DNA of 64,000 nt from Ruficoccus sp. ZRK36 (GTDB lineage Bacteria > Verrucomicrobiota > Verrucomicrobiia > Opitutales > Cerasicoccaceae): assembly GCF_019603315.1 (NCBI RefSeq), contig NZ_CP080649.1:2924176-2988175 (forward strand). The letters run 5' to 3'. The number at the start of each line of letters is the position of its first letter. Positions within the stretch are counted from its first letter, which is position 1. Below the pieces are notes generated by a model. That model worked only from the letters and a program-made list of their open reading frames with translations. It ran no database searches and was not told the origin of the DNA. Of the stretch, positions 1-64,000 are shown piece by piece. The translations under genes were made by a program, and so were the position numbers.

Positions 1-791
1 ACAGCCTTACAGGCGATGTCACGCGGCTCCATGCCGCGGGCACAGGCGCGAACGCCAACCACCCGGCGCTGGCCCGTGGCGGGGTCGTCCTCGGTGTAAA
101 CATGCTCGACGAGGGCGTTTTTATAGATCTCAACGCCGTTTTTCTCCAGCTCATCGGTCATCCGGGAGATGAGCTGATCGGTGCCCCCCTGGTAGATGTA
201 GACGCCCTTGCTCATGAAGTTCGAGAAGACGATGCCGTAGGTGATGGCAGGGTCGTCCCAGGTGGAGCCGTTGGCGTAGGCGATGGGCTCCATGAGCAGG
301 CGGTGCACGTCGTTACGGCCGGGGAAGAACTCTTCGAACATCTCCTTCGTCGTGCGGGTGTCCCGGTCGTAGTAGTTCATCTGCCGCAGGTGCTCGAAGA
401 AGGCCTCGACCCGCTCGCGGGGCACCTTGAAGGTCTCCTGCAGGATGCGCGTGAAGTCCTCCCGCGTGAAGGTCGTGTCGATGTTGAACTGCGGGTTGAT
501 GAAGCGGATGGACTTGATCTGCTTGATCGAGTCGGCGATTTCCTTTGTCCAGTAGCGGCGGCAGGACTTGATCATGCCGACCGGGAAGCCGTGCAGGGAA
601 ATGTCGAAGATGTGGCGGCGCGGGCGCTTAAACCACGTGGCGAGACCGCCAAACTGATAGTGGTGCTCGAGGACAAGCACCTTGTGCCCCATCTTCGCAA
701 GGATGTTCGCGCTGGTCAGGCCGCCCAATCCGCTGCCGATCACCACCGCATCGTAGGAGCCTTTGACACCTTCTAGCCAGTCTTTCGCCAT
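1..791 (-). CDS. FAD-dependent oxidoreductase, phytoene desaturase / retinol 13,14-reductase-like (3' end outside window)
   Basis: I translated the minus strand from the ATG at 791; the frame stays open to the window edge, so only about 263 N-terminal residues are seen. Residues about 13-40 form a Rossmann dinucleotide-binding motif ([15 protein letters not shown], then a VLVLEHH acidic end of strand two), followed by GGLATWFKR. This is the arrangement in the carotenoid desaturase/isomerase and all-trans-retinol 13,14-reductase branch of the NAD(P)/FAD amine-oxidase-like superfamily. A second typical block, [14 protein letters not shown], sits near residue 215. The likely role is flavin-dependent oxidation, reduction or isomerisation of a polyene or lipid. 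The exact substrate cannot be read from this fragment. No partner carotenoid genes lie downstream in the window. Confidence 0.8.
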
Positions 792-847
792 AAGTAAAAA
801 GGCAGAACGTAAGCCCCTTTGACTTATGGGCAAGGGCAAAGCGACAC

Positions 848-1495
848 TCAAAAACCGCGCACGCTGTCCGGGGCCTTCTCCTGAGCCTCCTGGTCGGACT
901 CGGCGTTGGCGACCTGCCGGGTCTCCAGCATGACCGCATCCAGCTGCGGGCTGAACAAGATCAGCGTGCCGCCCTTCTTGTTCGCAAGGACTTGCTTGTC
1001 GGCGCGTTGGAAATTGTAGCCGATCACGCTGGGGGCGGCGTTCTTGGCGTCAACACGCTCCCAGTTGGAGTCGCCTTTGTTTAAAACGAGGATACTCTCC
1101 ATCTCGTAGCGGCTCATCGGGGCGCCCGCCCTCCGGTAGGCCTCAAAGACGGAACGCCCGTTATAGTAAATGACGTGCACGGTCCAGCCGTCGGGAAAGG
1201 GGTTTCGACCGGGCGTCTCCAGATCACTGGTGGCGGCAGCCTCGGCCTCTGCAGGCTTGAAGTATATCACCTGCTCGACCCCTTCGGGCAGCAGGGCGTA
1301 GATGTGCTTATACGGGATCGAGCGGTCCGCGAGCATCACCTCCTGGTTGCGGGCAGGGACTTTGACTGCGGTACGGTTTTTCAGCATGCGGCCCTCCAGC
1401 TCGCTCTGGGTCTCCCCAATACGAGCGGTGGCAGCAGATGCGGCTGCAAGCGTGAACAGGATAAAGACTTGGACGGGGCGCTTAAACTTCAGCAT
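848..1495 (-). CDS. exported protein of unknown function, tandem paralogue A
   Basis: I do not recognise this protein as a named family. I chose the ATG at 1495 because it starts directly with a signal peptide ([24 protein letters not shown], about 24 residues, given here only as a description of its basic start, hydrophobic core and AxA end). An in-frame ATG at 1555 would add 20 residues in front of it. The mature part begins [15 protein letters not shown], which is almost the same as in the next gene upstream (1586-2266). Both proteins also share a [15 protein letters not shown]-like block, a PMSRYE block and a GYN block. The pair is therefore a tandem duplication of a periplasmic or outer-membrane-facing protein. 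Both genes read leftward with 90 bases between them and may be co-transcribed. Function unknown. Confidence 0.75.
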
Positions 1496-1585
1496 TTGCG
1501 GTGGGGTTATGACACGGAGTTTATCCCCGTAGAGGGGCACCGCAAATCTAATCATTCAGCCAATAGGGCGGCTGCGGAACATGGT

Positions 1586-2266
1586 CTAGAAACCTTCGAG
1601 ACTGACCGAAGCCATGCCCTGTGCCTCCACATCCTGCGTCGCCGAGGCCTCCTCCTTGACATCAAAAACCGCCAAGTCGAAGTCCGTATCGAAAACCAGC
1701 ATGTAGCTGCCCTTGGTCAAGGCGCGTACCTCGCCATCCTCACGCACCATATTATAGCCAAAGGCGCTCGGTTCGGCGTCTTTCGAGCTGACGCGCTTCC
1801 ATTCCGATTCGTCCTGGTTGATTTTCAGGATACCCTTTTCCTCGTAGCGGCTCATCTTTTCACCGCAGCGGCGATAGGACTCAAAGACGGAGACATTGTC
1901 CACGTAGACCACATGCATGATCCATCCGGGAGGCAGCAGGGAGTCTGCACGGCGGCGAGTCTTGTCATTACCAGCGGCAGCTATCCCCTCCTCCAGGTCG
2001 GAGGTGGTGGCCTGGCCATCCTCGGCGAGCTTATAGTAAACCTCCTGCACAGATCCTTCCGGAAAATACAGTATCTCGGTCCGGTACGGGACAGAGTCGA
2101 GCCCCAGAAGGATATCGGCACTGCGGGAGGGCAGCTTCACGGCATTACGCCCGGAGAGCATGCGACCCTCCAGTTCGCTTCTTTTTTCGCCAATTCGCGC
2201 GGTGAGAGTTGTGGCGGCTAAAGCAGCCGCGGTGAGGATCAGGCTAAAACGCTTTAAGTTCGACAT
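1586..2266 (-). CDS. exported protein of unknown function, tandem paralogue B
   Basis: A 226-residue protein with an N-terminal signal peptide (MSNLKRF start, then a hydrophobic LILTAAALAATTLTA core). After the cleavage region it carries the [15 protein letters not shown] segment shared with its paralogue downstream (848-1495), then VVYVDNVSVFESYRR, KMSRYEEKGIL and a GYNMVREDGEV block. No catalytic motif, lipobox or transmembrane segment beyond the signal peptide is visible. It is divergent from the dGTPase gene, with only 33 bases between the two start codons, so the promoters must overlap or lie inside the coding regions. Function unknown. The conservation of the N-terminal [13 protein letters not shown] block suggests a family-defining site. 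Confidence 0.75.
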   Translation of the reverse strand: MSNLKRFSLILTAAALAATTLTARIGEKRSELEGRMLSGRNAVKLPSRSADILLGLDSVPYRTEILYFPEGSVQEVYYKLAEDGQATTSDLEEGIAAAGNDKTRRRADSLLPPGWIMHVVYVDNVSVFESYRRCGEKMSRYEEKGILKINQDESEWKRVSSKDAEPSAFGYNMVREDGEVRALTKGSYMLVFDTDFDLAVFDVKEEASATQDVEAQGMASVSLEGF

Positions 2267-2299
2267 TTAGGGTATCTTTACAAAATAGAGTTATCTCGC

Positions 2300-3616
2300 T
2301 TGGCGAAATCCGCAAAGAAAAATCTTATGCCATCCCTTTTTTACAATGATTTTGATAATGAACGTCATGGCGCAAACCATGGTGGTTCAGACGCCGACGA
2401 ACGCACAGCCTTTCAGCTCGACCGCGACCGGGTCATCTTCTCCTACGCCTTTCGCCGCCTGCAGTCCAAGACCCAGGTTTTCCAGTCCGGGGAGTACGAC
2501 TTTTACCGTACCCGGCTGACGCACTCCCTCGAAGTCGCCCGCATCGCCCGCTCCATCGGTGAGCACCTGAACCGCGAACACCCGGAGGTCGACCTGGATG
2601 GGGACCTGCTGGAAGCTGTGGGGCTTTCGCACGATCTGGGGCACCCGCCCTTCGGGCACATTGGCGAGCGTAAGCTCAATGAACTGATGGCGTCATGGGG
2701 CGGTTTTGAAGGCAATGCGCAGACTGCCCGCATCCTGACCGAGATATTCTGGCAGCGTAAAGATGGTCCACGCGGCATGCAGCCGAGTCGCGCCTTTCTG
2801 GACGGTGTCCTCAAGTACAAGGCCCTCTGGCTGGACTGCTGGACCCATCAAACACCGACCACCGACGCCACCCCGCCGGACAACCATTTCCTCTACGATG
2901 ACCAGGCGGTGCTGCGCGACTTCGTCGCGGGTGGCGAGTGGCCATCCTCCTCAACAGAGCCGTACCTGGCCAATGCCGCCAAAAGCCTCGAATGCCAGGT
3001 CATGGACTGGGCCGACGACACGGCCTACTCTCTCCACGACATCGTAGACAGCGTCAAGGCCGGCTACCTGACCCGGGCCTCTGTCGAGCGCTGGGCTGAG
3101 GATCAAGGGGAGGAAACGGCACGATCGCCCGTACTGCTCTCCCTGCTGGACCAGCTCGAAAAAGACCACCTAGAGGCAATCTTCGCGCGCAAGCTGGGCG
3201 AATTCGTCCGCTCGTCCACGCTTGAGCCCTTTGAGGGGGTACTGGCCGCACAAACGGCACGCTACCGCTGGCGCCTCTGTGTGCCGCAGGAAATCCAGGA
3301 TGAATGCGCCCTGTACAAACGGATCGCGTTCAACCTGGTCTTTCGCTCCCCTCGCATCCAGCAGGTCGAGTTCAAAAGCGGATTCCTGATTGAGCGGCTC
3401 TTTAACGCCTTCTTTGACTGCCACCTCAAGCCCGGAGGCAAGGGCTTGAAGCTCCTGCCGGAGCCTGCCCTGAGCTGGGTGGAGCGCGAGACAGAAATCC
3501 CCGCGCGGGCGCGGTTACTGTGCGATTACCTGACGCAGCTCACTGACCACGAGGCGATCCGCCTCTACCGGCACCTCTTCGACCCGGAGTTCGGCTCCAT
3601 CACAGACCTGCTCTAG
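2300..3616 (+). CDS. dgt: deoxyguanosinetriphosphate triphosphohydrolase (dGTPase)
   Basis: HD-superfamily phosphohydrolase that splits dNTPs, classically dGTP, into deoxynucleoside and triphosphate. The sequence shows the family start (RVIFSYAFRRLQSKTQVF, residues 44-61), then RTRLTHSLEV with metal-ligand His75, the HD pair H111-D112 in SHDLGHPPFGH, and the later ADDTAYSLHDIVD block near residue 237 that supplies the last metal ligand. Length (438 residues) fits the family. The longest frame starts at a TTG (2300); an ATG at 2327 (MPSLFYND) is an alternative start, and neither has a strong Shine-Dalgarno. The gene stands alone and is divergent from the exported-protein pair. Confidence 0.93.
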   Translation: MAKSAKKNLMPSLFYNDFDNERHGANHGGSDADERTAFQLDRDRVIFSYAFRRLQSKTQVFQSGEYDFYRTRLTHSLEVARIARSIGEHLNREHPEVDLDGDLLEAVGLSHDLGHPPFGHIGERKLNELMASWGGFEGNAQTARILTEIFWQRKDGPRGMQPSRAFLDGVLKYKALWLDCWTHQTPTTDATPPDNHFLYDDQAVLRDFVAGGEWPSSSTEPYLANAAKSLECQVMDWADDTAYSLHDIVDSVKAGYLTRASVERWAEDQGEETARSPVLLSLLDQLEKDHLEAIFARKLGEFVRSSTLEPFEGVLAAQTARYRWRLCVPQEIQDECALYKRIAFNLVFRSPRIQQVEFKSGFLIERLFNAFFDCHLKPGGKGLKLLPEPALSWVERETEIPARARLLCDYLTQLTDHEAIRLYRHLFDPEFGSITDLL

Positions 3617-3641
3617 GTCTGTGCACGCTTAAGCGCCAAGC

Positions 3642-5480
3642 TTACTTATCCGCTTCGACCTTCGCCTGATGGAAGGCCATGAAGTTATCGTAATTGGTCC
3701 CCATGTAGGAACGCAGCAGGCGTGCATCGGCCTGCGTGAGGTCAACCACGATGAGCCCGTCCACACAGTGCCCGAAGTCGGTATCCACGTTAAAGGAGAG
3801 CAGGTTACCGTTCATCTTCAGGTAATGGCGCAACAGAACCGGGATGCCCTTATGGTCGGTTTCAATCTCCGAGATGAGGGCCGAAATATCGTCGATGTCC
3901 TTAACCGCTTCGAGGAAGGCCTGCTTTTCGGTGCCGCGGATCTGCGCCCCGCCGCGCGGAGGATTCTTCGCTTTCACAAACTGGGCCAGTGACGGATCCA
4001 GCCTGTTTTTACGCAAGAACTTAACCATCAAGTCCTTGGAGATTGCATTGTACTCCTGACTGATGCTGACGGGGCCGAAAAGCGTCTTATACTGCGGATG
4101 GCGGCAGACGAACTGCCCGATGCCCCGCCAGATGAGCGAGAGCGAGGCGTGTTTCTTCTGGTACTCAGAGACGATGAACGAGCGTCCCATCTCCAGTGCC
4201 GGATCGAGTTTTTCGAGGAAGTCGGACTTAAACTTAAACAGCGTGGAGGTGTACAGGCCGGATTTGCCGTGGGTGAGCAGAATCTCGTCGGTGAGGCCAA
4301 CGCGATAGGCGCCCACGATTTTGCGGGCCTTCACATCCCACATAAACAGGTGCCGATAGTACAGATCGAAGCGGTCTGTATCCGAGGGCTCACCAGTTCC
4401 CTCGCCTACCTCCCGGAAGGTCTTCTCGCGGAGACGTCCCAACTCATCGAGGAGGTTCGGGATCTGCGAGGCAAAGGCGTAGTAAACCTGAAAAACACCG
4501 TGCTCGACCAGTAACTGCTCGGACGGGATAGAGGATATCTCCTTTTCGAGGGTCTCAGGCGGCACAGCGGTCGCCAGCGGCTTCTCAGCCCCCGCCTTGC
4601 GCTGGACGCGTGGGAAATTAAACTTGCGGCGCGGCGTGTCGTCCATCGCCCGTTTGGCCAGGATATAGGTGTTCAGGCGCAGGTACTGGACGAGCTCTTC
4701 GTTAGTGCTGAACTCGGCCAGCTTGCGGTACGGGATCGGGTTACCGACTCGCAGGCGCAGCGTGCTGCCCATCATGCGAATCATCTCGCGCGGCAGCATA
4801 AGCGTACGCAGGCGAGGATGCACGAGGCCACCCATGTGAAAGAGCATACCGTTCCCGCCCTCAAAGTAACATGGCACCACGGTCGCCTGAGACTTGTGGA
4901 TCAGGCGAGCCGTATTCGGCGACCAGGTCGGGTCCGTGATCTGCCGCTGTCTCCAGCGATAGTGGGAAACCGTACCAGAGGGGAAGGTGCCGATACAACC
5001 GCCATTACAGAGATGGCGGATCGTTTCCTTCATGGCTTTAAAATTGAAACGTGCCGAGTCGGGGCGGTCGAAGGGGTCCACAGCAATCAGCCAGGGCTTG
5101 ATCTCCTTCATAACCTCAAGCAGGTAATTGGCCAGCAGCTTGGCATCCTCGCGGACGGAGGTCAGCAGCGCCCCGAGCACAACACCATCGAGGCCGCCAT
5201 AGGGATGATTACTGACAACCAGCAGGGGCCCTTCTCGCGGGATACGCTCAAGGTCGCGGTCGGAGATTTCGTAGGAAATGTCCATCGCCCGCATGGCCCG
5301 CTGGAAGAAATTCGGGGTCGTCGGGTCGTCAACGACACGCAGGTAAGCCTCATCGAGTTCATTGAGCTTGAAAAGGCGTTCGAATGCGGGGCCGGCCGCC
5401 TTGTAAGCGACACCCATAGCTCCGCCAGACATACTGTGGCGGATAAGAGCTAGTGGCGTTTCAATACCTTCTCGGGGCAT
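3642..5480 (-). CDS. PlsC acyltransferase - GNAT acyltransferase fusion, OlsF-like (ornithine-lipid synthase candidate)
   Basis: A 612-residue two-domain protein. Residues about 80-280 are a PlsC-type lysophospholipid acyltransferase: acceptor motif SNHPYGGLDG (H92, D98, spacing HX5D instead of the textbook HX4D), FPSGTVSHYRW at 166-176 and PCYFEGGNGMLFH near 215. Residues about 325-600 look like the OlsB/hemolysin-type GNAT N-acyltransferase domain (PF13444 type: YYAFASQIPNLLDELGRLREKTFREVGEG, then YRHLFMWDVKARKIVGAYRVG). In the known bifunctional OlsF the C-terminal half makes lyso-ornithine lipid and the N-terminal half adds the second acyl chain; the order here is the same. That assignment is an inference from architecture. 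An internal start at 5432 (MSGGAMGV) is possible. Confidence 0.8.
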   Translation of the reverse strand: MPREGIETPLALIRHSMSGGAMGVAYKAAGPAFERLFKLNELDEAYLRVVDDPTTPNFFQRAMRAMDISYEISDRDLERIPREGPLLVVSNHPYGGLDGVVLGALLTSVREDAKLLANYLLEVMKEIKPWLIAVDPFDRPDSARFNFKAMKETIRHLCNGGCIGTFPSGTVSHYRWRQRQITDPTWSPNTARLIHKSQATVVPCYFEGGNGMLFHMGGLVHPRLRTLMLPREMIRMMGSTLRLRVGNPIPYRKLAEFSTNEELVQYLRLNTYILAKRAMDDTPRRKFNFPRVQRKAGAEKPLATAVPPETLEKEISSIPSEQLLVEHGVFQVYYAFASQIPNLLDELGRLREKTFREVGEGTGEPSDTDRFDLYYRHLFMWDVKARKIVGAYRVGLTDEILLTHGKSGLYTSTLFKFKSDFLEKLDPALEMGRSFIVSEYQKKHASLSLIWRGIGQFVCRHPQYKTLFGPVSISQEYNAISKDLMVKFLRKNRLDPSLAQFVKAKNPPRGGAQIRGTEKQAFLEAVKDIDDISALISEIETDHKGIPVLLRHYLKMNGNLLSFNVDTDFGHCVDGLIVVDLTQADARLLRSYMGTNYDNFMAFHQAKVEADK

Positions 5481-5544
5481 ACGTGGGTAGACTAGCGCAT
5501 TTGCTTCTGAAATAACAAGCGGTAAGTCACACTCTGAGACGGCG

Positions 5545-6075
5545 TCAGCCGAGACGTGAGAAAAGGTCTAGCGGAAACTCGCGCCGCAGGTGGTACCAGG
5601 TATGGGCAAGTCCTCCTGGCTGCTCCTCGGCCCGGTCCAGAAACTTGCTCAGGTACCCCTCTATGCGTGAACGCCTGAAAGGTGCCTCGTCATCGCCTCT
5701 CTTTTCTGCCGGATGGAAAGCCTTCTGGAAGTGGCTGAGGGGCTCTTGCAGGTGGTTTTCACGGTCGAGTGCGCCGAGTAATTCCTCAATGTCATGCAGG
5801 ACATGGCGGGCATCATTTACCTGTGGAATATTTCCATAATCAGCATTGCCGTAGAGGAGAAAATTTACACTGACCCCAAACAATGCTGCGAGACGCTCAT
5901 GGGTGTCACTGGATGATGGGACGCGTCCATTCTTCCAGGTACCGACTGTAGAGACGGCATTATCCGTATGACTGGCAATATCTTTCAGGGTGAGATCGTG
6001 GTAGCTCATCAGGAGCCGGAAGCGCATACTGAACTGCTGCGCGTCAATAGATGGAGAGGAGGCCTGTTGTGACAT
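5545..6075 (-). CDS. XRE-family helix-turn-helix transcriptional regulator
   Basis: A 176-residue protein whose residues about 15-72 form a Cro/C1-type helix-turn-helix: RFRLLMSYHDLTLKDIASHTDNAVSTVGTWKNGRVPSSSDTHERLAALFGVSVNFLLYG. The C-terminal 100 residues (HDIEELLGALDRENHL... LDRAEEQPGGLAHTWYHLRREF) match nothing I can name and may serve for dimerisation or ligand binding. It is divergent from a two-gene unit (6264-6862) whose second gene encodes another small DNA-binding-type protein. The 188-base gap contains an inverted repeat and a repeated 9-mer that could be operators. The layout is like a phage-type lysogeny switch, but no phage gene is nearby. Confidence 0.85.
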   Translation of the reverse strand: MSQQASSPSIDAQQFSMRFRLLMSYHDLTLKDIASHTDNAVSTVGTWKNGRVPSSSDTHERLAALFGVSVNFLLYGNADYGNIPQVNDARHVLHDIEELLGALDRENHLQEPLSHFQKAFHPAEKRGDDEAPFRRSRIEGYLSKFLDRAEEQPGGLAHTWYHLRREFPLDLFSRLG

Positions 6076-6083
6076 GGTTGTAG

Positions 6084-6110
6084 ATTATTTCTATCACAAA
6101 GTAGAATAAT
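6084..6110. promoter_or_regulatory. candidate operator (imperfect inverted repeat) at the XRE regulator start
   Basis: ATTATTTCTA (6084-6093) and TAGAATAAT (6102-6110) form an imperfect inverted repeat around an 8-base centre, starting 9 bases upstream of the XRE start codon. The 9-mer TTCTATCAC inside it (6089-6097) occurs again at 6153-6161 in the same gap. Autoregulation by the XRE protein is an inference. Confidence 0.4.
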
Positions 6111-6263
6111 TCCACTTTTTTCATTTACATCCTGTTTCATTTGAGTATCGTCTTCTATCACTCCAAGACAATCTAAAACTTAATAATATCATAATATAAC
6201 ACCACAAACCGCCAACCACCTCACAGGGCATTTTATCCCTGCGCGAATATCATACCGCATGCC

Positions 6264-6500
6264 ATGAACCGCACTGCCGCGAACCGCCTCGTCGACTACA
6301 TCCTCAACAAACTTGAAACCGAACCCGTGGCCAGCCGCGCCGATCTTTATGAAGACCTTGCCGATTTTCTGCCTAGCGAGGCGATGGCTTGCCAACTACG
6401 CGAGCAGGCTCAAACCCTGCGGGATGTGGAAAAACGAGCCCATGCCATCAAGCTGGCCATGCGCTTTTCCTCAACCACGGCCCCGGCCAAGCTTTCATGA
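6264..6500 (+). CDS. small protein of unknown function, first gene of XRE-linked pair
   Basis: A 78-residue protein beginning MNRTAANRLVDYILNKLETEPVASRADLYEDLADFL. It is predicted to be largely helical and charged, with no signal peptide or membrane segment. I do not recognise the family. It is translationally coupled to the next gene: its TGA (6498-6500) overlaps the ATG at 6497 in an ATGA arrangement. With the divergent XRE regulator it probably forms one regulatory module. It could be an accessory factor, an antitoxin-like protein or a regulator; the sequence alone does not decide. Confidence 0.6.
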   Translation: MNRTAANRLVDYILNKLETEPVASRADLYEDLADFLPSEAMACQLREQAQTLRDVEKRAHAIKLAMRFSSTTAPAKLS

Positions 6501-6862
6501 CTTTTACCGCGATCTCGACCATGAAAGCGAATCATCACTTTGCCTTCCTCCTTCCCCAAAACCAGGAGTGGTTTTCCCCCAAGGAAGTCGCCGCCATCAT
6601 CGGTAAATCCGACCAGTATGTGCGCGACGCCTTTGACAATCAGCGCATCCTCGGGCATGCCTCCAACGCCCGCTCAACTCAGGTACGGCGCAAGACCTAC
6701 CAGATCCACCGGGACGGCCTGCTTCTGTTTCTGATGGAAACCGCCAACTACGAGCCGTCCGACTTTCTTCAGCGGCTGACCGGCCTGCTCCGCCACCGCA
6801 CGCGACCTGAACTGGAAAAACTCCAGGGCGAACTGGGCCGCCTGATCGCGAGGCAATTTTAG
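6497..6862 (+). CDS. excisionase/MerR-like helix-turn-helix protein
   Basis: A 121-residue protein. I set the start at the ATG overlapping the preceding stop (6497); an in-frame ATG at 6521 (MKANHHF) is the alternative, and the frame open further upstream reads through the previous gene and is not believable. Residues about 23-60, WFSPKEVAAIIGKSDQYVRDAFDNQRILGHASNA, are laid out like the DNA-binding winged helix of excisionase (Xis) or HTH_17 proteins: an aromatic residue, then PKEVA, a turn, and an arginine in the recognition helix. The remainder (YQIHRDGLLLFLMETANYEPSDFLQRLTGLLRH) is helical. It probably binds DNA as part of the module with the XRE protein. Whether it controls transcription or recombination is not visible, and no integrase is present. 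Confidence 0.7.
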   Translation: MTFTAISTMKANHHFAFLLPQNQEWFSPKEVAAIIGKSDQYVRDAFDNQRILGHASNARSTQVRRKTYQIHRDGLLLFLMETANYEPSDFLQRLTGLLRHRTRPELEKLQGELGRLIARQF

Positions 6863-6899
6863 ACTTTGACCGAGGCGCGCGCACCGTCATTGTTGCGGC

Positions 6900-8024
6900 A
6901 TGGGTAACAGCTTCGGCAAGTTCTTCCGTATCAGCACCTGGGGCGAAAGCCACGGGGGTGGCATCGGCGTCGTCATCGACGGCTGCCCGGCCAATATGCC
7001 CCTGAGCGCGCAGGAGGATATCCAGCCCGCGCTTGATCGCCGTCGCCCCGGCCAGAGCGACATCACCACGCCCCGTAAGGAGACCGACACCGCCACCATC
7101 GTTTCAGGTGTCTACGAGGGCCGCACCCTGGGCACCCCTATTGCCGTCACGGTCCCCAACTCTGATCACCGCCCCGAGGCCTACTCTGAGATGAAGGAGA
7201 AGTTCCGCCCCTCGCATGCGGACTTCACCTATCAGAGCAAATACGGCATCCGCAACCACGAGGGCGGTGGCCGATCCTCCGCCCGTGAAACCATCGGCCG
7301 TGTGGCCGCTGGAGCCATCGCGCAAAAGGCCCTTCTTTCCGCCGCCGGAGACATCGAAGTCCGCGCCTACGTCGAGCGTATCCACTCCATCGGACTGGAC
7401 GACTTCGATAGCGGAGAAGCCCCCTCCTACCCCTTTCCGAGCCTCGAAGAGGTCGAGGCCAGCGCCGTGCGCTGCCCGGACCCCGTCATGGCTGAGCAGA
7501 TGATTGCCCGCATCAAAGAGGCCCGCTCAGTGGGCGACTCGGTGGGGGGCGTTATCGTCTGCCGCGTGCGCGGGCTGCCGGTTGGCCTGGGGGAACCCGT
7601 TTTTGACCGTCTGGAGGCCGAGCTGGCCAAGGCCATGCTCTCGCTCCCGGCCACCAAGGCCTTCGAGATCGGAAGCGGCTTCGCAGGCACCCTCATGAAG
7701 GGCTCTGAGCACAACGATATCTTTGAAAACCGCGAGGGACGCGTTCGCACCCGTACGAACCGCTCCGGCGGGACCCAGGGGGGCATCAGCAATGGCGAGG
7801 AGCTGTATTTCCGGATCGGATTCAAGCCCACCGCAACCATTCTCCAGCCCCAGCAAACGGTCGATCATTCCGGCTCGGAGACCGAGCTTATCGGCCGGGG
7901 CAGACACGACCCCTGCGTCGTCCCGCGTGCCGTCCCCATCGTCGAGGCCATGACCTGGCTCGTGCTGACAGACCTGTGGATGGCTCAGAGCGCCCGCCAG
8001 GCAGGGCAAGCCCCGCACGCGTGA
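6900..8024 (+). CDS. aroC: chorismate synthase
   Basis: Converts 5-enolpyruvylshikimate-3-phosphate to chorismate in the last step of the shikimate pathway, using reduced FMN; cytoplasmic. The sequence carries the family signatures in order: [27 protein letters not shown] at the N-terminus, [17 protein letters not shown], the [23 protein letters not shown] block around residue 125, and the late [26 protein letters not shown] block that includes the third FMN-site signature. At 374 residues it is full length. It is transcribed alone, 37 bases after the excisionase-like gene, and is followed by a hairpin at 8041-8066. Confidence 0.97.
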
Positions 8025-8040
8025 TGCCCCGCGCATCATG

Positions 8041-8066
8041 CCGGAGGGAACTCATGTTCCCCTCGG
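8041..8066. terminator. hairpin downstream of aroC
   Basis: GGGAAC (8046-8051) and GTTCCC (8056-8061) pair around a TCAT loop; further bases outside pair with two mismatches. There is no clear T-tract, so this is a weak terminator candidate or an RNA-stabilising hairpin. Confidence 0.35.
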
Positions 8067-8102
8067 CTGCTCTAAATTCATAAACTCAACCTTTCCCCTG
8101 TT

Positions 8103-8828
8103 ATGACCGAAGCCTATTTGATCCTCGGCACCCCCGGCTCGGGACGTCGCGAAATCGTTTACGACCTGATCGACGGCGGGTTGCCGAGCGACCAGCCAGT
8201 CAACGTCATCCTCACCGAGAGCGAAGCAGATTCTCCCTTTGACGAGCAGCTCGCCGCCCTCCCCCAGGTCGAGTTGATCGACCGCGACGCCAACGACATC
8301 GCCCCCAAGCCCGATGACGGAGCCGTCGTCTTTTATATATCGGATGGATCGGCAGACTTCCGGGACGAGATCGAGTACTTCAAGCGCTGGGTGGATGCCA
8401 TCGGAGCCAAGATGCATCGGGTGATCGTGGTCGTCGACTGTGCGCTGGCTGAGCGCTCCCCCGCTCTGGCGCCGTGGTATGAGGCGCAGATACACTTCGC
8501 CGACTGCGTGCTCCTCAATCGCCGAGAGGGCGTGGAAAATCGCTGGATCCGGGAGTTTGAGCAGTTTTTCCACAAGAAGCACTTCCCCTGTGTCTTTGAG
8601 ATGGTGAAAAAAGGGCACGTGGCCAACCCGCCCCAGCTGCTCCATCCCGAGCCCCGGCGGCTCAGCCACCTCTTTGATAATCTCGATGCGATCGATGAGC
8701 TGGAGCTGGACGAGGAAGAGCTCCCGGACGAGATCATCGACCTGAACCAGAAGGGCGACCCCTATCTGGTGCGCCTGCCTTCCGGGCACCGTGAAATCGC
8801 CCTGCCCGACATCCGGGAATACCTTTGA
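8103..8828 (+). CDS. CobW-like P-loop protein of unknown function
   Basis: A 241-residue soluble protein. It starts YLILGTPGSGRREIVYDLI, which looks like a P-loop but has R-R-E where a canonical Walker A has G-K-S/T. It continues with DQPVNVILTE, a VVFYISDG strand and HRVIVVVDC near residue 117, then FADCVLLNRREGVENRWIREFEQFF near 138-165. The last block resembles the base-specificity region of CobW/G3E GTPases, in which a D-x-V-L-L-N-x-x-D/E pattern contacts the guanine. The acidic C-terminal stretch (DAIDELELDEEELPDE) is unusual. A degenerate or non-hydrolysing G3E-type nucleotide-binding protein is the best guess. It follows aroC by 78 bases and may be co-transcribed with it. Confidence 0.6.
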   Translation: MTEAYLILGTPGSGRREIVYDLIDGGLPSDQPVNVILTESEADSPFDEQLAALPQVELIDRDANDIAPKPDDGAVVFYISDGSADFRDEIEYFKRWVDAIGAKMHRVIVVVDCALAERSPALAPWYEAQIHFADCVLLNRREGVENRWIREFEQFFHKKHFPCVFEMVKKGHVANPPQLLHPEPRRLSHLFDNLDAIDELELDEEELPDEIIDLNQKGDPYLVRLPSGHREIALPDIREYL

Positions 8829-8881
8829 GAGCCCCGCGCACGTTTCTTTTACAAAAAAGAAAAAACTGTGCGCAAAGTCGC

Positions 8882-8910
8882 TTGACAGTCAGCCCCGCGC
8901 GCGCTTTTCT
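8882..8910 (+). promoter_or_regulatory. possible tRNA-Leu promoter
   Basis: A perfect TTGACA (8882-8887) lies 40 bases upstream of the tRNA 5' end, but the hexamer 17 bases later (TTTTCT) is a poor -10. Only the -35 element is convincing. Confidence 0.3.
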
Positions 8911-8927
8911 CTCACCCTTCCCCGGCT

Positions 8928-9012
8928 GCTCAGGTGGTGGAATTGGCAGACACGCTGTCTTCAGGCGGCAGTGCCGCAAGGTGTGAGGGTTCGAATCCCT
9001 CCCTGAGCACCA
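8928..9012 (+). tRNA. tRNA-Leu (anticodon CAG)
   Basis: A complete class II tRNA with encoded CCA. The acceptor arms GCTCAGG and CCTGAGC pair fully; the D-arm reads GTGGAATTGGCAGACAC as in leucine tRNAs; the anticodon stem CTGTC/GGCAG holds the loop TTCAGGC with anticodon CAG; a variable arm (GCCGCAAGGTGT region) precedes the T-arm GAGGG-TTCGAAT-CCCTC. It reads codon CUG. Confidence 0.95.
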
Positions 9013-9022
9013 TTTTACTTTT

Positions 9023-9047
9023 GCCCGCATCGATGCGGGCTTTTTTT
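9023..9047 (+). terminator. intrinsic terminator after tRNA-Leu
   Basis: An 18-base perfect palindrome (GCCCGCATC/GATGCGGGC, 9023-9040) is followed at once by seven T residues (9041-9047). This is a textbook rho-independent terminator, 11 bases after the tRNA. Confidence 0.9.
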
Positions 9048-9269
9048 GTGCCTAGGATTGGGGTGCGTGGCTCGGGGCTGAGGTGGGTGCGCCAAGGCAG
9101 TTCCTAACGTGTCGGAATTGTAACACGCCGATCCTTGATCCCGTGCGCTTCAAAAGCATCGTGGCATCTGTATTGCTCTGCACAGGTACTCCTGCAATCG
9201 GGACCGGCCCAGGCTTTTCTCTCACAACCAACACCGCCGGGCCACTGGCGGCGAAACCAAAGCAAGATC

Positions 9270-10649
9270 GTGACTCAGACCACCCTCCCCCCTGATATTC
9301 GGCAACTCCTCGGCGACGGCAACGAAGAGGCACTGCGCGACCTGTGCCATAGCGAGCACCCGGCCTCCATGGCCGAGCTCATGGCTGACCTGTCGCCTAC
9401 AGAGGTCTGGCAAGTCGTGCACCTGGTTGAGCCGGAGACTCAGGCAGAGATCGTCTGCCAGCTTCCCGGAGACCTGCAGGCTTCGCTTGTGGCCAGTCTG
9501 GGCCGGGCCGATGCCGCCAAGCTGCTCACAGCGATGACGCCTGACGACCGGGCCGATATTTTTCGCCAGCTCGATGATGCCCAGTGCGAGGCGATCTTTC
9601 CCGCCTTGGCGAAGGCGGCCCGTGAGGACATCCGCCGCCTGACGGCCTACCCCGAGGGCACCGCGGGCTCGATCATGAGCTCCGACTATGTCTCGTTGGG
9701 TCGGAACATGTCGGCCGCTGAAGCGCTTGAACAGATTCGCCTGGAGGCGCCCGACAAGGAAATCGTCTACTACGCCTATGTGCTGGACGAAAACCGGCAC
9801 CTGCTCGGCTCGGTTTCCCTGAAGGACCTGATCGTGGCCAAGCCGGAAGCCAAGGTCAGCGACCTGATGCGCACGGAGGTCATCAGCACTCACGCCGACG
9901 AGGATCAGGAGACTGCCGCCCGCATGATCCAGAAATACGACCTCATCGCCCTGCCGGTGGTCAACGGCGAGGGCGGGCTCGTGGGCCTGATCTCACATGA
10001 TGATGCCATCGACGTCATCACGCAGGAGCAGCAGGAAGACCTGGAAAAGCTCATGGCTATCAGTGGCTCTCACGAAGCAGGGACCTACCTGAAAACACCT
10101 TCGCTGCGGCACTTCCAGAATCGTGCCTACTGGATCGTGGGGCTGGCCGCCCTCGGGCTTGTTTCCGGGTTCATTATCCACAGCTTCGAGGAGTCTCTGG
10201 AGGCGCTGATCATCCTCGCCCTCTACATGCCAATGGTCGCCGATACCGGCGGTAACACCGGCAGCCAGTCGGCCACGGTGGTGGTACGCGCGCTGGCTCT
10301 GGGCGAGATCAAGCCCGGTGACGCGCTAAAGGTACTCTTTAAGGAGCTGAAAGTCTCCGTCCTGCTGGCGCTGGTGCTCGCAGTCCTGTCCTTTGGCAAG
10401 GTGCTGTGGCTCTCGCATGGCACGGAGATCCCGCAGGGGTTCACACTGGATATGATCGGGCTCGCTATCGCTCTGGCCCTCGGGTTGCAGGTAATCACTG
10501 CCACCCTGATCGGTGCCGTGCTGCCCCTCATCGCCTCCAAGCTCAAACTCGACCCGGCGGTCGTGGCGAGCCCTGCTCTGACCACGATTGTGGACATCAC
10601 CGGCCTGCTCATCTACTTCTCGACCGCCAGAATGCTGCTGCACATCTAG
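9270..10649 (+). CDS. mgtE: magnesium transporter MgtE
   Basis: Mg2+-selective channel of the inner membrane, gated by cytoplasmic Mg2+. I start it at the GTG at 9270 (VTQTTLPPDIRQLL), giving 459 residues, the usual length; the frame is open further upstream from 9135, but those 45 residues do not look like MgtE. In order: the N domain of superhelical repeats (LRDLCHSEHPASMAELMADLSPTEVWQVVHLVEPETQAEIVCQL), the AGSIMSSDYVSL junction, two CBS modules (VSLKDLIVAKPEAKVSDLM, then AARMIQKYDLIALPVVNGEGGLVGLISHDDAIDVI) and the C-terminal membrane domain with the pore region PMVADTGGNTGSQSATVVVRALALGEI. No Mg2+ riboswitch was recognisable upstream. Confidence 0.95.
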   Translation: MTQTTLPPDIRQLLGDGNEEALRDLCHSEHPASMAELMADLSPTEVWQVVHLVEPETQAEIVCQLPGDLQASLVASLGRADAAKLLTAMTPDDRADIFRQLDDAQCEAIFPALAKAAREDIRRLTAYPEGTAGSIMSSDYVSLGRNMSAAEALEQIRLEAPDKEIVYYAYVLDENRHLLGSVSLKDLIVAKPEAKVSDLMRTEVISTHADEDQETAARMIQKYDLIALPVVNGEGGLVGLISHDDAIDVITQEQQEDLEKLMAISGSHEAGTYLKTPSLRHFQNRAYWIVGLAALGLVSGFIIHSFEESLEALIILALYMPMVADTGGNTGSQSATVVVRALALGEIKPGDALKVLFKELKVSVLLALVLAVLSFGKVLWLSHGTEIPQGFTLDMIGLAIALALGLQVITATLIGAVLPLIASKLKLDPAVVASPALTTIVDITGLLIYFSTARMLLHI

Positions 10650-10691
10650 TCGCTGTCGGCGGGTACGGGCTACGTAGGCCCGCAAAACCCC

Positions 10692-11360
10692 TTAAAACAG
10701 TCCACCCTGGCTGGCGGCTTCTCGTTTACTGGCGGAGGCCTGACTGTGAGTGATGAGCCACTCGATGCTCATGTTCTCAAAGCCCTCCTGCTCGCCCAGT
10801 CGCTCCAGCAACAGCGCCGAGGCCAGCGCATCGTAGAGGGCGCAGTGGTACTTGCCGCGCCGCTGCGGGCAGTGGCGGTCGCCTTCGGCATTGAGGCGGT
10901 CCTGTAGCTCAAAGGTCGCAACCAGTTCGGACAGGCCGTAGCCACCGAGGTCCGGGTACACCTGCGCGTAGAGTTGGCGGGTGTCGATCCAGGGGCCCCA
11001 GTCGGCGATTTCAGCGCCCTCATGCAGGAAGTCCGGGGAAGCTGGCGGGTAAGCCCACTGAGCCTTGAGAAAGCCATTCTCGACCATGGCGTGGTGGGCG
11101 GCGAGCGGCCCCTTTGCGCGCATGCCAGTGAAGCGCTCCCACTCGGCCGCGAACGGCTCAAAGAGCCGCGCCTCATCCTCGACGATCCCATGCTGGGCCC
11201 GCTCCTGCGGGGTGATCTCGCCACGCGGGCGGCACAGACGCGTCGCACAGCTGGCGATATCACCGTCCCAGAGCGTAACGACACCGAACTCGACCACACC
11301 GCTGCTGCGGCTGCCTTCAAAGTCCACCACATGGATGGGGCAATCTTTCCAATGCATCAA
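10692..11360 (-). CDS. DnaQ-like 3'-5' exonuclease with altered motif II
   Basis: A 222-residue DEDDh-type exonuclease. Motif I is HVVDFEG (D13, E15) and motif III is KYHCALYDALASALLL (H172, D177), the usual end of the epsilon/RNase T fold. The region that should be motif II (N-x-x-x-D in most family members) reads AHHAMVENGFL, so the expected Asn and Asp appear as His90 and Glu94. The protein is probably still a metal-dependent exonuclease on single-stranded DNA or RNA ends, but the change may lower or alter activity. It is convergent with mgtE, and divergent from hisN with 125 bases between the starts. Confidence 0.82.
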   Translation of the reverse strand: MMHWKDCPIHVVDFEGSRSSGVVEFGVVTLWDGDIASCATRLCRPRGEITPQERAQHGIVEDEARLFEPFAAEWERFTGMRAKGPLAAHHAMVENGFLKAQWAYPPASPDFLHEGAEIADWGPWIDTRQLYAQVYPDLGGYGLSELVATFELQDRLNAEGDRHCPQRRGKYHCALYDALASALLLERLGEQEGFENMSIEWLITHSQASASKREAASQGGLF

Positions 11361-11485
11361 TCTGCGGTCAGTTTACAGGCATTGGGCCGGATAAAACAAG
11401 TTTTGCTTTAAATATCGCCCGAAGTTTCCAGAGCTGCCGACAGCCTACGCTTGCGCAGGAGCGGTTTATCCAAAAAACTCCCCGC

Positions 11486-12304
11486 ATGGACGCCTCCCTG
11501 CGCGACGAACTCAAAGCCTTTATGACCGAGCTGGCGATGGCCAGCGGCGAACTCATCATGCGCTACTGGCGCGACGAGGATAACCTGCACGTCGAGCGCA
11601 AGGCCGACTCCACCCCGGTGACCGAGGCCGACCGCGGCGCGGAGAAACTCATGCGCGCGATGATCGCCGAGCGCTACCCCACCCACGGGATCATTGCAGA
11701 GGAGTTTGGCAACGAGCGCGAGGACGCGGAATTTGTCTGGGTCCTGGACCCGATCGACGGCACCAAGAGCTTCATCAGCCACGTCCCGCTTTTCGGCACC
11801 CTGATTGCGCTCATGCACAAGGGCCAGCCCCTGCTCGGCTGCATTCATCAGCCCGTGCTGGGTGAGCTGCTCATCGGCGATGGCGAAACCTGCACCCTCA
11901 ACGGCCAGCGCGCACAGGTTCGCCCGTGCGCGGAGCTTTCGCAGGCGGTTTTAACCACGACTGATCCCGCGCTCTTTGCCCAGGGGCAGCACCATGTCGC
12001 CGGGCTGGACAAGCTGGCCGGCGAAGTCTGGCTCACGCGGGCCTGGGGCGACTGCTACGGCTACCTGCTCGTGGCCACAGGCCGCGCAGATGCGATGCTC
12101 GATCCTGTACTGGAGACCTGGGACCTGATGGCGCTGATCCCGATCATACGCGGGGCCGGAGGCGTGATCACCGACTGGTACGGAGAAGATCCTGTCACCG
12201 GGCGCTCAGCCGAGGGCGCAGCCGGAGCCTCTGCGAACAGCTGCTCAGCGATTGCCGCCGGGGTGGACGTTCACCGGGCCACGCTGGGCGTGCTCTTGGG
12301 ATAA
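11486..12304 (+). CDS. hisN: histidinol-phosphatase, inositol-monophosphatase family
   Basis: Mg2+-dependent phosphatase of the IMPase fold. Metal ligands are visible in order: E72/E73 (IIAEEFG), D88-P-I-D91-G-T (VLDPIDGTKSF) and D213 (ETWDLMAL). The block RAWGDCYGYLLVATGRADAMLDP is characteristic of the HisN-type histidinol-phosphatases rather than of inositol or FBP phosphatases. It most likely dephosphorylates L-histidinol phosphate in histidine biosynthesis, although no other his gene is in the window. At 272 residues it is full length. Its last 34 bases overlap the 3' end of the convergent gene at 12271-12987. Confidence 0.85.
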   Translation: MDASLRDELKAFMTELAMASGELIMRYWRDEDNLHVERKADSTPVTEADRGAEKLMRAMIAERYPTHGIIAEEFGNEREDAEFVWVLDPIDGTKSFISHVPLFGTLIALMHKGQPLLGCIHQPVLGELLIGDGETCTLNGQRAQVRPCAELSQAVLTTTDPALFAQGQHHVAGLDKLAGEVWLTRAWGDCYGYLLVATGRADAMLDPVLETWDLMALIPIIRGAGGVITDWYGEDPVTGRSAEGAAGASANSCSAIAAGVDVHRATLGVLLG

Positions 12305-12987
12305 TCCCGGCGCGGCACGCGCCCCACGACTGGACGGTTAAAGGCCAGTACCCCTTCCTCCAGATAGCCCCCAAAGGCCATTGTAGGCATGACAGCGGCG
12401 GCTTTTCCAAGGATCGTGCCTGGCTGGAGCACGGCATTGCAACCGGCCTCCGAGGCATCGCCCATCAGCGCCCCGAGCTTACGCATGCCGGTATCGACAC
12501 GGCCGTCCGGTGTATTCACGATCACGCCGCCCTGGTCGAGGCGGAGATTTGCGCAGATGACACCGGCACCGAGGTGAGCCTTATTACCGAGGACAGAGTC
12601 ACCCACATAGTTAAAATGCGGAGCCTGCACGTTTTCCAGCAGCAGGGCATTTTTCAGCTCGGTGGAGTTCCCCACGACAGAGCCTGCGCCCACGATGACC
12701 TTGCCGCGAATGTACGCGCCGGGGCGGATCTCCACCTCCGGCCCGATCCAGCAGGGGCCTTCGATCACGGCGTAGGCGGGCAGCTTGACGGTGCGGTGGA
12801 TAAAGACCTGGCCGGATATGCTGACCCCGGCGGGGATGTCCGTGTGGGCATCGGCCGCGCCGTCGAAGTCAAACCCCTTGAGGGCTTCGGCGATGTTGGT
12901 CACCCACTCCCAGGGGGCGGCATCCGGGCTGAAATGTGCCCCAAAAGGCAGGCTGGCGGGAAAATCGAAGAGGTCGCTGGCTTTCAT
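12271..12987 (-). CDS. left-handed beta-helix acyltransferase (GlmU C-terminal-like)
   Basis: A protein of 238 residues built of hexapeptide repeats ([LIV]-G-x-x-x-x): AVIEGPCWIGPEVEIRPGAYIRGKVIVGAGSVVGNSTELKNALLLENVQAPHFNYVGDSVLGNKAHLGAGVICAN. This matches the acetyltransferase half of GlmU-like nucleotidyltransferases without the N-terminal uridylyltransferase domain. The likely role is transfer of an acyl group to a sugar phosphate or nucleotide sugar; the substrate is unknown. I chose the ATG at 12987 because an AGGA sits 8 bases upstream; an ATG at 13002 is also in frame. The 3' end overlaps convergent hisN by 34 bases. The start region faces the helicase gene across a gap with nested inverted repeats. 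Confidence 0.82.
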   Translation of the reverse strand: MKASDLFDFPASLPFGAHFSPDAAPWEWVTNIAEALKGFDFDGAADAHTDIPAGVSISGQVFIHRTVKLPAYAVIEGPCWIGPEVEIRPGAYIRGKVIVGAGSVVGNSTELKNALLLENVQAPHFNYVGDSVLGNKAHLGAGVICANLRLDQGGVIVNTPDGRVDTGMRKLGALMGDASEAGCNAVLQPGTILGKAAAVMPTMAFGGYLEEGVLAFNRPVVGRVPRRDYPKSTPSVAR

Positions 12988-13060
12988 GGTTCCTGCGGGC
13001 AACCTAAAGCCTGTCCGCCCGACGACAAGACATTAACAGATGTCGGTTGCTCGGTTAGCA

Positions 13061-13110
13061 GTTACCCGTTGTTCAGTTATCGAACAACAAGTAACCGTTT
13101 ACCGGGTAAC
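13061..13110. repeat. nested inverted repeats between divergent genes
   Basis: GTTACCCG (13061-13068) pairs with CGGGTAAC (13103-13110). Inside lies TTGTTC (13069-13074) pairing with GAACAA (13082-13087) around a 7-base loop. A second partner for GTTAC, GTAAC at 13091-13095, gives an alternative fold. The region lies between divergent start codons and could be a cruciform, an operator cluster or a UTR structure. Confidence 0.5.
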
Positions 13111-13184
13111 CGAATTGTCACCTGTGCGCTTGTTAAAGAAAGTTGCCAGCCGGTCCACTTTATGCTTATAGTTTTACTCCGTAA

Positions 13185-15665
13185 GTGGAAGGGCTTGCTA
13201 CTAACCTCAAAATTCCCGACCTGTGGCAGCAGGAGGCGGTGAATTTTCTTCGGGACGGTAAGGATGTCGTCGTCCATGCGCCGACGGGTGCCGGCAAGAC
13301 CTACATCTTTGAGCTGCTGATGAAAAGCGGCTTCAAGCGTCAGGCCATCTACACCGTGCCTACGCGCGCGCTCGCCAATGACAAGCTCTATGAGTGGCGC
13401 CGTCAGGGCTGGAACGTTGGCATCTCCACCGGTGATGTCTCGGAAAAGACCGATGCCCCCGTGGTGGTGGCGACGCTGGAGACCCAGAAGGGCCGCTTTC
13501 TCAAGGGCGAGGGTCCGGGCCTGCTCGTCATCGACGAGTACCAGATGCTCGGCGACCCCAGCCGCGGTGTGAACTACGAGCTGGCCGTCGCCTCAGCCCC
13601 ACCGGGCACACAGCTGCTTCTGCTCAGCGGCAGCGTCGGCAATCCGCAGAAAGTCGTCTCTTGGCTGAAGCGCATCGGCCGCGACGCTGAGATGGTCTAC
13701 CGGCACGACCGCCCTGTCCCCCAAGACGAGATCATGCTGGAGGGGCTCTCGGGCCGCCTCCCCGGCAACATCCGGGGCTTCTGGCCACGCTTTATCGCAC
13801 GGGCGCTGGCGGCAGACTTTGGGCCGATTCTGGTCTTTGCTCCGCGCCGTCACGCCGCCGAGGATCTCGCCCGGCAGCTCTCTGCCGCCCTGCCCCTGCC
13901 CGAGTGGCTGGAGCTCACCCCCGAGCAGCGCCAACTGGCCGGAGACCCGCTGGCCAAGCTTTTAAAAAACCGCATCGCCTTTCACCACAGTGGCTTGAGC
14001 TACCAGCAGCGGGCCGGGCTGATCGAGCCGTTGGCCAAAAAAGGACAGCTGCGCGTCATCGTAGCAACGACCGGGCTGGCCGCAGGGATCAACTTCTGCA
14101 TGAAGTCCGTCCTCGTCACCGACCGCGAATACCAGGCCGGCAGCCGCAGCCAGCTGGTGCGTGCGGACGAGCTTTTGCAGATGTTTGGACGGGCGGGACG
14201 CCGCGGGCTCGACGAAAAGGGCTACGTGCTGGTAGCCCCCGGTAAGCCTCGCCTCAACGAAGCCCGCCCCCTCCAACTGCGGCGCTCCCCCCACATGGAC
14301 TGGGGCAGTTTTCTCACCACCATGCACGGCGCCCGCAAGCACGGGGAGTCCCCTGTCAGTGCGGCGGATAAACTCGCCGAGCGGCTCTTCAGTGAGCGTC
14401 CAGTCGAGCTGGGGCTACGTCAGCTCAATGTCTCGCGTGCACGCCATAGTCTGCGCCAGCAGGCCGAGGCCGAGAGCGCCGCCAACCCTGCCCGCCCGAA
14501 GATCAAGGAGATGCTGAACTCCGAGGGCCAGTGGGAGCGCCAGCGTCCGCGCTGCAGGGCGAAGCTGGGCGAAACCTTTATTTATGGCAAAGGCCACTGG
14601 CGCAACGCCCTGCGCCTGCCCGAGTCACTGGCCCGCATTCAGATCGGCAATCTCTGCCAGCTCCACGGCGACGAGGGCAAGGTCTACGGGCGGCAGGTCG
14701 CCCTGGCGATGCTGCCCCAGAAGGCCAATTCCGGCTCCGTCACGCTGGTAAAATGGATGTACCAGCAGGTGCGTGCCCACTACCAGAAAAGCGACCCGGA
14801 GGCACCCGTCCCCGGACGCCGCTGGACGCTGGAGCACTTCGAGCGGGATTTGATCCCGCTGCTGCCGTACTTCACGCAGGGCGGAAAGGTGCGCGATCTG
14901 GTCGAGAATAACGGCCTCATCAGCGCACGCCTTGACTACTCCGGGGCGCAGGTGTTCGCCCGAGTCGACTCCCATGGCCGCGCCTTGATCAACCCGCCTT
15001 TCCGGGTCGTCGAGCCGCCCCCCTTCCCCACCTTTGCCGAGCTGGCCGGTCCACCCGTCCACGAGAAGCAGCACCGCTCCAGCCCGGCCGAGTGCTGGCA
15101 TCAGCTCGGTCTTATTGACGAGCACAAGTGCCCCACCCGCCGCGGGGTCATTTTCAGCTTTTTCAACCACGGAGAAGGCCTGGCCATCGCCGCCGCGCTG
15201 GAGGACGAGAGCTACGCAATCGAAGACCTCCTCTACGACTTGGCGAACCTGCGCGCGGGGCATCGCTTCGAGGAGTACGAGGACGCCAGCTCACGCCTCG
15301 GTAATGTCTGCCGCCTGCGCTACCACGGGCTCACCTGCCCCGGCTATCTGGAGCAGGGCGTGCCCCCCGAGTACGGTAATGGCGCGGCCGAAGTTTTAGC
15401 GAAGATCCGCACCACTCCCGGTGCGCGGGCCGAACTGGTCTCGGATAACCTCCGCCATGGCGACATCGAGCGCGCCCTGCTGGAGTGGCGCAGCATCCTT
15501 AATCACGTTTGCTTCGCTCCTGACTACGCGTGGGACCGCTGGAAGGAGCTAAAGGAGTTGGCACGGGTCTTTGTGGCCAGCCACTTTGCCGTCACTCAGG
15601 TGGCGGAACTCCCCGAGCTCACCCCCGCCCAGCGTGAGCGCTTCAACTGCCGCCTGCGCTGGTAG
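13185..15665 (+). CDS. SKI2-like DExH-box helicase
   Basis: An 826-residue superfamily 2 helicase, ATP-driven, acting on RNA or DNA. Domain 1 has motif I APTGAGKT (near residue 32), Ia VPTRALAND, motif II written DEYQ (LLVIDEYQMLGDPSRG) instead of the usual DEVH/DEAH, and motif III as LSGSVGNP. Domain 2 has FHHSGLSYQQR, IVATTGLAAGINF and motif VI QMFGRAGRRGLDEKG, the Q-M-x-G-R-A-G-R form typical of SKI2/Brr2/Hel308 helicases. The 400-residue C-terminal part has no recognised domain. The start is a GTG at 13185. The gene is monocistronic, divergent from the beta-helix acyltransferase. Its substrate is unknown. Confidence 0.85.
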   Translation: MEGLATNLKIPDLWQQEAVNFLRDGKDVVVHAPTGAGKTYIFELLMKSGFKRQAIYTVPTRALANDKLYEWRRQGWNVGISTGDVSEKTDAPVVVATLETQKGRFLKGEGPGLLVIDEYQMLGDPSRGVNYELAVASAPPGTQLLLLSGSVGNPQKVVSWLKRIGRDAEMVYRHDRPVPQDEIMLEGLSGRLPGNIRGFWPRFIARALAADFGPILVFAPRRHAAEDLARQLSAALPLPEWLELTPEQRQLAGDPLAKLLKNRIAFHHSGLSYQQRAGLIEPLAKKGQLRVIVATTGLAAGINFCMKSVLVTDREYQAGSRSQLVRADELLQMFGRAGRRGLDEKGYVLVAPGKPRLNEARPLQLRRSPHMDWGSFLTTMHGARKHGESPVSAADKLAERLFSERPVELGLRQLNVSRARHSLRQQAEAESAANPARPKIKEMLNSEGQWERQRPRCRAKLGETFIYGKGHWRNALRLPESLARIQIGNLCQLHGDEGKVYGRQVALAMLPQKANSGSVTLVKWMYQQVRAHYQKSDPEAPVPGRRWTLEHFERDLIPLLPYFTQGGKVRDLVENNGLISARLDYSGAQVFARVDSHGRALINPPFRVVEPPPFPTFAELAGPPVHEKQHRSSPAECWHQLGLIDEHKCPTRRGVIFSFFNHGEGLAIAAALEDESYAIEDLLYDLANLRAGHRFEEYEDASSRLGNVCRLRYHGLTCPGYLEQGVPPEYGNGAAEVLAKIRTTPGARAELVSDNLRHGDIERALLEWRSILNHVCFAPDYAWDRWKELKELARVFVASHFAVTQVAELPELTPAQRERFNCRLRW

Positions 15666-15680
15666 CGGGTGGCACCCGCT
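15664..15680. terminator. hairpin at the helicase stop codon
   Basis: AGCGGGT (15664-15670) and ACCCGCT (15674-15680) form a perfect 7-bp stem with a GGC loop, overlapping the end of the TAG stop. No T-run follows, so it is a weak terminator candidate. Confidence 0.35.
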
Positions 15681-15718
15681 GGCATTGATGGGGCCTTTGC
15701 CGGCCGCCAAAAACGACC

Positions 15719-16231
15719 CTAGCGCCAGCAGTCGCGGCGGTGGAACATGAGTGGGAAGGTGTCCAACCTGGTCAGGATCCAGAGCCACGCGGCAACAAGC
15801 AGCGGGGATAAATTGATGCCCATGATGCGGTAGTCCGTCATCATTTTCTGCCCATTGACCAGCGACCAGGTGGCGTAGGACTGGTCCAGGTGCGGAGGCA
15901 GACAAAAGTCAACCCAGGCACCGCTCGGATCGAAGCCCAGAATCGGGATCGCCGTAAGCAGCCATAGCGCAAGCGCGAGCAGGCCGGGACGATACTTGAA
16001 CAGTATCCAGAGCAGCCCGACCAGCCCCAGCAAGGCATGGGCGGGGCGCGTCACGGTAGCGACCCCTAAGACCTGCCAATCGACGCGAATGAGCTCGAAA
16101 ACAACGCAGAAGACGATGCCTGCTAGGGTCAGCCAGCCGGGAATGGCCTGCCAGCGGAACCGCCGGACGGGCTGAAGCCGTGAGCCCCAGTTCGAGTGTC
16201 CGTACGGCCCGTTCCAATCCCTGTCATCCAT
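15719..16231 (-). CDS. four-helix integral membrane protein of unknown function
   Basis: A 170-residue protein with a hydrophilic N-terminal stretch rich in Gly, Asn, Trp and Arg (about 25 residues) and then four hydrophobic segments: about 29-50 (IPGWLTLAGIVFCVVFELI), 58-78 (VTRPAHALLGLVGLLWILF), 82-99 (GLLALALWLLTAIPILGF) and 138-156 (GINLSPLLVAAWLWILTRL). A soluble loop of about 35 residues sits between helices 3 and 4. No catalytic or transport motif is recognisable. It is convergent with the helicase gene, and the CoA-transferase gene upstream reads in the same direction with 177 bases between them. Function unknown. Confidence 0.65.
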   Translation of the reverse strand: MDDRDWNGPYGHSNWGSRLQPVRRFRWQAIPGWLTLAGIVFCVVFELIRVDWQVLGVATVTRPAHALLGLVGLLWILFKYRPGLLALALWLLTAIPILGFDPSGAWVDFCLPPHLDQSYATWSLVNGQKMMTDYRIMGINLSPLLVAAWLWILTRLDTFPLMFHRRDCWR

Positions 16232-16408
16232 CGTGTTTTGGTATGAAAAGACCCCCTCCGATAAGCAAGCGGGAACTGCTTCGGGGGGCCGCTTTTTTAC
16301 CCCGCACTACTGTGGAAGCGTGATCCAGCCTGATGGTAAAAACAAGCGGGGCGCGGTCACCGAAGTGTCCACGCCCCACTCTTAATTATCTACCTGTGAA
16401 AAAGGTAC

Positions 16409-17944
16409 TTATTCAGCGGCAGTCAGAGCTGCCCAGTCAACATCGTGCATGTCGCCACTCTTGAGGAACTGCTGATGCATGCCGTAGGCCAGCCCGAAGG
16501 TCTGGGGCGTGTAGCCGCTCTGGGCGTGCGTGCAGTAGTCCTGGAGGATTCCCTTGTAGGAGGGATGGACACACTTATCGATGATCTCCTCGGCGCGCAG
16601 CTTCGGGTTCTTGCAGCGCAGGTTGGCGTAGCCCTGCTCAGTGATGACCGCCTGCACAGAGTGCTCGGAGTGGTCGATGTGCGAGCACTGCGGGACGATG
16701 GCGCTGATCTTGCCACCCTTGGCCACGGACGGGCAGGTGAAGATCGAGAGGTACGCACTGCGGGTAAAGTCACCCGAGCCGCCGATCCCGTTCATCATGC
16801 TCTTACCGAGGATGTGGGTGCTATTGATGTTACCAAAGATGTCCACCTCGATCGCGGTGTTGATCGAGACGATACCGATGCGGCGGGCGACCTCCGGATG
16901 GTTGGAAATTTCCTGCGGGCGCAGAACCATGCGCTTACGGAACTCATCCAGGTTGTCGTAGATGAGCTGGAGCTTTTCATTACTGACGCTCAGTGAGGTG
17001 CCGCTGACGAAGTTGATCTTGCCCTCCAGCATCATGTCCACGACGGAGTCCTGAACGACTTCGCTGTACATGTCGAAAGCCGGAATGTCCGGGTGCTCAC
17101 CCAGTGCGCTCAGCACGGCGTTGGCGACATTACCCACGCCGGACTGAATCGGCAGGAAGGTCTTCGGGATGCGGCCCTCATGCATTTCCTTGGCCAGGAA
17201 CTCGGCTACGTTTTCGCCGATCTTCTTGGTGGTAGGATCGAGGTCCTTAAAGGGACGGGCTTCGTCCGGGATATTGGTACGGACGATACCGACGATCTTC
17301 TTCGGGTCCACCTTGACGGCTTCGGAGCCGATGCGGTCGCTGACCGAGTAGATCGGGATCTCGCGGCGAGCAGGCGGGTCGAGCGGCTCGTAGATGTCGT
17401 GGATACCGCGCAGGGCAGCCGGGTGAGCGCTGTTGAGCTCGATCAGGATCTTGTCGGCGTAGCGGCAGTAGGTCGGCGAAACACCCACCGAGGTGGTCAG
17501 GATGATCTCACCGTCGGCAGTCACATCACAGGCCTCGACGATAGCCCAGTCGACCTTACCGAGGAAGCCGTAGCGCACGTACTGCGGTACGACCGACAAG
17601 TGCATGTCGAAGTAATTCGTCTCGTTCTTGTTAATGAGCGCGCGCAGGTCCGAGTCGGACTGATACGGCGTGCGCCAGGAGACAGCGTTAGCCTTGGCCA
17701 GCTCGCCATCGAGCGAGGCACCCGTCGAGGCACCCGTGAGCACACCTATCTGGAAGGGGCGACCGGCTTCATGCTCGGTGCGGGCCTTGGCGGCGATAGC
17801 GCGGGGGATGGCCTTGGCGGCGCCGGCGGGGGTGAATCCGCTGAAGCCGATGGTCTGGTTATGGTTTACCATCGCTGCTGCTTCTTCCGCGCTAAGCACG
17901 GGAAACGGCAGGCTGGACTTGGATTTATCGAGGGTTGCCTCCAT
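16409..17944 (-). CDS. acetyl-CoA hydrolase / succinyl-CoA:acetate CoA-transferase family
   Basis: A 511-residue cytoplasmic class I CoA-transferase. The sequence shows the family layout: NHNQTIGFSGFTPAGAAKAIPRAIA near the start, GVLTGASTGASLDGELAKA, EIILTTSVGVSPTYCRYADKILIELN, the catalytic glutamate E295 in DMYSEVVQDSVVDMM (equivalent to Glu294 of AarC) and the C-terminal FGNINSTHILGKSMMNGIGGSGDFTRSAYLSIF and HIDHSEHSVQAVITEQGYANLR blocks. It exchanges CoA between succinyl-CoA and acetate, or possibly propionate, or hydrolyses acetyl-CoA in related enzymes. It stands alone and may serve acetate metabolism or an alternative TCA step. Confidence 0.9.
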   Translation of the reverse strand: MEATLDKSKSSLPFPVLSAEEAAAMVNHNQTIGFSGFTPAGAAKAIPRAIAAKARTEHEAGRPFQIGVLTGASTGASLDGELAKANAVSWRTPYQSDSDLRALINKNETNYFDMHLSVVPQYVRYGFLGKVDWAIVEACDVTADGEIILTTSVGVSPTYCRYADKILIELNSAHPAALRGIHDIYEPLDPPARREIPIYSVSDRIGSEAVKVDPKKIVGIVRTNIPDEARPFKDLDPTTKKIGENVAEFLAKEMHEGRIPKTFLPIQSGVGNVANAVLSALGEHPDIPAFDMYSEVVQDSVVDMMLEGKINFVSGTSLSVSNEKLQLIYDNLDEFRKRMVLRPQEISNHPEVARRIGIVSINTAIEVDIFGNINSTHILGKSMMNGIGGSGDFTRSAYLSIFTCPSVAKGGKISAIVPQCSHIDHSEHSVQAVITEQGYANLRCKNPKLRAEEIIDKCVHPSYKGILQDYCTHAQSGYTPQTFGLAYGMHQQFLKSGDMHDVDWAALTAAE

Positions 17945-18232
17945 GTCGGTCGATTATTAAAACTATTCAGAAAGCTTTACTGCATCAGCAAAAATAATGC
18001 AACAAGCATCTGTTATTTTCGGAAAATTCTTTCTCAGAAACGCAGCATTAGCCAAGCAAATAGGACGCCAACTCCGTCGCTAAATGAGGCTGCGACCGCA
18101 CTTAACAGCCGCAGCGCCCTCAGCTATTAGAAACTGATGGCGTTTAGTTAACACGTTCAGTTCGAGCGGCCTTGACTCGCCTCCTCCAGCTCCGTAACAT
18201 AAAGTTTTAGCCAAGGAATAGATAAAGTTTAC

Positions 18233-19279
18233 ATGAAGGTCATTTCGAGAAAGAAGCCCCACTACCCGATCAGTCGGGACTTCCGCTCGTACCTGCGTCA
18301 GTACAACCGGGAGTGCGAGCTGCCCGTCGAGTACAAGGACCTCATGCAGTTCCGCCAGGGCGTACCCCTTACGGATCGCAACGGCAAGGATACCCTCTGG
18401 GAAACCGTTTTCTACGAGCCGCTGGATTTCCGCCGGATCAATGAAGGGCTGATCCGCATCTACGCCATCCTCAAGGCCGCCGGTAACACGGGCGTGATGG
18501 AGCACCTCGTCATCGACCGCATCGACTTTTGCATCTTCGGGAACTCGTGCCCCTTCCGCATCCGCATCGTCAACCAGTACAATGACAACGCGGACTACTT
18601 TTACGTCAAAAAGGCTGACGCCTCCCGCATCTACGGGCTGGAGCTGGAGGAGCTGCTCTCCCCCAACTCGATCAACTTCCTCGTCCACAATGAGACCCTG
18701 ATCGAGCAGCACATCATCGGCATCCCCGGCGACATTTTTATCGACGACTACTTCAAGCGCCCCTCGCTGAACAAGGTCCGCGTCGCCAAGGAATTCATCC
18801 GCTTCAACGAGCGCTGCTTCGTCCGCCTGCTCGGGGATATGCGCGCGTACAACTATGTCGTGCGTGTCACGCCGGACTTCGAGGATGAGCAGTATCGCGT
18901 ACGCCCGATCGACTTTGACCAGCAGAGCTACGAAGGGCGGCGCACGATTTACCAGCCCCAGTTCTTTAAGGACAACCTCGCCGTGGTCGAGCTGTGCACC
19001 GGCCTGCTCAACTACGAGACCATGGTCCAGTACCAGAACGAGGAGCGCGCCCTCATCGCCCGGCGTGCCAACACCGCCCCCTACCGCCTGAACAACCTCA
19101 AGGTCTGCATGAGCGAGGACCACCTCTCCGAAGAGGAGAAAATCCACCAACTGCGAAAGGAGCTGGCCGATTATCACGGCAACAAGGACTTTTTACGCTG
19201 CGAAACCATGGGCGAAGTCGTATTTACAAACATTGAATATTGCTTGTCGTCCGCGGAGCAAATGGGTATTAGTCCATAA
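18233..19279 (+). CDS. unrecognised protein with kinase-like catalytic motifs
   Basis: A 348-residue soluble protein I cannot assign to a named family. Two spaced motifs resemble the core of protein-kinase-like/aminoglycoside-phosphotransferase folds: RLLGDMRAYNYVV (D202, N207, the D-x4-N spacing of the catalytic loop) and RPIDFDQQSYEG (D227-F228-D229, like the metal-binding DFG/DFD). A candidate ATP lysine lies at 126-127 (DYFYVKKAD). The order Lys, D-x4-N, DFD and the total length fit such a fold, but the glycine-rich loop is not obvious. It is followed after 59 bases by the PhaR-type regulator on the same strand, so the two may be linked. A phosphotransferase role is only an inference. Confidence 0.6.
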   Translation: MKVISRKKPHYPISRDFRSYLRQYNRECELPVEYKDLMQFRQGVPLTDRNGKDTLWETVFYEPLDFRRINEGLIRIYAILKAAGNTGVMEHLVIDRIDFCIFGNSCPFRIRIVNQYNDNADYFYVKKADASRIYGLELEELLSPNSINFLVHNETLIEQHIIGIPGDIFIDDYFKRPSLNKVRVAKEFIRFNERCFVRLLGDMRAYNYVVRVTPDFEDEQYRVRPIDFDQQSYEGRRTIYQPQFFKDNLAVVELCTGLLNYETMVQYQNEERALIARRANTAPYRLNNLKVCMSEDHLSEEEKIHQLRKELADYHGNKDFLRCETMGEVVFTNIEYCLSSAEQMGISP

Positions 19280-19338
19280 CCGCTCCAGGCATAAAATAAT
19301 AATTTACCCTGTACCCCTCAAGTTGAACACGTCTGCTT

Positions 19339-19773
19339 ATGCCAGTTACCGACATCGACACGATCCTGATTAGGCGCTACCCCAACCGCCGCTTCTACGA
19401 TACCTCACGAAGCGGCCACGTCACCCTCGAAGAAATCCGCGACATGGTAGCCGAAGGCTATACCATCCAGGTCGAGGACTCCAAGACCGGGGAAGACATC
19501 ACCACCAAGGTCCTGCTCCAGGTCATTATGGAATTCGAGTCCTCCAAGCTCGATATCCTGCCCCGACAGCTCCTCTGTGAAATGATCCGCATCCACGACC
19601 GCTTGGCCAGTGAGATGCTCGGCCAGTACTTCTCCACCACCTTCAGCTCATTCGAGGAGTTGCGTGAACGCTCGGGCGCCATCCAGCGCACCCCGGCCAC
19701 ACGTACCCCCGCGCGAGTGACGGCGACGGCCAGCGCTACCGCAGTTGCCGGCTCCCTCGCCCGTCAGCACTAG
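19339..19773 (+). CDS. phaR: PhaR-type polyhydroxyalkanoate accumulation regulator
   Basis: A 144-residue DNA-binding regulator. Residues 9-70 (ILIRRYPNRRFYDTSRSGHVTLEEIRDMVAEGYTIQVEDSKTGEDITTKVLLQVIMEFE) are the PHB/PHA accumulation regulator DNA-binding domain with its signature RYPNRRFYDT. The next segment (LPRQLLCEMIRIHDRLASEMLGQYFSTTFSSFEELRE) matches the associated PHB-accumulation regulatory domain. The tail is low-complexity Thr/Ala. In known systems PhaR binds PHA and represses phasin and its own gene. No PHA synthase or phasin is in this window, so it may control distant genes or another process. Confidence 0.88.
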   Translation: MPVTDIDTILIRRYPNRRFYDTSRSGHVTLEEIRDMVAEGYTIQVEDSKTGEDITTKVLLQVIMEFESSKLDILPRQLLCEMIRIHDRLASEMLGQYFSTTFSSFEELRERSGAIQRTPATRTPARVTATASATAVAGSLARQH

Positions 19774-19892
19774 GATCGTACCTTTATCATACCGACATCT
19801 TCGCGACGGAACGGCACGGAGATCGGGATGCGCTGCACCGCGCGTACAGCAAGGCCTACACGAGGCCGTTTTGAATTAGCGACTGACGCCTG

Positions 19893-20357
19893 CTAGAGAC
19901 TCTGCGGCTTCAGCTCGTCGGCGACAAAGGCATTGGTCCATGCGTCGAAGTCGCGATCAAAGTCGATGTCCAGCTCCAGACGCTCACGCAGACGCGTAGC
20001 GCCACCGGCCACGAGGGCCTCATCCAGACGCCGCGCGCAGCCGCAGAAGTCGTCGTAGGAGGTGTCCCCCAGCCCGACCAGCATATACTCGACACCTGAG
20101 ACCTCAGCCTCCTGGGCATAGAGTGACTCGCAGAAGTCCACCGCGTCGTCCGGCGGCTCGCCATCGCCCCAGGTTGAGAATATCAGGATCGCGCGGCGTA
20201 CTTCCTTGAAGCGCTCCAGCGGCCATTCTTCGGCGGCTGTCAGCGTGGAGTCGATGCCTTCTTTTGCACAGCGTTCGTGCAGGCGTTGGGCGAGGTCTTC
20301 GGAGTTGCCGGTCATGGTGCCGAAGATGATGTGGTACGTCAGGTCAGATGCTTCCAT
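19893..20357 (-). CDS. flavodoxin / MioC-like FMN protein
   Basis: A 154-residue flavodoxin-fold protein. The FMN phosphate-binding loop reads FGTMTGNSEDLAQRL (residues about 12-26), followed by ILIFSTWGDGEPPDDAVDF (50s loop region) and EYMLVGLGDTSYDDFCGCARRLDEAL (90s loop region). The GTMTGNSE and STWGDGEPPD forms resemble the flavodoxin domains of sulfite reductase, cytochrome P450 reductase and MioC more than small electron-transfer flavodoxins. It likely passes electrons as FMN protein in the cytoplasm; its partner is unknown. It is convergent with the PhaR gene. Confidence 0.88.
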   Translation of the reverse strand: MEASDLTYHIIFGTMTGNSEDLAQRLHERCAKEGIDSTLTAAEEWPLERFKEVRRAILIFSTWGDGEPPDDAVDFCESLYAQEAEVSGVEYMLVGLGDTSYDDFCGCARRLDEALVAGGATRLRERLELDIDFDRDFDAWTNAFVADELKPQSL

Positions 20358-20633
20358 AGGTCGGGATTGAGAGAATGAGAGAGCGGGATGGTCCGGGATG
20401 AGAAATGGGCTTCAACCGCCCCGCTCTGCTCCATGGGCCGAACGCCGGAGACTCACAACATGACCAGGCGTCCGACCCTAGAGAAGCGGGAGGATGCACT
20501 CACAAAAATCCCTACCTTAAACTCCGTCAACATGAAAATGAGACTCATGCTCAAATTTAAATTTAAAAGCCTCTCTCATTGAAGTTGATGCATCCAAACC
20601 ACTGAGATCCAAGCCAACCCATTCCCTACCCGA

Positions 20634-21029
20634 TCAAGGCTCTACCGGAACGAGTTTATACTGTTTAACGGTTTTTTCACCCTCATTGCGCGTAAGTATC
20701 TTGATCCATAAGTCATCAGGGTTCAGCGACTCATCCTCAAATCTAATGATCATCCCATCTCGCTTTTCATTTATAATGAGAATCTGCTCCAAAAGAGTGC
20801 CGTCAAGATAAGCAGTAACCTGGGATCCATCATCATCTGCAGCAACCATCACGGACGACTCACTTGGCTCATCTGGATCGACAAACACGCTCGAATAGAC
20901 GCCTGAGGTCGCATGAATCTCCTTCATCTCGCCAGGGTGTACAACGATCTCTGAGCACTCGCAGCCCAGGAGTAAACACACTGGCAAACTCAAGAGCGTG
21001 CCTCTCAAAAATCTATATTTCATCAGCAT
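20634..21029 (-). CDS. lipoprotein of unknown function
   Basis: A 131-residue protein with a lipoprotein signal peptide: basic start (MLMKYRFLRG), hydrophobic core and lipobox LLLGC with lipid-modified Cys near residue 23. A strong purine-rich Shine-Dalgarno region (AGGAGGGGAGGG) lies just upstream of the ATG at 21029. The mature part is acidic (FVDPDEPSESSVMVAADDDGS) and beta-rich, with no recognised domain. It is more AT-rich than the neighbouring genes. It probably sits on the inner leaflet of the outer membrane or on the periplasmic face of the inner membrane. Confidence 0.7.
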   Translation of the reverse strand: MLMKYRFLRGTLLSLPVCLLLGCECSEIVVHPGEMKEIHATSGVYSSVFVDPDEPSESSVMVAADDDGSQVTAYLDGTLLEQILIINEKRDGMIIRFEDESLNPDDLWIKILTRNEGEKTVKQYKLVPVEP

Positions 21030-21058
21030 AGCCCTCCCCTCCTAGCGGACTTCGATAC

Positions 21059-21742
21059 CTACCGCACAAAGGTCTCGATCCACTCACCTGCGCGGGCGCA
21101 GCAGCTTTTCATAAAGTCCGGGCTCGGTGGCGCAGTCTCCCGCAGTTGCGGTGAGAGCGCATTCTTCGGGTCGAAAGCCTGCAGGTAATAGGCCTGCCCG
21201 CCGACCAGCTCGCGAGCGATTTCACCGATGTCCTCCGCCGTATGGATGGCGGGCACGACCGTGGTGCGAAACTCCACCGGGATACCGCTGTGCTTAAGGA
21301 TGGCGATGGATTCGCGCATCAGCCGCGTCGGCACGATACGCCCGGCGGCTTCGTCATAGCGGTCGAGCGGCGCCTTCACATCGAGCGCGATGCAGTCCAC
21401 GAGGTTTTCCCGCAAGAGCTTGCGGATCACCCCCGGACGCGTGCCATTGGTGTCGAGTTTTACCAGGAACCCCAACGACTTGATCGTGGCCAAAAACTCC
21501 GGCAGATCGACGTGTTGCGTCGGCTCACCACCGGTCACCGTCACAGCCCCGACCTTGCCCTTACGGCGCAGGAGCAGGTCCCAGCACTCGATCTCGTCAA
21601 CCGCGTTGCGGCAGCGCGCACTGATCAGGTCGCCATTGTGGCAATAGGGGCAACACAGGTTGCAGCCCTGGGTGAAAATCGTGCAGCAGGTCTGACCGGG
21701 GAAGTCGACCAGAGAGCAGCGCTGAAGACCGGCGAGTAGCAT
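21059..21742 (-). CDS. nrdG: anaerobic ribonucleoside-triphosphate reductase activating protein
   Basis: Radical SAM enzyme that generates the glycyl radical on NrdD. The sequence begins LLAGLQRCSLVDFPGQTCCTIFTQGCNLCCPYCHNGDLI: the Cys triad is CxxxCxxC-like (C-N-L-C-C-P-Y-C), preceded by the DFPG block typical of this activase group. A TVTGGEPT glycine-rich SAM-binding motif follows near residue 69, then KLDTNGTRP. At 227 residues it is of normal length. It lies 253 bases downstream of nrdD on the same strand, with a strong GC hairpin between them. Confidence 0.93.
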   Translation of the reverse strand: MLLAGLQRCSLVDFPGQTCCTIFTQGCNLCCPYCHNGDLISARCRNAVDEIECWDLLLRRKGKVGAVTVTGGEPTQHVDLPEFLATIKSLGFLVKLDTNGTRPGVIRKLLRENLVDCIALDVKAPLDRYDEAAGRIVPTRLMRESIAILKHSGIPVEFRTTVVPAIHTAEDIGEIARELVGGQAYYLQAFDPKNALSPQLRETAPPSPDFMKSCCARAGEWIETFVR

Positions 21743-21952
21743 GTCTAGGGTAATGGAATATTAAACAACGAGAAGGGTAAGAAAAACCGGGCCGATACGC
21801 TCGGATGACAGGCTCACGCCTGCGTTATAAAGTATCACTAAAAGCACAGACATTGTCCACCCTAAAGCATAGGACATAGTCCTGCGCTTGATTGACTGGT
21901 ACATCACTGAATCGGTAACGACATAATTTACGGGGCAGCGAACGCAGTGAGC

Positions 21953-21971
21953 GATGGGGCGGAGCCCCATC
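21953..21971. repeat. GC-rich palindrome between nrdD and nrdG
   Basis: GATGGGGC (21953-21960) and GCCCCATC (21964-21971) form a perfect 8-bp stem with a GGA loop 25 bases after the nrdD stop. There is no T-tract. It may be an attenuator, an mRNA-end stabiliser or a REP-like element; on the minus strand it reads GGGCTCCGCCCC next to GCTCACTGCGTTCGC, a form often seen in extragenic repeats. Confidence 0.45.
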
Positions 21972-21995
21972 AACGCCAGCAGAGGCACTCTGCAC

Positions 21996-24233
21996 CTACT
22001 CCACGGGCAGAAAAACCTGCTCGGTGCGCTCGGGGCGCGGGCGCTTGCTGCCGTTGGTGTCGATGCGTAGCGTCTTGCGGCGCGTGAACTCCGACTGCTT
22101 GCCGTCGTTCCACTGGGAAACGGGGCGCAGGTAGCCCACGATGCGCGAGTAGATCTCCGTCAGCTCGCCGCAGTGCGGGCAGTTGTGGTGTTCGCCGGAG
22201 AGATAGCCGTGCACCGGGCAGACCGAAAAGGTCGGGGTGAGCGAGAAGTACGGGATGGTGTAGTTCTCGGCCACGCGGCGCACGAAGTCGCGCACCGTGC
22301 GCAGGTCGCTCACGCGCTCCCCGAGAAACAGATGGATCACGGTGCCGCCGGTGTACTTGGCCTGCGTCTCCTCCTGCAAGTCGAGCACCTCAAAGGGGTC
22401 GTCCGTGTAGCTGACCGGGAGCTGCGTGCTGTTCGAGTAGTACGGCTGGGCGCCGCGCTCGACCTCCTGCGGATTGGCGACGACTGCCTCCGGGAACTGC
22501 GCGCGGTCCTTCAGGGCCAGACGCATGGAGGTGCCCTCTGCCGGAGAGGCTTCCAGGTTGTAGTTGTTGCCGGTCTTCTGCTGGTACTCGACCAGACGCT
22601 CGCGCATGTAGTCGAGCACTTCGGCGGCGAAGGCCCGCCCGTCGTCCGAGCCGATGTCCTTGCCGAAAAGATTGATGCAGGCCTCGTTCATACCGTTGAG
22701 GCCGATCGTGCTGAAGTGGTTTTTCCAATACACCCCGAAGCGCTCCTTCATGTCGCGCAGGTAGTGCTTGGTGTACGGGTAAAGGCCCGCGCTGGTCAGC
22801 TCCTCCAGCAGCTTGCGCTTGATCTCCAGTGAGTCGCGCGCCAGGTCCATCAGCTTGCCGAGGCGGCGCAGGAAGTCCTTCTTCGACTTTGATACGATGC
22901 CCAGGCGCGGCATATTGATCGTGACCACGCCGACGCTGCCCGTCAGCGGGTGCGCCCCAAAGAGCCCCCCACCCCGCTTCTCCAGCTGGGTGTTGTCAAT
23001 GCGCAGGCGGCAGCACATCGAGCGGGCGTCGTCGGGGCTCATGTCCGAGTTGATGAAGTTCGAGAAGTACGGGATCCCGTACTTGCCGGTCATTTCCCAG
23101 AGCCCGTCGAGGTTTGGATTCTCCCAGTCGAAGTCCCGCGTCAGGTTGATCGTGGGGATCGGAAAAGTGAAGATGCGGCCGTTGGCGTCGCCTGCGCTCA
23201 TCACGTCGAAGAAGGCGCGGTTGAACAGGTCGATCTCCTCCTGGAAGTCCCCGTACTTCTCCTCCATGAACTCGCCGCCGCGCACCACCGGCTGGTCCCG
23301 GTAGTGGGACGGGCACGTCAGGTCGAGCGTGATGTTTGTAAACGGCGACTGGAAGCCAACGCGCGTGGGCACGTTTACATTAAAGATAAACTCCTGCACG
23401 ATCTGGCGCACCTCGCCGTAGCCGAGACCGTCGTAGCGGATAAAGGGCGCCAACAGCGTGTCGAAGTTACTAAAGGCCTGCGCCCCAGCAGCCTCGCCCT
23501 GCAGCGTATAGAAGAAGTTGACCACCTGGCCAAGAGCGCTGCGCAGGTGCCGGGCCGGCGACGACGCGACCTTACCGGGGACGCCCCGGAAGCCCTCCAC
23601 CAGCAGCTGATAGAGGTCCCAGCCGACGCAGTACACGCTGATCAGGTTGGTATCGTGAATGTGGAAGTCGCCCGACTCGTGGGCATGCTCGATCTGTGGC
23701 GAGTACACCTCCTTCATCCAGAAGGTCTTGCTCACCCCGGAGGAGATGTAGTTGTTCAACCCCTGCAGGGAAAAGGCCATGTTGGAGTTTTCGCGCACCT
23801 CCCAGTCCAGCTTCTTCAGGTACTGGTTCACGATCTCCGTGCGGGCACTGTTATGAATCTCGCGGCGCTTGGCCTGCTGGTCGCGATAGATGATAAAGGC
23901 CTTTGCCGTCTGGCGGAAGGGCGAGCGCAGCAGCACATCCTCGCACACGTCCTGAACCGTCTCCACCGAGGGGCAGTCCGTCTCGACCGCCTGCTGGCAC
24001 TGCTCGACCACCTGAAAGGCCAGCCCGAGCGCCTGCTCGTCGCCATACTCGCCGGTCGCCTCCCCGGCCTTGGCGATGGCCCGGTGGATGCGCCCCATAT
24101 CAAAGGCTACCGTGCGCCCGTCACGCTTACGGACGCGCTTGATGATGGGAGTGTGCGCGCTCAGGTACGCGCGGATAGAGCCGTGCTCGTCAGAGTGTTC
24201 CAGCGGCAGTTCGCCGTTTAATGCCTTAACCAT
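21996..24233 (-). CDS. nrdD: anaerobic ribonucleoside-triphosphate reductase (class III)
   Basis: Reduces ribonucleoside triphosphates to deoxy forms without oxygen, using a glycyl radical made by NrdG. I start at the ATG at 24233 (MVKALNGELPLEHSD), giving 745 residues; the 33 residues encoded further upstream have no family look. The N-terminus carries an ATP-cone (IIKRVRKRDGRTVAFDMGRIHRAIAKAGE) for allosteric control. The catalytic barrel follows, and the C-terminus has the four-Cys zinc site CPVHG...CPHCG and the glycyl-radical loop RIVGYLRPVSQWNDGK. Tandem NrdR-box candidates lie 72-112 bases upstream of the start. Confidence 0.94.
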   Translation of the reverse strand: MVKALNGELPLEHSDEHGSIRAYLSAHTPIIKRVRKRDGRTVAFDMGRIHRAIAKAGEATGEYGDEQALGLAFQVVEQCQQAVETDCPSVETVQDVCEDVLLRSPFRQTAKAFIIYRDQQAKRREIHNSARTEIVNQYLKKLDWEVRENSNMAFSLQGLNNYISSGVSKTFWMKEVYSPQIEHAHESGDFHIHDTNLISVYCVGWDLYQLLVEGFRGVPGKVASSPARHLRSALGQVVNFFYTLQGEAAGAQAFSNFDTLLAPFIRYDGLGYGEVRQIVQEFIFNVNVPTRVGFQSPFTNITLDLTCPSHYRDQPVVRGGEFMEEKYGDFQEEIDLFNRAFFDVMSAGDANGRIFTFPIPTINLTRDFDWENPNLDGLWEMTGKYGIPYFSNFINSDMSPDDARSMCCRLRIDNTQLEKRGGGLFGAHPLTGSVGVVTINMPRLGIVSKSKKDFLRRLGKLMDLARDSLEIKRKLLEELTSAGLYPYTKHYLRDMKERFGVYWKNHFSTIGLNGMNEACINLFGKDIGSDDGRAFAAEVLDYMRERLVEYQQKTGNNYNLEASPAEGTSMRLALKDRAQFPEAVVANPQEVERGAQPYYSNSTQLPVSYTDDPFEVLDLQEETQAKYTGGTVIHLFLGERVSDLRTVRDFVRRVAENYTIPYFSLTPTFSVCPVHGYLSGEHHNCPHCGELTEIYSRIVGYLRPVSQWNDGKQSEFTRRKTLRIDTNGSKRPRPERTEQVFLPVE

Positions 24234-24304
24234 AGGACGTAAAAGTTGAGAGTTTACAGGGTGAACTAAGGGATGGGATCGAGGCACGCGCCCCGGCAAC
24301 AACA

Positions 24305-24345
24305 CTAGTCCTAGATGATTTAAAAAAAACATCCACTATATCTAG
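24305..24345. promoter_or_regulatory. tandem NrdR-box candidates upstream of nrdD
   Basis: Two near-palindromic decamers, CTAGTCCTAG (24305-24314) and CTATATCTAG (24336-24345), are 31 bases apart start to start. NrdR boxes in other bacteria are paired about three helical turns apart with core CWATATATWG; the second box matches 9 of 10 positions and the first about 7. Repression of nrdD by NrdR is the inferred function. Confidence 0.6.
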
Positions 24346-24414
24346 TAATTCAGGCCATCTAGAAGCTTTCCTAAGCCCCGTGAGAAAAATCACTTTTCGG
24401 GGACTAAAGCACCC

Positions 24415-24448
24415 TTGACAGTGAACACAATTTCAATATACATATGTA
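24415..24448 (+). promoter_or_regulatory. lexA promoter with overlapping palindrome (candidate SOS operator)
   Basis: TTGACA (24415-24420) and TATACA (24437-24442), spaced by 16 bases, form a strong sigma-70-type promoter 25 bases upstream of the lexA ATG. A perfect 10-bp palindrome TACATATGTA (24439-24448) overlaps the -10. Its position fits an autoregulatory LexA site, but it does not match the TGTTC-N4-GAACA type motif reported for Verrucomicrobia. Confidence 0.5.
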
Positions 24449-24466
24449 CATCGACTGACGCCTGCC

Positions 24467-25099
24467 ATGAAAGACCTGACCACCCGCCAACACGAGATCC
24501 TTGGGTTCATCCAGCTGCACTTCCGGCAGGAGAACTTCTGGCCCAGCATTCGCGAGATCCAGACGCACTTCGGCTTTCGCAGCACCAACGCCGTCATGGG
24601 CCATCTGCGCGCCCTCGAGCGCAAGGGCTACATCAGCCGCGTGGCCGGTCAGGCGCGGGCCTTCCGAGTCACCTATGACGACGGCGAGACTTTTCCCGAG
24701 AACTCCACCGAGGTCATCGACATCCCCATCTACGGCCACATCGCCGCGGGCTACCCTGATGGCGTGGAAACCGGAGGTGAGATTGGCCGCCTCCAGATCG
24801 ACGTGGACACAGCCGGCGTCCGCCGCAACCGCCGTGCCTTCGCCCTCAAAGTCCGGGGCGAGAGCATGATCGGCGCGGGCATCTTCGATGGGGACATCGT
24901 CATCGTCGAGCCCGGTCTCCCGAAAAACGGCGACATCGTAGCCGCACTCATCGACGGCGAGACCACCCTCAAACGCTTTATGCAAAAGCCCGGCCACCCG
25001 CCCTACCTGAAGGCGGAAAACCCGGACTACCCCCAGCTCCACCCGGTCTCCGAGCTGGTCATCCAGGGCCTGGCCAAGGCCGTCGTCCGCAGCCTGTAG
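24467..25099 (+). CDS. lexA: SOS repressor LexA
   Basis: A 210-residue repressor and self-cleaving serine protease controlling DNA-damage genes. The N-terminal winged HTH reads LTTRQHEILGFIQLHFRQENFWPSIREIQTHFGFRSTNAVMGHLRALERKGYI. The C-terminal peptidase S24 domain holds the cleavage pair A94-G95 (HIAAGYPDG), nucleophile S133 (RGESMIGAGI) and general base K169 (ETTLKRF). The recognition-helix region (FGFRSTNAVMGHL) differs from the E. coli form, so a clade-specific operator is expected. It is divergent from nrdD; no SOS partner gene is adjacent. Confidence 0.95.
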   Translation: MKDLTTRQHEILGFIQLHFRQENFWPSIREIQTHFGFRSTNAVMGHLRALERKGYISRVAGQARAFRVTYDDGETFPENSTEVIDIPIYGHIAAGYPDGVETGGEIGRLQIDVDTAGVRRNRRAFALKVRGESMIGAGIFDGDIVIVEPGLPKNGDIVAALIDGETTLKRFMQKPGHPPYLKAENPDYPQLHPVSELVIQGLAKAVVRSL

Positions 25100-25234
25100 A
25101 TAAGATCAAAGACACTACCGATAAGCATTCAGGTAGCGTAATGCTCACTTGAGAAGGAGCCCACTCACATCCAGTCTCCTGCGATGCCACCAGAATAGAG
25201 CGCTCAGGAAGCTCCTTCAGCATGGGACGAGGAC

Positions 25235-26041
25235 TCATATGGTGGGAACCGTACCACCATCAATGATATAATCGGCACCGTGGATCGACGCGGCACGAGA
25301 CGAAGCAAGAAACGCAACTAACTCCGCGACCTCCTGCGGCCAGGCTGGTCGGCCAATCGGAATGCCTCCCAACGATTTGAGAATCTCCTGCCGCGCAGTC
25401 TCCTCATCTGTAGAATTGTGATTGGCCAAGCGGTGCACCATGGCTTGCGCGGCCTCGGTATAGATCCAGCCAGGAGAAACGGACGTGACTCTAACGCCCT
25501 TGGGGCCAACTTCCTTAGACAACGCCTTGCTATAAGTCGTTAGCGCTGCCTTGGCCGCGGCATATGCGGTGGTAGATTCCGGAAGGGGTAATTGCCGCTG
25601 AATCGATGATATGTGGATCACGACTCCCGTCCCACGCTTCACCATACTTGGGACGATTGCCTTGTCGATGCGTACCGCAGCCAGGAGGTTCAAGTTTAAT
25701 TCTGCGGCCCACACCTCTTCACTGAGGGCCGCGAAACCTCCACCCTGCGCACTCGAACCGCCAAGATTGTGGATAACGATATCGGGCACACCAAATACGT
25801 CCAGTAACACGGTAGTGAGTTTGCTGGCTCCTTCTGCGGTAGACAAATCACCCGGAATAAAACGTGCAGGCAAGTCAGACTCGCGAGGAGCATGGCGGGC
25901 ACTGGTAGCGACCGAGGCGCCTCCCGCTGCGAATCGACGAACCATTGCCTCACCGGCACCTTTGGTCCCTCCGGTAACGAATACGCGCTGGCCAAGAAAG
26001 TCATCCGGGCAAACCGGGAAATTTGGGTGTTCAGTTTTCAT
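25235..26041 (-). CDS. short-chain dehydrogenase/reductase (SDR)
   Basis: A 268-residue classical SDR that oxidises or reduces an alcohol/carbonyl with NAD(P). The cofactor motif is FVTGGTKGAGEAMVRRF (TGxxxGxG form), the NNAG-equivalent is IVIHNLGGSSAQ, the catalytic Ser is in VVIHISSIQRQLPLPES and the Y-x-x-x-K motif is TAYAAAKAAL. The C-terminus ends SIHGADYIIDGGTVPTI as usual. It is the second gene of a two-gene unit, its ATG overlapping the stop of the NTF2-like gene (ATGA). Coding is more AT-rich than in neighbours, which suggests acquisition by transfer. Confidence 0.9.
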   Translation of the reverse strand: MKTEHPNFPVCPDDFLGQRVFVTGGTKGAGEAMVRRFAAGGASVATSARHAPRESDLPARFIPGDLSTAEGASKLTTVLLDVFGVPDIVIHNLGGSSAQGGGFAALSEEVWAAELNLNLLAAVRIDKAIVPSMVKRGTGVVIHISSIQRQLPLPESTTAYAAAKAALTTYSKALSKEVGPKGVRVTSVSPGWIYTEAAQAMVHRLANHNSTDEETARQEILKSLGGIPIGRPAWPQEVAELVAFLASSRAASIHGADYIIDGGTVPTI

Positions 26042-26376
26042 TGTATGTGAAGTTTTGAGATTCTTCCCCCCTGAAGGCGGAGGTCATAGTTAAGCTCGAC
26101 GGGGCTACCCGGGAAATTACCCGTTACACAGACGACCATCTCGACCGTATCGGCTAGCGTCTTGGCGCTCGTCACCACTACATACGGTCGATACTTATGA
26201 CTGGTTTCTGCAACCCAGTCTCCAATAGCAGCAGGGCCGACATAGTCCCTCTGCTCGTCGCGAACGACGGCGTCGTCTGTGAAGCAAGAAGCCGCGCCTA
26301 CAGCGTCAAAACGATTAGCGGCTTCAAGGTAATTTGATACAATGATCGGAAGTGCAATTGTGTCATTCATGTTCAT
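26038..26376 (-). CDS. NTF2/SnoaL-like protein
   Basis: A 112-residue protein starting MNMNDTIALPIIVSNYLEAANRFDAVGAASCFTDDAVVRDEQRDYVGPAAIGDWV. This is the helix-then-DDAVV-then-GPAAI pattern of SnoaL-like/NTF2-like cone-fold proteins, which act as small isomerases, cyclases or binding proteins. The open frame extends to 26520, but that part overlaps the divergent LysR gene, so I use the ATG at 26376. The stop overlaps the SDR start. Co-transcription with the SDR suggests both act on the same small molecule. Confidence 0.82.
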   Translation of the reverse strand: MNMNDTIALPIIVSNYLEAANRFDAVGAASCFTDDAVVRDEQRDYVGPAAIGDWVAETSHKYRPYVVVTSAKTLADTVEMVVCVTGNFPGSPVELNYDLRLQGGRISKLHIQ

Positions 26377-26457
26377 CACGTTGGTGTGGCTAGCATGATA
26401 CCGTAAGACCCGCACAGCGTCCAATGCCGTGTTTTTGGGCTCGCTAATACTTTTAGT

Positions 26458-27366
26458 ATGAGCAAGCGTGTCAGGGTGGAACTTCGGCACCTCCGCTATT
26501 TCGTTACCGTGGCAGCTCACGGTTCATTTAATCGTGCCGCTCAGGTCCTCCACCTCACCCAACCTGCCCTCAGCCGCCAAGTGCGTGATCTCGAGGATGA
26601 GCTGGGCGTAGCGCTATTAGTCCGGGGGAAGAACGCGGTAAAACTCACCGATGCAGGCGAATGCTTCTACTCCGAAGCGAGCGATGTGATCGCCCGTGCG
26701 GAGCTGGCCGTGCAGCGAGTGCGAAACGAAACGAGTGGTGAAGTCTTGCGTGTCGGTTATTCACCGTCGGTGACCGCTGGCATCCTGCCTCGCGCGCTAC
26801 AGAACTTTCAGGCGGAATACCCGAAGGTACGGATCGAGCTCACGGACGCTTCCCCCATGGACATGGTTCAGATGGCAACTGAAGGGCGACTGGATATTGC
26901 CATTGCTCTAGAGCCGGCAGTGATGGCTACACCTGGTTTTCGTTGGACTGAGTTGCGCCGCTTAACACACGTACTGGTGATGCGGGCGGATCACCCACTG
27001 ACGAAATGGAAGCGTATCGCGCCTTCACGCCTCCGTGATGTTCCGCTTGTGGGGTTAGAGCCTTCAAACTTTCCAGACTACGTACCCCATATCCGAAGCA
27101 TCTTGAAGCCCTATGACATCGAGCCGCATTTCGTCTCTTTGGAAACGGATGGCGTTTCGACCCTGTTCGCCAGTTTGGAGGCATTTGATGCTGCGGCAAT
27201 TCTTGCCGATAGCGTGATCGACTTCATGCCGCGCTCCCTCGTGTCCCGACCATTTCACCCGAAGTTTGAGCCCCTAGTCGCTAAGATTGGGCTGTCATCA
27301 ACATACCCCAAAGCGCATGCTGAGCTGTTTGCTAATCTTTTGCGCAGAGAAGCCCGACAAAACTGA
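26458..27366 (+). CDS. LysR-family transcriptional regulator
   Basis: A 302-residue LTTR. The N-terminal winged HTH is LRHLRYFVTVAAHGSFNRAAQVLHLTQPALSRQVRDLEDELGVALLVRGKNAVKLTDAGECFY, followed by the linker helix and the periplasmic-binding-like effector domain (EVLRVGYSPSVTAGILPRALQNFQAEYPKVRIEL). It is divergent from the NTF2-like/SDR pair with 81 bases between starts, the classic arrangement for a LysR protein controlling its neighbour in response to a substrate or intermediate. The effector is unknown. Confidence 0.92.
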   Translation: MSKRVRVELRHLRYFVTVAAHGSFNRAAQVLHLTQPALSRQVRDLEDELGVALLVRGKNAVKLTDAGECFYSEASDVIARAELAVQRVRNETSGEVLRVGYSPSVTAGILPRALQNFQAEYPKVRIELTDASPMDMVQMATEGRLDIAIALEPAVMATPGFRWTELRRLTHVLVMRADHPLTKWKRIAPSRLRDVPLVGLEPSNFPDYVPHIRSILKPYDIEPHFVSLETDGVSTLFASLEAFDAAAILADSVIDFMPRSLVSRPFHPKFEPLVAKIGLSSTYPKAHAELFANLLRREARQN

Positions 27367-27656
27367 GTTCAGGATCTGCAAAATGATCCAACCACAATGC
27401 ATCTACAGATTTCGGCGATTGTATCCATACTTGAGTTTATTGGCCCCATGTCTTGCCCAGTTAACTGAATGATGGGACACCAGTAGGCTTATGTGATCGA
27501 AGCGCTGAAAGAGGCCTCCATTTCGTGAAACACCTTGAGCCGACGTTCGGCGAGTTTTCGGTCTTGAGTTCGCAGGGATCGACGTATTTGCTTCCCGTTT
27601 CTTTTAACACGAGTGCTGGCTGCTCACAGCTCTCCCACTCTATTTAAAAGAAATCC

Positions 27657-27732
<76 letters not shown>

Positions 27733-27915
27733 TTTTAGCGAGCACTTGGCGCATCGTTTACCAGCCACCATCATCGGGATGCCTGGCGATATGGGATGAC
27801 TCCGTGCGGTAACGACGGCCGGATTTAATACAAATTAAAAGGGTTTTCATCGCCGCGTTTTTGAGGCAAGATCTTGGGTGCAGGTAGTTACATTTACCCC
27901 TCGTTTTTCCAGAAA

Positions 27916-28983
27916 ATGGCGAACCTCGTTACCCAGAAAGACATCGCGCGCCTCACCGGCCTGAGCCAACCTACCGTGAGCCTGGCCCTGCGCAATGACC
28001 CGCGTGTAAACGAGCAAACCCGCCAGCAGGTCATGCAGGCGACCCGCCAACTGGGCTACCAGAAAGACCCCATGCTCACTGCGCTGGCCTCCTACCGTGG
28101 CGACCGGCAGCAGCACACTTACCGCGGGACACTCGCCTGGCTGAATGATCCCGATGTGTACGCGCTTGAGGATTACGACGACTCGGTCTGGCACCACTAC
28201 CGGGACGACGCCGAGAGGCAGGCCCTCCAGCACGGGTACAAGCTGGATGTGCTTGAGGTGGACATGCGAGCCTCGTCGCATCAGCGCGTCTCTGACATAC
28301 TTTTTAACCGGGGCATTGAGGGCATCATTCTGCCTCCCCTGCGGCACGTCGGGCCAGCCCCGAAGCTGGAGTGGAGAAACTTCTGCACGGTCACGTTCTG
28401 CTGGACGGTCATGGACCCACGCTTTCACTCCGTCAGCCCAAACCATTACTACAACAGCTTCGAGCTTGCCCGTAATTTCAAAGCCTTGGGCTACCAGCGT
28501 ATCGCTGCCGTGCTTCTGGTTCCGCCCGAGGATTTGGATAAAAAGCATATCCAGCTCTGGGAGCATGGGATTCAGTCGGCAGCCGCTACCCTCATTCGCC
28601 AGGAGCCGATCCCAGCGCTCAGGCTGAGTTCGACCGATGCTGATCAGGCAAAGCAGGTGCAGGGCTGGTTCCGAGCGCACCGGCCAGATGCCATCGCCGT
28701 CATGCGCGAGTGTGCCCCCTTTGTCGAAGATGCGCTGCGCCAGACAAAGATCCTCGCGCCCCGCGATGTCGGCATCGCGAACTTCGCACGCCTGCAGCAG
28801 GACGACCACTATGCCGGGATCGACGAGAACGACTCCTGCATCGCAGAGGCCGCTGTAGACGTGCTAGTGGGCGCTATCCGGCGGCGTGAGTTCGGTAGCC
28901 CGCCGGTACGCCGCATGGTGCAGATCGAGGGTTTTTGGAAAGACGGTAAAAGCCTCCAGAAACGCCGCCGCAAGTCTGGCTAG
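27916..28983 (+). CDS. LacI-family transcriptional regulator A
   Basis: I begin at the ATG at 27916 (MANLVTQKDIARLTGLSQPTVSLALRNDPRVNEQTRQQVMQATRQLGYQKDP), which is the exact start of a LacI helix-turn-helix plus hinge; 14 further codons are open upstream. The rest is a periplasmic-binding-like effector domain with atypical sequence (GTLAWLNDPDVYALEDYDD), of the group common next to polysaccharide-degradation genes in Opitutae. At 355 residues it is normal. It precedes the glycoside hydrolase gene, which is on the opposite strand and convergent, so its target is not necessarily adjacent. It is one of three LacI proteins in the region. Confidence 0.9.
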   Translation: MANLVTQKDIARLTGLSQPTVSLALRNDPRVNEQTRQQVMQATRQLGYQKDPMLTALASYRGDRQQHTYRGTLAWLNDPDVYALEDYDDSVWHHYRDDAERQALQHGYKLDVLEVDMRASSHQRVSDILFNRGIEGIILPPLRHVGPAPKLEWRNFCTVTFCWTVMDPRFHSVSPNHYYNSFELARNFKALGYQRIAAVLLVPPEDLDKKHIQLWEHGIQSAAATLIRQEPIPALRLSSTDADQAKQVQGWFRAHRPDAIAVMRECAPFVEDALRQTKILAPRDVGIANFARLQQDDHYAGIDENDSCIAEAAVDVLVGAIRRREFGSPPVRRMVQIEGFWKDGKSLQKRRRKSG

Positions 28984-29027
28984 CCTCCCGGCTAACGATC
29001 AAGGTGCCCTACCCGCTTGTGGCGTTT

Positions 29028-30092
29028 CTAAGCCCTGGGCGCTAGCGGGATGACTGTGTTCCAGGAGTCGGTGATGGGCGCGTGGCCATGCGTACCAGCC
29101 GGGCTTTCGCCGACAGCGAAAAAGAGATGCGTGGGCTTATGGTTTTCGACCAGGAGCTGCGGCCGCTCGACGAAGTTCGGCTTTGTGCTCGTCCCATCGG
29201 TCCAGTGCAGGGTGCGGCTGTAGGCAAAGGCCGGATCGGACAGGTGCCAGTTCGCCCCATCCATCGAGGTCGCGTGAATGCCGCCGCCATATTCACGGTC
29301 GTTACGACCCTCGCAGGGCATTTCCTTGGCGATCATTTCAAAGTGACCTTCCGCGTTCTGCCAAACGTAGGGGTCCTCTACCCCGCCGGTTCCGTCTCCA
29401 AAGCTCAGGATCGGGTCCTCACTGATCCGTTCGTACGGCCCGTTAAAGTTCGGTGCCATAGCCGCTCCAAAGCGTAGCGTTTTACCGCGGGCCAGCGTGG
29501 ACTTATAGATGAGCAGCACGCGTCCATCATCCATCACGCAGGGAGCCGGATTTGTCGTGATCAGGTGATCCCACTTACCGGGGCGAGGCTCTATAATCGG
29601 CTGGTCCATCCGGGTCCACGGTCCCTCCGGCGAGGGCGCTGTGGCGACTCCGATACGCTGGTTGCGGTGAGCAGTCGCCACGAGATCGGAGAAATCCTCG
29701 ATCGTGTCGCCGACGACGGGGGGCTCAAAGTCGTAAGTCGTCCCCGTGTAGTAAAGCAGGTAGGTCCCCTTGTAGCGGTGGATGGTCGGGTTATGCGTCA
29801 TCAGACCATCCCAGTATGCCGGACCGCGACGCGGTAGCACGACCTCCTGAAAGGTATACGGTCCTTCCGGTGTGGGCGCTGTGGCCCGCACAACCTCGGA
29901 GCTGGTGATCCAGGCCGGGTGAAAGGCAAAGGCACGTGGCCAGCGAGAGGCAAACAAATGATAGGTGCCAGCATCGTCCCGAATCGCAGACCCGCACCAA
30001 ATCCAGTGATCATCCTGGCGAAAACCTGAGTCGCGAGAGGCAGGGAGCAGGTTGTAGTCAAAGCTGGAGGAGGGAGTACGGGGCAAACTCAT
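29028..30092 (-). CDS. five-bladed beta-propeller glycoside hydrolase (GH43-like)
   Basis: A 354-residue protein (start at the ATG at 30092, MSLPRTPSSSFDYNLLP). It has the repeated blade motifs of clan GH-F/J-type propellers: DDHWIWCGSAIRDDAGTYHLFASRWPR, GLMTHNPTIHRYKGTYLLYYTG, RIGVATAPSPEGPWTRMDQPII and GVEDPYVWQNAEGHFEMIAKEM. Acidic residues in the IRDDAG, THNP and VEDPYVW blocks are candidates for catalysis. There is no signal peptide, so it probably acts on oligosaccharides inside the cell. It is divergent from the ABC importer with a shared intergenic region holding TTGAAC-GG-GTTCAA. The exact family (GH43, GH117 or related) and substrate cannot be fixed from the sequence alone. Confidence 0.78.
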   Translation of the reverse strand: MSLPRTPSSSFDYNLLPASRDSGFRQDDHWIWCGSAIRDDAGTYHLFASRWPRAFAFHPAWITSSEVVRATAPTPEGPYTFQEVVLPRRGPAYWDGLMTHNPTIHRYKGTYLLYYTGTTYDFEPPVVGDTIEDFSDLVATAHRNQRIGVATAPSPEGPWTRMDQPIIEPRPGKWDHLITTNPAPCVMDDGRVLLIYKSTLARGKTLRFGAAMAPNFNGPYERISEDPILSFGDGTGGVEDPYVWQNAEGHFEMIAKEMPCEGRNDREYGGGIHATSMDGANWHLSDPAFAYSRTLHWTDGTSTKPNFVERPQLLVENHKPTHLFFAVGESPAGTHGHAPITDSWNTVIPLAPRA

Positions 30093-30206
30093 AATCAGGC
30101 TTAATGAACAGTTCTTAAATGATAAGCCACCCAACTAGATGGATAAACCTTCAATGGTTCCCAAGTCTGCATTGAAAAAAGGCTCCGTCGAACGTATTCA
30201 ATAGAA

Positions 30207-30222
30207 ATTGAACGGGTTCAAT
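30207..30222. promoter_or_regulatory. LacI-type operator, copy 1 (glycoside hydrolase / ABC importer)
   Basis: ATTGAAC-GG-GTTCAAT is a perfect 7+7 inverted repeat with a 2-base centre. It lies 115 bases upstream of the glycoside hydrolase start and 83 bases upstream of the importer start. The core TTGAAC-NN-GTTCAA recurs at 42319-42332 and 61627-61640. A second repeat, TTCAAT-AGAA-ATTGAA (30197-30212), overlaps its left arm. Confidence 0.75.
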
Positions 30223-30304
30223 AAGTCTTCATTTGCTCCTTCAGTTGGGTGTTTGTTTTGTCTTTTTTGTACCCGTATTTGCTTTATCTGAGAATTTTTA
30301 GTTG

Positions 30305-33300
30305 ATGAGAAATCGCTTAATACCCTACGCGAAGGTAGCTGGCCTGTTCCTGCTGGCGGCCTTCCTATTCACGCTCATTTTATATATCTGGTCCTGGTGG
30401 ATGCGTCCCGAGCTGAAGGACCACCCAAATCCGGTTGATGCTGCTGCGGTAGCTGAAGCGGAGGACCTGCGCTCGCTGGATTTTGATCCCGAGCACCCGC
30501 CGGTGGTTTCAGTCGAGGTGGACTACTCGGAAGGGCAATCTGCCGCATGGTACCCGAAGGGAGAGTCGCCGATTTTACACCAGTTGGTCGAGTCTGGGGA
30601 TTTGCCGCCAGTAGCCGAGCGAGTGGGCTCTGAGCCTGCGGTGATGGAGGGGCCGGACGGGATAGGTGTTTACGGGGGTACGTGGAACCGCGTGGCGAGC
30701 TCCTCAGGTGACATGAGTGTGATCCAGAATCGCCTGGGTGCACCAACGCTGGTGCGCTGGTCGCCGATGGGCTACCCGGTCAAGCCGCACCTGGCCAAGG
30801 GCTGGAGCTCGAACGCCGACAAGACCGAGTGGACCATCTACCTGCGCAAGGGAATCCGCTGGTCGGACGGTGAGCCGTTTACCGCCAACGACATTATCTA
30901 CTGGTGGGAAGACCAGAAGGACTACTCGGACACACCGCCGGTGTGGATGGTCAGCGGAGGCGAAGGCGGAGACATCGTTAAGGTGGACGATTTTACGGTG
31001 AAGTTCATCTTCAAGTACCCGTACGGGAACTTTTTGGAGACGCTGGCCTCGCCGGTGCTGCCGTACTCGCCGGAGCACTATCTGCGCCCCTACCATCCGA
31101 CCTGGGGGGACCCCGAGCTGCTCGAGCAGGCACTGGCCGCACGCGGGCTCAACAGCGCACGCACGCTTTACAACAAGCTGGGCGACTACCGCAACCCGGA
31201 GCGTCCGCGAATGTGGCCGTGGATCTATCGCACCTACCAGAGCACGCCGCCGGAGTCCTTCGTCCGCAACCCCTACTACTGGGCGGTGGACCCGGAGGGC
31301 AACCAGTTGCCGTATCTGGACCGGGTGCTCTTCCATGTGCGTGCCCCCAAGTTGATCCCGGTCTCGGCCTCCTCGGGTGAGATGGGGATGCAGGCCCGCC
31401 ACATCCGTTTTGCGGACTACACGCTGCTGATGGAGAACCGCAAGCGCAACCACTACCAGGTCTACCACTGGGAGCAGGCGGACCGCTCGATCTGGGCGCT
31501 GTGGCCGAACCAGAACCGGCACATCGACCCGGAGGACCCGGTGAGCGCGATGAAGGCAAAGCTGCTCAAGGATAAGCGCTTTCGGCAGGCGATGTCGGTG
31601 GCGATCGACCGGCAGACCATTATCGATGCCGTTTATAACGGCTTTGGAGAGCCCGCGCAGATTGCGCCGGGACCGACCTCCCCCTTTTACAGCGAAAAGA
31701 TGCTGCACAGCTACACTCAGTACGACCCTAAGCTGGCCAACCAACTGCTGGACGAGCTGGGGCTGACCGAGCGTGACAGCGCGGGCATGCGCTGCTTCCC
31801 GGACGGCACACCGATGACCTGGTACATCGACTACACCGACTACACCGGCGAGGGCCCGGTACAGTTTGTGGTGGACAACTGGGCGCAGGTGGGCGTGCGC
31901 GCGGCCCAGCGCGAGCGTTCACGTCCGCTGTTCTGGAACGAACGTACGGGCCTGCTGCACGACTTTACGGTGTGGGCGGGCATGAGTGAGTACAACCCGA
32001 GCGTGTCGATGCGCAGCTTCGTGGCCGACAATACTTCCTCGCACTTTGCGATCCTCAACTCGATGTGGTTCATCCGCGGTGGGCTCTACGGCAAGGAAAC
32101 CGCCGAGCAGGTCAACATCCCCACGCCGCAGGAAGGCGACCCCATCCTGCGGGGGCAGCAACTGCGTGAAGAGTTTATGCGCCAGCCTGACCAGGCGGGC
32201 CAGATCAAGGTGTTTGATCAGATCATGGAGCTGTCGGCCGAGCAGCTGTGGTCGATCAGTATCGCCACGCCGCCTCCCCAGCTGGTGGTGGTCAAGGATG
32301 GCTTCAAGAATGTGCCCAAGATGGCGCTCAGCGGCTACACCTACCTGACTCCCGGTAACACCGGACCGGAGACCTACTTTTTAGCGGAGCCGGACGACTC
32401 GCCCGGAGCCGTGGCGGAAATCACCGCTGCGATGACCACGATCACGCCTGCGCCGGACACACTGGCCGGGCAGCAGGCCAGCGCCGGAGACCTTGAGGTG
32501 GGCAAATGGATCCGCAATCTCTTCGTAGCACTGGCAGTGGTTGCCCTGCTACTGGTGGCCGTAAAGCATCCCTACATCGGCCGTCGCCTGCTGATCCTGA
32601 TCCCGACACTGACGGTGATCTCACTGGTGATCTTTTACATCATCCAGCTGCCCCCGGGCGACTACGTGGAGACGCGTATCCTGGAGCTGAAGCTGACCGG
32701 TGACGAGTCGGCGATCGAGGAGGTGGAGCGCCTGCGTGAGAGCTTCCACCTGGACGATCCGTTCATCAGCCAGTACATCCGCTGGATCGGCCTGAAATGG
32801 TTCGTGACCTTCGACCAGACGGACAAGGGCCTGCTGCAGGGCTACATGGGCCGCTCGATGGAGACGCAGACCTCGGTCAACGCGCTCGTCGGTGACCGTG
32901 TGCTTTTGACCTTCGCGGTGTCGTTCTCGACGATCCTCTTTACCTGGATCGTGGCGATCCCCATCGGGATCTACTCGGCGGTGCGCCAGTATTCGGTGGG
33001 CGACTACATCCTCTCGATCATAGGGTTCATCGGTATGTGTGTCCCGAACTTCCTGCTGGCGATCGTGTTGATGTACTGGAGCGGTAAATATTTGGGGATT
33101 AATGTCACCGGTCTGTTCTCTCCCGAGTACGCGGCGAGCCCCGAGTGGAGCACCGGTAAGATCGTGGACCTGCTCAAGCACATCTGGATGCCGGTGATCG
33201 TGATCGGTCTGGCCGGTACGGCCGGGATGATCCGCATCATGCGCGGCAACCTCCTCGATGAGCTGCGCAAGCCCTATGTAACGACCGCTCTGGCCAAGGG

Positions 33301-33598
33301 CGTGAAACCCTTCAAACTTTTGATGAAATACCCTGTACGTCTCGCTTTAAACCCCTTCGTCTCGGGCATCGGCACAATATTCCCGCAATTGGTCTCGGGG
33401 GGTGCCATCATTGCTATCGTTTTGAGCCTGCCCATGGTCGGGCCGCTGCTGCTGCAGGGGCTGATGACCCAGGACGTTTACCTCGCTGGCTCGATGCTGA
33501 TGGTCCTCAGCATGCTCGGTGTGCTCGGCACGCTGGTCTCTGACCTGCTTCTGCTCTGGCTGGATCCGCGCATCCGCATGGAAGGAGGCTCTAAGTGA
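30305..33598 (+). CDS. fused family-5 solute-binding protein and ABC permease (DppA-DppB-type fusion)
   Basis: A 1097-residue protein (ATG at 30305; a TTG directly before it is also in frame). Residues about 12-33 form a membrane anchor. Residues about 95-690 are an SBP_bac_5 binding protein (ASSSGDMSVIQNRLGAPTLVRW, AKGWSSNADKTEWTIYLRKGIRWSDGEPFTANDIIYWW). Two hydrophobic segments follow near 735-785 (LFVALAVVALLLVAV; LLILIPTLTVISLVIFYII), then a DppB/OppB permease domain to the end with an EAA-like loop (ELRKPYVTTALAKGVKPFKLLMKYPVRLALNPF). Importers of this class normally have a separate soluble binding protein. The three following genes supply the second permease and two ATPases. An oligosaccharide is the likely cargo, judged by context. 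Confidence 0.88.
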   Translation: MRNRLIPYAKVAGLFLLAAFLFTLILYIWSWWMRPELKDHPNPVDAAAVAEAEDLRSLDFDPEHPPVVSVEVDYSEGQSAAWYPKGESPILHQLVESGDLPPVAERVGSEPAVMEGPDGIGVYGGTWNRVASSSGDMSVIQNRLGAPTLVRWSPMGYPVKPHLAKGWSSNADKTEWTIYLRKGIRWSDGEPFTANDIIYWWEDQKDYSDTPPVWMVSGGEGGDIVKVDDFTVKFIFKYPYGNFLETLASPVLPYSPEHYLRPYHPTWGDPELLEQALAARGLNSARTLYNKLGDYRNPERPRMWPWIYRTYQSTPPESFVRNPYYWAVDPEGNQLPYLDRVLFHVRAPKLIPVSASSGEMGMQARHIRFADYTLLMENRKRNHYQVYHWEQADRSIWALWPNQNRHIDPEDPVSAMKAKLLKDKRFRQAMSVAIDRQTIIDAVYNGFGEPAQIAPGPTSPFYSEKMLHSYTQYDPKLANQLLDELGLTERDSAGMRCFPDGTPMTWYIDYTDYTGEGPVQFVVDNWAQVGVRAAQRERSRPLFWNERTGLLHDFTVWAGMSEYNPSVSMRSFVADNTSSHFAILNSMWFIRGGLYGKETAEQVNIPTPQEGDPILRGQQLREEFMRQPDQAGQIKVFDQIMELSAEQLWSISIATPPPQLVVVKDGFKNVPKMALSGYTYLTPGNTGPETYFLAEPDDSPGAVAEITAAMTTITPAPDTLAGQQASAGDLEVGKWIRNLFVALAVVALLLVAVKHPYIGRRLLILIPTLTVISLVIFYIIQLPPGDYVETRILELKLTGDESAIEEVERLRESFHLDDPFISQYIRWIGLKWFVTFDQTDKGLLQGYMGRSMETQTSVNALVGDRVLLTFAVSFSTILFTWIVAIPIGIYSAVRQYSVGDYILSIIGFIGMCVPNFLLAIVLMYWSGKYLGINVTGLFSPEYAASPEWSTGKIVDLLKHIWMPVIVIGLAGTAGMIRIMRGNLLDELRKPYVTTALAKGVKPFKLLMKYPVRLALNPFVSGIGTIFPQLVSGGAIIAIVLSLPMVGPLLLQGLMTQDVYLAGSMLMVLSMLGVLGTLVSDLLLLWLDPRIRMEGGSK

Positions 33599-34830
33599 GT
33601 AGCAAGCACCCGCACTCCTCCGACGGCCTCGAGCGGGCCCATGACGAATTTGACGAGCACAACGTGCGCCTGCCTGATGACACCATCCCCGGCAGCGCTC
33701 CCCTGCCCCACGACGAGGACGAGCATGCTCCGCACGCGGACATTGCCACCTACTCGCAGTGGCAGTTGATCCGCAAGCGCTTCAGCCGTCACTTTCTGGC
33801 GGTGATCTCGCTGTTCATCCTGGCGGTGCTGTACCTGACGGCGATCTTCGCCGACTTTATCGCCCCGCACAGCACCGGCTGGGGCGATGTGGAGAACATC
33901 TATGCCCCACCGCAGCCGCCGCGCTTCAGTTGGGAAGATGGACTCTATATCGAAAAGCTCCAGCGTCACCGCGACCCGGTGAGCTTCAAGCAGTACTACA
34001 CCCGTACCGGCGAGAAAGTGCCTTTGGGCTTCTTCGCCAAGGGCGAGCCGTACAAACTGTGGGGGCTGATCCCGATGGAGCGGCACTTGCTCGGCCCCAA
34101 GGAGTACAACGCCGATGAGGACGGCAAGGGCACAAGCTTCTACTTCCTGGGAGCGGACCAGTACGGTCGTGACATCTTCAGCCGGCTGATTCTGGGCTCG
34201 CGTATCAGCCTGTCCATTGGGCTCGTTTCGATCTTTGTGAGCTTCATCCTGGGGGCCTCGATCGGGGGCTTCTCCGGCTACGTCGGTGGGCGCACGGACA
34301 ACTTTATCCAGCGCTTGATCGAGGTGATCAACTCCTTCCCGCACTTGCCGCTGTGGTTGGCTCTGGCCGCGGTGGTGCCCGGTGAGTGGTCCCCGCTGCG
34401 GGTCTACTTTGCCATCACGGTGCTGATGAGTATCCTGGCCTGGACGGGGCTGGCGCGCGTGGTGCGCGGTAAGATCCTGTCCCTGCGCGAGGAGGACTAC
34501 GCGGTAGCTGCCCGCCTGTTGGGTGCGAGCCACCCGCGCGTGCTCTTCCGGCACCTGCTGCCGGGCTTCACCAGCCACATCATCGTGACCCTCTCCCTCG
34601 GTGTGCCGGGCATGATCCTGGCCGAGACGACCCTGAGCTTCCTCGGACTGGGGCTGCGCCCGCCGGTGGTCTCATGGGGCGTCATGCTCCAGGAAACCAT
34701 GAATATGGACGTCGTCGCCAACTACCCGTGGCTGCTCTTACCGGTCATTGTGTTGATCATGACGGTGATGTGCTTTAACTTTGTGGGCGACGGCATGCGC
34801 GATGCGGCCGACCCGTACAGTGGCCGCTAA
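33595..34830 (+). CDS. ABC transporter permease, DppC/OppC type
   Basis: A 411-residue inner-membrane permease. The start is a GTG at 33595 that overlaps the TGA of the fusion gene (GTGA), with an ideal AAGGAGG 7 bases upstream, so translation is coupled. A long polar N-terminus (about 50 residues, acidic and His-rich) precedes TM1 (FLAVISLFILAVLYLTAIFADFIAPHS). A periplasmic insert of about 100 residues leads to the GADQYGRDIFSRLILGSRISLSIGL block of OppC proteins. The EAA loop is EEDYAVAARLLGASHPRVLFRHLLPGF. It pairs with the permease half of the fused protein. Confidence 0.93.
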   Translation: MSSKHPHSSDGLERAHDEFDEHNVRLPDDTIPGSAPLPHDEDEHAPHADIATYSQWQLIRKRFSRHFLAVISLFILAVLYLTAIFADFIAPHSTGWGDVENIYAPPQPPRFSWEDGLYIEKLQRHRDPVSFKQYYTRTGEKVPLGFFAKGEPYKLWGLIPMERHLLGPKEYNADEDGKGTSFYFLGADQYGRDIFSRLILGSRISLSIGLVSIFVSFILGASIGGFSGYVGGRTDNFIQRLIEVINSFPHLPLWLALAAVVPGEWSPLRVYFAITVLMSILAWTGLARVVRGKILSLREEDYAVAARLLGASHPRVLFRHLLPGFTSHIIVTLSLGVPGMILAETTLSFLGLGLRPPVVSWGVMLQETMNMDVVANYPWLLLPVIVLIMTVMCFNFVGDGMRDAADPYSGR

Positions 34831-34865
34831 CCCTCCTTCGTACCCGATAACCCCCTTTGCCGCCC

Positions 34866-35933
34866 ATGAGCGAACCGACCCTTCAAACCAACCCCACCGC
34901 CGCCGACCAGGATGTATCCCTGCGCATTCAGGGCCTGCGCACTTGCTTCCCCTCCGAAGAGGGCGAAGTCTCGGCCGTCAACGATGTAAACCTCACCCTG
35001 CACCGCGGCAAGGTGCTCGCCATCGTGGGCGAGTCCGGCTGTGGCAAGAGTGTGACCTCCTTCTCCATCCTGCGGCTCATCCGCAAGCCCGGCCGCATCG
35101 CCAACGGGAAAATCCTCTACCATCCGACCGGTGGCGAGCCGGTGGACATCCTCTCGCTGCCCGAAAAGTCTGACCGGCTTTACCAGATTCGCGGTGGTGA
35201 CATCAGCATGATCTTCCAGGAGCCGATGACGGCCCTGAGCCCGGTGCATACGGTGGGCAACCAGATCTGCGAGGCCATCCTGCTGCACCAGGATGTGACC
35301 AAGGAAGAAGCCCGTCGCCGTGCGATTGAGATGCTCGACAAGGTTGGTATCCCCGGAGCCGACCGGCGCATCGACCAGTACCCGCATGAGATGAGCGGCG
35401 GCATGCGCCAGCGCGTGGTTATCGCCATGGCTCTGGTCTGCAACCCGGATGTGCTCATCGCCGATGAGCCCACCACCGCGCTCGACGTTACCATCCAGGC
35501 CCAGATTCTTCAGTTGATCAGAGACCTGCAGCAGGAGCGCGGTACCTCAGTCATTTTTATTACGCACGACCTCGGTGTGGTCGCCCAGATCGCCGACGAG
35601 GTCGCCGTCATGTACCTGGGGCGTGTGGTCGAGTCCGGCTCCGTCCGCCAGGTCCTGAAGAACCCTCTGCACCCCTACACCCGCGGTCTTTTAAAATCCC
35701 TGCCCGGCATGCACGGCGGGCGCGGCGGACGCCTGCCAGCCATTAAGGGCAGTGTGCCCTCGCTCACGCAGGTCCCGCCGGGATGCCCCTTCCACCCGCG
35801 CTGCGAGCACGCGCTGGCCGGACGCTGCAACACAGGAGGCCCGCCGGAGCTGGAGAGCTTCCCCGAAGGCCGCCAGGCCGCCTGTATCCGCGTAAACGAA
35901 ATCCTCAGCCAAGAACAAAAGGACGCACGATGA
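34866..35933 (+). CDS. ABC transporter ATPase, DppD/OppD type
   Basis: A 355-residue ATPase of the peptide/nickel importer family (start [10 protein letters not shown] at 34866). Walker [10 protein letters not shown]-loop [14 protein letters not shown], signature [15 protein letters not shown], Walker [13 protein letters not shown] and the H-loop FITHDLG are all intact. The C-terminal oligopeptide-transporter extension includes the cysteine cluster [16 protein letters not shown], which in this family can bind an iron-sulfur cluster. It lies 35 bases after the permease gene and overlaps the next ATPase gene (ATGA). It drives transport together with its partner. Confidence 0.94.
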
Positions 35934-36961
35934 ACGCCCCCGCCCCCGTGGCCGAACCGGCCGCCGCCCCTCAGGGCCAGCCCCTGCTCAGTGTCCGTAA
36001 CCTGTGCAAATACTTTCCGATCTACAGCCGTGGCTTCATGCGCAAGCAGGTCGGCAACGTCAAGGCTGTCGACGACGTCAGCTTTGACCTCATGCCCGGC
36101 CAGACCCTCGGTCTCGTCGGTGAGTCCGGCTGTGGCAAGACCACCTGCGCCCGCTCAATCCTGCGCGCCCTCAAGCCCACCTCCGGTGAGGTCCTGCTCA
36201 ACCTGCCCGATGGCTCCCACTACGATCTGGCCCAGCTAGAGGACAGCCAGCTCAAGCCCCTGCGTCAGCAGATGCAGATGATCTTCCAGGACCCCTTTGC
36301 CTCGCTGAACCCCCGCATGACCGTCGGTGAAATTATCGCCGAGCCCATGCGTATCCATAAGCTGCTACACGGCAGCGAGCTCGACGACCGCGTCGAGTCC
36401 ATCCTCATCAAAGTCGGCCTCAAGCCCGAACACCGCCACCGCTACCCCCACGCTTTTAGTGGCGGCCAGCGACAGCGCATCGGTATCGCGCGCGCCCTCA
36501 TCATGAACCCCGCGCTCGTCGTGGCCGACGAGGCCGTCTCCGCCCTCGACGTCTCCGTCCAGGCACAGGTCATTAACCTCCTCGGAGACCTGCAGGACGA
36601 GTTTAACCTCACCTACATCTTCGTCGCCCACGACCTCAGTGTCGTGCGCCATCTGTGCGACCGCGTCGCCGTCATGTACGCCGGGCGCATCGTGGAGCTC
36701 GCCCCCACCGATGAGCTCTTCGACGACCCCCAGCACCCATATACAAAAGCCCTCCTCGGCGCCGTCCCCTATCCCGACCCGGATATCCCCATGGCCGCCG
36801 ACCTCGGCGGGGAAGTCGCCGATACCGGTAAACTTCCCGGCGGTTGCAGCTTCCACCCACGCTGTAAGGAATGCTTCGAGCCCTGCGACTCCATCACCCC
36901 AGAGCTCCTCGACCGACCCCAGTCAGGCCAAGTCGCTTGCCACCTCTTCGACAAAAAATAA
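35930..36961 (+). CDS. ABC transporter ATPase, DppF/OppF type
   Basis: A 343-residue ATPase whose ATG (35930) overlaps the TGA of the preceding ATPase gene. Walker A GESGCGKTT, Q-loop MIFQDPFASLNPRM, signature FSGGQRQRIGIARAL, Walker B LVVADEAVSALD and H-loop FVAHDLS are intact. The Walker B tail reads DEAVSALD, as in DppF proteins, instead of DEPTSALD. The C-terminal GCSFHPRCKECFEPC segment repeats the Cys-containing extension of its partner. It is the last gene of the importer operon, which is controlled by the operator at 30207-30222 by inference. Confidence 0.94.
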   Translation: MNAPAPVAEPAAAPQGQPLLSVRNLCKYFPIYSRGFMRKQVGNVKAVDDVSFDLMPGQTLGLVGESGCGKTTCARSILRALKPTSGEVLLNLPDGSHYDLAQLEDSQLKPLRQQMQMIFQDPFASLNPRMTVGEIIAEPMRIHKLLHGSELDDRVESILIKVGLKPEHRHRYPHAFSGGQRQRIGIARALIMNPALVVADEAVSALDVSVQAQVINLLGDLQDEFNLTYIFVAHDLSVVRHLCDRVAVMYAGRIVELAPTDELFDDPQHPYTKALLGAVPYPDPDIPMAADLGGEVADTGKLPGGCSFHPRCKECFEPCDSITPELLDRPQSGQVACHLFDKK

Positions 36962-37049
36962 GGGGTATGTCCTAGAGGTGAAAGTTTACTTACCTGCATG
37001 AGTAACCTTCTTTTCCAATAATCTTGCGGCCCATGAAGGGGCAAAGGTA

Positions 37050-37076
37050 GCGTTAACGCCTTAAACGTTCGTTAAC
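37050..37076. promoter_or_regulatory. two palindromes upstream of heparinase gene 1
   Basis: GCGTTAACGC (37050-37059) is a perfect 10-bp palindrome, and AACG-TT-CGTT (37064-37073) is a second inverted repeat inside TTAAACGTTCGTTAAC. They differ from the TTGAAC-type operator, so a different regulator, possibly another LacI protein, may act here. They lie 22-48 bases upstream of the start codon. Confidence 0.4.
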
Positions 37077-37097
37077 CGTATACCTCCACTCCCCCTT

Positions 37098-39095
37098 ATG
37101 CCACATGGATTCCTTTCCCACTTGCGGCCCCACTCCGGGCGCAGGCTTTTAACTTTTGCTGCCTGCCTGCTGTGCACAGCATCATTTGCGGCTTCCCCGA
37201 GCACAACCGCTGGGAGTAAAGCTCCCGATGCTGACGCATCGTCATCCAAGCCGGAAGAGCAAGCCGCCCAAACCCCAGCACCTGAAAAGGAAAAGTTCTC
37301 AATGGGCGACATCCAGCACGGCCACCCGAAGCTCATCCTCACCGAAGAGCGACTGGATGATCTGATGGATATGGAGATCGATGACCCGGATCTCCAGCGC
37401 TACCTTTCTATGGTCCTGGAACGGGCCGACAAGATCGCGGGCGAGCCGATGCTCAAGTACGAGATCCCCGACGGCAAACGGCTGCTGAAGATCAGCCGCA
37501 AGTGCCTCGACCGCGTGCTCACGCTGGGCGTGGCCTACCGCTGGACGGGTGATGAAAAATACCGCAAGGCACTGCTGGACAACCTGCTCACCGTCTGCGC
37601 CTTTAAGGACTGGAATCCCTCGCACTTCCTCGACACGGCTGAGATGACCGAAGCGGTCGCCCTCGGCTATGACTGGCTCTACCACGACATGAGCGAAGAG
37701 GATCGCGAAACGATTCGCCAGGCCATCATCACACACGGGCTTGAGCCGGGCCTCGCCAGCTACTCCGGTCAGGAAAAATATGGCTGGTGGACGAATGCCA
37801 ACCACAACTGGAATCTGGTCTGTAATGCAGGCATGATCACCGGCGCGCTCGCTGTCGCCGATACCGACCCGCAGTATGCCCAGGTCATCATCCCTGCTGC
37901 GCTGGAGTCGATCCCGCGCGCGCTCAACCAGTATGGGCCCGACGGTGCCTGGGCAGAAGGCCCCGGCTACTGGGACTATGCCACGAAGTATGTGCAGTTT
38001 GGCATCAGCGCTCTGGTGTCAGCAACGGGCACGGACTACGGCCTGCTCGACACTCCCGGACTGTCAGAGACGGGACGCTTCCCCGTAGCCAGCAGCGGCC
38101 CCACCGGCCGCCCGCTCTCCTACGCCGACTGTAACGGCAACGGACGCCTCTTCCCGGCTTCGGCCATGTTCTGGCATGCTGGCGCCTATGACGACGAGTT
38201 TGTCGCTAACTTCGAGCACTCATTGCTGGACAATTCCACCTGGATGAAACCCGGACTGGTCATCTGGTACGTCCCGCGCCCGGACAAGGACATTGATAAC
38301 GCACCGCTCGACCAGAAGTACCGTGGCCCGGTGGAGCTGGCCTTTATGCGTAGCGCCTGGAACGATCCCGACGCGCTCTTCGTCGGCGTCAAAGCCGGGG
38401 ACAACAAGGTCAACCACGCGCACCTCGACTTGGGTAACTTCGAGCTCGACGCGCTCGGCGTCCGCTGGGCTCGCGATCTGGGTGGTGACAACTACAACAT
38501 GCCCGGCTACTTCCACGGTGGCGCCGACGGCCCCCGCTGGCAGTACTACCGCCTCAATTCCCAGAGCCACAACGTCCCCCTCATTGACGGTAAGAACCAA
38601 CGTCCGCGCGGAACGGCCTCCATGGTCCGCTTTGAGGCTGGTGATGAAAGCAGCACCGAGGGCGACATCCCCTTTGTCGAGATCGACCTGACCGATGGTT
38701 ATAAGGGGCAGGTAACCTCGCTCAAGCGCGGCATCGCGCTGGTCGGTGGCCGCCGGGCTGCTCTCGTCCAGGACGAGTTCGTCCTGCCTAAAGCCTCCAC
38801 GGTTTCCTGGGGCATGACGACGGAGGCCGACATCGTTTACGACAAGTCGACCGCCCTGCTGACGCAGGATGGCAAACAGCTTCAGGTTCGTGTTCTCTCC
38901 CCCGCCGGTGCGACCTTCAGCGTCGAATCAGCAGAGCAGGCTCCTCCTCAGAATCCGAATAAGGGCATCCAGCGCCTGATGGTTCATCTGCCCGACCAGA
39001 GCGATGAGGTGCGCCTCGTGGTGCTGCTGTCCCCGGTCTGGCCGGACGGTAACGTCATTGAGTCCTGGGATATTCAGCCGCTTGCCGATTGGTAA
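37098..39095 (+). CDS. heparinase II/III-family polysaccharide lyase 1
   Basis: A 665-residue exported protein. An N-terminal signal peptide (RRLLTFAACLLCTASFAASPS) is followed by a Pro/Ala/Glu linker. The toroid region includes ALGYDWLYHDMSEEDRETIRQAI and the conserved NANHNWNLVCNAGMITGALA block (His/Asn expected near the active site). The C-terminal heparinase II/III beta-sandwich part contains KVNHAHLDLGNFELDALGVRWARDLGGDNYNMP, with the NHAHLD motif. These enzymes cleave uronate-containing polysaccharides by beta-elimination. It lies 136 bases after the importer operon, has its own upstream palindromes and ends at a strong bidirectional terminator. Its substrate is unknown, and it is not closely similar to the other two heparinase-type genes here. 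Confidence 0.85.
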   Translation: MPHGFLSHLRPHSGRRLLTFAACLLCTASFAASPSTTAGSKAPDADASSSKPEEQAAQTPAPEKEKFSMGDIQHGHPKLILTEERLDDLMDMEIDDPDLQRYLSMVLERADKIAGEPMLKYEIPDGKRLLKISRKCLDRVLTLGVAYRWTGDEKYRKALLDNLLTVCAFKDWNPSHFLDTAEMTEAVALGYDWLYHDMSEEDRETIRQAIITHGLEPGLASYSGQEKYGWWTNANHNWNLVCNAGMITGALAVADTDPQYAQVIIPAALESIPRALNQYGPDGAWAEGPGYWDYATKYVQFGISALVSATGTDYGLLDTPGLSETGRFPVASSGPTGRPLSYADCNGNGRLFPASAMFWHAGAYDDEFVANFEHSLLDNSTWMKPGLVIWYVPRPDKDIDNAPLDQKYRGPVELAFMRSAWNDPDALFVGVKAGDNKVNHAHLDLGNFELDALGVRWARDLGGDNYNMPGYFHGGADGPRWQYYRLNSQSHNVPLIDGKNQRPRGTASMVRFEAGDESSTEGDIPFVEIDLTDGYKGQVTSLKRGIALVGGRRAALVQDEFVLPKASTVSWGMTTEADIVYDKSTALLTQDGKQLQVRVLSPAGATFSVESAEQAPPQNPNKGIQRLMVHLPDQSDEVRLVVLLSPVWPDGNVIESWDIQPLADW

Positions 39096-39115
39096 TCGCT
39101 CCCCACATTTCACGA

Positions 39116-39147
39116 AAAAGGCCGTTCCCCGATGGGAACGGCCTTTT
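39116..39147. terminator. bidirectional intrinsic terminator
   Basis: A 14-bp stem, AAAAGGCCGTTCCC with GGGAACGGCCTTTT, and a CGAT loop. The arms end in A-runs and T-runs, so it can terminate transcription from both the heparinase gene on the left and the convergent gene on the right. Confidence 0.9.
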
Positions 39148-39170
39148 GTTTGATCACGACTGAGTGCGCC

Positions 39171-41247
39171 CTACTTACTGGCGGCTTTAAAAGAGTCTGT
39201 CTTTTTGCCATCGGCGCTCGTGCGTACGGCCTGAACGCCTGCCGAATCATAGGTGACGGTGTCGGTCCAGTCAGCACCTGACACAATGACGACGGTCTCC
39301 CCGTTGTCGCCGGTTTCCGTGCGGATCGACTGCACGGGATTCTGCTCGCCCGTCGCGTTCGGGAAAAGCGCGACCACGAAGTTCTGCCTGGTGCCTTCGG
39401 TCTTGAACGCCATGGTCTTCAGACGAGTCGTATAGATGTCGTAGTGCTCCACCGTATGCTCGCGCACCGAGAAGGCTGCATCTGCCGGAATCAGCGCCTG
39501 GATGGCAAGCTCGCCAATGTCGCTTGCGACCTCTATGCGATCTCCCTCGAAGGTAGCCTCGGGCAGGACCTGCGCCAACCACTCGACAGTGGCGGGCTCG
39601 GGGGTCACCACCTCATCGAAGACCAGCAGGTAGGCATTTCTGCGGTGCAGGACATCGCGATGCACACGCGTCACATCGTTATAGGCTTCGTCGAGGTTGA
39701 CGCTGATCCAGCACCAGTCGTTCTCGCTGACAAAGTTCTCGATCGTCCCACGCGCATCGTTGTCGAAACGCTGGTTCTCGCCGTTAATCAATAGCGTGGA
39801 CTCGCCCTCTGTACTCGGGGAGAAATAAGTCCAGCGGCGACCGGTTGTGCGGTCCCAGTAGCCACCGGTACCGTCGCGCTTGCCATGGCCGTAGCCGGGC
39901 GTAGTCAGCAGCCATTTATTGCCATAGGCCAGAGCGATGGCACCAGCGTCGAGGTGCCCGTGGTTGCGGTTGTTGATACCGGACTTAAGGCTAAAGACGT
40001 AGTCGTCGTCTTCCCAGCCACTGCGCGAGGTGACCACATCGATATCGTCCAGATGGTAGTCGAGCACTTTCGGCGGCACGCTGGGGACGTCTGGATTGTA
40101 GACGATGGTCGCGATGGCTGTAGTGGCGTGGCATGCTCAACTCCATGTGATCGGCCAGGAACTGGCCGGTCGAGTCATCATAGTGGCTGGCCAGCGCATA
40201 GAGGATGGCCCCGGAGTTGCTTTGAGTACTGGTCGCCCCCCATGGGAGCACGGCGATATAGTCCGGCGCACTGCTGTAGAGGCGGTAGTTGATCGCGTTA
40301 CGCAGGAAGTCGCTCTCGAAAAGTCCCTCCACATCCAGCACGTGATGCGTGGCCGCCGTAAACTGCGTGATCGAGTTTAAGCTGTAGTTCCAGTAGGATG
40401 CGCCCTCCGGCGTGCTGCCATCGGAGTTGTTGTACTCGACCACACGCTCCATGTCCAGGAGAGCACCCCCAGCCCAGACGGCCGCGTCCGGGATCTCATC
40501 CAGAAACGCCACTCCGCACATCCCCAGAGCAGCCACACTGACGTGGTTGTGGTTATTTGAGAGCGCGGTGGCCCAGAAAACATTACCGTACAGCCCATGC
40601 TCGATGTCGGATACGTGGTACTCGATGGTCTTGCGGATCAGCGCCTTTTCGTCCTCGCTCCACAGCTCGGGCAGCCAGTCGTAGGCGACAGCAACCCCCC
40701 GAGCCATGTGACTGGCCGCCAGATGCATCTTTCGCGAGCGGAGCCCCCAGGCGGGATAGCTGCAGGCCGTGAGCACATAGTCGCGCAGGCGCTCGGCAAA
40801 GGCTTCCTCGCCGGTGAGGTGGTAAGCCAGGCTCAGGACAACCATGTTGTCGCCGATTGGCCGCTGCCAGAGCTCGGCCTGCGCGGATCGCAGCGCGCGC
40901 TTTTTACCCACATACGCTTCCGGCGGCTTATAGGCAGGAGCGGGCTTATCCAGCAGTGTGCGCGCAAACTCCAATGTCGTCTCGAACAGCTCGCGCTCAC
41001 GCCCCTCGGATTCTTCGTACCGGAACGGTAGCTCGGCCCACTGATCGGGCGTATAGTACAGGCGCGGACGGCCCTCGGCGATAGCGTCACGCCAGTAGTC
41101 AATATCGTCGGCCGCCCTCGCCTCTGCCTCGGCGCGTGTCAGCGGCTCTGGGCGGACCTCCTCGGCATGGAGCATCGCGGCTGTGCCGACAACCGCGGTA
41201 AACGCCCATGAGGCGTTACGGATTATTTTCAACAAGCAATACGTCAT
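39171..41247 (-). pseudogene. heparinase II/III-family gene 2, interrupted by a frameshift
   Basis: Two overlapping reading frames on the minus strand together cover one protein of about 692 codons. The first (from the ATG at 41247, signal peptide MTYCLLKIIRN..., to past DHMELS near 40146) matches the N-terminal half of the intact paralogue at 61773-63848. The second (YNPDVPSVPPKVLDYHLDD onward, from about 40100 to 39171) matches its C-terminal half, including RNHGHLDAGAIALAYGNKWLLTTPGYGHGK. The shift lies between 40101 and 40146, and total length is 3n+1, which fits one extra base. It may be a true pseudogene or a sequencing error. It sits 81 bases after the PEP-CTERM gene on the same strand and probably shares its promoter. 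Confidence 0.85.
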
Positions 41248-41328
41248 AACAAGATGAGAAAAATGGGGATCATAAAAAGGGGCTGCGTCCAATGACTACA
41301 GCCCCACTCGAAAAAGGTCGAAAGCGAA

Positions 41329-42225
41329 TTAGCGACGACGGCGGCGCAGCATCAGCAGCGTACCTAGCGTGCTAAGCCCGAGAATCAGGCTGGAGCTGGA
41401 TGCCTCGGGGATCACACCGACCGCACCATCCCAGTCCGTGCTCACCACAATGTCGTCCACCAGATAGTCTCCTCCCGTAGCCAGGTAAGTCCGAACCTGG
41501 ATGCCCTTAAAGCCATTCGATCCACCCTCGGTCGAGGTCATGGACGCTACGATTGAGGTGTCTGTAGAATTCTCGTCTGCGCTTGTCGGGTTCAGCCAGA
41601 TCTTAACCTCACGGTATGCCTGGGCCGTTTCATCCCAGCCCGTGTATTTGATCACCACAAAGTAAGTCTCTCCAAACTGCATGCCTGTGCTGACTCTGCG
41701 TGAGGAGCTATCACTGCTGTTATTGATACGGACCCCTGCCCGTCCGCTCAGGCCAGTGTAACCGATCGTGTCGGTCTGGTAGGATGAGTCATCCCCCATC
41801 GCCTGCCAGCCCGCATAGGTGGTGCCGATGTCATCACCGCCGGTTGTGCCATCCAGCGGCGAGATAATATAGCTGACATAGTAATCCTGCCCGCTCTTAT
41901 CGGTCGTCCCAAATACACTACGCGACATGGCATTGTTACTATTAGTGGTCAGGAGGATACTGTTACCCCCGCCACGCGTAATGCCGCCCGCGCTATAGCT
42001 TATCGAGGTATTCGAGACAGTCGTCCCCGCAGTGGAGGTGGACCAGTTACCGGACCAACCGGTGCCACCGCTTTGGCCATCGAGGGCTCCGACGCCATAG
42101 TCGACCGTGTCGTAGGCGATGACATCAGCCCGCAGCGCGGGCGATGCAATAGCGCAAACAGCGGCCAGTACGGAAGTCGCACCAAGCAAACGCCGGGCAA
42201 GTGAAGAGGGGTACATTTTCAGCAT
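41329..42225 (-). CDS. PEP-CTERM sorting-domain exported protein
   Basis: A 298-residue secreted protein. The N-terminal signal peptide (RRLLGATSVLAAVCAIASPALRA) is followed by a Gly/Ser/Thr-rich beta domain (AYDTVDYGVGALDGQSGGTGWSGNWS), which looks like a concanavalin-type jelly roll. The C-terminus IPEASSSSLILGLSTLGTLLMLRRRRR is a PEP-CTERM signal: a P-E-A-S motif, a membrane helix and a basic tail, recognised by exosortase. In Verrucomicrobia such proteins are often surface or extracellular-matrix components. It is the first gene of a unit with the frameshifted heparinase gene, downstream of the operator at 42319-42332. It could be a surface glycan-binding protein, but that is inference. 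Confidence 0.85.
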   Translation of the reverse strand: MLKMYPSSLARRLLGATSVLAAVCAIASPALRADVIAYDTVDYGVGALDGQSGGTGWSGNWSTSTAGTTVSNTSISYSAGGITRGGGNSILLTTNSNNAMSRSVFGTTDKSGQDYYVSYIISPLDGTTGGDDIGTTYAGWQAMGDDSSYQTDTIGYTGLSGRAGVRINNSSDSSSRRVSTGMQFGETYFVVIKYTGWDETAQAYREVKIWLNPTSADENSTDTSIVASMTSTEGGSNGFKGIQVRTYLATGGDYLVDDIVVSTDWDGAVGVIPEASSSSLILGLSTLGTLLMLRRRRR

Positions 42226-42313
42226 GGGATATCGGGATTTGGGTTAAACGAAAATCAGCACAGTGTGCCTTTTAAGCGCATTATGATGCATCAGGATAAC
42301 GGGGCAAAAATTG

Positions 42314-42337
42314 CATTGTTGAACCTGTTCAACAATG
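42314..42337. promoter_or_regulatory. LacI-type operator, copy 2 (LacI gene / PEP-CTERM-heparinase unit)
   Basis: Perfect inverted repeat with 11-base arms (CATTGTTGAAC and its complement) around a CT centre; the 14-bp core TTGAAC-CT-GTTCAA is at 42319-42332. It lies 89 bases upstream of the PEP-CTERM gene and 109 bases upstream of the divergent LacI gene, the classic position for joint and self control. Confidence 0.8.
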
Positions 42338-42446
42338 TGTGTAGGCTTTTTACAGATTGCCACAGGATGCTTTTAAATTGCTAGGAACCTTGAGGTTCTG
42401 ACATGTAAATGCCCGACTACTGTACCCACTTGATGCTCTCCCCCGA

Positions 42447-43490
42447 ATGGATAAGCCACGTAGAAACCCGACCCTGAAAGATATCGCTGAGCACACCGGC
42501 TTTGGGCGTTCAACGATATCGCTGGCCCTGCGCGACTCTCCGTCTCTGCCGGAGAAGACGCGCCGAATCATCCAGAATGCGGCGAAGGAGCTTGGATATC
42601 GCCCCAACCCGCTTTTTTCGGCGTTGATGACCCGGGTCCGTCAGCGCAGCCAGTCCATAAAGGAGAATATAGCTCTGGTCACCCGTCTCTCTGAGCATCC
42701 TAGAAACAGCAGCAACAAGTTCTTTAGCATCCTCTATGAGGCCATCTCCACGCAGGCTGAGAGGCATGGCCTCGGGACCGAGGTTTTTACCTATGAGCCT
42801 GCCACGCCGCTACCGGATCAGCGCCTTTCTCAGATACTGCTCGCGCGCGGCATCCGCGGCCTCATCCTCTTCCCTGGAGGTAGTGGGAGCAGAAAAGAAT
42901 ACCCGGAGCTGAAGTGGGAGGAGTTCGCCACAGTCCTCGTCGGCTTCGGAACGCGCCGCGAGTCGATCCACCGGGTCGCCGCTGACTACATGTACGACAT
43001 GGACTATGCGATCCGGAGATCTGAAGCGGTCGGTGGCAAGCGTATCGGCCTGGTCCTCCAGACGGCCACCGACAACCTGACCGATAACGCCTGGTTCTCA
43101 CGCTACCTGTTCTACCAAAGCCAGCTACCCGCCAAACAACGCCTTAAGCCTTTTTTCAACAAAGAGAGCGTATCGGCGAGTAAGCAAAGCCTGCTACGCT
43201 GGTATAACCAGGAAAGACCGGATGTCGTTATCAGCTCGGACAGATACCTCATCGGGGCATTCCGTGATGTGGGCGTCCGCATCCCGCAGGACCTTCGCGC
43301 CATCAACCTCACGAAGCATGAGCAAGACGACTCCCTCGCGGGCATAGACCCGGTAACGCATGAGGTCGGCTACGCCGCCGTGGACCTGCTCCTGTCACTG
43401 ATGCAGACCAACCAGATCGGCATCCCCCAGCACCCACGCACCCTCACCGTAAAAGGCGCCTGGTCCCCCGGCAAATCATTCCCGGAGTAA
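42447..43490 (+). CDS. LacI-family transcriptional regulator B (candidate regulon repressor)
   Basis: A 347-residue LacI/GalR protein. The N-terminal HTH and hinge read PTLKDIAEHTGFGRSTISLALRDSPSLPEKTRRIIQNAAKELGYRPNPLFSALM, followed by a periplasmic-binding-type effector domain (ENIALVTRLSEHPRNSSNKFFSILYEAI). It is divergent from the PEP-CTERM/heparinase unit, and the best of the three TTGAAC-NN-GTTCAA sites lies between them. This makes it the first candidate for the protein that binds all three sites. The effector is probably a sugar derived from the polymer. Confidence 0.92.
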   Translation: MDKPRRNPTLKDIAEHTGFGRSTISLALRDSPSLPEKTRRIIQNAAKELGYRPNPLFSALMTRVRQRSQSIKENIALVTRLSEHPRNSSNKFFSILYEAISTQAERHGLGTEVFTYEPATPLPDQRLSQILLARGIRGLILFPGGSGSRKEYPELKWEEFATVLVGFGTRRESIHRVAADYMYDMDYAIRRSEAVGGKRIGLVLQTATDNLTDNAWFSRYLFYQSQLPAKQRLKPFFNKESVSASKQSLLRWYNQERPDVVISSDRYLIGAFRDVGVRIPQDLRAINLTKHEQDDSLAGIDPVTHEVGYAAVDLLLSLMQTNQIGIPQHPRTLTVKGAWSPGKSFPE

Positions 43491-43514
43491 GGGGGGATAA
43501 GGCAATGGCCACAC

Positions 43515-44237
43515 TCAGATAGACGCGTCTAATGTAGTGATGCGGTATTGGTTATTACGCGGTTCGTGCAATAAAATAATTAGGCGTCCGTTTTTATCCA
43601 CGAGCATATCCTCATCGATCTTCTTCTTCCACTGCCCATTGTCATTCTTTACGGCCAGACGCACGTGGAGGAGACGGTCTTTTGCCTGTGACAGACGAAC
43701 ATCGCCAGACTGACCACGCTCGAGTAGCATCTGATCGGAACCCATCTCAACTGCTACAGGTTTCTGGCACATATTGATCACCAAGGCTTGCCCACGATTA
43801 ATCTTCTCCGGGGAAGCTTCGATTGGCAAAATTCGATACTTTTCGCCGTTTCTGCCACCCGGGAAGAAAAGCAACAGGACCTGGCGCATCGACGGCTTAA
43901 GATTAATCGTTGCGAGAGTACTCCCACCCATTTTGTCCGTAAATGTAAGAGGATTTGGGCCGCGATAAGTATACCGGGGGGATATCTGCCCCTCGACAAC
44001 ATCCATCTCTCTGAAGCCTTCCTCCATATTAACATAGCCGATGGTGGGAGGGACATAATCAGGCAAGATCTCTGTCGAGCCGGGAACACTAACAGGAGTA
44101 GTAGATATCAACCTCCATAAGTATACTCGGAAGTTGACACGCAACATCTCCGGGGGAGTCACTTGGGCAGTGACAATACCAGGTAAAATAAAACCTATGA
44201 GAATCAGGAATCTAAAAGATAATCTGCGATATGTCAT
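43515..44237 (-). CDS. exported protein coupled to pilin-like gene
   Basis: I set the start at the ATG at 44237 (MTYRRLSFRFLILIGFILPGIVTAQ), a clear signal peptide, whose ATG overlaps the TGA of the 1100-residue pilin-like gene (ATGA). The mature protein, about 215 residues, is rich in beta strands (EMLRVNFRVYLWRL, VNMEEGFREMDVVEGQISPRYTYRGPNPLTF, QVLLLFFPGGRNGEKYRILPIEAS). I do not recognise the family. Translational coupling suggests that it works with the pilin-like protein on the cell surface or in the periplasm. Both genes are more AT-rich than the carbohydrate genes around them. Confidence 0.72.
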   Translation of the reverse strand: MTYRRLSFRFLILIGFILPGIVTAQVTPPEMLRVNFRVYLWRLISTTPVSVPGSTEILPDYVPPTIGYVNMEEGFREMDVVEGQISPRYTYRGPNPLTFTDKMGGSTLATINLKPSMRQVLLLFFPGGRNGEKYRILPIEASPEKINRGQALVINMCQKPVAVEMGSDQMLLERGQSGDVRLSQAKDRLLHVRLAVKNDNGQWKKKIDEDMLVDKNGRLIILLHEPRNNQYRITTLDASI

Positions 44238-47200
44238 AATTCGCTTTCTTGAAGCCAACGGAATGCAACGACCTTAAAGCGTCGACCAAAAGTATCGTTA
44301 TCGCCTGCCGCAGTGTCTTCGGGGTTTTGAGTGGCAGAAGGAGTTACGTACTCAGGAGTACGTTGTACAATCGCTTCGCACCAAGCCTCTCCGATGACTC
44401 TCTCAGTCATCGGGTCTGTGGCTTGTCCATAGGCACGTATGCGGAAGGTGTCCGAGCGAGCACTCAGCACACTACCGAAACGAGCCAGCAGGTCCGCTTG
44501 GGACAACCACCCAGGAACATTTTCAGCTTTCCAGTGGTTCGCATCTGATTCCACCGTCGTATTAAAGCCCGTGACACCGGATCGGTCTGTCGTCTGGTAG
44601 TTAGACTCCAGGTTACTGTTGATGCCTGAGTCAATGATCGCCTGAGCCAATAAACCACGCAGACGGTCATCCCGGGGGGTACCAGCATCATTTGTCAATG
44701 AGCGGTTCACAAAGTCAGCAAGCGATGTAAAAGGCCCACGCTGCCGGACCAAGGTCACGATAGCTATTGCCAAGTCAGCGATTTCGCCTGTCCCCGCAGC
44801 GGCATCGTAATCTAATGCTTTATAGCCGGTATACGCCTGGTCCGAGTCCGGGTTTCCGTCACCGACTTCTACGTCTGTCGGTTCTTTGAGGCGAGCGATG
44901 GGCGATTGAGTCGGGTTCAGATCATCATTCCCATCTGACATGGTAATACTTTTACCATAATAGGAAGCCAGCAAAGCTTTCCATGCTTCCACAGACGTGG
45001 AGTTCACATTGAAAGCACCGTCAATCATCATCTCACTGGCACTCGCCGTGTAGTCCGGATTGTTCAGGGAACTGCCATTCTGCAGAATAATGCGCGGATT
45101 TAACGTAGTCCCATTATCGAGGGTTGAGAAGAAGTATTCATCCCACAGAGCTTTATTGAGCAGGTATGAATAGTCATAGTGCAGACCATCGAAATTGAAA
45201 TAGATGTCCCAAGTTGTGGGTTCATAGTCTGCCCAGTTCACATAGACATCATCGAGGTTTGTGATCGCTGGGTCGGCCAAAGAATTTCCAATCGCATAGG
45301 CCGGAACCAAGTTATCAAACCGCCCCCTGTCAGTGCGATTTTCTCTGCGTCCATAGTTCCCTGAACCCTCATCATTCCAGAAAAACAGAGAGGCGTGCAT
45401 CAGATCACCAACAGAAAATAATTGCTCAGGGTCATCTGGCACATCGAAGAGAACAAGATTATCCGGCCCACCGCTTTCGCTCAGGCCAAGGCTTGCAGTA
45501 CCACTAAACCCATTTGTAAAGCTGATGTCCGATATTTCAATCCCTCCGATAAATGAGGGATTGATAGACATATTTCTCCTATAGTCACTTTCGGGTTCAG
45601 TATAATACATCTGAATCGACCCAGAAGTTGCAGCACGGGGATTCGCATTGGCGAGCCACTTTGTCTGATACGTAGGGGTGATCGTCGTGTTATTTGTTAC
45701 AAACGTACGAATAAATTTGAATCCAACTGCATTGGACGTGGACGAGTAGTTAGTCGGGTCAGATGGATTACTGTGGTTCCAAGTATCCATGATGCGCCAT
45801 GGGGGTGAGGTCCCACTCGGAGTAATCGCATTCATGTAAAATGACTCGCTGAGGAATTCGCCACCCGCTGTGTACAGGCTGACAGAACAGCCTAGCTGGC
45901 GGCCTAATTGGAAGGCGTAACTATCCACATACTGCCGCTCCGTACTAGTGGGATCGGTCGGAGCGTAGTCAGGGTTGCGATATATAACACGTGGGTTGCC
46001 ACTATACTCATGAAGAGCATAGAAGAAATTAGCAGTACTTGCGCTGTTCACTTCTGCCAAAGCATTCCCTGCAGAATTGTAAGCGGTAATGCCCCCAGCT
46101 GCAAAAATCTTCATTTCCCCCGGGGCAAAGCTAACGTTGGGAGTTGTAAATATATACGGTTTTCCGTTGATTGAGGAAAGTTCTTCTCCTGTAATGACTG
46201 TTGTCTTGTTGGCTTCAAGAGTCCTTAAATATGAGGATGTGATAAACTTATCGGTTGATGGGTTCAGTACGCGAGCAGCCTCTATACTATATGCGCTCCC
46301 CTCCAGCGCGTGATCATAGGGATTCCACAAAGCCACAACAGGCATAAAGTGCATATAGACCTTTGGGTTCCCATCGCTGTCTACGTCATTCAAATCATAC
46401 GCGGGCAGATAATAAAGTTGAAATCCTGTAACAATAGGGAAGAACCCGGCCTGAGAATCCGTTGCGCTGCGTACGGGCAGGTCGGCCACATCATCCAGAG
46501 CATTTGCCCAAGAGCGCAATTGAGCCCAGAGTGGGCCACCGGGGTCCTGCGCTGTCGGGGCTCCACCACTAATTGGCTCGAAAATCTGCCCGCCAGGTAC
46601 TGCCACTCCGCTCTGCAGGCCGGCGGTCAGGTCCTTGCGCAGTCCGCCCTGGACGGTGTTGCTGATCACCCCTTGGCTGTACGGAGTCAGGTCGTGGAAG
46701 CGGTTATCTCTGTTTGTACCGTCAGTTCCATTCCAGTTGTTTTCGAGTAAGGCGATCTGGCCGTCGTTGACGATGCGCTCGTCAAGATAATGGATTTGTC
46801 CGTTGATATTAACAGGGGCCCCCTCAGGATCGAACCAGCCCATATCGGTCATTTGCGAGATGCCGAATGCCTCGGGCACGAGAAGTGAAGCGTTGGTGAG
46901 ATTGTTGGCCGCAGTGTCAATCGGCTTGCGGGTGACGTTGGCTTTCACGCCTTCATCGCCCACCCAGTAGGCGTAGGCTCCGGGGGCATTGGTTTCGGTC
47001 ACTTCGACCAGAGGCACCCGCACTTCGTTGGTTCCATCCGGATCAACCAAGACCTTGTACTCATCCTCATTTGCGGGGTTATAGCTGTCCGCCTCATACT
47101 GAGTTTGATTACTGGAAGTATTCCCGCTGACCAGCCACGTGCGCAGCTGCCCAACGTTGCTGCGTTCTGTTGCATCAGTGGAGTCAGGGTCACCGGCATA

Positions 47201-47536
47201 CCAGACGCCGGTCCAGTAGGGGTTTTGAATGTCATTCCCAGGATCATTCAGCATGTCGATAGTAGGGTCAGCACCGGGTGCCACCGTCACTGCTGCCGTC
47301 GCGCTGATGCGCTTATCCGGGCCCATCTCGGTCTGAAGGCGGCCCAGTGCCGTATACATGCCGATCATGGCATTCTGCCGGGCTGTCAGCAGTTTTTTGT
47401 CGGTGGTGGTACCGGCCGAATAGGTAGCCGTCGTCATGCTCAGGCTCAACACAAGCAGGAGCACAAAGCCCATCAGGGTAAGGGCGATAACGAGAGCAAA
47501 ACCTGGCGCTTTTTTGATGCCGCTGTTTCGATGCAT
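44234..47536 (-). CDS. giant pilin-like exported protein (Verru_Chthon cassette A-like)
   Basis: A 1100-residue protein. The N-terminus (KKAPGFALVIALTLMGFVLLLVLSLSMTTATYSA) resembles a type IV prepilin/PilX leader: basic residues, a short G-F processing site and one hydrophobic helix. The next helix (KKLLTARQNAMIGMYTALGRLQTEMGPDKRISATAAV) is the hallmark of the large Verrucomicrobial proteins I know as cassette protein A. The C-terminal FTSLADFVNRSL...RLRGLLAQAIIDSGIN and FRIRAYGQA...GEAWCEAIVQR blocks also fit, and recall GspK-type pseudopilins. The other usual cassette genes (B, C, D) are not visible here. It probably is a minor-pilin-like component of a type II/IV secretion apparatus. Family assignment is from memory of the pattern. 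Confidence 0.72.
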   Translation of the reverse strand: MHRNSGIKKAPGFALVIALTLMGFVLLLVLSLSMTTATYSAGTTTDKKLLTARQNAMIGMYTALGRLQTEMGPDKRISATAAVTVAPGADPTIDMLNDPGNDIQNPYWTGVWYAGDPDSTDATERSNVGQLRTWLVSGNTSSNQTQYEADSYNPANEDEYKVLVDPDGTNEVRVPLVEVTETNAPGAYAYWVGDEGVKANVTRKPIDTAANNLTNASLLVPEAFGISQMTDMGWFDPEGAPVNINGQIHYLDERIVNDGQIALLENNWNGTDGTNRDNRFHDLTPYSQGVISNTVQGGLRKDLTAGLQSGVAVPGGQIFEPISGGAPTAQDPGGPLWAQLRSWANALDDVADLPVRSATDSQAGFFPIVTGFQLYYLPAYDLNDVDSDGNPKVYMHFMPVVALWNPYDHALEGSAYSIEAARVLNPSTDKFITSSYLRTLEANKTTVITGEELSSINGKPYIFTTPNVSFAPGEMKIFAAGGITAYNSAGNALAEVNSASTANFFYALHEYSGNPRVIYRNPDYAPTDPTSTERQYVDSYAFQLGRQLGCSVSLYTAGGEFLSESFYMNAITPSGTSPPWRIMDTWNHSNPSDPTNYSSTSNAVGFKFIRTFVTNNTTITPTYQTKWLANANPRAATSGSIQMYYTEPESDYRRNMSINPSFIGGIEISDISFTNGFSGTASLGLSESGGPDNLVLFDVPDDPEQLFSVGDLMHASLFFWNDEGSGNYGRRENRTDRGRFDNLVPAYAIGNSLADPAITNLDDVYVNWADYEPTTWDIYFNFDGLHYDYSYLLNKALWDEYFFSTLDNGTTLNPRIILQNGSSLNNPDYTASASEMMIDGAFNVNSTSVEAWKALLASYYGKSITMSDGNDDLNPTQSPIARLKEPTDVEVGDGNPDSDQAYTGYKALDYDAAAGTGEIADLAIAIVTLVRQRGPFTSLADFVNRSLTNDAGTPRDDRLRGLLAQAIIDSGINSNLESNYQTTDRSGVTGFNTTVESDANHWKAENVPGWLSQADLLARFGSVLSARSDTFRIRAYGQATDPMTERVIGEAWCEAIVQRTPEYVTPSATQNPEDTAAGDNDTFGRRFKVVAFRWLQESEL

Positions 47537-47537
47537 G

Positions 47538-47847
47538 GGTAAAAGTAGAATAACACTTAATATGGGTTAATGCACTGCCTCCTCTGCGGTCTCATGTGAC
47601 CGAGGCTGAGGGGGCAACGCGCACATGACGGGCATCGGCGAGACGCAAACCGTCCGGGGCTGGATAGTTGCGGTATTCATTGAGCAAGAGCAGCACTATG
47701 ACAATAGCAAAAGGGAGATTGTTTCACCATGTTTCTGGTGGATTCACGCCCTTAATCAGTCAAACAGCGTGTTCTCCACCGGATCGCATCTTAACCCAGA
47801 CAAAAATCACTCAAGTGTATATATTATAATGATTTAAATACGATCAA
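47538..47847. other. intergenic region without a supported gene
   Basis: About 310 bases upstream of the pilin-like operon and downstream of the DCC-family gene. A possible 70-codon frame (47625-47837, plus strand) shows no start signal or family resemblance. The right end (TATATATTATAATG) is AT-rich. Confidence 0.5.
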
Positions 47848-48237
47848 CTAAGGTGTATAGCGGGAGAGCCAGTGGCGGTTGCGAGCCACCCAACGGTAGA
47901 TGACCTCGCTTATACGCCGAAAGATACCGCACACCCGATAGCAACGCCACCCCAGCGCCCAGACGCCACCGGCCTTTGACAGGGCCAGAAAAGCCGCACC
48001 CGCCCCCCGGTAGACGCTTCCGTCGGGCTCGATCAGGTGGACGGCTTCAGAAAAAGCCCCCTCTCCCACCTCTGCAAAGCGCCCACGCAGGTCTTGATAG
48101 GGAATGTAGATCATCCGCTTGCCCGTAAGGCGCTGGAGCCTGCCGACCCACCGTGCGCAGAAGCCGCACTCCCCGTCCCAGATCAGCAAGGGCTGACCGG
48201 GCGGATCACGGACGACGGGCGTTGAGGACATCTTCAT
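47848..48237 (-). CDS. DCC-family thiol-disulfide oxidoreductase-like protein (DUF393)
   Basis: A 129-residue protein with the defining motif LLIWDGECGFCARWVGRLQRL (residues about 17-37): the D-G-x-C-x-x-C of the DCC family, a distant thioredoxin-fold group. It continues with IPYQDLRGRFAEVGEGAFSEAVHLIEPDGSVYRGAGAAFLAL and WRCYRVCGIFRRISEVIYRWVARNRHWLSR, as in typical members. The paired cysteines suggest redox activity, but cellular targets are unknown for most of the family. An in-frame ATG two codons downstream (48231) is an equal candidate start. Confidence 0.88.
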   Translation of the reverse strand: MKMSSTPVVRDPPGQPLLIWDGECGFCARWVGRLQRLTGKRMIYIPYQDLRGRFAEVGEGAFSEAVHLIEPDGSVYRGAGAAFLALSKAGGVWALGWRCYRVCGIFRRISEVIYRWVARNRHWLSRYTP

Positions 48238-48382
48238 GGCTGGATGTTTCTATTATCGACGTAAAATACCGTGAACGCAAAGCCGCGCGCCCGATCCACG
48301 GTCATAAAACTTCCAGAGCCACCCACAAAAATGGCGCTGGGCGTTGACTGCTGAGTAAACGGTTTATGTTTAGGCCTTTCCC

Positions 48383-48514
48383 ATGAGTAAGAAGGCCTGC
48401 GACAAAAAAGACTACACCTCTCCCCCGGACGCCAAGTATATCTGCAAAAAATGCGGTGCGAAGGCGGACAAGGAGGGTAAGCTCTGCAAGCCCAAGAAGC
48501 GACACGGATTCTAG
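48383..48514 (+). CDS. 43-residue zinc-ribbon-like small protein
   Basis: A short gene: ATG at 48383, TAG at 48512-48514. The protein is strongly basic and has cysteines at positions 6, 21, 24 and 35, with a C-K-K-C-G knuckle (KYICKKCGAKADKEGKLCKPKK). This is the layout of a small zinc ribbon, and it ends RHGF. Function is unknown; ribosome- or nucleic-acid-binding is possible from its charge. It stands alone between the DCC-family gene and the AraC gene. Confidence 0.75.
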   Translation: MSKKACDKKDYTSPPDAKYICKKCGAKADKEGKLCKPKKRHGF

Positions 48515-48576
48515 GATCCTGCTCTGCGCACGAGCGTGGGTAGCAGCTTCGGCGTCAGGCCTGCCGGGCAGAGCGT

Positions 48577-49380
48577 TCACACGTCGTCCAGTCCCAGCTT
48601 ACGCCGCCGCCAGGCACGCGGCGTCTCACCTGTACGTTGTCTGAAGGTATGCCCAAAGGCCGCTGCGCTACTGTACCCACATGCCGCAGCGATCTCCTTC
48701 ATCTGCATATCGGAGCCGGCGAGCATCTCCATCGCGGCTCGCAGGCGGCGACGCTGGACGATCTCGTACGGAGTTGTGCCGATCTGGCGCTTGAACTCGG
48801 CATGCAGGTGCGAGACCGACCACCCTACCCGCTGGGCCACCTCCGCCAGCGTATACGGACGGGCGTAGTTGGTCTCCAGCTCCATCAGGACCCGCTGAGT
48901 CGCCATCGGCAGCTTCTGGCGGCGGGCGATACCCACGCGCTGCCGGATCTGCATGAGCAGCGTACCGTAGACGGAGTGCAGCAGGCCCTGCCGATCAATC
49001 GACTCGTCCACATACCAGGCGATGACCTGTTCGCAGAACTGTCGTGCCGATGCGTCGTTCTCCCACTGCGAGAGATGCGGATGATAGCGGCGCGGGTGTC
49101 TGCTTGCTGACTCGAAGCGCAGGCACATACACCGGTAGGGGTCACCGGGATCGCTCCTGCAGACGGTCTGATCACCGGGGATATGCCAAATCAAATGACC
49201 AGCAGTGACCTCGACCAACTCCCCCTCATGGCGCAGCCATCCCCGCCCGCCAACCATGACCTCTACGCACTCCTCACCCGGTGGGATCGTGCGGTAGAGT
49301 GGATCACCACTGAGGCTATGGTAATACATGCCCGCGTAGGTGATGGCTCGCGGAAAGTGGCTGGAGGAATCGGCAAGCAT
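48577..49380 (-). CDS. AraC-family transcriptional regulator
   Basis: A 267-residue AraC/XylS protein. The N-terminal half is a cupin-like effector domain (YRTIPPGEECVEVMVGGRGWLRHEGELVEVTAGHLIWHIPGDQTVCRSDP). The C-terminal 100 residues are the double helix-turn-helix: ARPYTLAEVAQRVGWSVSHLHAEFKRQIGTTPYEIVQRRRLRAAMEMLAGSDMQMKEIAAACGYSSAAAFGHTFRQRTGETPRAWRRR. It is divergent from the beta-mannosidase gene with 84 bases between starts, so sugar-responsive activation of that enzyme is the likely role. Confidence 0.93.
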   Translation of the reverse strand: MLADSSSHFPRAITYAGMYYHSLSGDPLYRTIPPGEECVEVMVGGRGWLRHEGELVEVTAGHLIWHIPGDQTVCRSDPGDPYRCMCLRFESASRHPRRYHPHLSQWENDASARQFCEQVIAWYVDESIDRQGLLHSVYGTLLMQIRQRVGIARRQKLPMATQRVLMELETNYARPYTLAEVAQRVGWSVSHLHAEFKRQIGTTPYEIVQRRRLRAAMEMLAGSDMQMKEIAAACGYSSAAAFGHTFRQRTGETPRAWRRRKLGLDDV

Positions 49381-49464
49381 TTAGAGGATTTTGATAGTGT
49401 ATGAAATCGACCCCACGTCAACACCGCTAAAAACTGGCTCCGAACTATAGATATTTGAAAGACT

Positions 49465-51939
49465 ATGCCCCAGATAAGACAATCCCTTGAATCGAACTGG
49501 ACGTTCCTCGACACAAAATCCCGCAGCTGGCTCACCGCGCAGGTACCCGGCTGTATCCACACGGACCTGCTTACGCACAAGCTAATCCCGGAGCCCTTCT
49601 GGGGGCGCAATGAGGCGGACCTGCAGTATCTGGAAAATCTCGACTGGAGCTACCGGATGGAGTTCGAGCCCCAGGCTGAGCTGTTGGAGCACGAGCAGGT
49701 GGAGCTGGTAGCACTCGGGCTGGACACGGTGGCCACCGTCAGCCTGAACGGCACCGTCATCGCCGAAACGGATAATATGTTCATCGAGCACCGGCTGTCG
49801 GTGAAAAAGCTGCTCAAGCCCGGCAAGAACAAGCTGGAGATCCGCTTTACCGCTCCGATGAAGGCTATCGACGCCCGACGCGGTAAGGACGAACTGGTCG
49901 AGTGGTGCGATCCGGTCGGGGGCAGCTCGCTCCTGCGCAAGGAGGGTTGCTCCTTTGGTTGGGACTGGGGCCCGCGCTTCGCCACCAGCGGGATCTGGCA
50001 GCCTATTTACCTGCAAGGATGGTCCGGTAACCGCCTCACTTCCGTGCAGATCCGCCAGACCCATGACGAGGACGGCGTGCGCCTGGACTTCACCCCACAC
50101 CTGGCCCGCAAACGCGCGGGCTCCCTCCGGGGGACGGTCAGCCTGCGTGGCGAGACCGTGGCCGAGTTCGAGGGCGACAGCGTGCTCATCGAAAAGCCCG
50201 AGCTGTGGTGGCCCAACGGCCACGGTGAGCAGCCCCTGTACACCGTACGGCTGGAGTGGCTGGACGCTCAGGGAAATGTACTCGACGCCTGGGAAAAACA
50301 GATCGGTCTGCGCACGATCGTACTGGACCGCCACCCCGACGAGTTCGGCGAGAGCTTCCAGTTTGTCGTCAATGGCCGCGCGATCTTCGCCAAGGGCGCC
50401 AACTGGATTCCGGCGGATGCGTTTGTCAACGAAACCGACCGCAAGCGTCTGGCCGGGCTGCTTGGCTCCGCCGCCGAGGCCCACATGAATATGATCCGCG
50501 TCTGGGGCGGTGGCATCTACGAGTCCGAAGACTTTTACGACCTCTGCGACGAGCTGGGCCTGCTTGTGTGGCAGGACTTCATGTTTGCCTGCAAGCAGTA
50601 TCCCGGCGACCGCAAGTTCCTAAAAAGCGTCAGCGAGGAGGCCGCCTGTCAGGTCAAACGGATCGCTCACCGAGCCTGCCTCGCTCTGTGGTGCGGGAAC
50701 AACGAGATCGAGCAGATGCCGGAGGAAATCCTCAAGAACAAGAAACGCACCCAGGCCTACGAGGCAGTCTTTTATGATGTCCTCCCCAAGGCCGTGACCG
50801 AGCACGACGGGGTGACGACGTATTGGCCCTCATCCCCGCATAATCCCACCGGCTACAGAAACGGCTACAACACCGAGGACTGCGGCGATGCGCACTTCTG
50901 GGATGTCTGGCACGCCCGCATGCCCGTCAGCCGCTACGAGGAGAAGTTCTTCCGCTTCTGCTCGGAGTTCGGTATGCAGTCCTACTCCTCTCCCGAGGTA
51001 GCGCGGACCTTTTGCCCGCCCGAGGAGATGAATGTTTTCAGCCCCACGATGGAGGCCCACCAGAAAAACGGAGCCGGTAACCTCATCATCCTCGACTACG
51101 TGTCGCGCCTGTTCCGTTTCCCGCTGGGCTACCGTGGGCTCAGCTACCTTTCCCAGCTCAATCAGGCTCATTGCATGAAGGTCGGCATCGAGCACTTCCG
51201 CCGCTGCATGCCGCGCACGATGGGGGCGCTGTACTGGCAGCTCAACGACTGCTGGCCGGTCGCCTCCTGGAGCAGTATCGAGTACACCGGGCGCTGGAAG
51301 GCCCTGCACTACGAGTGCCGGCGCATCTTCGCCCCTGCCCTGCTGAGCGTGCGCGTACCCGGCGAGCCCGAGCTGAAGGCCAACAACACCCGCATCAACA
51401 CCAACTGCGAAGCCGAGCTGCACACGGTCTACGACGGCATCAAGCCGCAGATCAAGGCCACCCTCAGCTGGGCGCTGGAGACCATGAGCGGTGAAGTCAT
51501 CAAAAAGGGCTCGCAAAAGGTCGTACTGCGCTACGGAGAGTCCGTCCTGCAGCGTAAGCTGGACTTCTCCCGCGAGCTAAAAAAGTACAGCCGTGAACAG
51601 GTCTATCTGCGCGCCGAGCTCGTACCCGAAGAGGGAGAGTCCTCCCGGCGTACCGCTTACTTCGAGGCCCCGCGCTTCCTGGACCTGCCCAGCGCTCCGA
51701 TCAACTCGACCTGTGCTGCCGCCGGCCCGAGCGAGGTGGACGTCACCCTCACCTCAAAGGTCTTTCAGGCTTACGTACAGGTGGACTTCCCGGAGATGCC
51801 GCATGTCTGTTCGGACAACTACTTTGAGTTATATCCGGGCCAGCCCCGCACCGTACGCGTGCGCTTTGAGAAGCCAACCAAGGCGCAGGAGGCTGAGCGC
51901 AAGCTCGACCTCTACACGCTGGTGGACAGCTACCGCTGA
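49465..51939 (+). CDS. GH2 beta-mannosidase-like glycoside hydrolase
   Basis: An 824-residue enzyme without signal peptide, so probably cytoplasmic. The sugar-binding domain ([42 protein letters not shown]) and the [13 protein letters not shown] block are typical of GH2 beta-mannosidases. The general acid/base is E414 in [12 protein letters not shown], and the nucleophile is E501 in [15 protein letters not shown]. It removes beta-mannosyl units from the non-reducing end, such as in mannan or glycoprotein-derived oligosaccharides; related specificities cannot be excluded. It is controlled by the divergent AraC protein by inference. Confidence 0.92.
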
Positions 51940-52154
51940 GTCTTTGCGTCCAGGCCACGGATAAAACCGTGGCCTGGACAAGACGCGCCTACTCTCAAAT
52001 CTCCGCCCTTATAAAACCTGAGGGCTCCATATGTATTGTCTGAATAGCAACGATCGCAGCTCGGAAAAGCTTGTCCCGGCACGATGAAAGGCCAATCGTA
52101 GAGGCTCTCTCGCGTGCCCGCGTATCCCGCCCCGAATACGGCTCTTTCCCCGCC

Positions 52155-53183
52155 ATGGCTCCCCAGCGTCCCACCCAGAAAACGATCGCCGAGGCCACCG
52201 GCCTGACCCAGGCAACCGTATCCATGGCACTGGCGGGACACCCCAAAATCTCCGCCGAAACCCGGCAGCTCGTGCTCGATACCGCGGAGCGCCTCGGCTA
52301 TCGCCCCGACCCTGTGCTCTCGGCCCTGTCCGCCTACCGCAAGCAGGTCGTCCCGGCAGGGTATCAGGCGACTCTGGCCTGGCTTGCCAATGAGGGGGAG
52401 GACCCGCGCTGGAAGCAATCGTCGACCTTTCGCCTGTACCATTCCGGCGCTCTTAAGCGGGCGCAAGAGCTGGGCTACAATCTGGAGGAGCATTACCTCC
52501 TGAGCGAGGGCATGACCCCCCGTCGGCTGGCCGAGTTGCTACAGGCCAGAAATATCCCCGGCATGCTGATCGCCCCACAGCCCGCGCCGGACATGCATAT
52601 CGACTTTGACTTTACCCATTTCTCGGCGGTCACATTTGGCTACACCCTCTCCCGGCCCGCCCTGCACCTCGCCACCCTCCATCAGTTCCGCTCCATGAAA
52701 AAGCTGTTGGCGAACCTCATCGGACGCGGATACAAACGGCTGGGACTCGCTCTGGGGGAAGACAGCGACCGCCGCGCCGACTACAACTGGTCCGGCGCCT
52801 ATATGAGCTTCCAGCGTCACCTGCCGAGCTGTGACCACGTACCTGTACACATGCCGGAGACTTTGGAGCAGCCTGCCTTCACGCGCTGGTTTAAGCAGCA
52901 CCGGCCCGATGTCGTGATCAGCATCAACCGCCACGTGCATGCATGGTTGACCGAGGCCGGGGAGCGCATTCCCGAAACGACCGGCGTGGCCCTCCTGTCC
53001 GTCCCCGATGGAGGCGAGTTCTACTCTGGCATCTGGGAGAATCCTGAGCTGATCGGGGCGCGTGCGCTTGAGTTTCTGGTGGACCTGATTCACCGCCGCG
53101 AGTGTGGCGTACCCACGATTCCGCTCTCTCAACTGGTAGACGGCACATGGGTTGAAGGAACCACCCTACGTTCGCCCCAATAG
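52155..53183 (+). CDS. LacI-family transcriptional regulator C
   Basis: I start at the ATG at 52155 (MAPQRPTQKTIAEATGLTQATVSMALAGHPKISAETRQLVLDTAERLGYRPDPVLSALSAYRKQ), which gives a normal LacI HTH and hinge; the frame extends 28 codons upstream without domain signal. The effector domain has the same atypical start (ATLAWLANEGEDPRWKQ) as LacI regulator A at 27916-28983, so these two belong to one subgroup, distinct from regulator B. At 342 residues it is normal. It follows the beta-mannosidase gene by 215 bases and may control it or distant genes. Confidence 0.9.
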   Translation: MAPQRPTQKTIAEATGLTQATVSMALAGHPKISAETRQLVLDTAERLGYRPDPVLSALSAYRKQVVPAGYQATLAWLANEGEDPRWKQSSTFRLYHSGALKRAQELGYNLEEHYLLSEGMTPRRLAELLQARNIPGMLIAPQPAPDMHIDFDFTHFSAVTFGYTLSRPALHLATLHQFRSMKKLLANLIGRGYKRLGLALGEDSDRRADYNWSGAYMSFQRHLPSCDHVPVHMPETLEQPAFTRWFKQHRPDVVISINRHVHAWLTEAGERIPETTGVALLSVPDGGEFYSGIWENPELIGARALEFLVDLIHRRECGVPTIPLSQLVDGTWVEGTTLRSPQ

Positions 53184-53364
53184 ACCGCTCATGACGCTAT
53201 AATAACCGGCCATCGCAAAGGGTAATCTTTTGTATACTGGCATCGTGTGGCAGCATTCATGCTAGATGCACAAGCATCGCCCATCCCTCTGACGCCGCCA
53301 AAGTGCAACAAACAAAAATCGTTGTTGGCAACCTCTGCTAATTCATCCTACTTAAGCATCTACT

Positions 53365-55530
53365 ATGTTTCGCCTCCTACGGATCGGGAGAATGCTGTTG
53401 GTGTGCATTCTCCTGGCAGCCTCTTCTCAGCTTTACGCCAAAAGAGACGGACAGGCTGCCTTGGAGCCGATACGCGTGCAGTTGAAGTGGCTGCATCAGT
53501 TTCAGTTCGCCGGTTATTACGCAGCCCTGGAAAAAGGTTTTTACGCCGAGCACGGGCTGGAGGTTGAGCTGTTGGAGGGGCGTCCAGAGCTGGACCCCGC
53601 GGAAGTCGTACTGGCAGGCGGCGCGCAGTACGGGGTGGGCACGCCGGAAATCCTGCTCGACTACGCTGGTGGAGAGCCACTGGTGGCGCTCGGAGTCATC
53701 TTCCAGCACTCCCCCTACGTATTTCTGGCGACCTTTGACTCGGGCATTTCCGATATTGGCCAACTGACCGGTAAGCGAATCATGATGGAGACGCAGGCCG
53801 CCGAGCTATACGCCTACCTCACGCGGGAGAGAATCCCCCTCAGCAGCCTGACCATCCTGCCCCATTCGTTTAATGCTGACGGCTTGATGGATGGCTCAGT
53901 GGATGCCATGTCCGCCTACGCCACCGACGAAGAGTTCGCGCTAAACGAACAAGCCGTACCCTACTCGGCCTTTTCTCCCCGCTCAGGTGGCGTTGATTTT
54001 TATGGGGATTTGTTTTTCACCACTCAGTCGGAGATAGAGAAACATCCAGACCGGGTGCGTGCCTTTTATGAGGCGACGATCGAGGGCTGGCAGTACGCCA
54101 TGCAGCACCCCGAGGAGATCGTTGATCTGATCCTGGAGAAGTACCCCACCCAGAAAAGCCGGGATGCGCTGCTCTTTGAGGCCGACAAAATGAGCCAGCT
54201 CATGCACCCGGAGATCATACCGGTGGGCTACATGTACAAGGGCCGCTGGCAGCACATCGCCGAGACCTACCAGGAGCTCGGGATGCTGAAGACCATCCCC
54301 AAGCTCGATCCTTTCCTTTACGATCCGAACCCGCCCCCGAACTACACATGGGCGCTGTGGACCAGCGGGATCACCCTGGCCGTCGCGCTCGTTGCATTTG
54401 GCATCCTGCTGCCCGTGTGGCGTCTGAACGGGCGCCTGCGCCGAGAGATCGAGCATCGACGCCGTACAGAGGAAAAGCTCAAGGTTGCCAAACTGGCCGC
54501 TGAGCGGGCCAACCAGATCAAGGCACAGTTTCTGGCGAGCGTCACCCATGACCTGCGCACGCCGCTGAACGCGATCATCGGCTTGTCCGAAATCATGCTC
54601 CATGATGAGCGTGAGGACGAAGAGCGCGAACACCTGGAAAGCATCCACAAGGCCGGGGAGTCCCTACTCCGTATGGTCGACGAGCTCCTCGACCTCAACC
54701 GCATCGAATCGGGGCGCATCGGCCTGCGGGACGATCCGTTCATCCTCGACGATGTTCTGGACGAGGTGGCAAATCTCCTGCGCGTCCCAGCTCAGCGTAA
54801 GAGTCTGGAGCTGACCGTGCGCCTGGAGTCCGCCGAGTGCGCTTCCCTGCGGGGAGACCCCGAGCGCCTGCGCCAGATCCTTTTCAATCTGGGCGGGAAC
54901 GCCGTAAAGTTCACCCATCATGGCTTTGTACGCATCAGCGCCAGCAAGGACAGCGAGGGCTGGCTGTGCCTGAGCATTGAAGATAGCGGTCCGGGTATCC
55001 CGGAGGAGATACGCGAGCAGCTCTTCGATCCCTTTGTGCGCTCCAAGGACGCACACGAAACAGAAGGCACAGGGCTGGGCCTGAGCATCGTCAGGCGAGT
55101 CGCAGAGGCCATGGGAGGCACAGCAGCCGTCGGTGACAAAGCTCATGGCGAGGGCGCACTGTTTCTGGTGCGTCTGCCCATTATCGACCCCGCCCCCAAC
55201 GAAAAGGCCCTTGAATTGAGCACCTGCCTCGATGGCCTGCCCATCGCTGTGCGATTAAAAAGTAAAGAACGGATGGCAGCTGCCATGGTGAACCTCGCCT
55301 GTCTGGGGGCACGGCCAAGCCTTTTTGACGCAAGCCACATCAGCGAGTATACGCTCGTGCTGCTCGACCCCGCCTACGCGACGCCCGATATGACCGAAAG
55401 GCTTGATCAGGCCGGCTGCCCACGTCTCATCCTGACGCCCCGGCGCTCACTCATGACTCGCCGGACGCTCGCCCACCTGGTCAGGAGCAAGCTGTCGATG
55501 GGGCCCGTCCCGGGGATGGATCCGCATTGA
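53365..55530 (+). CDS. sensor histidine kinase with NMT1/THI5-like sensor domain and degenerate C-terminal receiver-like tail
   Basis: A 721-residue membrane kinase. A signal peptide (LLRIGRMLLVCILLAASSQLYA) precedes a periplasmic NMT1/THI5-type binding domain, residues about 35-320 (VQLKWLHQFQFAGYYAALEKGFYAEHGLEVELLEG). This fold binds pyrimidine precursors, alkanesulfonates or related small molecules. One membrane helix lies at 330-350. The kinase core has H395 (SVTHDLRTPLNAIIG), N-box N512 (LFNLGGNAVKFT), D540 (IEDSGPGIP) and GTGLGLSIV. Residues about 605-715 resemble a receiver fold without the phospho-accepting Asp (TLVLLDP). There is no adjacent response regulator. Confidence 0.88.
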   Translation: MFRLLRIGRMLLVCILLAASSQLYAKRDGQAALEPIRVQLKWLHQFQFAGYYAALEKGFYAEHGLEVELLEGRPELDPAEVVLAGGAQYGVGTPEILLDYAGGEPLVALGVIFQHSPYVFLATFDSGISDIGQLTGKRIMMETQAAELYAYLTRERIPLSSLTILPHSFNADGLMDGSVDAMSAYATDEEFALNEQAVPYSAFSPRSGGVDFYGDLFFTTQSEIEKHPDRVRAFYEATIEGWQYAMQHPEEIVDLILEKYPTQKSRDALLFEADKMSQLMHPEIIPVGYMYKGRWQHIAETYQELGMLKTIPKLDPFLYDPNPPPNYTWALWTSGITLAVALVAFGILLPVWRLNGRLRREIEHRRRTEEKLKVAKLAAERANQIKAQFLASVTHDLRTPLNAIIGLSEIMLHDEREDEEREHLESIHKAGESLLRMVDELLDLNRIESGRIGLRDDPFILDDVLDEVANLLRVPAQRKSLELTVRLESAECASLRGDPERLRQILFNLGGNAVKFTHHGFVRISASKDSEGWLCLSIEDSGPGIPEEIREQLFDPFVRSKDAHETEGTGLGLSIVRRVAEAMGGTAAVGDKAHGEGALFLVRLPIIDPAPNEKALELSTCLDGLPIAVRLKSKERMAAAMVNLACLGARPSLFDASHISEYTLVLLDPAYATPDMTERLDQAGCPRLILTPRRSLMTRRTLAHLVRSKLSMGPVPGMDPH

Positions 55531-55788
55531 TAGATGGACAAACGACTGAGTCTAAATGCGAACGATATTTCGCGGTAGTTGGACACAAGAGGTAATTGTA
55601 CCAAGCCCCCTCGCACATGCTGGTCCAATCCATTGATTCGTTAACGTGAGGACATAATACTATCATGCAGAAGCCTTCTCTGGAGAATCCGCTCCGCAAC
55701 TTGCAGGAAGACATACTGTCGGTTAAAGTACTGCTGTATATCTCCTAAGGCCGAGCACACACGCTAACGGCCCACGGAAGAATCTATC

Positions 55789-56274
55789 ATGCTTGATTTA
55801 CGGCTCCCGATCTCCGTTCTCGACTTACCCAGCTACGAATGGTCAATGATGTGGCGAGTTGCCGTAGCCGCGATTCTTGCGGGACTACCGGGGCTTGAGC
55901 GCGAGTTTCGACGCAAGCCAGCGGGGTTTCGCACACACATGATTATAGGCGCATCGTGCGCACTCATGGTAATGCTCGGACGTGTCCTGTTGGAGCAATA
56001 CAGTCATCTACCAAACCCTGAGCAGATTCGAACCGATCCTCTGCGTATTTTTGAAGCCATTGTGGTTGGCGTCAGTTTTATTGGCGCAGGCACGATTCTT
56101 AAGGTCGAGGACTCTATGCGTATCCGGTATTTGACAACCGCGGCCAGTCTGTTGTTTGCAGCCGCAATCGGCATCAGTGTAGCCCTTGACCTCTTTTTCC
56201 TCGCGGCGTTCGAATGTGTATTAATCCTCGTAATCAATCTTGGATTAGGACGACTCGAAAAAGAGATAAATTAA
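55789..56274 (+). CDS. MgtC/SapB-family membrane protein
   Basis: A 161-residue inner-membrane protein with four or five hydrophobic segments. The family signature is RVAVAAILAGLPGLEREFRRKPAGFRTHMIIGASCALMVMLG near the N-terminus and FEAIVVGVSFIGAGTILK in the middle, followed by RYLTTAASLLFAAAIGISVAL. MgtC proteins are linked to Mg2+ limitation, acid stress and ATP-synthase or phosphate control in other bacteria; the role here is unknown. It lacks the long C-terminal cytoplasmic domain of virulence-type MgtC, so it is of the short SapB-like form. Confidence 0.9.
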   Translation: MLDLRLPISVLDLPSYEWSMMWRVAVAAILAGLPGLEREFRRKPAGFRTHMIIGASCALMVMLGRVLLEQYSHLPNPEQIRTDPLRIFEAIVVGVSFIGAGTILKVEDSMRIRYLTTAASLLFAAAIGISVALDLFFLAAFECVLILVINLGLGRLEKEIN

Positions 56275-56393
56275 CGAGTAGCCTTCTCTCCAAAACCCAC
56301 TCAGCTATATACTCTGAAGCGGGTTAGCCAGACGCTGTTCCATACTATCTCAGCATCAAGAATAGCCCAATAAACACATATTGGGCAGAAAAG

Positions 56394-56470
56394 TGGTCGG
56401 GCTGAGAGGATTCGAACCTCCGGCCTCTTCGTCCCGAACGAAGCGCGCTACCAGACTGCGCTACAGCCCG
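56394..56470 (-). tRNA. tRNA-Pro (anticodon CGG)
   Basis: Read on the minus strand from 56470. Acceptor CGGGCTG/CAGCCCG pairs fully; the D-arm is GCGCAGTCTGGTAGCGC; the anticodon stem CTTCG/CGAAG holds loop TTCGGGA with anticodon CGG; the T-arm is GGAGG-TTCGAAT-CCTCT; discriminator A and CCA are encoded (56394-56397). It reads codon CCG. Confidence 0.95.
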
Positions 56471-56634
56471 TCCAAATAATCGGGAAAGAGGCGAAAATGG
56501 CAGACTCTGTGAATCAGGCAAGTTTTTTTCGCCGATTTATTTAAAAGTTTTAACCGTGGGCAGGCGTCAATGGGTGCCGCCCCTTCTCCGGCAGGTTTGG
56601 TCTCAATCAAGCATCAGCGCATACGGGCGGAGCA

Positions 56635-58587
56635 TCACTCCTCAAGCTTATCGGCGGCTGCCATCCAGGCCTCGTTGAGGCGCTCCAGCTCGTCGTTGAC
56701 AGCCATCAGGTCGCGGTTGATCTGCATGACCTTACCGCTGTCGCCGCCGTAAAGATCGGGATCCTCCATCTGTGCGCTCAGCTCGCGCTGCTTGTCCTCG
56801 AGTTTGCAGATCTGCTCCTCCAGCAGATCCACCTCGGCACGAATTTTAGCCCGTTCCTGGCGGGCAGCGGCCTCAGCGCGTTTCTGCTCCTTGGACTTAA
56901 AGCCTGCGGCGCTGGCCTCGGATGGGCCGTTACCGGAACCCGCATGGGCCACTTCGTCCGGGCGCTGGTTGGTCAGCTTCTCCCCGGCGGTGAGGGCTGC
57001 GCGCTCGTCCGCAGACTGGGACTTGAACAAATAGTAATCGTAGTCGCCGGCATATGCGGTCAGGTCCCCGGCACTGATATGCAGGACGCTGCGGGCGATC
57101 TTGCGGATAAAATACACGTCGTGGCTGATGAACACCAGCGTCCCGGTATAGTTTTCCAAGGCGGCGATGAGCGCATCGATACTGGCGATATCGAGGTGCG
57201 TCGTCGGCTCATCCATGAGCAGGAAGTTCGGCGGATCGAGCAGGAGCTTGATCAGGGCCAGGCGGGACTTTTCTCCCCCAGAGAGCACGGCCACCTTTTT
57301 AAAGACCGCATCCCCCCGAAACAGGAACGACCCGAGCACGGTGCGGGCTTCGGTCTCGTTGATCGCGCGGTTGATGCTCTGGACCTCCTCCAGCACCGTG
57401 TTCTCGGCATTGAGCACATCGAGGCGGCTCTGCGAGAAGTAGCCCGGCTTGGCGTTATGCCCGAGGGTGAACTCGCCCTGCTGGGGCGTAAGCACACCGG
57501 CTAAGAGCTTCAGCAGCGTGGACTTGCCTGCGCCATTGGGGCCGACCAGTACGATTCGCTCCCCGCGCTGCGCCTGGAAGTCGATCCCCTTGTACACCCG
57601 GTGCTCCCCGTAGGCGAAGTGAATATCCTCCAGCGTGATCACTGTCTGGCCACTGGGCGGGGGCTCTGGAAACTTCACCTTCAGCGTCTTGGCGCTCTCC
57701 AGCGGAGCATCGATCTTGTCCATGCGGTCGATCTGCTTCTGCTTGGACTTGGCCTGGGTAGCCTTGGTGTTCTTGGCCCCGAAACGCTCGATAAAGCGCT
57801 CCAGCTGAGCAATCTTGCCCTGCTGGTTCTTATAGGCGGCCATGTGCTGCGCGTCGCGTGCGGCGGCCTCCTCGACGTAGTCGTCGTAATTCCCCCGGTA
57901 GCTGTGGACCCGGTGGTGGCGGATCTCCAGCACGTGGTCCACCAGTGCATTGAGAAAGGCCCGGTCGTGCGAGATGAGAAAGATACCCCCCGGATAGCTT
58001 TTTAAATAGTTCTGAAACCAGCCGAGCGACTCCAGGTCGAGGTGGTTCGTCGGCTCGTCCAGCATGAGCAGGTCCGGCTCGGAGGTCAGCAGCCGCGCCA
58101 AGTGTGCGCGCATGACCCAGCCGCCACTGAGCACACGAGCCGGGCGGTCATAGTCACTGTCCCGGAACGACAGACCCGCGAGGATGCGCTTCGCTTTGGG
58201 CTCGGTCTGATACCCACCCAGCTCCGTATAGCGGGCCACGGCCTCGGCGTATTTATCCGAGGTCACATCCCCTGCCCGCTCACAGTCACCGATAATCTTG
58301 CGCACTCGCGCGTGCTCGGGGGTGATCCCGGCGGCAATCTCGATCACCGTCTGGTCACCCTCGGGCGCGGTTTCCTGTGGCAGGTAGCCGATGCGGGCAC
58401 CCCGCTCGATATCGACCAGCCCACCGTCCGGCTCACCGGTGCCCAGAATGATGGAAAACAGAGTGGTCTTACCCGCGCCATTGGGGCCGACCAGCGCCAC
58501 GCGATTCTCGCGGTTGATGCGAAACGTCACGTCCTCAAATAGGACCTGGCCCCCATAGGCCTTGCTGAGCTGTGAAACCTGAAGCAT
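56635..58587 (-). CDS. ABC-F ATPase
   Basis: A 650-residue soluble protein with two ABC domains and no membrane segment, starting [29 protein letters not shown] at 58587 (54 further codons are open upstream but do not look like the family). Domain 1 has Walker [10 protein letters not shown] and signature [15 protein letters not shown]; domain 2 has GPNGAGKST and [15 protein letters not shown]; both Walker B blocks end in the [20 protein letters not shown] form of ABC-F proteins. The linker has the P-site interaction region. The Lys/Glu-rich C-terminal 120 residues form a coiled coil, as in Uup/YheS-type members. It acts on translating ribosomes or ribosome rescue. The subfamily is uncertain. 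Confidence 0.92.
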
Positions 58588-58782
58588 GCAGCCGCACACT
58601 CCATGACGAATCCGCCCCGGCGTGAAGCCTAAACTTTCAGGAGAAAGCCCTGAATCGGGCACCTGACCACAATCGACATTGATTATAAACTCCCAATCAG
58701 TCCCAGCGGAGGCGCCCACCCTGCGTGTGCTTGCTTGACGGTGCGGCACGACAGGAGCAGTTTTTCACAGTCCCTGCCCGCC

Positions 58783-59886
58783 ATGAAGATTTTCACCATC
58801 AGCAATGTGCCTCTTGCCCCCACACAGGCGCACGGATGTGTGATTACGGGGTTCGTGGAGCGGCTACGCCAGCGTGGACACGAGGTCGATGTATGCTCCC
58901 CGGAGAACTACCAGCTCCTCCGAGGCCTGACGTTTGCCCCCCGGCTGCGGCTCCAGATCGGCTACACCGCGGCCTGCATGAAGGCCGTTCGCTCGGGCAA
59001 ATACGACCTGATCCACGCCTTTGGCGGGGAGGCCTGGCAGACGATTTCTCGCTGCCAACTGCTGCGCAACCGCCCGCTGATGCTCGCCCACGCTAACGTT
59101 GTGGAGCCCCATGCCACCGAGCAACTCGCTCGTGATGGGAAAAAGCCGGGCACCTGGCTGAGCCGACAAGTGGACAGTTTTCTGCACTACGACTGGGCCT
59201 ACAGCTGTGCGGACGGGGTTGTCACAGCTTCCCAATACGATGCCGACTACGTGCGGCAAAAAGGATGGCAAACAGCAGAGACGGTCTGCGCGATCACCCC
59301 TGCCCTGCCCGAGGATTTGCTGGGGCAGCCCTTCACCGCAGAGCGCGCACCCATCATCGGCTACTGCGGCCCCTGGTCGCACCGCAAGGGCAATGACCTT
59401 CTGGAAAAAGCTCTCCCGATTCTGGCCGAGCGTTTCCCGGAGGTGCGCTTTGAAATTGTCGGAACTCGCGGCCGCCTCGACGCGGAGAAGTCTTTCACGC
59501 CCCGCGTGCGCGAACGTCTGACCCACCTGGCCAACCTCACCCGCGAGGAGCTGCGTGAACGCTACCGCACCTGGTCGATCGCGCTCATGCCCTCGCGCTA
59601 TGAAAGCTTTGGACTGGTCGCCGCCGAGGCCATGACCTGCGGGGCCGCGCTTGTCGCCACCCGCACGGGCTTCCCCGCCGGACTGGCCAATGGACAAGAG
59701 GCACTCATCCTCGAGCAGACCAACGGAGATGAACTTGCCGAGGCGGTCTCAACCCTGCTCACCGACGAGGCCAAGCGCCGCGCTATCGCGGCTGCTGGCT
59801 GGGAGCGCGTGCAGTCCCTGAGCTGGGAGCGGGCTGTGGACCGCTTCGAGGCTTTTGTCTACAGCCTCAAACACCGAGAGCTTTAG
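58783..59886 (+). CDS. GT4-family glycosyltransferase
   Basis: A 367-residue GT-B enzyme (start MKIFTISNVPLAPTQAHGCVITGFVERLRQRGHEVDV at 58783). The C-terminal nucleotide-sugar-binding half carries APIIGYCGPWSHRKGNDLLEKALPILAERFPEVRFEIVG and the E-x7-E block MPSRYESFGLVAAEAMTCGAALVATRTGFPAGL. No membrane segment is visible, so it is cytoplasmic or peripheral. It transfers a sugar from an activated donor to a glycan, lipid or small molecule; the substrate is unknown. It starts 195 bases from the divergent ABC-F gene and ends 27 bases before the convergent sulfatase gene. No other polysaccharide-synthesis gene is adjacent. Confidence 0.88.
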   Translation: MKIFTISNVPLAPTQAHGCVITGFVERLRQRGHEVDVCSPENYQLLRGLTFAPRLRLQIGYTAACMKAVRSGKYDLIHAFGGEAWQTISRCQLLRNRPLMLAHANVVEPHATEQLARDGKKPGTWLSRQVDSFLHYDWAYSCADGVVTASQYDADYVRQKGWQTAETVCAITPALPEDLLGQPFTAERAPIIGYCGPWSHRKGNDLLEKALPILAERFPEVRFEIVGTRGRLDAEKSFTPRVRERLTHLANLTREELRERYRTWSIALMPSRYESFGLVAAEAMTCGAALVATRTGFPAGLANGQEALILEQTNGDELAEAVSTLLTDEAKRRAIAAAGWERVQSLSWERAVDRFEAFVYSLKHREL

Positions 59887-59913
59887 CGAGACCAAGTATC
59901 CCACTGGCTAGCA

Positions 59914-61362
59914 TCACACCTTCGGCTCGCCGTTTTCCTCGGGGCGGTCCTTCAGGTAGTACCAGTCGCGGGAGAAGATGTCGGACTTGTCGGTGGTATC
60001 GAGCTGCCCCCGGCCAACGATCGGCAGGTAGGCTCCGTCGCGATCCTTTTCCACGTAGCGTGCGAACCAGCCGTCGAGCTCGTCCCGCATGCGGTCGATC
60101 TGCTCCACATACTCCGGCTCGTCGATCAGGTTTCGGGCTTCATCCGGGTCGGCGCACAGATCGTAAAACTCGTCCGGGTGGTCCGTCGTGCGCTGCACGT
60201 ATTTGTATTTACGGCTGCGAATCATCCGGGTCGGCCCATACTCGTCGAAGACAACCAGCGGCGCCTCCGCAGGCTCCCCCTGCCCTGTCCAGACACCGGA
60301 GAGTGAACGCCCCGGCAGACCGCTCGGGGTCTCATCGCCACAGCCGACATACTCCAGCAGGCTGGGGAGAAAATCGTAGTGGCTAAATAATACATCGGAG
60401 ACTTCACCGACCGGCACGCGCCCCGGCTGCGACAGCACGAAGGGCACTTTTACCGAGGTATCGAACATGTTCTGCGGGTAGGTGCCGTTGCCCTTACCGT
60501 AAATGCCGTGATGGCCCATGTTCATCCCGTTATCGCCGGTGAAGATTATCAACGTGTCTTCCAGGACTCCCTTTTCTTCCAACGTATCCAGCAGCTGGCC
60601 GATCCCGGCGTCCATCGCCGTGATGGATGCGTAGTAGCCACTGAGCAGCTCCCGTCGCAGCTCCGGAGTGGAGCCGTGCGGAGCGGTATTGATCTGCCAG
60701 GGGTGCATGGGAAGGTCCGGCACGGACGCAAAGGGACAGTCGTTGTAGTACGGGTCGTAGTATTCGGCCGGATGCTCCTCGCGCTCCCAGGGGCTATGCG
60801 GCGCGGTATAGTGCACGCCCAGATAAAAGGGTTCCTCGCCCTCGTAGCCATTCAGGAAATCCAGAGCGTTGTCCGTGATCACGTCCGTCACGTAGCGGGG
60901 CTCCTCGTACTCCTTACCCTCGCAAATCATCGGTGCATTGTAGTAAGGGCCACCGCCGCGAGCGTGGGTTTTCCAGTAGGTATGGCCTTTCTGCGGCTGA
61001 GGAGCGTTGCCGAGATGCCACTTACCGCTCAATGCGCAGGTATAGCCCTGCTCAGCCAAAATCTCTGTATAGGTGGTCTGTCCGGCCAGATAGTCGATGA
61101 CGGCACGATCCATCGCCTCGCCGGGTGAGTTACCGCGCCGGATCCAGTCGTGCACACCGTGCTGGGAGGGGATCTTGCCGGTGATCAGCGACGCGCGCGC
61201 CGGGGAGCATACCGGCGATACACAGTAGGCACTGCTCAGCAGCAGCCCCTTGGCGGCAATGCGGTCGATGTTGGGCGTGCGCACCTCGGCATTACCGGCG
61301 CAGCCCAGCGCCCAGGAGCCCAGGTCATCAGCGAGGATAAAAAGAATATTCGGTTTTTTCAT
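59914..61362 (-). CDS. sulfatase (formylglycine-dependent, cysteine type)
   Basis: A 482-residue type I sulfatase. The metal-binding start is KPNILFILADDLG (D12, D13), and the formylglycine signature is C52-S-P-A-R56 (SPVCSPARASLITGKIPSQHGV), so Cys52 is oxidised to formylglycine. SGKWHLG, VHYTAPHSPW and FTGDNGMNMGHHG supply further metal and substrate ligands. No signal peptide is visible, so it probably acts on oligosaccharides in the cytoplasm, after uptake. It removes sulfate esters from a sugar. It is divergent from heparinase gene 3 and shares the intergenic region with operator copy 3. No maturation enzyme is in the window. Confidence 0.93.
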   Translation of the reverse strand: MKKPNILFILADDLGSWALGCAGNAEVRTPNIDRIAAKGLLLSSAYCVSPVCSPARASLITGKIPSQHGVHDWIRRGNSPGEAMDRAVIDYLAGQTTYTEILAEQGYTCALSGKWHLGNAPQPQKGHTYWKTHARGGGPYYNAPMICEGKEYEEPRYVTDVITDNALDFLNGYEGEEPFYLGVHYTAPHSPWEREEHPAEYYDPYYNDCPFASVPDLPMHPWQINTAPHGSTPELRRELLSGYYASITAMDAGIGQLLDTLEEKGVLEDTLIIFTGDNGMNMGHHGIYGKGNGTYPQNMFDTSVKVPFVLSQPGRVPVGEVSDVLFSHYDFLPSLLEYVGCGDETPSGLPGRSLSGVWTGQGEPAEAPLVVFDEYGPTRMIRSRKYKYVQRTTDHPDEFYDLCADPDEARNLIDEPEYVEQIDRMRDELDGWFARYVEKDRDGAYLPIVGRGQLDTTDKSDIFSRDWYYLKDRPEENGEPKV

Positions 61363-61772
61363 CGGATAAAATCACGCAGGCGGGATACAGAGCGTGTCAG
61401 GAAATGAAGATCTCCTGCCCAAGGGCATAGTCCACTACGAATCGTTTGACCAGTCTCGAAGCGAGCGTCCATCGAATTTTCATCACGATGGATTCTGCGA
61501 TCCATCGCTCACGTCCGAACCCCAAGGCACAAGAGATTTCCCGGATGGTATCACGTCAGTCCGTGTCCACTTGCAACGCTCTGGTGACTGTACCCGTTTT
61601 ATCTAACAGGTGTTGCCAAACATTCGTTGAACAGGTTCAATAAAACTGACTTTGATCCCGCTCTGGATGCGGACACGATCATTTAAAATAGCCCTATTTG
61701 TACGAGTTGTCCCATCTTCGCATCCGTGCGCAAGGAGCTGGACGTTTCTTGTCCGCAACCCATTACCTTTCC
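61363..61772. other. 410-base divergent intergenic region (sulfatase / heparinase 3)
   Basis: No gene is supported. It contains operator copy 3 (61627-61640) and a perfect 8-bp inverted repeat, CGATGGAT (61486-61493) and ATCCATCG (61500-61507). A half copy of the same repeat, TCCATCG, lies at 61468-61474. Confidence 0.6.
61627..61640. promoter_or_regulatory. LacI-type operator, copy 3 (sulfatase / heparinase 3)
   Basis: TTGAAC-AG-GTTCAA, a perfect 6+6 inverted repeat with a 2-base centre. It lies 132 bases upstream of the heparinase 3 start and 264 bases upstream of the sulfatase start. It has the same core as the sites at 30208-30221 and 42319-42332. Confidence 0.75.
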
Positions 61773-63848
61773 ATGACGCATCGCTTACTAAAAGTTACCT
61801 CCCCCCTGTCCCTGATCTTCGTATTGGCCAATCTGTGCGCCTATACCAGCAGCCAGGCTGCTGAAGTCGATCTCCCCCCCATCACCAAGGCTGAGGCCCA
61901 GGCCTACGCGGACGAGCATATCGACGAGTGGAAGCTGTTGGCCGGAGACGAGCGCCCCCGCCTTTTCTACACCCCCGAGGAGTGGAAGGAGCTGCCCCAG
62001 CGCTATCAGGAGTCCGAGGGCCGCCAGCGCGAGCTCTTTGACATGACGATCGAGTTCGCCCGCGATCTTGCCGCTAAAAAGCCCGCCCCCGAGTACAAGC
62101 CACCGGAGGCCTACGTGAGCAAAAAGCTCGCTCTCATGTCCGCCCAGGCCGAGCTCTGGCAGCGCCCCATCGGCGACCGTATGAGTGTCCTCGCCCTGGC
62201 CTACCACCTGACTGGCGATGAAAAAATCGCCGAGCGCCTCCGCGACTACGTGCTGACCGCCTGCAGCTACCCGAACTGGGGCCTGCGCTCGAAGGGTATG
62301 CACCTGGCCTCCAGCCATTTGGCCCGCGGCATCGCCATCGCCTACGACTGGGTGCCCGAGCTCTTCAGCGAGGAAGAAAAAGAAACCATCCGCAAGGCGA
62401 TCACCTACCACGTCACCGACATCGAAGAAGGGCTGTACGGTAAGGCCTTCTGGGCGGTCTCCCTCTCCAATAACCACAACCACGTCAGCGTGGCAGCTCT
62501 GGGCATATGTGGCGTTGCCTTCCTGAACGAGATCCCCCAAGCACCCACCTGGGCAGGCGGGACCATGCTGGATATGGAGCGTGTGGTCAAATACAACAAC
62601 TCCGACGGCAGCACCCCCGAGAGCGCATCCTACTGGAACTACAGTTTCCGCTCGATCACGCAGTTTACCGGCGCCACCAAGAACATTCTCGACGTGGACA
62701 AGCTGTTCGACAGCGACTTCATGCGTAACGCCATCAACTACCGCCTCTACAGCGGCACGCCCGACTTCCAGGGGCTGCTGCCCTGGGGCGCCGTCGGTAG
62801 CTGGCCTCAGCCCCCTGCGGTGATGTACTTTCTGGCAGATCACTACGACAACCCCAACGGCCAGTTCCTCGGAGACCATACAGAGGTTACCGCGTGGGGC
62901 GTGGGCTTCTCCGCTGTCGCCTACAACCCCGACATCCCCAGCGAACCGCCGACGATCCTCGACTACCGCCTGAGCGATCTCGACATCATTACCTCGCGCA
63001 GTGGCTGGGGCCCCGACGACTATGTTTTCAGCTTCAAGGCAGGTAAAAACCGCCGCAACCACGGGCACCTCGATGCCGGTGCCATCGCTCTCGCCTATGG
63101 CGGCGAATGGCTCTTGACCGCCCCGCGCTATGGCCACGGTAAGACCGATAACACCGGCGGCTACTGGGACTACAACGAGCGCCGCTGGACCTACTTCTCC
63201 CCCAGCACCGAGGGCGAGACCACGCTTCTGATCAACGGCAAGAATCAGCGCTTCGATGAAGAGGCCTACTCCAAGACCGACACCTTTATCACGCAGGACG
63301 AGTGGTGCTGGATGAGCGTTAATATGGACGAGGCCTACAACGACGTGAAGCGCATCCACCGTAACGTGCTTCACCGCCGTGGGGACTACCTGCTGGTCTT
63401 TGACGAGGTGATCGCCGACGAGCCCGTCACCATCGAGTGGCTTGCCCAGGTGCTGGCTTCTGGCACCGCCGAGGGTGACCGCATCCAGGTTGACGGTGAG
63501 GATGGCTCACTCGTCGTGCAGGCGCTGATCCCCCGCGACGCTGTCTTCACCCACCGCGAGCATACTGTCGCGCACTACGATGTGCCGGAGGACCGCCTCA
63601 AGACCTTCGCCTATAAAGTCGAGGGCACCGAGGAGCATTTCGTCACCGTCCTGCTCCCCAACGCAAAGGGCGAGCTTAACCCCGTCCAGTCCATCCAGAC
63701 CACCACGGCCACGGATGGCACCCAGACGATCATCGTCCAGGGTAACGGCTGGATCGACACCATCACCTACGGTAACGGCACAGTCCACGCCCAGCGCGCG
63801 GACGCTAATGGAAAGACCGAAGACGCGTTAACCGTGCCCCTCAAATAA
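61773..63848 (+). CDS. heparinase II/III-family polysaccharide lyase 3
   Basis: A 691-residue exported enzyme; the ATG at 61773 begins with a signal peptide (THRLLKVTSPLSLIFVLANLCAYTSSQAA), while the open frame starts 25 codons earlier. The (alpha/alpha) toroid part contains AYDWVPELFSEEEKETIRKAI and SNNHNHVSVAALGICGVAFLNE, in which the Asn-His pairs are probable catalytic residues. The C-terminal heparinase II/III-like domain has RNHGHLDAGAIALAYGGEWLLTAPRYGHGK. It is the intact close paralogue of the frameshifted gene at 39171-41247, alignable over nearly its entire length. It should cleave a uronate-containing polysaccharide by beta-elimination in the periplasm. It is divergent from the sulfatase gene. 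Confidence 0.88.
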   Translation: MTHRLLKVTSPLSLIFVLANLCAYTSSQAAEVDLPPITKAEAQAYADEHIDEWKLLAGDERPRLFYTPEEWKELPQRYQESEGRQRELFDMTIEFARDLAAKKPAPEYKPPEAYVSKKLALMSAQAELWQRPIGDRMSVLALAYHLTGDEKIAERLRDYVLTACSYPNWGLRSKGMHLASSHLARGIAIAYDWVPELFSEEEKETIRKAITYHVTDIEEGLYGKAFWAVSLSNNHNHVSVAALGICGVAFLNEIPQAPTWAGGTMLDMERVVKYNNSDGSTPESASYWNYSFRSITQFTGATKNILDVDKLFDSDFMRNAINYRLYSGTPDFQGLLPWGAVGSWPQPPAVMYFLADHYDNPNGQFLGDHTEVTAWGVGFSAVAYNPDIPSEPPTILDYRLSDLDIITSRSGWGPDDYVFSFKAGKNRRNHGHLDAGAIALAYGGEWLLTAPRYGHGKTDNTGGYWDYNERRWTYFSPSTEGETTLLINGKNQRFDEEAYSKTDTFITQDEWCWMSVNMDEAYNDVKRIHRNVLHRRGDYLLVFDEVIADEPVTIEWLAQVLASGTAEGDRIQVDGEDGSLVVQALIPRDAVFTHREHTVAHYDVPEDRLKTFAYKVEGTEEHFVTVLLPNAKGELNPVQSIQTTTATDGTQTIIVQGNGWIDTITYGNGTVHAQRADANGKTEDALTVPLK

Positions 63849-64000
63849 ACCCTACCGACGGGATCGGCGCGCTGCACCTCAGCACCCCATCCCGCCAGCG
63901 AACCACTTGCTGCCGCCGGAAACAATACCCTCACCCCTCCGCCTGAACGCTCTGGACCACTGGTCCGGGCGGCAGTTGGGTATCTATCGTCGGCAGCCGG

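Follow-up and report, generated by a model that had tools for sequence, protein, structure and literature searches.

The gene at 18233-19279 of the window (the whole 64,000-nucleotide stretch of the Ruficoccus sp. ZRK36 genome that was analysed) belongs to a family that has no name and is shared by Bacteroidota and Verrucomicrobiota. On the basis of predicted structures we think it likely that its product is a kinase of the PI3K-type branch, made of one domain and probably cytoplasmic, with a soluble protein or metabolite as the most plausible substrate. A bacterial family that is widely kept and has no convincing match in the searched profile libraries appears to carry a PI3K-type fold with an intact catalytic set, and the evolutionary history of the PI3K/PIKK group may gain a bacterial branch with it.

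The gene and its invariant residues

The predicted gene was confirmed as an ORF of 348 amino acids with an ATG start, which is supported by the fact that the homologue alignments begin at residue 1. The genome of origin holds a single match to the protein, and codon comparison of the gene with those of three congeners gave dN/dS values of 0.057, 0.058 and 0.124; the ORF is real and evolves under purifying selection. The homologues that are 94% and 84% identical lie on contigs titled Verrucomicrobiota bacterium JB024 and Verrucomicrobiia bacterium. The features of the gene and of its downstream neighbour are the following.

18233..19279, forward strand: coding sequence of the PI3K-fold kinase-like protein, 348 amino acids, ATG start (ORF calls, homologue alignments)
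18356..18412, forward strand: predicted beta hairpin of the N lobe, residues 42-60, which by the order of elements in the model would take the place of the phosphate-binding loop
18608..18628, forward strand: K-x2-D-x2-R, residues 126-132, with the putative ATP-phosphate lysine K126 and with D129 and R132 (alignment, each in 76 of 76)
18647..18649, forward strand: E139, on the helix that follows K126, putative partner in a salt bridge (model; 76 of 76)
18704..18721, forward strand: residues 158-163 (E158, H160, G163), putative interlobe hinge (model; 76 of 76)
18833..18853, forward strand: G-D-M-[RH]-x2-N, residues 201-207, putative catalytic loop, with D202 as base and N207 as metal ligand (alignment)
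18908..18922, forward strand: [IM]DFDQ, residues 226-230, putative metal-binding motif at the DFG place, with D227 (alignment)
19339..19773, forward strand: PhaR-type regulator, not counted as part of the system (profile matches, neighbour comparison)

To describe conservation we used a set of 203 usable homologous proteins, reduced to 76 by dereplication at 80% identity, aligned, and numbered after the window protein. Residues K126, D129, R132, E139, E158, H160, G201, D202, M203, N207, D227, F228, D229 and Q230 were identical in all 76, as was G163, and position 204 held an arginine in 69 and a histidine in 7. The D-x4-N and DFD motifs on which the earlier note had based its kinase proposal are present at the residues that it gave, D202 and N207 being carried by RLLGDMRAYNYVV and D227 by RPIDFDQQ, and the conservation that it asked for at these three residues was found throughout the alignment. 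As to the two lysines that it had named, K126 is invariant while position 127 is a lysine in just 34 of the 76 homologues. All members therefore hold the protein-kinase-like catalytic set of K, D-x4-N and D (K126, D202, N207 and D227). Two cysteines, C100 (18530-18532) and C195 (18815-18817), were kept in 71 and 72 of the 76 and might have a redox or structural role.

By itself, the pair formed by D-x4-N and a following [ILVM]DF[DG] is not rare by chance, as it occurred in 38 of 15,200 composition-shuffled members and in 6 of 2,120 background frames, 3 of which were family members. A longer ordered pattern (K..[DE]..R, then GD.[RH]..N, then [ILVM]DF), composed after the family had been seen, was found in 76 of 76 members, in none of the 15,200 shuffles and in 3 of the 2,120 background frames, all three of them family members with IDFDQF. 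The class III PI3-kinase VPS34 (PIK3C3), which reads FKHGDDLRQD and GVGDRHLDN...HIDFG, shares with the window family the K-x2-D-x2-R and GD-x-H-x2-N spacings and the IDF, and these spacings, written as K-x2-[DE]-x2-R and GD-x-[HR]-x2-N, hold in 76 of 76 homologues. The DFG metal motif of PI3/PI4-kinases is replaced, the position reading D227-F228-D229 in all 76.

Predicted fold and likeness to PI3K-type kinases

No Pfam or NCBIfam model recognises the family convincingly, in agreement with the earlier note, which had known no family for the rest of this sequence. Searched with the window protein, Pfam and NCBIfam gave nothing at E 10 or better; a PHROG search, made with this protein only, gave one chance-level match (E 0.39). 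With the 76 members, Pfam returned 44 families of at most 2 members each; among the best 25 of these, the top match was DUF892 (E 5e-4, 2 members), the sole kinase-associated name was PIP49_N (FAM69 N-terminal region; 1 member, E 0.068), and PF00454 did not appear. The PF00454 profile was over its cut-off in none of 19 relatives' genomes. NCBIfam gave 20 scattered weak families of at most 3 members each, a defence search with PADLOC gave 7 families of one member apiece (best E 3.6e-4), and PDB sequences searched with family profiles yielded no kinase. HHalign against one VPS34 segment reached a probability of 0.12 and a non-significant score of 12.5, which at least 8 of 60 shuffled segments exceeded (best shuffle 23.4), although it set the catalytic loop and the IDF opposite their counterparts. 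Sequence comparison thus does not establish kinship with PI3K, and for this reason we name the group a PI3K-fold kinase-like family and keep it out of PF00454. Judged from titles and abstract openings, in a literature with preprints outside and few subscription papers, we recognised no description of the family, which is weak evidence.

AlphaFold2 modelled the window protein with pLDDT 86.9 and pTM 0.87 from a hand-chosen alignment of 35 sequences; residues 1-5 and 235-244 had pLDDT below 50, and the latter likely correspond to the activation segment. A Bacteroidota homologue of 43% identity was modelled with pLDDT 96.2 and pTM 0.92 from 76 sequences. Both models present a two-lobed kinase fold. 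Foldseek searches of the PDB with the window model placed VPS34 first (E 1.8e-5), with 45 matches reaching E 0.001; with the homologue model, 76 matches reached E 0.001, JAK2 pseudokinase chains taking ranks 1 and 2 (E 1.0e-4 and 1.1e-4) and VPS34 the third (E 1.2e-4). For both models the TM-scores among the matches listed were about 0.41 or lower. Foldseek alone does not single out PI3K, because the best matches among viral models were Ser/Thr protein kinases of giant viruses (E 4.2e-6), with a PI3-kinase at rank 36.

We then consider VIA-align 2, which re-ranks Foldseek's own candidates and is not an independent search. It placed VPS34 at the top for the window model (Z 12.6, rmsd 4.8, 274 aligned residues) and for the homologue model (Z 13.7, rmsd 4.6, 274 aligned), and the best 50 rows for each model were PI3K, PI4K or PIKK entries, recognised by their titles or, as with several VPS34 entries, from molecule names. 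These rows spanned residues 14-348 of the window model and 11-344 of the homologue model. On these re-ranked candidates, the two predicted models are consistent with the structure of a PI3K-type catalytic domain, at a structural identity to such relatives of about 11%. The kinase fold that the earlier note had proposed is supported by the predicted structure together with the conserved catalytic residues, and can be refined to the PI3K-type branch.

Almost the entire length of the protein is covered by the likeness to VPS34 and PI4KIIIbeta (Z up to 13.7 and 13.2, respectively), from which the window protein differs in being a bacterial single domain of 348 amino acids with DFD for DFG, about 11% identity and no detected profile similarity. 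The PIKK protein kinases (Tel1/ATM, mTOR, SMG1) belong to the same structural group in the match lists (Z up to 13.0), but they are domains of very large eukaryotic proteins, with chains of 960 to 2652 residues. A bacterial kinase, CtkA of Helicobacter pylori (3akj), was also among the Foldseek matches, at rank 24 for the window model (E 6.5e-4), although it ranked below VPS34 and was absent from the PDB sequence matches of the window protein and its family. According to a survey of the Legionella pan-kinome (PMC9758233), divergent bacterial kinase-like families are known by a conserved D/N/D and predicted structures, and the two families most widespread outside Legionella bear methyltransferase domains, one of them having R at the catalytic K. 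Going by these descriptions rather than by sequences, the window family is set apart by its single domain and its invariant K.

If the family works as other kinases do, ATP and a divalent metal would be bound where the two lobes meet; the phosphates would be held by K126 together with E139 or D129 as its acidic partner, D202 would act as the catalytic base, and N207 and D227 would be metal ligands. The phosphate would most likely go to a soluble protein or a small metabolite, and not to a phosphoinositide.

The same motifs leave room for a small-molecule kinase of the APH/choline-kinase type, in which the likeness to PI3K would reflect merely a common fold. GD-x-[RH]-x2-N with IDFD after it is similar to APH-type motifs, and the compact, one-domain build and the lack of a constant partner would suit such an enzyme. 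However, APH chains were absent from the best 50 VIA-align rows of either model and, like HipA chains, from the matches listed by Foldseek and VIA-align for both, and no APH family stood among the best 25 of the 44 Pfam families; these absences are compatible with an APH enzyme, and we regard the APH reading as rather unlikely.

Distribution and the bshA pair

The distribution search covered Verrucomicrobiota and Bacteroidota. Of 54 relatives (own genome counted) 33 had a family match, as had 82 of 387 Verrucomicrobiota genomes and 80 of 296 genomes of Bacteroidota (the phylum of a Hymenobacter genome), nearly always as one copy per positive genome. The named carriers, given for 80 of 154 loci, include Hymenobacter, Pontibacter, Rufibacter, Adhaeribacter and Microscilla. 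One of the 80 Bacteroidota genomes (G677) has a decayed family gene at C1:3158148-3158407 (L208), in two fragments with a stop inside each, and another genome (G519) has two copies (L194 and L195), of which L195 is highly divergent and on a long branch. On the tree of the 76 members, 3 changes of phylum label suffice, where shuffled labels require about 25 on average; the bootstrap of this tree was not fully settled. Kinase-positive relatives have a median genome size of 4.1 Mb (n=33), versus 1.5 Mb for the kinase-negative ones (n=21). Most of the small genomes in the order lack the gene, and where present it mostly has no conserved partner beside it. An association with mobile elements was dropped, as the plasmids and phages searched contained no family match. 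In viral contigs, a DNA pattern for the PI3K catalytic loop hit two loci, each with a long ORF over the site on the other strand that reads like an amidase/SH3 protein, and both hits were put down to chance.

Neighbour clustering and Pfam searches on the neighbours disclosed no neighbour conserved family-wide. Clustering was done first on 75 loci, in 11 of which the target ORF went uncalled, and then again, using another naive ORF caller, on 140 listed loci; both callers were crude. In the second round, adjacency in 3 lineage groups was seen for one cluster only, an ABC ATPase. Pfam on 121 of 146 nearest neighbours (25 near-duplicate, short or uncertain rows were removed by hand) found no recurring family, with at most 4 members each in the best 25 of 165 families.

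A more restricted association was found in Bacteroidota, where the bacillithiol-synthesis gene bshA lay directly upstream of the kinase gene and on the same strand in 11 of 48 loci (L182-L209 and L219-L238), a rate that is biased because the last 20 loci were chosen from genomes with scores similar to those of the first genomes that bore the pair. In these loci (L183, L187, L200, L202, L205, L221, L227, L228, L229, L230 and L232) the gaps from bshA to the nearest candidate kinase start ranged from -4 to 82 bp, and the four bshA products tested matched TIGR03999 at 539-581 bits (cut-off 273.7). The 11 paired genes, whose kinases are down to 55.6% identical, sit in one clade of 14 kinases (FastTree support 1.0, with many weak inner forks), and the pair occurred in no other locus examined, Verrucomicrobiota loci included. 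The invariant residues are concrete targets for mutation, and for this clade bshA, as a candidate operon partner, offers a first handle on function.

On the basis of this pair, the protein could be a kinase of low-molecular-weight thiol or redox metabolism, whose target would be a bacillithiol-type intermediate or a protein of that pathway, and which in Verrucomicrobiota would serve a related thiol system. The operon-like spacing in 11 of the 14 genes of the clade speaks for it, as does BshC: of 22 kinase-positive genomes tested in Bacteroidota, 11 of them bearing the pair and 11 not, all 22 had it, though this count has no kinase-negative Bacteroidota baseline; a control, Bacteroides ihuae, gave no BshC match. 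The conservation of C100 and C195 strengthens the lead only slightly. Against it, 3 of 387 Verrucomicrobiota genomes had a BshC match above the cut-off, none of them on the kinase-positive list (both sets of 387 were taken as identical from their matching handles), one kinase-positive genome (G327) showing a weak match below the cut-off. BshA was over its cut-off in 4 of 54 relatives, namely three kinase-positive (G022, G040 and G041) and one kinase-negative (G039), so that 30 of the 33 kinase-positive relatives are without it. An mBio paper of 2018 (PMC6282198) describes Verrucomicrobia as being without a documented or predicted low-molecular-weight thiol. Considering these results, we judge a role in thiol metabolism unlikely. 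Its broader form, in which an old bacterial PI3K-type lineage, present mostly as a free-standing gene, would take part in an undescribed step of thiol or redox signalling, linked to bacillithiol synthesis by bshA in a single clade and pointing to a thiol system yet to be described in Verrucomicrobiota, seems to us quite improbable.

Phosphoinositides and the PhaR neighbour

That the protein phosphorylates phosphoinositides or other lipids, like its nearest folds, is very improbable in our opinion. VPS34, PI4KIIIbeta and p110 are indeed its best structural relatives, but the PIKK protein kinase Tel1 came within 0.3 and 0.7 Z of the top rows (Z 12.3 and 13.0 for the window and homologue models, respectively). 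A phosphoinositide substrate is also made less likely by the scarcity of the inositol-phosphate synthase PF07994, which was found in only 2 of the 82 kinase-positive Verrucomicrobiota, even though inositol could be imported. With PF07994 in only 3 of all 387 Verrucomicrobiota genomes, de novo inositol lipids were rejected as a candidate.

In the window the kinase gene has a PhaR neighbour, as the earlier note had said: the gene that begins 59 bp downstream on the same strand matched PF07879 at 85.3 bits and TIGR01848 at 95.5 bits (under its cut-off of 109.45). The note was also right about the PHA synthase, since no PhaC_N (PF07167) was found in the whole genome at E 0.001. The same adjacency occurs in two congeners and thus in 3 of the 4 genus members (G000, the own genome, G001 and G002), whereas the fourth (G003) has the kinase gene without PhaR, and no other locus examined showed it. 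PF07879 was found in 4 of 54 relatives, these three and G036, whose kinase matches lie on contigs other than that of PhaR, against 33 of 54 for the family, and 29 of the 33 kinase-positive relatives had no PhaR, so that the co-occurrence proposed as a check did not appear. This gene distribution largely refutes the suggestion of a carbon-storage phosphotransferase linked to PhaR, which the close spacing might favour and the missing PhaC_N does not, and we give it hardly any credit; the PhaR neighbour looks incidental. On the other side of the kinase gene, and divergent from it, lies an acetyl-CoA hydrolase/transferase gene (16409-17944, reverse strand), which accompanies it in all 4 members of the genus that were compared.
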